From Holophagae bacterium (GTDB taxonomy: Bacteria; Acidobacteriota; Thermoanaerobaculia; Thermoanaerobaculales; Sulfomarinibacteraceae): a stretch of DNA of 14,312 nt. Shown here one piece after another: positions 1 to 14,312 of the stretch. The stretch is from NCBI GenBank assembly GCA_030609785.1, contig JAUWTC010000015.1:1-14312 (forward strand), read 5' to 3'. The notes beneath the pieces are model-generated. The model was not told where the DNA came from, did no database searches, and saw only the letters and a list, made by a program, of their open reading frames with translations. How positions within the stretch are numbered: the stretch's first letter is position 1; every line of letters starts with the position of its first letter. Made by a program: the position numbers and the translations under genes.

Positions 1-102
1 GGACCCCAGGAGGCCTGGAATGGAATCCAGCGTCAGCGGCGGTTCGCAGCCTCTGCTCCTGCCACCCGAATCGCGAGGCGTGATACCTTCTAAGACATCC
101 TG

Positions 103-1056
103 ATGATGGCAGTCACGAACCCCCTCTCCGAATTGATTGAACGACAGGGCCGGGTCATCTTTGACGGGGGATTGGCCACCGCTCTTGAGGAGCGGGGCCA
201 CAACCTCGACGACCCGCTGTGGTCGGCACGGCTGCTGATTGAAGAGCCCGGGGCGATTCGCAGAGTACACACGGACTACCTCGAGGCCGGGGCGGACTGC
301 ATCACGACCTCGAGTTACCAGGCCACCCTTCACGGCTTCTCCGCCAGAGGTCTCAGCAAGAATGAGGGCCGCGATCTTCTTCGATTGTCGACTGACCTCG
401 CTATTGAAGCCCGAGACTCATTCTGGAGCCACCCGCCAAACCGCCGCGGCCGCCTTCGTCCACTGGTGGCAGCGAGCATCGGTCCCTACGGCGCCTTTCT
501 CGCAGACGGGTCCGAGTACACCGGGGCCTATAAAATCAATGATGCCGCGTTGTACGAATTTCACCGGGAACGCTGGCCGGTGCTGGCTGAAAGTCCCGCC
601 GACCTTCTTGCCTGCGAGACCCTGCCGTCCCTCCGGGAGGCCCGAGTCCTGCTCCAACTCCTCAGAGAAACACCGGGACGGTGGGCCTGGCTGAGCTTCA
701 GCTGCCGGGACGGCCTCCATCTCTCGGATGGAACGCCATTCGTCGATGCGGTCCGAGCCTGTTCCCCGACACCCGGCGTCGCCGCCGTCGGCGTCAACTG
801 CACGGCCCCGCGTTTTATCTCGTCCTTGATTGAACAGGCGCGCGGCGCCACTGACCTGCCCATCATCGTCTATCCCAATTCCGGAGAGGTCTACGACCCC
901 GCAGTCAAACGTTGGCGTTCCGGAGGACATGTCGGCGCCTGGGTGGATGACGCTGCACGATGGAGCGACCTCGGCGCCGCTGCTCTCGGAGGATGCTGCC
1001 GTGTCGGACCCAAGACCATCGCCGAGTTGAGGCATCGGCTTCTACCAGCCACCTGA
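103..1056 (+). CDS. mmuM: Homocysteine S-methyltransferase (MmuM-like)
   Basis: This is predicted to be a cytosolic zinc enzyme that transfers a methyl group, in MmuM from S-methylmethionine or SAM, to homocysteine to give methionine. The 317-residue protein is a single S-methyl-transferase barrel of normal family length. The N-terminal strand FDGGLATALEERG and the ITTSSYQA segment are typical of the family. The three zinc ligands are present: Cys233 in GVNCTAP and the pair Cys298-Cys299 in GGCCRVGP near the C-terminus. Two ATG codons are adjacent at 103 and 106, and neither has a clear Shine-Dalgarno. A weak box, TAAGAC at 91-96, ends six bases before ATG 103, but it lacks the final T of a -10 element. 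The gatE gene follows from its own promoter. The link to gatE looks positional rather than functional. The methyl donor cannot be told from sequence. Confidence 0.9.
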   Translation: MMAVTNPLSELIERQGRVIFDGGLATALEERGHNLDDPLWSARLLIEEPGAIRRVHTDYLEAGADCITTSSYQATLHGFSARGLSKNEGRDLLRLSTDLAIEARDSFWSHPPNRRGRLRPLVAASIGPYGAFLADGSEYTGAYKINDAALYEFHRERWPVLAESPADLLACETLPSLREARVLLQLLRETPGRWAWLSFSCRDGLHLSDGTPFVDAVRACSPTPGVAAVGVNCTAPRFISSLIEQARGATDLPIIVYPNSGEVYDPAVKRWRSGGHVGAWVDDAARWSDLGAAALGGCCRVGPKTIAELRHRLLPAT

Positions 1057-1089
1057 CGCTGCCGGTTGGCTCTCGCGGGGTACTCACCC

Positions 1090-1098
1090 TGCTATAGT
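1090..1098 (+). promoter_or_regulatory. Extended -10 promoter of gatE
   Basis: TGCTATAGT is a TGn extended -10 element with box TATAGT at 1093-1098. TTGGCT at 1066-1071 lies 21 bp upstream, too far for a standard -35, so the extended -10 would carry the activity. Initiation near 1105 would leave a leader of about 30 bases before GTG 1135, with AGGGGG at 1124-1129 as Shine-Dalgarno, five bases from the start. Confidence 0.5.
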
Positions 1099-1134
1099 CC
1101 CCCCGGTCCTGAGATCGGACTCCAGGGGGTGGCT

Positions 1135-3093
1135 GTGCAGCAGACGATCGACTATGACGAGGTCGGATTCAAGGCCGGGCTCGAGGTTCACCAGCAACTC
1201 CTGACGGCGACCAAGTTGTTCTGCAGATGCCCCGCCGGACTCTATACCAAAGAGCATGACGGCATCGTTTTGCGCCACATGCGCCCGACCCTCTCGGAAC
1301 TGGGCGAGTACGACGGCACCGCCCTGATGGAGTTCAAGACCAAGAAGAACATCGTCTACCTGCTCCACGAGTCCAATACCTGTACGTACGAGATGGACGA
1401 CACACCGCCGTTCCTGATCAATCCGGAAGGCGTCGACGTTGCGATCGAGCAGTGCCTGATGCTGGGGTGCGACATCGTCGACGAGTTGCACATCGCCCGC
1501 AAACAGTACCTCGACGGATCGATCCCTACCGGCTTTCAGCGCACGGCAATCGTCGGTGTCAACGGGCTGCTGCCCTTCCGCGGACGACAACTTTCGATCA
1601 CCCAGGTCAGCGTCGAGGAGGACTCCTGCCGGGAGGTCTCCGACACCGGCCACCTGATCGTCTGGCGAACCGACCGCCTCGGCATGCCTTTGATCGAGAC
1701 CGTCACCGGCCCAGACCTGCGGACGCCTGACGAGGTTGAGGAAGCCATCCTCCTGATCGGCAGAGTCTGCCGCTCCACCGGTCACGTCCGCGTCGGCATG
1801 GGCGCCAGCCGCCAGGACGTCAACGTCTCCGTCCGGGGCGGCACCCGCATCGAGATCAAGGGAGTCCCCAAGGCCGGTTGGGCGCCCGCACTGGTACACG
1901 GCGAGGCTGTCCGCCAGGTCAACCTCCTCAAACTCAGAGACGAACTGCATCAACGGGGCTTCACCTCGCCCGAAACGATCGTCGTCGATCACCGCGACGT
2001 GACGTCAATCCTGGCCTCGTCGGCGATCGACCACTTCCGAGCCGACGCGTGGCAGCGATGGCTCGAGGCCACCGGACGCCGCCCGGGTTTCGAGTGCGGA
2101 ACCGGTCCTTTTTCGGTCCGAGGCATTCGTATCGCCGGACTGAAGGGCACGCTGGAGCACCCGACCCAGCCTGATCTGACCTTCGTTCACGAGCTCCAGG
2201 GTCGGATCCGGGTGATCGCCGGGCTCGACCAGGCTCCAATCCTGGTCCACGACGGCTCGTGGCCCGGTACCGCGGCCGAGCTCAAGGCCGTGCGCTCGGA
2301 GTTGGACTGTGAACCTGAGGATGCTCTCATTGTCGTCTGGGGCGCCGAGGGCGACACCCTGACGGCCGTCGAGGAGATCCGCCTGCGATTCGTCGATGCC
2401 CTCCACGGGGTGCCTTCCGAAACCCGGCAGCCCTTCGTCGACGGGCATACCAACTTCGAGCGAATCCTGCCGGGTCCCGACCGCATGTACCCCGATACCG
2501 ACAGCCCACCGCTGGCCTTGGACCGAGAGCGGGTCCAGGCGCTCGAAGGGGTACTGCCCGAGGCTCCCTGGATTCGCGAAGCACGCTATGCGGAGGCAGG
2601 CCTCCCGCTGGTGACTATTCACTTCCTGATTCGTCGGGGTGGTGCACGCCTGGTCGATCTGGTGGCCGACGAGGCCGACGCCGACGTACGGGAGGCCGGG
2701 TTCTTCTTTGGAGAGCGAATCAAGGGACTCCGTCGAAAAGGAGTCGCAGTCGACGCCATCACCGACGACCAGTGGATCTCGTGGTTCACGATCTTGCGAA
2801 AACACCCGGTCGCAGCCGAGGACCACAACCAGGCTATCCGGTGGATGGCCCGGCGGCCGGGCCGGGATCCTCAGGACTACCTCAATGCCGTGGGCATTGG
2901 TGTGTTCCCGGATCATTGGCTCCAAGACGTGACCCGGAAGGCAACGAACCGCCAACCGGATCATCCCGACGGCACGGCCGACCAGCAGCACCGCTTCCTG
3001 ATGGGATTGTCGATGAAGGGTCTGCGCGGCCGAGTACCGGCCCGCGACGTGCTGCAGGCGATTGCGAAAGAAACCGAACGAGAAGGCAATTGA
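1135..3093 (+). CDS. gatE: Archaeal-type Glu-tRNA(Gln) amidotransferase subunit E
   Basis: GatE is the tRNA-binding kinase and amidotransferase subunit of GatDE. It phosphorylates Glu on misacylated Glu-tRNA(Gln) and replaces the phosphate with ammonia delivered from GatD. The start chosen is GTG 1135 (652 residues), because homology begins with DYDEVGFKAGLEVHQQL and AGGGGG sits five bases upstream. A TTG at 1066 would add 23 unrelated residues lying over the promoter. GatB/GatE-fold motifs are clear: GLEVHQQL (15-22), LDGSIPTGFQRT (126-137), VEED (160-163) and QDVNVSVRGGTRIEIKG (227-243). LPGPDRMYPDTDSPP (about 445-459) closes the GAD-type insertion that separates GatE from bacterial GatB. 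The C-terminal 190 or so residues resemble the YqeY-like tRNA-binding tail. The last codons (EREGN, TGA) are repeat-derived. The length is slightly above that of archaeal GatE. GatB is unlikely because GatD follows. Confidence 0.93.
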   Translation: MQQTIDYDEVGFKAGLEVHQQLLTATKLFCRCPAGLYTKEHDGIVLRHMRPTLSELGEYDGTALMEFKTKKNIVYLLHESNTCTYEMDDTPPFLINPEGVDVAIEQCLMLGCDIVDELHIARKQYLDGSIPTGFQRTAIVGVNGLLPFRGRQLSITQVSVEEDSCREVSDTGHLIVWRTDRLGMPLIETVTGPDLRTPDEVEEAILLIGRVCRSTGHVRVGMGASRQDVNVSVRGGTRIEIKGVPKAGWAPALVHGEAVRQVNLLKLRDELHQRGFTSPETIVVDHRDVTSILASSAIDHFRADAWQRWLEATGRRPGFECGTGPFSVRGIRIAGLKGTLEHPTQPDLTFVHELQGRIRVIAGLDQAPILVHDGSWPGTAAELKAVRSELDCEPEDALIVVWGAEGDTLTAVEEIRLRFVDALHGVPSETRQPFVDGHTNFERILPGPDRMYPDTDSPPLALDRERVQALEGVLPEAPWIREARYAEAGLPLVTIHFLIRRGGARLVDLVADEADADVREAGFFFGERIKGLRRKGVAVDAITDDQWISWFTILRKHPVAAEDHNQAIRWMARRPGRDPQDYLNAVGIGVFPDHWLQDVTRKATNRQPDHPDGTADQQHRFLMGLSMKGLRGRVPARDVLQAIAKETEREGN

Positions 3094-3170
3094 ACCGCAA
3101 AGACGCAAAGATCGCGAAGAAACGCAAAGAGGGATGAAATTGGAACTCATTTCACGAAGACGAAGAGAAG
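3076..3170 (+). repeat. Dispersed AATTGAACCGC repeat, copy A
   Basis: The conserved head, GAACGAGAAG followed by GCAATTGAACCGC, spans 3076-3098 and contains the gatE stop codon inside AATTGA. It is followed by degenerate short iterations (AAGACGCAAAG, AACGCAAAGAG), then a second module, CACGAAGACGAAGAG, at about 3153-3167. The copy fills most of the gap between gatE and gatD. Related copies lie at 4721-4820 (-), 7807-7869 (+) and 14288-14312 (+). Confidence 0.75.
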
Positions 3171-3236
3171 GTCGAGTATTGAGTTTCTGCTCTGCACAAG
3201 GAGATTGCCTCGAAGATCGAAGCAGTTGGAGGACAT

Positions 3237-4634
3237 GTGACGCATAAAGACAAAGACCCTCTCAAAGGCTACCGCGGGCCGGCCCGCGAGACTCTGGCTC
3301 GGTTCGAGGTCAAAGTGTGGTCCGATGTCAGGTGCACCAACAGCGCGGGCAGCGTCTTCGAAGGCGTCATCCTGCCGCGTTCGGAGACCTTCGATGATCT
3401 CCATATCGTCATAAAACTCAAGACCGGCTACAACGTCGGCGTTCATCACGATCGGGTCGTATCGATCGAAGAAGTCGGCTACAAGGAAGCGGTCTACAAG
3501 ATCCCCGAGCAGGAGTTCCCGCGGCGGCCCGATCTGCCCAAGGTAACGCTCCTGGGAACCGGCGGCACGATCGCCTCCCGCCTGGACTACCGCACCGGCG
3601 CGGTCATCCCTGCCTTCACACCGGGCGAGCTCTATGGCGCCGTTCCGGAACTGGCCGATCTCTGCAATTTGACGACCCGCAAGATCTTTGGCGTCTTCTC
3701 TGAGAACATGGGTTGGAAGGAGTACGTCACGCTGGCCGAAGAGATCGGGAAGGAGATCGAAGCCGGCGCCGACGGTATCGTCATTGGGCACGGTACCGAC
3801 ACAATGGGCCACACAGCGGCAATCCTCTCGTTCATGGTGCAGGACTCGCCCGTACCGATCGTGGTCGTCGGGTCCCAACGATCCTCGGACCGCCCATCGT
3901 CGGACGCAGCCCTCAACCTGATCCACGCGGTCAAGACCGCCGGCGAGGGTGACATCGCCGAGGTACAAATCTGCATGTTCGGGCCGACCTCTGACAGGTA
4001 CGGCCTGCTGCATCGGGGAACGCGCTGCCGCAAGATGCACTCGTCTTACCGTTCGACCTTCCGCACACTCAGCGACATCCCGCTGGCCGTCGTCAGCCGC
4101 GAAGGCTTCAGACCGCTGAACACCGAAACCCTCCGCCGGGACCCATCCAGGAAGGTTCAGATCGACACCGCTTACGACGATCGCGTGACGATCCTCTACT
4201 ATTACCCGGGCATGGACCCCGATCTGGTAGATGCCCTCGTTGAAAAGGGTTACCACGGCATCGTAATCGCCGGCACGGGGCTGGGCCACGTCAACACCCC
4301 CCTCTATCCCGCCCTGGACCGGGCGATCAAGGCAGGCGTGCATGTTGTGATGACCGTGCAGACCCTGTGGGGCTACGCCCAGATGTACGTCTATGACACC
4401 GGGCGGGACCTCCTGGACATCGGGGTCGTTCCCCTGGACAACATGCTGCCCGAAACCGCCTTGATGAAGTTGGGCTGGGTACTCGGCCACACTCGGGACC
4501 ATGATGAGGTCCTGACGATGATGCGGACGACGATCAACCACGAGATCACACCCCGGGAACCCCACAACGGCTACCTGATTCTCCAGGGCGGTTTGCCGGA
4601 GGTTGAAAGCTGGATTACGAGTCAGTGGAAATAG
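3237..4634 (+). CDS. gatD: Archaeal-type Glu-tRNA(Gln) amidotransferase subunit D
   Basis: GatD is the glutaminase subunit of GatDE. An L-asparaginase-like fold hydrolyses an amide donor and passes ammonia to GatE. The 465-residue protein has an N-terminal extension of about 100 residues with a small beta-barrel region (VKVWSDVRCTNSAGSVFEG, then NVGVHHDRVVSIEEVG), as in archaeal GatD and absent from plain asparaginases. The asparaginase core follows. The catalytic residues are visible: Thr111 in GTGGTIAS (107-114), Thr187-Asp188 in GHGTDTM (184-190), and a probable catalytic Lys at about 266 in CRKMHSS. The start is GTG 3237. GGAGGA at 3228-3233 is a strong but rather close Shine-Dalgarno. 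The gene lies 143 bp after gatE, a gap mostly filled by a dispersed repeat. The N-terminal domain and the gatE neighbour argue against a free type I asparaginase. Confidence 0.93.
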   Translation: MTHKDKDPLKGYRGPARETLARFEVKVWSDVRCTNSAGSVFEGVILPRSETFDDLHIVIKLKTGYNVGVHHDRVVSIEEVGYKEAVYKIPEQEFPRRPDLPKVTLLGTGGTIASRLDYRTGAVIPAFTPGELYGAVPELADLCNLTTRKIFGVFSENMGWKEYVTLAEEIGKEIEAGADGIVIGHGTDTMGHTAAILSFMVQDSPVPIVVVGSQRSSDRPSSDAALNLIHAVKTAGEGDIAEVQICMFGPTSDRYGLLHRGTRCRKMHSSYRSTFRTLSDIPLAVVSREGFRPLNTETLRRDPSRKVQIDTAYDDRVTILYYYPGMDPDLVDALVEKGYHGIVIAGTGLGHVNTPLYPALDRAIKAGVHVVMTVQTLWGYAQMYVYDTGRDLLDIGVVPLDNMLPETALMKLGWVLGHTRDHDEVLTMMRTTINHEITPREPHNGYLILQGGLPEVESWITSQWK

Positions 4635-4655
4635 CGTATCGATACTCGATACTGG

Positions 4656-4692
4656 GCAATTCGTCGGACGAATTGCATGCCGGCTTCGCCGG
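4656..4692. repeat. Tandem palindromes after gatD
   Basis: GCAATTCGTC (4656-4665) and GACGAATTGC (4667-4676) form a perfect 10-bp inverted repeat around one central base. CCGGC-TTC-GCCGG follows at 4680-4692. Neither has a T tract on either strand, so a classical intrinsic terminator is unlikely. The pair sits between the convergent gatD and glycosidase genes, next to repeat copy B, and may act as a Rho-independent processing or termination structure or be part of a REP-like element. Confidence 0.6.
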
Positions 4693-4720
4693 GGGGTGGG
4701 AGCCTGGGGTTCCCTGCTTG

Positions 4721-4820
4721 AATTCCAACTCTTCGTGTTCTTCGTGTCTTCGTGGTTAATATTCCCTTGGCGTTACCTTTGCGCTCTTTGCGTCTTGGCG
4801 GTTCAATTTTCTTCTCGTTC
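4721..4820 (-). repeat. Dispersed AATTGAACCGC repeat, copy B
   Basis: This is the fullest copy in the window. Read on the minus strand from 4820, the head GAACGAGAAG-AAAATTGAACCGC is followed by CCAAGACGCAAAGAGCGC and AACGCCAAGG. A second module, CCACGAAGACACGAAGAAC, follows and the copy ends near TTGGAATT. The head supplies the final residues and TGA stop of the glycosidase-like protein, in the same reading frame that copy A uses in gatE. Confidence 0.78.
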
Positions 4821-6575
4821 GACCCCTCGTGGTTCCGCCTCTGCTGGATTGGGGAAAAAACTCTCAAACGACGGCATCGGTCCCCAGCTTTTCGGGGTTC
4901 GCCCCCCACTGTCCCTCGGACCACCCCGATCACCCCCGGTCAGCACCAACTCGGCATAATGCGACAGCACCCAGCCAGCCGGTGACGTCACCCGACACCG
5001 GTACTCGCCGGTGTCGGCGGCATCGGCCTCGTGGACCGTCAAGACGCCCGTATCGAGACCTGAAAATCGCGTATCATCTCTGATTTCCAACCCGTTGTGG
5101 AACCACGAATACTCCAGATCTCCCGCCCCCTCGGCAACCACCCGAAAGACGGCATCCCTGCCCAGGTCGACTACCTCTGCCAGGGGTTGGAGGACGATCT
5201 CCGGCAAGGAACGCCACCCGCTGACGACGCTGGCGCGAAGAGGCGACCCAAGGCCGCGGCCGTCTCCCCTGGCCATCCTTACCGAAAGGTTGTGGCGCAA
5301 ATTTTGGTAATCCCAACCGACCGGCGGCGGCCGCAAAGCCAGCTGAATGTCCTCGACCGCACCCGGCGCCACATCCCCACCCTGGGCCGCCAGCCCGCCC
5401 TCGAAGTGCCAGTCCACCGGAAGTCCCTCGACACTGACCGAAAGGCCATCGTCCTGTCGCCATGTCGTCGTGCCCTCATTGACGACCCGGACCACGACCG
5501 GATTCCACTGGCCGGGCGTCATAACCGGGTCGGATGTCCAGGAAAGGACCCGGGCATCGTCGACCACGGCCTCTCGAATGAAGTCCTCGTAGTATTCGAA
5601 GGCCAACTTTTGCTCCAGGCCGGGAGGCGGACCAACAACCCCGAAGGAAATGTCCGGAAAACCCGGATCATCAACCAGCTGATAGAAGAACAGACGATCG
5701 ATCCATTTCGCATCGCCATCGGTCGGGAACCACTCCGACAGCAGGTCCTCGTAGAAGACTGCCTGGGCCCAGGGACCGCCAGTGTCCGTCTCCACGCCGG
5801 TTTCGGTCAACCAGAAGGGCCTCCCGAACCAACCGACGTCCCGGAGGACCTTTCTGACCGATGGCGGATCCCACGGATAGGACCCTCCTTCCTCCAACTT
5901 CCGTGTGACGTCAGCCGCTCCGACCCCTGAGGGATAAACGTGGTGTGTCACGACGTCCAACTCGGCTTGAGCTCCAACGACACAGGTTTGCATCCACCCA
6001 TCCCAGTCGGCACTACTGAGGTGGGCCAACTCTGGTCCACCGACCAAAGCCTGACCATCAGCAGCGTGGACGGCAACCGCACCACGGCGCAGGATCTGAT
6101 TCAGATATTCCCAGCGGGTCCCTTCCCAGAACCTATTCAGATTGGGCTCGTTCCACATGCCCCATGCCTCGACCCGCCCCCGGTATCGCGCCGCGGCGCG
6201 ATAGCAGATGTCCGACCAGTCGGTCGGGTGATCAGGCACTCCCGGGCCTTCGGCGCCTGACGTCGCCCATGCCGGCGTTCCCCCAATCGTGGCAAAGATC
6301 TTCAGATCTCGTTCTTCAGCCTCGGCAATCAGCAGATCGAAGCGAGCCCAATCGAAAACGTCCTGCTCCGGTTCGGCAAACGCCCAAATGAAATCAATGC
6401 GAATCCAGTCCACGCCCAGATCGGCCGCCAGGTCCAGCTGGCGGTCATCCGGGATATGGACAGCGATGCCAAACGGTTCTGCCATGATGCCTGCGGCGAT
6501 GAGCACAAACCCAAGAACCACCGCGATAACGGTTGACCATGAAAATTTCCAGATATCAATCAAGCGAGGACTCAT
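4803..6575 (-). CDS. Exported clan GH-A glycosidase-like protein with Ig-like domains
   Basis: This protein of about 590 residues has an N-terminal hydrophobic segment (about residues 9-31, VIAVVLGFVLIAAGIMA), a signal peptide or membrane anchor. A TIM-barrel module of clan GH-A type runs from about 35 to 335. Glu143 in WGMWNEPN is the likely acid/base and Glu258 in FWLTETG the likely nucleophile. Residues of about 340-450 (VVVRVVNEGTTTW) resemble a carbohydrate-enzyme-associated Ig-like fold. Residues of about 457-545 (YSWFHNG, then ADTGEYRCRV) form a bacterial Ig-like domain, and a Gly/Pro/Ser-rich tail follows. The substrate is unknown. GH39- or GH5-like enzymes are the nearest resemblance by motif. 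ATG 6575 is preferred to TTG 6578 because TAGAAT ends six bases before it and there is no Shine-Dalgarno. The last residues, EREEN, and the stop come from repeat copy B. The product probably acts outside the cytoplasm on cell-surface or environmental polysaccharide. Confidence 0.82.
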   Translation of the reverse strand: MSPRLIDIWKFSWSTVIAVVLGFVLIAAGIMAEPFGIAVHIPDDRQLDLAADLGVDWIRIDFIWAFAEPEQDVFDWARFDLLIAEAEERDLKIFATIGGTPAWATSGAEGPGVPDHPTDWSDICYRAAARYRGRVEAWGMWNEPNLNRFWEGTRWEYLNQILRRGAVAVHAADGQALVGGPELAHLSSADWDGWMQTCVVGAQAELDVVTHHVYPSGVGAADVTRKLEEGGSYPWDPPSVRKVLRDVGWFGRPFWLTETGVETDTGGPWAQAVFYEDLLSEWFPTDGDAKWIDRLFFYQLVDDPGFPDISFGVVGPPPGLEQKLAFEYYEDFIREAVVDDARVLSWTSDPVMTPGQWNPVVVRVVNEGTTTWRQDDGLSVSVEGLPVDWHFEGGLAAQGGDVAPGAVEDIQLALRPPPVGWDYQNLRHNLSVRMARGDGRGLGSPLRASVVSGWRSLPEIVLQPLAEVVDLGRDAVFRVVAEGAGDLEYSWFHNGLEIRDDTRFSGLDTGVLTVHEADAADTGEYRCRVTSPAGWVLSHYAELVLTGGDRGGPRDSGGRTPKSWGPMPSFESFFPNPAEAEPRGVEREEN

Positions 6576-6581
6576 CAAGCG

Positions 6582-6587
6582 ATTCTA
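6582..6587 (-). promoter_or_regulatory. -10 box of the glycosidase gene (leaderless)
   Basis: On the minus strand, TAGAAT is followed by exactly six bases and then ATG 6575. Initiation about seven bases after the box would fall on the start codon, giving a leaderless mRNA. No recognisable -35 lies 16-18 bp upstream. The box directly abuts the rtcB box on the other strand. Confidence 0.5.
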
Positions 6588-6593
6588 TATGAT
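6588..6593 (+). promoter_or_regulatory. -10 box of rtcB (leaderless)
   Basis: TATGAT, one mismatch from TATAAT, is followed by exactly six bases (GACAAC) and then ATG 6600. There is no Shine-Dalgarno before the gene, which fits leaderless initiation. A -35 would lie inside the divergent coding sequence, and none is evident. Confidence 0.55.
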
Positions 6594-6599
6594 GACAAC

Positions 6600-7799
6600 A
6601 TGAAGTCTCGCGAGAGTCCCTGGAACGAGCGGACCGAAAGCGCCCCCTGGCGTCAGTGGGGTTCTGAACTGGAACCCCAGGCTGTCGCCCAGATGGCCAA
6701 CGCGTGCCGGCTGCCGATCTCGGTCTCCGGCGCCCTGATGCCCGATGCTCATTTGGGTTACGGCCTGCCGATCGGGGGGGTCCTGGCGACCGACAACGCC
6801 GTCATTCCCTATGCCGTCGGCGTCGACATCGCCTGCCGCATGCGCCTCAGCGTGCTGGACATGCCGGTCAGTGAACTCCGGGGCTCCCATAAGAGGCTGG
6901 AGCGCGTCCTGGAGGACGAGACCTCCTTCGGGATCGGCGCCGAGTTCCGGACGCCGAAAGATCACGAGGTGATGGACGACGACTGGAGCGTCAGTCCTGT
7001 AACCTCAAAAGTCCGTAGCAAAGCCCGGCGCCAGCTGGGCACCTCGGGGTCCGGCAATCACTTCGTCGAGTTCGGCGCCCTGACTCTCGAGAAACCTGAA
7101 CTGGGGCTCCAGCCGGGCACCTATCTGGCCCTGCTGTCTCACTCGGGCAGCCGGGGTCCGGGGAATATGGTCGCTCGCCATTATTCCACCCTGGCTCAAG
7201 ACCTCCACCCGGAGTTGCCCCGCGAACTCCGCCACCTGGCCTGGCTGGATCTGGACTCGGATCCCGGCGGGGAGTACTGGGCCGCGATGCAGTTGATGGG
7301 TCGTTTCGCTGCAGCAAATCATCAGCTGATCCACCACGCGATCATCAAGGCCCTCAGAGCCAAGGTCCGGGCGACCGTCGAGAATCACCACAACTTCGCG
7401 TGGGTCGAAGAGCACCAGGGTCGCACCGTCGTCGTACACCGAAAGGGAGCGACGCCGGCGTCCGACGATCAGTTGGGCGTCATCCCGGGATCGATGGCCA
7501 CTCCAGGGTTCGTCGTCCGGGGCAAGGGTTCAGCAGCATCGTTGATGAGCGCAGCCCATGGCGCCGGTCGGGTCATGTCCCGCAAGGCAGCCAAGAGATC
7601 GCTGACATGGTCGTCCGTCAAGAAAACCCTCGCCCGGAGTGGGGTCACCCTGCTCTCGGCAGGACTGGACGAGGCCCCCGACGTCTACAAGGACATTCAT
7701 CAGGTGATGGCCGCGCAGTCCGATCTGGTCAAGATTATCGCCCGCTTCGACCCCAAAATCGTCAAGATGGCGCCGCCGGGGGAGCGGCCGGAGGATTAG
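6600..7799 (+). CDS. rtcB: RtcB family RNA-splicing ligase
   Basis: RtcB joins RNA 2',3'-cyclic phosphate or 3'-phosphate ends to 5'-OH ends with GTP and Mn2+. It serves tRNA splicing in archaea and animals and RNA repair in bacteria. The 399-residue protein has the whole active-site set. PDAHLGYGLPIGGVLA is followed by GVDIACRM, with Cys79 as metal ligand. GSGNHFVE carries His154 and LSHSGSRGPGN carries His181. ENHHNFAWVEEH and HRKGATPA (280-287) follow. In IPGSMATPGFVV and SAAHGAGRVMSR, His320 matches the histidine that becomes guanylylated. The GVDIACRM variant, where many RtcBs have GVDIGCGM, suggests a divergent subgroup. ATG 6600 has no Shine-Dalgarno and lies six bases after TATGAT. 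The end is convergent with vapBC, across repeat copy C. No RtcA, archease or RtcR-like regulator is present here. Confidence 0.93.
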   Translation: MKSRESPWNERTESAPWRQWGSELEPQAVAQMANACRLPISVSGALMPDAHLGYGLPIGGVLATDNAVIPYAVGVDIACRMRLSVLDMPVSELRGSHKRLERVLEDETSFGIGAEFRTPKDHEVMDDDWSVSPVTSKVRSKARRQLGTSGSGNHFVEFGALTLEKPELGLQPGTYLALLSHSGSRGPGNMVARHYSTLAQDLHPELPRELRHLAWLDLDSDPGGEYWAAMQLMGRFAAANHQLIHHAIIKALRAKVRATVENHHNFAWVEEHQGRTVVVHRKGATPASDDQLGVIPGSMATPGFVVRGKGSAASLMSAAHGAGRVMSRKAAKRSLTWSSVKKTLARSGVTLLSAGLDEAPDVYKDIHQVMAAQSDLVKIIARFDPKIVKMAPPGERPED

Positions 7800-7806
7800 G
7801 CGACAG

Positions 7807-7869
7807 GGACAAAAACACAATTGAACCGGTTGTCGCAAAGAGCGCAAAGGAAACGCAAAAAGAAGACGC
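7807..7869 (+). repeat. Dispersed AATTGAACCGC repeat, copy C (degenerate)
   Basis: The head GGACAAAAAC-ACAATTGAACCGG begins eight bases after the rtcB stop. GTCGCAAAGAGCGCAAAGG and AACGCAAAAAG follow. The second module is missing or decayed (CACAAGAAAAAACG at about 7873). It lies in the convergent gap between rtcB and vapC. Nothing else is visible in 7800-7915. Confidence 0.65.
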
Positions 7870-7915
7870 CGTCACAAGAAAAAACGTACGCGTCTCGGGT
7901 CAGAGAGCCCCCGCC

Positions 7916-8344
7916 TCACACCAGCGGATTAATATGCTCGACCCCTGGGTAACGCGCAAAATCGTAGTCGGTGGAATACACGGGGCAACCGTATTCGATG
8001 GCCAGGGCGGCGATGTGGGCATCGGAACTGAGGTTGCCGGCAACACCTGTTCTCAGCAGCAGGTTCCGGAGGATCGGCCAGTGGTTTGGGCCGGGAGCAA
8101 CGGCTGTAACGAACGGCAGAGCCAGCCACTCGTCGATGTAGGCGAGCGCCTGCTCCGGTGTCAGCGGGTGTTCGAAAACGGTGCGCCGAGTCGTGATCCG
8201 GATGAAGGCGAGAACGACGATCCAGGGCAAGCCAACCTCCGTCGTCGAAGAGAACGTCCTCTCGATCCACTGACGTGCCGGCTCGTGCATCGGAACGTCG
8301 GAATTGACGGCGTAGATGAGGATGTTTGCGTCGAGCAGTATCAC
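7916..8344 (-). CDS. vapC: PIN-domain ribonuclease toxin VapC
   Basis: VapC toxins are Mg2+-dependent PIN-domain endoribonucleases that cut tRNA or rRNA and stop translation when freed from VapB. This 142-residue protein has the usual single-domain length. Acidic metal-site residues are visible: Asp5 in ILLDANIL, Asp108 in NLSSDAHIAALA, and Asp126/Asp128 in YSTDYDFARYPG. The mid-domain LPWIVVLAFIRITT has Phe where many PIN domains have Glu. That is typical of the VapC subgroup containing HWPIL and GNLSSDAH, so it need not mean loss of activity. The ATG overlaps the vapB stop by four bases (ATGA), indicating translational coupling. The RNA target cannot be predicted. Confidence 0.9.
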   Translation of the reverse strand: MILLDANILIYAVNSDVPMHEPARQWIERTFSSTTEVGLPWIVVLAFIRITTRRTVFEHPLTPEQALAYIDEWLALPFVTAVAPGPNHWPILRNLLLRTGVAGNLSSDAHIAALAIEYGCPVYSTDYDFARYPGVEHINPLV

Positions 8345-8610
8345 TTTCGCGCCTCGATCTTCCCCACCAGCCCTTCGTCCTCGAGGTCATCGGCAAGCCG
8401 CAATGCTCGGTCCAGATCGATGCCTGGTGCGACCCGCCCCAGCGCGGCCGGCTGCAGAGAATAGGACTTCGCCGCCGGAGGCGCCGCCTTCGCCCGAAGT
8501 CCGGCACGGATGGCCTCGTTGACCACCTGCTTCAGGCTCTCCTGCCTGGTGAAGGCCATCTCCTTGAGCGCGGCAGCAAGGTCATCGTCGAGTGTTAGCG
8601 TGGTTCTCAT
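8341..8610 (-). CDS. vapB: Ribbon-helix-helix antitoxin VapB
   Basis: This is the antitoxin and autorepressor partner of VapC. The 89-residue protein opens with MRTTLTLDDDLAAALKEMA, the beta strand and first helix of a ribbon-helix-helix DNA-binding domain, and a second helix runs to about residue 40 (SLKQVVNEAIRAGL). The linker is Ala/Pro-rich. The acidic tail (DLDRALRLADDLEDEGLVGKIEARK) is the likely toxin-binding segment. It overlaps vapC by four bases and is promoter-proximal, the standard order for VapBC. ATG 8610 has no Shine-Dalgarno and lies six bases after TATGAT, so the operon mRNA is predicted to be leaderless. Autoregulation is inferred from the palindromic site over the promoter. 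Confidence 0.88.
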   Translation of the reverse strand: MRTTLTLDDDLAAALKEMAFTRQESLKQVVNEAIRAGLRAKAAPPAAKSYSLQPAALGRVAPGIDLDRALRLADDLEDEGLVGKIEARK

Positions 8611-8644
8611 GAAGGCATCATAGCATACCTTCTGGAAGCATCAA
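8611..8644 (-). promoter_or_regulatory. vapBC promoter and probable operator
   Basis: On the minus strand, -35 TTGATG (8639-8644), a 16-bp spacer and -10 TATGAT (8617-8622, preceded by TGC) form a good promoter. Six bases separate the box from ATG 8610. The -10 sits inside an imperfect palindrome, 8611-8632 (ends GAAGG and CCTTC, 16 of 22 positions symmetric). TTGATGCT is repeated in tandem around the -35. Both are plausible VapBC binding sites. Confidence 0.6.
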
Positions 8645-8723
8645 AGCATCAATACTCCAACCGAGTATTCCTTCTTTCACACCAGGCACGCGATAGGCTG
8701 AATTGTCCACCCAACGCCACAAT

Positions 8724-8741
8724 GCGGGGCGGGAGCCCCGC
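8724..8741 (-). terminator. GC-rich hairpin downstream of dnaE
   Basis: GCGGGGC (8724-8730), loop GGGA and GCCCCGC (8735-8741) form a perfect 7-bp stem about 46 bases after the dnaE stop. There is only a weak T run after it on the minus strand, so it could be a poor intrinsic terminator or a dispersed palindrome. The rest of 8645-8786 shows nothing recognisable. Confidence 0.35.
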
Positions 8742-8786
8742 GCTCCAGATCTGCGTCCTGGCGTCTCCGCCACCCAGCGTCCCAGC

Positions 8787-11700
8787 CTAATGCACCCACT
8801 TCTTGGGAGTCTCGACCACCGGCACGACGTCACCGGGCTTGTCGAATCCGCTGAATTCAAGCTCGGTCCGTGCACCCTTGACCAGCTGTTCGACATCGGC
8901 CCTCAAGGCCGCGGTCGGTTCGACCGTCAGGGCAGGCGGCGGCACGAACCTCGCCCTGAAGGCGCCCTTTCGGACCAGTTCGAACCGGACCGGCGTCTTC
9001 CCGGAGTGGGCCAGCAGAAGCTCCCGCAATTCACCCAGCAAAGACTCGTCGATGGCGTCGAGATCCAGTGAGATCTGCAGGGCGGCGGCTCGAGACGTTT
9101 CAACAGTCTCGAGAGCTACCACGCCCTCGACGCTCAATTCGACGTGCTCCCCCTCACCCTTCAACGATGCCGTCACCAACACCGCCCGGTCGTTCTCCAG
9201 CTGATGGCTGACCGCGTCGTACACGTCGGGAAAAACCACCGCCCTCAAGGCCCCGCTCGTTCCCTCAAGGCTGAAGACCGCCATCTTCCGGCCCTGGTTG
9301 GGTCCGGTTTTCTTGATTGGAATCTCCTTGAGCCCAACGACCAGGCCCCCAACGGTCGCCCGATCGGCGCCGGCCGAGAATCGCTCCCCGAGGTCTTCGA
9401 TACGGCAGTCTGAAAACCGGTTCAGTTGCTCCTCGAAACGATCCAGAGGGTGTCCCGTCAGGTAAAAACCCAGCACCTCCCGTTCGCCCACCAATCGTTC
9501 ACTCTGCTCGGCCCTCGCGCTGCCCTCCAACTCGGCCTCCAGGGCCTCCGACGGCAGATCGTCGAAGAGAAACCCTTGCCCCAAGGCCTGTTGATCTCGC
9601 TCCCGAGCGGCCAACTCGGTGAACTGCTCCAGATGATCCAGCAGCCCCTTGCGGCTGACCTTGAACTGATCGAAGCAACCCGCCCGAACCAGGCACTCGA
9701 CCACTTTGTTGTTGACCGTCCTTGCCGGCAGGGACCGCAGATAGTGCGAGACCGATCGAAAGCCTCCTTCGGTCTTGCGGGCCGCAATCATCGGTCCGAC
9801 CGCCGCTTCCCCCACCCCCTTGATCGCCACCAGGCCGAAGCGAATGCCCTCGGGCTCCGCGGTAAAAGCCTGTTCCGAGCGGTTGATGTCCGGAGGGAGA
9901 ATCTCCATTCCCATCTGACGGCACCGAACCAGGTACTGGGTGAGCTTGTCGGTATTCGAGGCTTCAGAAGTCAACATCGCCGCCATGAAGTGTGTCGGGT
10001 AATGGGCCTTGAGGTAGGCCGTCAAATAGGCAACGTGTGCGTAGGCGACGGAGTGACTCTTGTTGAACCCGTATTTGGCGAACGGCACGATCTGCTCCCA
10101 GAGCTGCTTGACTTTGCCCCTGGGAAAACCGTTGGCGACGCCGCCCTCGATGAAATTCTCACCCTCTCGGTCGATGATCTCCTGCTTCTTCTTGCCCATC
10201 GCCTTGCGGAGGATGTCTGCCTTGGCCATCGAAAATCCGCCGATCTTCACGGCAATCCGCATCACCTGTTCCTGGAATACGATGATGCCGTAGGTCTCCC
10301 CCAGGATCTCCTCCAACTCCGGGAGGATGTAGGAGATCTTTTTTCGGCCCTGCTTTCTCGCCGTGAAGTCGTCGATGAAGGCCATCGGTCCCGGGCGATA
10401 GAGCGCGTTGAGGGCGGTCAGGTCGGCAAAGACCTGGGGCTGCACCTTGCGGAGCACCTCCTTCATGCCCGAGGACTCGAACTGAAAGATGCCGTCGGTG
10501 TCACCCGCGGCAAACAGTTCGTACACGGCAGGATCGTCCAGGGTCAGCGTCTCCAGGTCCAAGTCCGGGTTCTCGATTTGTCGGACCGACTTGACTGCGT
10601 CGTCGATCACCGTCAGGGTCCTCAGGCCCAGGAAGTCCATCTTCAGCAGCCCCAGAGCCTCGACGTCGTCCTTGTCGAACTGGGTAATGACCTCGTCGTT
10701 GGAGGTCCGGCTCAGGGGAATCAAATTGACCAGCGGTTCTGGGGCTATGACAACCCCAGCCGCATGGACCCCACAATGGCGCGCCAGGCCCTCGAGCTTC
10801 CTGGCAGTCTCCACCACCTGGGCTACGTCCTCGTCGCCTTCGACCAGCTCCCTCAACTCGGACGAGTCCCTCAGCGCCTGCTCGATCGTGATGCCCAGGT
10901 CGTCCGGCACCAACTTGGCGATCCGGTCGACGTCCCCGAATTGCATCTCCAGGACCCGGCCGACATCTCTTATCGCTGACTTGGCCTTGAGGATATTGAA
11001 GGTGGCGATCTGACAGACCGAGTCTTCGCCGTACCGTTGCCGGACGTAATTGATCACGTCCTCTCGGCCTCGTTGGCAGAAATCAATGTCGATATCAGGC
11101 ATCGAGACCCGCTCCGGGTTGAGAAAACGCTCAAAGAGAAGGTCGTACTCCATGGGATCGATGTCGGTAATGCCCAAGGCATAGGAGACCACCGACCCTG
11201 CCGCGGACCCTCGACCCGGTCCGACTGGGATATTTTGATCCTTGGCCTGACGAATGAAATCCCAGACGACCAGGAAGTACCCAGGGAAGCCCATTTCCTC
11301 GATGACCTTGATCTCATGCTCGAGTCTGGCTGCGTAGTCGTCCCGCGCCGTCTTCCGCGCAACCGGCTGGGCCAGACGACGTTCCAGGCCCTCGCGGGCA
11401 ATGCGGCGGAAATAGCTGGACTCGTCTTCGCCCTCTGGGACCGGAAAACTGGGAAGGTGGTAGGTCGAAGTGTCAAATTCGATGTGGCACCTGGCCGCTA
11501 TCTCCGCAGTCCGCTCGCAGGCGCCGGGGAAGCCCTCAAACAGCCGATACATCTCGTCGGCCGACTTGACGTAGAACTCGCCGTTGTAGACGTATTTTTG
11601 CTGCAAATCACTGAGCTTGTAGTTCTGTCCGATACCGATCAGGATTTTGTGGGCAAACACATCCTCCGGGCGATGAAAATGACAGTCATTGGTCGCCACC

Positions 11701-12326
11701 AGAGGGATATCCGTCAGGCGTGAGAGTTCATTCATACCCTCTCGGACGAATTCTTCGTCCACCGATCCGTGGTTCTGGATTTCCAAGAAGAAATTGTCAG
11801 GCCCCAGGATTTCCCGGTACTCCTCGGCAATTCTCCGCGCGCCCGAGGCATCCCGCTGCATCAACCGTTGGGGAACTTCACCGCTGAGACACGCCGTCAG
11901 GCCGATCAGGCCTTTGCTGTAGCGAGATAACAACTCCTTTGAAATTCGAGGCTTGTAATAAAATCCCTCCAGAGCAGCCTCACTGACCAAATGGGTCAGG
12001 TTGCGGTAGCCCTCTTGGTTCTCGGCCAGCAGCACCAGGTGGTAATAGGGCTTTTGACCCATGCCCGGGGCACCCTTCTCCTTGTGATCCCCCGGCGCGA
12101 CATAGACTTCGCAGCCCACTACCGGCCGAACGCCGGCGCCCCGAGCCGCCTTGACGAACGAGAAGGCGTTGAAGATGTTGCCGTGGTCAGTGATCGCCAC
12201 CGCCTCCATTCCAAGCTCCTTGACCTGATCGACAAGGGTGGGAATCTGAATCGTCGAATCCAGGAGGGAGTAGTGGGAGTGAAGGTGGAGGTGGGCAAAT
12301 GGTCGGGAAGAACCGCTCGAACTCAT
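8787..12326 (-). CDS. dnaE: DNA polymerase III alpha subunit
   Basis: This is the catalytic subunit of the bacterial replicative polymerase, 1179 residues, full length with no intein or frameshift. An N-terminal PHP domain (about 10-280) keeps metal-ligand motifs: HLHLHSHYSLLD (12-23), ITDHGN, GCEVYVAPG, YYHLVLLAEN, LTACLSGEVP, LEIQNHG and ATNDCHFH. In the palm, PDIDIDF (410-416) and KMDFLGL (Asp564) supply the three catalytic aspartates. Fingers and helix-hairpin-helix regions (YRPGPM, FNKSHSVAYAHVAYLTAYLK) follow. An OB-fold (about 988-1040, TVGGLVVGLKEIP, then RAVVFPDVYD) and a C-terminal region complete the protein. ATG 12326 has no Shine-Dalgarno and lies six bases after TATCAT. Transcription diverges from the TPR gene. 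The intact PHP resembles DnaE1 forms with built-in proofreading. Confidence 0.97.
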   Translation of the reverse strand: MSSSGSSRPFAHLHLHSHYSLLDSTIQIPTLVDQVKELGMEAVAITDHGNIFNAFSFVKAARGAGVRPVVGCEVYVAPGDHKEKGAPGMGQKPYYHLVLLAENQEGYRNLTHLVSEAALEGFYYKPRISKELLSRYSKGLIGLTACLSGEVPQRLMQRDASGARRIAEEYREILGPDNFFLEIQNHGSVDEEFVREGMNELSRLTDIPLVATNDCHFHRPEDVFAHKILIGIGQNYKLSDLQQKYVYNGEFYVKSADEMYRLFEGFPGACERTAEIAARCHIEFDTSTYHLPSFPVPEGEDESSYFRRIAREGLERRLAQPVARKTARDDYAARLEHEIKVIEEMGFPGYFLVVWDFIRQAKDQNIPVGPGRGSAAGSVVSYALGITDIDPMEYDLLFERFLNPERVSMPDIDIDFCQRGREDVINYVRQRYGEDSVCQIATFNILKAKSAIRDVGRVLEMQFGDVDRIAKLVPDDLGITIEQALRDSSELRELVEGDEDVAQVVETARKLEGLARHCGVHAAGVVIAPEPLVNLIPLSRTSNDEVITQFDKDDVEALGLLKMDFLGLRTLTVIDDAVKSVRQIENPDLDLETLTLDDPAVYELFAAGDTDGIFQFESSGMKEVLRKVQPQVFADLTALNALYRPGPMAFIDDFTARKQGRKKISYILPELEEILGETYGIIVFQEQVMRIAVKIGGFSMAKADILRKAMGKKKQEIIDREGENFIEGGVANGFPRGKVKQLWEQIVPFAKYGFNKSHSVAYAHVAYLTAYLKAHYPTHFMAAMLTSEASNTDKLTQYLVRCRQMGMEILPPDINRSEQAFTAEPEGIRFGLVAIKGVGEAAVGPMIAARKTEGGFRSVSHYLRSLPARTVNNKVVECLVRAGCFDQFKVSRKGLLDHLEQFTELAARERDQQALGQGFLFDDLPSEALEAELEGSARAEQSERLVGEREVLGFYLTGHPLDRFEEQLNRFSDCRIEDLGERFSAGADRATVGGLVVGLKEIPIKKTGPNQGRKMAVFSLEGTSGALRAVVFPDVYDAVSHQLENDRAVLVTASLKGEGEHVELSVEGVVALETVETSRAAALQISLDLDAIDESLLGELRELLLAHSGKTPVRFELVRKGAFRARFVPPPALTVEPTAALRADVEQLVKGARTELEFSGFDKPGDVVPVVETPKKWVH

Positions 12327-12332
12327 GGGTGA

Positions 12333-12338
12333 ATGATA
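12333..12338 (-). promoter_or_regulatory. -10 box of dnaE (leaderless)
   Basis: On the minus strand, TATCAT is followed by exactly six bases (TCACCC) and then ATG 12326, with no Shine-Dalgarno. This is the same geometry as rtcB, vapB and the glycosidase. No clear -35 is seen 16-18 bp upstream. Confidence 0.5.
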
Positions 12339-12371
12339 CGCGAGAAATTCGGGAGGCTGCGCGAATGCCCA

Positions 12372-12399
12372 GTAAGGGCGAAAAATCTTTCGCCCCTAC
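12372..12399. repeat. Palindromic element upstream of dnaE
   Basis: GTAAGGGCGAAA (12372-12383), loop AATC and TTTCGCCCCTAC (12388-12399) form a 12-bp inverted repeat with one mismatch. It lies in the divergent dnaE/TPR gap and has no T tract. The compact symmetric form suggests a REP-like dispersed palindrome or an operator. Only one copy is in this window. Confidence 0.6.
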
Positions 12400-12461
12400 C
12401 CTGAGCAGCCTGGAGCGTGAAAATATGACGAAGGGTAGAGCCCTCAACTTCCTCAAAACAC

Positions 12462-12490
12462 TTGACATCTGCATATCATGCGGGGACAAT
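12462..12490 (+). promoter_or_regulatory. Promoter of the TPR gene
   Basis: A perfect -35 TTGACA (12462-12467), a 17-bp spacer and GACAAT (12485-12490) form a sigma-70-like promoter, with initiation near 12497. A second box, TATCAT (12474-12479), without a -35, would start transcription near 12486 and leave room for the Shine-Dalgarno GGAGCAGG (12495-12502) in the leader. Confidence 0.5.
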
Positions 12491-12502
12491 AAATGGAGCA
12501 GG

Positions 12503-12838
12503 ATGAAAATTTTATCTCGATTCCGCGCCGAGCGTCGGCCCCCGAAGCAGGAGACCGACACGGCGATTCGTCTCTACCGGCGGCACGCCGCCCAGGCGAT
12601 CGCCGACGAGAGGTGGCCGGCGGCCGAAATTTTCTTCAACCGGATCATCGAAGTGTCACCGGGTCACACCGAAGCCTGGCTGATGAAGGGCTGGTTGCGC
12701 CACCATTGCCGCCAGGATGAGGCCACGGCCCTCGAGTGCTATCAAAAGGTCATCGACCTCTGCGCCCACAATGCCGACCACCCCCACGTGCAACGTGCCA
12801 AGCGATCGTTGGGCCACATCCTCGCCGCTGCGGTGTAG
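12503..12838 (+). CDS. Small TPR-repeat protein
   Basis: This 111-residue protein of unknown role looks like tetratricopeptide repeats with no catalytic domain. After a basic N-terminus (KILSRFRAERRPPK), helices AAQAIADERWPAAEIFFNRI and EVSPGHTEAWLMKGWLRHHC form one TPR unit. TALECYQKVIDLCAHNADHP and VQRAKRSLGHILAAAV form a second, imperfect unit. There is no signal peptide or membrane segment, so it is probably a cytosolic scaffold. ATG 12503 is chosen because GGAGCAGG lies directly upstream and a TTGACA promoter precedes it. An upstream in-frame start at 12299 would read back through that promoter and into dnaE. It is divergent from dnaE. A partner cannot be inferred. Confidence 0.7.
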   Translation: MKILSRFRAERRPPKQETDTAIRLYRRHAAQAIADERWPAAEIFFNRIIEVSPGHTEAWLMKGWLRHHCRQDEATALECYQKVIDLCAHNADHPHVQRAKRSLGHILAAAV

Positions 12839-13207
12839 GCACCGCCAGGAATCACGAGCGCCCAATTCCTTCAATCGGTGCGTGCCATGCTTCGCATTTT
12901 CCCCCGGCAGCCCCCCCGATTCATGCACCGCCACGGAAAATGCGAGCTTGGCAACACCCGGCGAGCGCGTCGGCAAATGAGCCTCCCGGCTGGGTCGTAG
13001 GCCACCGAGGTCTTTTCCTCAAGGGGCGGCTCCCCTCCCGCTCCGAAAAGCGCTGCCCCTTGAGGAAACGCACCGAGCGGGGCCGCGCATGCGCGGCCCC
13101 GAAGGCCGGGGTTGGGCTTCAGGGACAGCGGCTACGACCGCGTCAGGAAACAGCGTCTGGGGCAGTTGGCGGCGTCAGCGCTGACGGCGTTGGCATACCA
13201 ACACCTC
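12839..13207. other. Gene-free, palindrome-rich segment
   Basis: This 369-bp gap between the convergent TPR and polyprenyl synthase genes has no convincing ORF but at least five inverted repeats. They are arms 12877-12902 with 12935-12958 (core CGCATTTTCC/GGAAAATGCG), and 13014-13030 with 13052-13068 (TTTCCTCAAGGGGC/GCCCCTTGAGGAAA plus three further pairs). There is also a perfect 22-bp palindrome at 13079-13100 (arm GGGGCCGCGCA). CGTCAGC-GCTGACG and GTTGG-CATA-CCAAC follow near 13173-13202. It could be a structured RNA, a bidirectional terminator zone or a cluster of REP-like repeats. No known RNA family was recognised. Confidence 0.6.
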
Positions 13208-14215
13208 CTACTTGCGACGCTCCAGGAGCAAATGGGTGGCGCCGATCAGGGCGTCGCGTTCGGGGCTTTCCGGGAGGAACCGTGCCACCTCAACCGCCTG
13301 ATCCGCCAGTGAGGCAGCCCGTCGCCGGACCTCGTCCAGCACTCCCGATTGGTGGATGCGGTCCAGCAACTCCTCTTCACTCAGCGAGCCGAACGCCCTG
13401 GTCCGGGCCACCTCGGCGACCTTGTCCCGAGTCTCCTGGTCGACTTTTTCCAGCATCAAGATGATCGGGAGGGTCGCCCGTCCCTCGCGGAGGTCGGCCA
13501 TCACCGGCTTGCCCAGTTCTTCCCTGGCCGAGGTGAAGTCCAGGACGTCGTCGATCAGCTGGAAGCAGAGTCCCAGATTGATGCCGAATCGGTGAAGATG
13601 ACCCTCGAACCGGTTGAGGGAGGGTTCGAAGAGCGCCGGGAGGCAGCAGGCAGCGGCGAACAGTTCCGCCGTCTTGCGCTGCGTGATGTCCAAGTAGGTC
13701 GCTTCACTGACGTCGACCCGACCGCGAACCGAGGCAGAGAGGATCTCACCCTCAGTCATGCGCAGAGTGGCGGCATTGAGCCGACGCATGACATCGACAT
13801 CGCCGTACTCCAGGCACAAATCCATCGAACGAGAGTAGAGCCAGTCGCCGACAAGCACCGTGGTTTCGTTATTCCAGCGCCGGTTGGCCGTCGGTTTGCC
13901 GCGCCGAAGATCCGAGCCGTCGATGATGTCGTCGTGAATCAGGGTCGCGGTGTGGATCAACTCTACGACCGCGCCGTAACGCACGTCTCGATCCCCATTG
14001 TAGCCAAGCATCCGGCTGATCAGCAGAACCAGGGCCGGTCGAATACGCTTGCCACCGCTGCCCAGGACGTAACCTCCGACCTCTCGGACCATCGGCAGAG
14101 CCTGATCCAGCTCGCGCTCGAAGAACTGGTCGACCATCTCCAGACGGGGCTTGACCGTGTGGAAGACCTCCCGAATCCGCGCCGCCTGCCGCACCGTTGA
14201 GACTGCACCTTTCAC
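13208..14215 (-). CDS. Long-chain polyprenyl diphosphate synthase
   Basis: This trans-prenyltransferase extends an allylic diphosphate with isopentenyl diphosphate to make the long isoprenoid tail of a respiratory quinone. The 335-residue protein has the normal length and both Asp-rich motifs: HDDIID (first) and QLIDDVLDF (second). Supporting motifs are GGKRIRPALVLL, the ATLIHDD segment before the first motif, RRGKPTANRRW, LVGDWLYSRS, the YLDITQRKTAELFAAAC helix, and GKPVMADLREGRATLPII. The small Ala and Thr residues just before the first Asp-rich motif fit a long product (IspB or heptaprenyl type), but chain length is not certain. The start is GTG 14215. TGCTAGACT lies seven bases upstream, and no Shine-Dalgarno is seen. 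The gene is convergent with the TPR gene across the palindrome-rich gap. Confidence 0.92.
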   Translation of the reverse strand: MKGAVSTVRQAARIREVFHTVKPRLEMVDQFFERELDQALPMVREVGGYVLGSGGKRIRPALVLLISRMLGYNGDRDVRYGAVVELIHTATLIHDDIIDGSDLRRGKPTANRRWNNETTVLVGDWLYSRSMDLCLEYGDVDVMRRLNAATLRMTEGEILSASVRGRVDVSEATYLDITQRKTAELFAAACCLPALFEPSLNRFEGHLHRFGINLGLCFQLIDDVLDFTSAREELGKPVMADLREGRATLPIILMLEKVDQETRDKVAEVARTRAFGSLSEEELLDRIHQSGVLDEVRRRAASLADQAVEVARFLPESPERDALIGATHLLLERRK

Positions 14216-14222
14216 GGGGCGC

Positions 14223-14231
14223 AGTCTAGCA
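14223..14231 (-). promoter_or_regulatory. Extended -10 of the polyprenyl synthase gene
   Basis: On the minus strand, TGCTAGACT is a TGn extended -10 with box TAGACT (14223-14228), seven bases before GTG 14215. Like the gatE (TGCTATAGT) and vapB (TGCTATGAT) sites it starts TGCTA. Initiation would fall at or next to the start codon. Confidence 0.45.
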
Positions 14232-14287
14232 TTGAACCCGGCGGCTTGACCGTTTGCAGAAATCAGAAAACGACATCGATGCGGTCA

Positions 14288-14312
14288 GGACAAGAAGACA
14301 ATTGAACCGCCA
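14288..14312 (+). repeat. Dispersed AATTGAACCGC repeat, copy D (cut by window end)
   Basis: The head GGACAAGAAG-ACAATTGAACCGC and two following bases are visible before the window ends. It matches copies A-C, including the ten bases upstream of the AATTGAACCGC core. Confidence 0.65.

Follow-up and report, generated by a model that had tools for sequence, protein, structure and literature searches.

Archaeal-type GatDE in Acidobacteriota and other bacteria, best read as an old inter-domain acquisition that now forms an accessory amidotransferase subfamily

The amidotransferase GatDE is called archaea-exclusive, and an archaeal signature protein, in two 2022 reviews (PMC8762117; PMC9499178), and its absence from bacteria is used in arguments about LUCA in the second (PMC9499178). 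The same source reports A1-U72 as the feature of tRNA(Gln) that is read by archaeal GatDE. The bacterial counterpart GatCAB is kept in several bacteria that also possess GlnRS. In a paper that treats Bdellovibrio, Deinococcus and Thermus, the role of their GatCAB is argued to be the synthesis of Asn, and no bacteria are said to be known with both routes to Gln-tRNA (PMC4206432).

In this study, we analysed a stretch of 14,312 nucleotides (the window) of contig JAUWTC010000015.1 from a Holophagae bacterium (Acidobacteriota; assembly GCA_030609785.1), which carries gatE and gatD in tandem. The features are as follows; the limits of the four GatE parts were set by us from a structure model and alignments.

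103-1056, + strand: homocysteine S-methyltransferase gene (NF007020, 378.5 bits), upstream neighbour of gatE
1138-3093, + strand: gatE, clade B GatE of 651 aa, GTG start at 1138, stop codon ending at 3093
3075-3119: short dispersed repeat that covers the last bases of gatE and extends into the gap before gatD; its inverted partner is at 4777-4821
3237-4634, + strand: gatD, glutaminase subunit of 465 aa, GTG start at 3237, stop codon ending at 4634
4777-4821: inverted repeat partner, downstream of gatD
GatE residues ~1-280 and ~426-460: cradle/kinase part
GatE residues ~281-425: AspRS-like GAD insert
GatE residues ~475-570: helical part
GatE residues ~571-651: tail

The gatE and gatD of the window are real, intact, full-length genes. 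GatE passes the curated GatE model TIGR00134 (377.6 bits vs cut-off 319.55), falls narrowly under the cut-off of NF003107 (454.9 vs 456) and has no internal stop in its gene. It shares with GatB the catalytic domain PF02934 but lies far below the cut-off of the GatB model TIGR00133 (111 vs 314.8 bits). GatD passes both TIGR02153 (491.3 bits vs cut-off 324) and NF003217 (490.9 vs 310), and although it matches the models of type I/II asparaginases and carries both asparaginase domains, it differs from these enzymes in its GatD_N domain (PF18195) and its pairing with gatE. Residues T111, T187, D188 and K266, which we take to be the catalytic (amidase) tetrad, are conserved in all 102 GatD rows of the alignment, from which ORFs outside the length limits had been excluded. 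The earlier note's description of two intact subunits in tandem with visible catalytic residues is thus borne out. The closest solved structures are those of the two subunits in the archaeal enzymes 1zq1 and 2d6f (GatE and GatD chains), and the likeness covers both subunits, domain order, fold and conserved core positions. The window GatD is slightly longer, its C end reaching ~18 residues beyond the 1zq1 chain; beyond the archaeal end, Q450, G451, P454 and E455 each reach at least 95% conservation across the window and 81 bacterial rows. The GAD domain (PF02938) gave no sequence match in the window GatE at E 0.001, but the structure model displays the AspRS-like GAD insert and the helical/tail part, and the idea that GatE has lost its tRNA-binding domains was dropped.

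In the GatE trees, a split supported at 100/100 separates canonical archaeal GatE (clade A, sampled from Thermococci, Methanocaldococcus, Thermoplasmatota and a few further rows only) from clade B, which consists of the examined bacterial rows, the window GatE included, and some Thermoplasmatota. The window GatE does not group with those of Pyrococcus, Methanocaldococcus and most Thermoplasmatota. When a tree of 68 rows chosen by us was rooted on canonical archaeal GatE, the 36 bacterial rows formed one group (90/77) beside the archaeal clade B rows, which upholds the claim of an archaeal-type GatDE of shared origin with archaea. Against a direction from archaea to bacteria, 13% of bootstrap trees show the archaeal clade B rows as monophyletic. 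GatE of both clades occurs together in two archaeal genomes (G128 and G137).

Among the catalytic residues the two clades carry different motifs, and their tails are conserved to different degrees. In the alignment statistics, which used 78 of the 79 named bacterial loci and, like one of the trees, left out GatE rows no longer than 560 aa, 63 GatE positions have the same letter at 95% or more in both clades, and 11 are clade-specific (A and B each have a letter of their own, at 90% or more), eight of them between 48 and 129. The clade B motifs lie around RHMRPTLSELGxYDGTALMEFKTKK, YExDDTPPF, RKQYLDGSIPTGFQRT and RMYPDTD (8 rows), and the clade A counterparts are mostly DEEPP, RKxVxDGSN and RMYPETD (8 rows). 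Tail identity is 20% within bacteria and 19% between the clades, compared with 35% within clade A.

The pair is no oddity of one bacterium: GatDE is spread in the phylum, which the earlier note itself had named as refuting its reading. GatE above the cut-off occurs, patchily, in 23 of 199 sampled Acidobacteriota; it is present in 20 of 59 genomes of a second sample (own genome included) and in 19 of the 37 genomes of the host's order (17 above the cut-off, two in pieces). The samples overlap: G059, G063, G067, G075 and G103 of the named-bacteria set look, by identical coordinates, like G002, G020, G044, G331 and G251 of the other sets. A recent single transfer into the host genome is ruled out by the occurrence of GatDE across genus, family, order and phylum. 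The closest named relative is a Thermoanaerobaculales bacterium (Acidobacteriota), and the 79 bacterial gatE loci that were fetched come from more than 10 labelled phyla. The genome contigs were scanned with two peptide patterns taken from bacterial rows. As one of these patterns is a clade B motif, the scan was unable to reveal clade A in bacteria; the assignment of bacteria to clade B applies to the rows examined, including six from a model-based search.

It had been predicted that the host charges tRNA(Gln) through a non-discriminating GluRS and GatDE. This prediction is contradicted by a host GlnRS (TIGR00440, 716 bits; contig C324, 1361-2944), on the same contig as the only GluRS seen, which is of bacterial type and edge-cut. 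Since the host has GlnRS and GatB is above the cut-off in 0 of the 37 genomes of its order, GatDE is not a required route to Gln-tRNA. Within the order, GlnRS is above the cut-off in 17 of 19 genomes with GatE and 16 of 18 without. In the phylum test (n=50: 22 GatE-positive genomes, 18 of the 21 that gave no match, 10 GatB-only; absence of GatB was judged by cross-detection with the GatE model), GlnRS is above the cut-off in 20 of the 22 further GatE-positive genomes (one, G267, with a GatE fragment), in 14/14 GatE-positive genomes without GatB signal and in 14/18 with neither; the 1/10 among GatB-only genomes is a biased figure from a hand-picked set. Named bacteria with clade B GatE have GlnRS above the cut-off in 39 of 49 cases, and GlnRS is roughly equally frequent in bacteria without GatE. 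In Thermoplasmatota, GlnRS accompanies clade B in 9 of 12 genomes vs 2 of 56 that carry clade A alone, so that clade A goes with GlnRS absence, unlike the window host; the Fisher tests of co-occurrence ignore kinship. Contaminating GlnRS in the archaeal assemblies is unlikely, because 17 archaeal GlnRS lie on one side of a 100/100 branch vs 14 bacterial ones and a tRNA(Gln) gene is in the same fetched stretch at 9 of 16 distinct archaeal glnS loci (8 of the 12 in L152-L163; one of L298, L299, L300 and L302). An AsnRS, proposed as one possible source of Asn-tRNA, exceeds its threshold in 54 of 59 genomes, two of the three same-genus relatives among them, but none does so in the host's own 80%-complete assembly. 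The arrangement resembles that of Bdellovibrio, Deinococcus and Thermus, where an amidotransferase also stands beside GlnRS and AsnRS. GatDE is not known to act on Asp-tRNA(Asn).

We give an even chance to the reading that clade B GatDE is an accessory, old archaea-derived amidotransferase, acting most likely on Glu-tRNA(Gln) from mischarging, with GlnRS as the main route. Judging from the conserved active-site positions, GatD would free ammonia from glutamine, and GatE would phosphorylate the side-chain carboxylate with ATP and then amidate it. Clade B probably arose beside canonical GatDE in archaea and would have reached bacteria long ago, with many later moves or losses. GlnRS presumably makes the host's Gln-tRNA and GatDE would be accessory rather than its main source; the likeliest substrate would be an acid-charged tRNA, foremost Glu-tRNA(Gln) from occasional mischarging, and the enzyme may rescue or back up the GlnRS route. 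Several observations count against this reading: the clade-specific positions and variable tail, superfluous in a plain Glu-tRNA(Gln) enzyme; the single GluRS seen in the host; the U1-A72 pair in 4 of 4 tRNA(Gln) genes of the clade B bacteria G009 (same family) and G095, in contrast to the archaeal A1-U72; and, as to the direction of transfer, the bootstrap trees in which the archaeal clade B rows group together.

A somewhat less probable reading, although a serious one, is that the substrate is not Glu-tRNA(Gln) but, for example, another charged tRNA or a small acid, with the glutaminase and kinase chemistry kept. Clade B GatDE would then possibly be a second, neofunctionalised amidotransferase of GlnRS-bearing bacteria and some archaea, with a substrate other than bulk Glu-tRNA(Gln). 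The clade-wide change of motifs among conserved residues, the relaxed GatE tail, the company of GlnRS in both domains and the coexistence of both clades in the two archaeal genomes argue for it. However, the GatE insert (41% identity in bacterial clade B vs 42% in clade A) and helical part (29% in each) are equally conserved, and all GatE parts are present in the model. No additional or dedicated Gln-like tRNA was found among the 39 tRNAs of G009 or the 42 of G095, in incomplete inventories (for G009 several common tRNAs are lacking, and for G095 the scoring covered 150 of 177 candidates). The neighbouring genes hint at no pathway: nothing besides the pair recurs in more than 5 of 101 loci, within short flanks. 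The homocysteine S-methyltransferase reaches five of these, two of them from the genome that the window comes from, and is genus-limited as far as seen. With gatD in the fetched stretch at 70 of 80 named gatE loci and no other common gene, the two form a self-contained pair.

It is very improbable that the host makes its Gln-tRNA mainly by GatDE together with a non-discriminating GluRS. The enzyme is intact, and three of the 12 Thermoplasmatota with clade B (G163, G180 and G184) and 10 of the 49 named bacteria, all of unstated completeness, have no GlnRS above the cut-off; five of the latter (G069, G070, G082, G084 and G104) lack any GlnRS piece above 90 bits. Nevertheless, the host and most GatE-bearing genomes have GlnRS, and two relatives (G011 and G012) that are 99-100% complete possess GlnRS without GatE or GatB. 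A decaying remnant without selected function, to which the patchy distribution might point, is hardly credible either, given that GatE residues 1-280 have a higher mean identity among bacterial rows (68%) than in clade A (54%), that 206 of 465 GatD positions are kept at 95% or more in bacteria and that gatE is uninterrupted.

The nearby genes encode DnaE, a VapC-like PIN protein with its ribbon-helix-helix partner, and a polyprenyl synthase, which confirms the dnaE and vapBC-type pair described earlier. The repeat arms flanking gatD are 45 nt each and 89% complementary, and an additional partial copy lies at 7834-7864. Another record (L022) is collinear with 119-6831 at 82-89% identity and spans the boundary after gatD, so the suspected archaeal/bacterial join is ruled out for that stretch; 6.8-8.8 kb lies outside it. 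A binning or assembly artefact joining archaeal genes to a bacterial contig has therefore a negligible chance, even in an assembly of 457 contigs and 79.79% completeness, as the nearest rows of the window GatE are bacterial and GatE is present in 3 of 3 same-genus relatives (one in two pieces).

The GatDE of bacteria is thus best read as an old inter-domain acquisition that is now an accessory amidotransferase subfamily. The occurrence of GlnRS in some Thermoplasmatota, in many beside an archaeal-type tRNA(Gln), corrects reviews that say archaea have none. The company of GlnRS takes away the textbook reason for having GatDE, so that this conserved enzyme calls for another role; if its substrate were indeed new, an unrecognised amide-forming reaction would exist in more than 10 bacterial phyla. 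A broad bacterial branch of GatDE, which the tree places with some Thermoplasmatota, alters the archaea-only premise.

The window is part of contig C46 in the host genome (2.8 Mb, 457 contigs, 79.79% complete). Its features, centered on the gatE and gatD genes of the GatDE amidotransferase, are as follows.

1138-3093: gatE, over the curated TIGR00134 cut-off
3237-4634: gatD, over the curated TIGR02153 cut-off
gatE/gatD neighbourhood: homocysteine S-methyltransferase
gatE/gatD neighbourhood: protein that matches Ig and, weakly, GH39
6600-7799: RtcB-like protein (PF01139, 298 bits)
7916-8610: VapC-like PIN toxin (TIGR00028), its gene overlapped by one for a ribbon-helix-helix protein
gatE/gatD surroundings: dnaE
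gatE/gatD surroundings: small protein with a TPR match under the cut-off
gatE/gatD surroundings: polyprenyl synthase

The RtcB-like protein falls far below the NCBIfam RtcB-family cut-offs (172.5 vs 407). Positions 119-6831 are collinear, at 82-89% identity, with the locus of the closest named relative, a Thermoanaerobaculales bacterium (Acidobacteriota; L022, GatE identity 93%); no chimeric join is seen over this stretch. A short dispersed repeat of the AACCGCAAAGACGCAAAG type is present at 3075-3119, 4777-4821 and 7834-7864, and inverted copies flank gatD. Since the gatE and gatD reading frames share a 4-base overlap in two other loci (L017 and L023), the repeat may have split a formerly coupled pair. 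Near the polyprenyl synthase, 12843-13178 is 69% similar, in inverted orientation, to the gap directly upstream of gatE (1063-1408 of locus L020) in a same-genus genome.

The proposal that this host makes Gln-tRNA through a non-discriminating GluRS and GatDE did not hold, because the host encodes GlnRS (contig C324, TIGR00440, 716 bits). The glnS gene is located downstream of the gene for a GluRS of bacterial type, which is edge-cut (TIGR00464, 317 bits), and these two were the only tRNA-synt_1c matches in the host genome. Within the host's order, GatE was present in 19 of 37 genomes and GlnRS scored over the cut-off in 33; GatB did so in 0/37, and in 21/22 genomes of the rest of the class. 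GlnRS was over the cut-off in 17/19 genomes of the order with GatE vs 16/18 without it. The same was true of 20 of 22 further GatE-positive Acidobacteriota (the other two genomes are 75% and 81% complete). Among Acidobacteriota without a GatB signal, GlnRS was over the cut-off in 14/14 genomes with GatE and in 14/18 without. It was likewise over the cut-off in 39 of the 49 named bacterial genomes with GatE, and pieces of it (91 to 419 bits) were detected in five more. Because GlnRS accompanies GatDE in the host and in most of the GatE-bearing bacteria sampled, GatDE is additional to GlnRS and not a substitute for it. GlnRS is about equally common without GatE, and the bacterial data therefore do not indicate a dependence of either on the other. 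According to an earlier paper, no bacteria having both routes to Gln-tRNA were known (PMC4206432).

Two GatE trees, one of 147 rows and a careful one of 68 chosen rows, both separated clade A from clade B (100/100 in the 68-row tree). Clade A, the canonical archaeal GatE, comprises Thermococci, Methanocaldococcus and most Thermoplasmatota in a sample without Asgard, Thermoproteota and Haloarchaea. Clade B comprises every bacterial row in the trees and some Thermoplasmatota. The bacterial rows form a single group (90/77) adjoining the archaeal clade B rows, whose branching order is unsettled in the 68-row tree and which group together in 13% of bootstrap trees. Of the inter-domain transfer suggested in the earlier note, what stands is that the tree fits passage from archaea to bacteria, though it is no proof of the direction.

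GatDE is also less unusual for bacteria than had been supposed, for GatE scores over the cut-off in 20 of the host's 59 near genomes (its own counted) and in 23 of 199 sampled evenly across the phylum. A scan of genome contigs, with patterns derived from bacterial rows and so biased toward clade B, gave at least 571 confirmed stretches. The 80 best were retained; 79 of them are labelled bacterial and one archaeal. The bacterial labels among these 80 are Acidobacteriota, Myxococcota or 'Deltaproteobacteria', Planctomycetota, Ignavibacteriota, Bacteroidota, Calditrichota, Aminicenantes, Cloacimonadota, Zixibacteria, Eisenbacteria, WOR-3, KSB1, Neomarinimicrobiota, Riflebacteria and others. gatD lies within the fetched stretch in 70 of the 80, and some of the other ten stop right after gatE. 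No gene beyond this pair was common to more than 5 of 101 loci. The window GatE is narrowly under the NF003107 cut-off (454.9 vs 456), which certain other members of clade B barely clear (463.4, 467.3); annotation pipelines may therefore name proteins of this branch inconsistently. Some bacterial clade B-type proteins are already named GatE in source annotations. The bacterial genes are therefore visible, yet they are undiscussed in the open-licence papers searched, where no description of bacterial GatDE was found.

In the archaeal phylum sampled, the clade of GatE was associated with GlnRS. Among 77 genomes from the phylum of G102 (labelled Thermoplasmata archaeon), 68 had GatE over the cut-off, and all 68 were assigned to clades through the trees or BLAST: 56 carried clade A alone, 10 clade B alone, and two carried both (G128, loci L132/L133; G137, loci L134/L135). 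L134 has the longest end branch of clade A. GlnRS was over the cut-off in 9/12 genomes with clade B vs 2/56 with clade A only (Fisher p = 2e-7, uncorrected for kinship), and in 6/9 without GatE over the cut-off. This pairing is no strict rule, as exceptions occur both ways: clade B genomes G163, G180 and G184 lack a GlnRS match over the cut-off, and clade A genomes G152 and G164 have GlnRS, placed in the archaeal group.

The genes, their predicted fold, their clade and their co-occurrence with GlnRS are established, and from these we infer what the chemistry, history and role of clade B GatDE may be. At 63 GatE positions both clades have the same letter at ≥95%, including E16, H18, D126, E160, E161, E239 and K241. 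The clades differ, each with one letter at ≥90%, at 11 positions, eight of which fall between 48 and 129, interspersed with conserved residues; the GatE chain of 2d6f, which is outside the clade A rows used for these statistics, agrees with clade A at each of the eight. Between rows, mean identity within bacterial clade B vs within clade A is 68% vs 54% for GatE residues 1-280, 41% vs 42% for the insert, 29% in both for the helical part and 20% vs 35% for the tail. Bacterial GatD is about 18 residues longer at its end than archaeal GatD, and four positions in this extension are conserved. In G009 and G095, two bacterial genomes with clade B, tRNA(Gln) genes are U1-A72 in 4/4, and no extra Gln-like tRNA appears in their tRNA lists, both of which are incomplete. 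We favour, at about even chances, a rescue or backup enzyme that would act on mischarged Glu-tRNA(Gln), a reading under which the known reaction and every domain would be preserved. Action on a new substrate is the somewhat less likely alternative; it would account for the motif shift in clade B GatE, for the loosely conserved tail and for the presence of GlnRS alongside it in bacteria and archaea alike.

A 100/100 branch sets the 17 archaeal GlnRS apart from 14 bacterial ones. Of 16 distinct glnS loci, 9 (L153-L158, L161, L163 and L298) have tRNA(Gln) in the same fetched stretch, either close to glnS or flanking it, and the 13 tRNA(Gln) sequences examined from glnS stretches are all A1-U72 (read by eye). 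On account of this branch and these tRNAs, the archaeal GlnRS is very likely resident in the genomes carrying it. No description of an archaeal GlnRS was found in the open-licence papers searched. A 2022 review states that all archaeal species are without GlnRS (PMC9499178), and another that archaeal Gln-tRNA is always made by the indirect route (PMC8762117). The presence of GlnRS in genomes of this Thermoplasmata-type phylum runs counter to the statement that archaea have no GlnRS.
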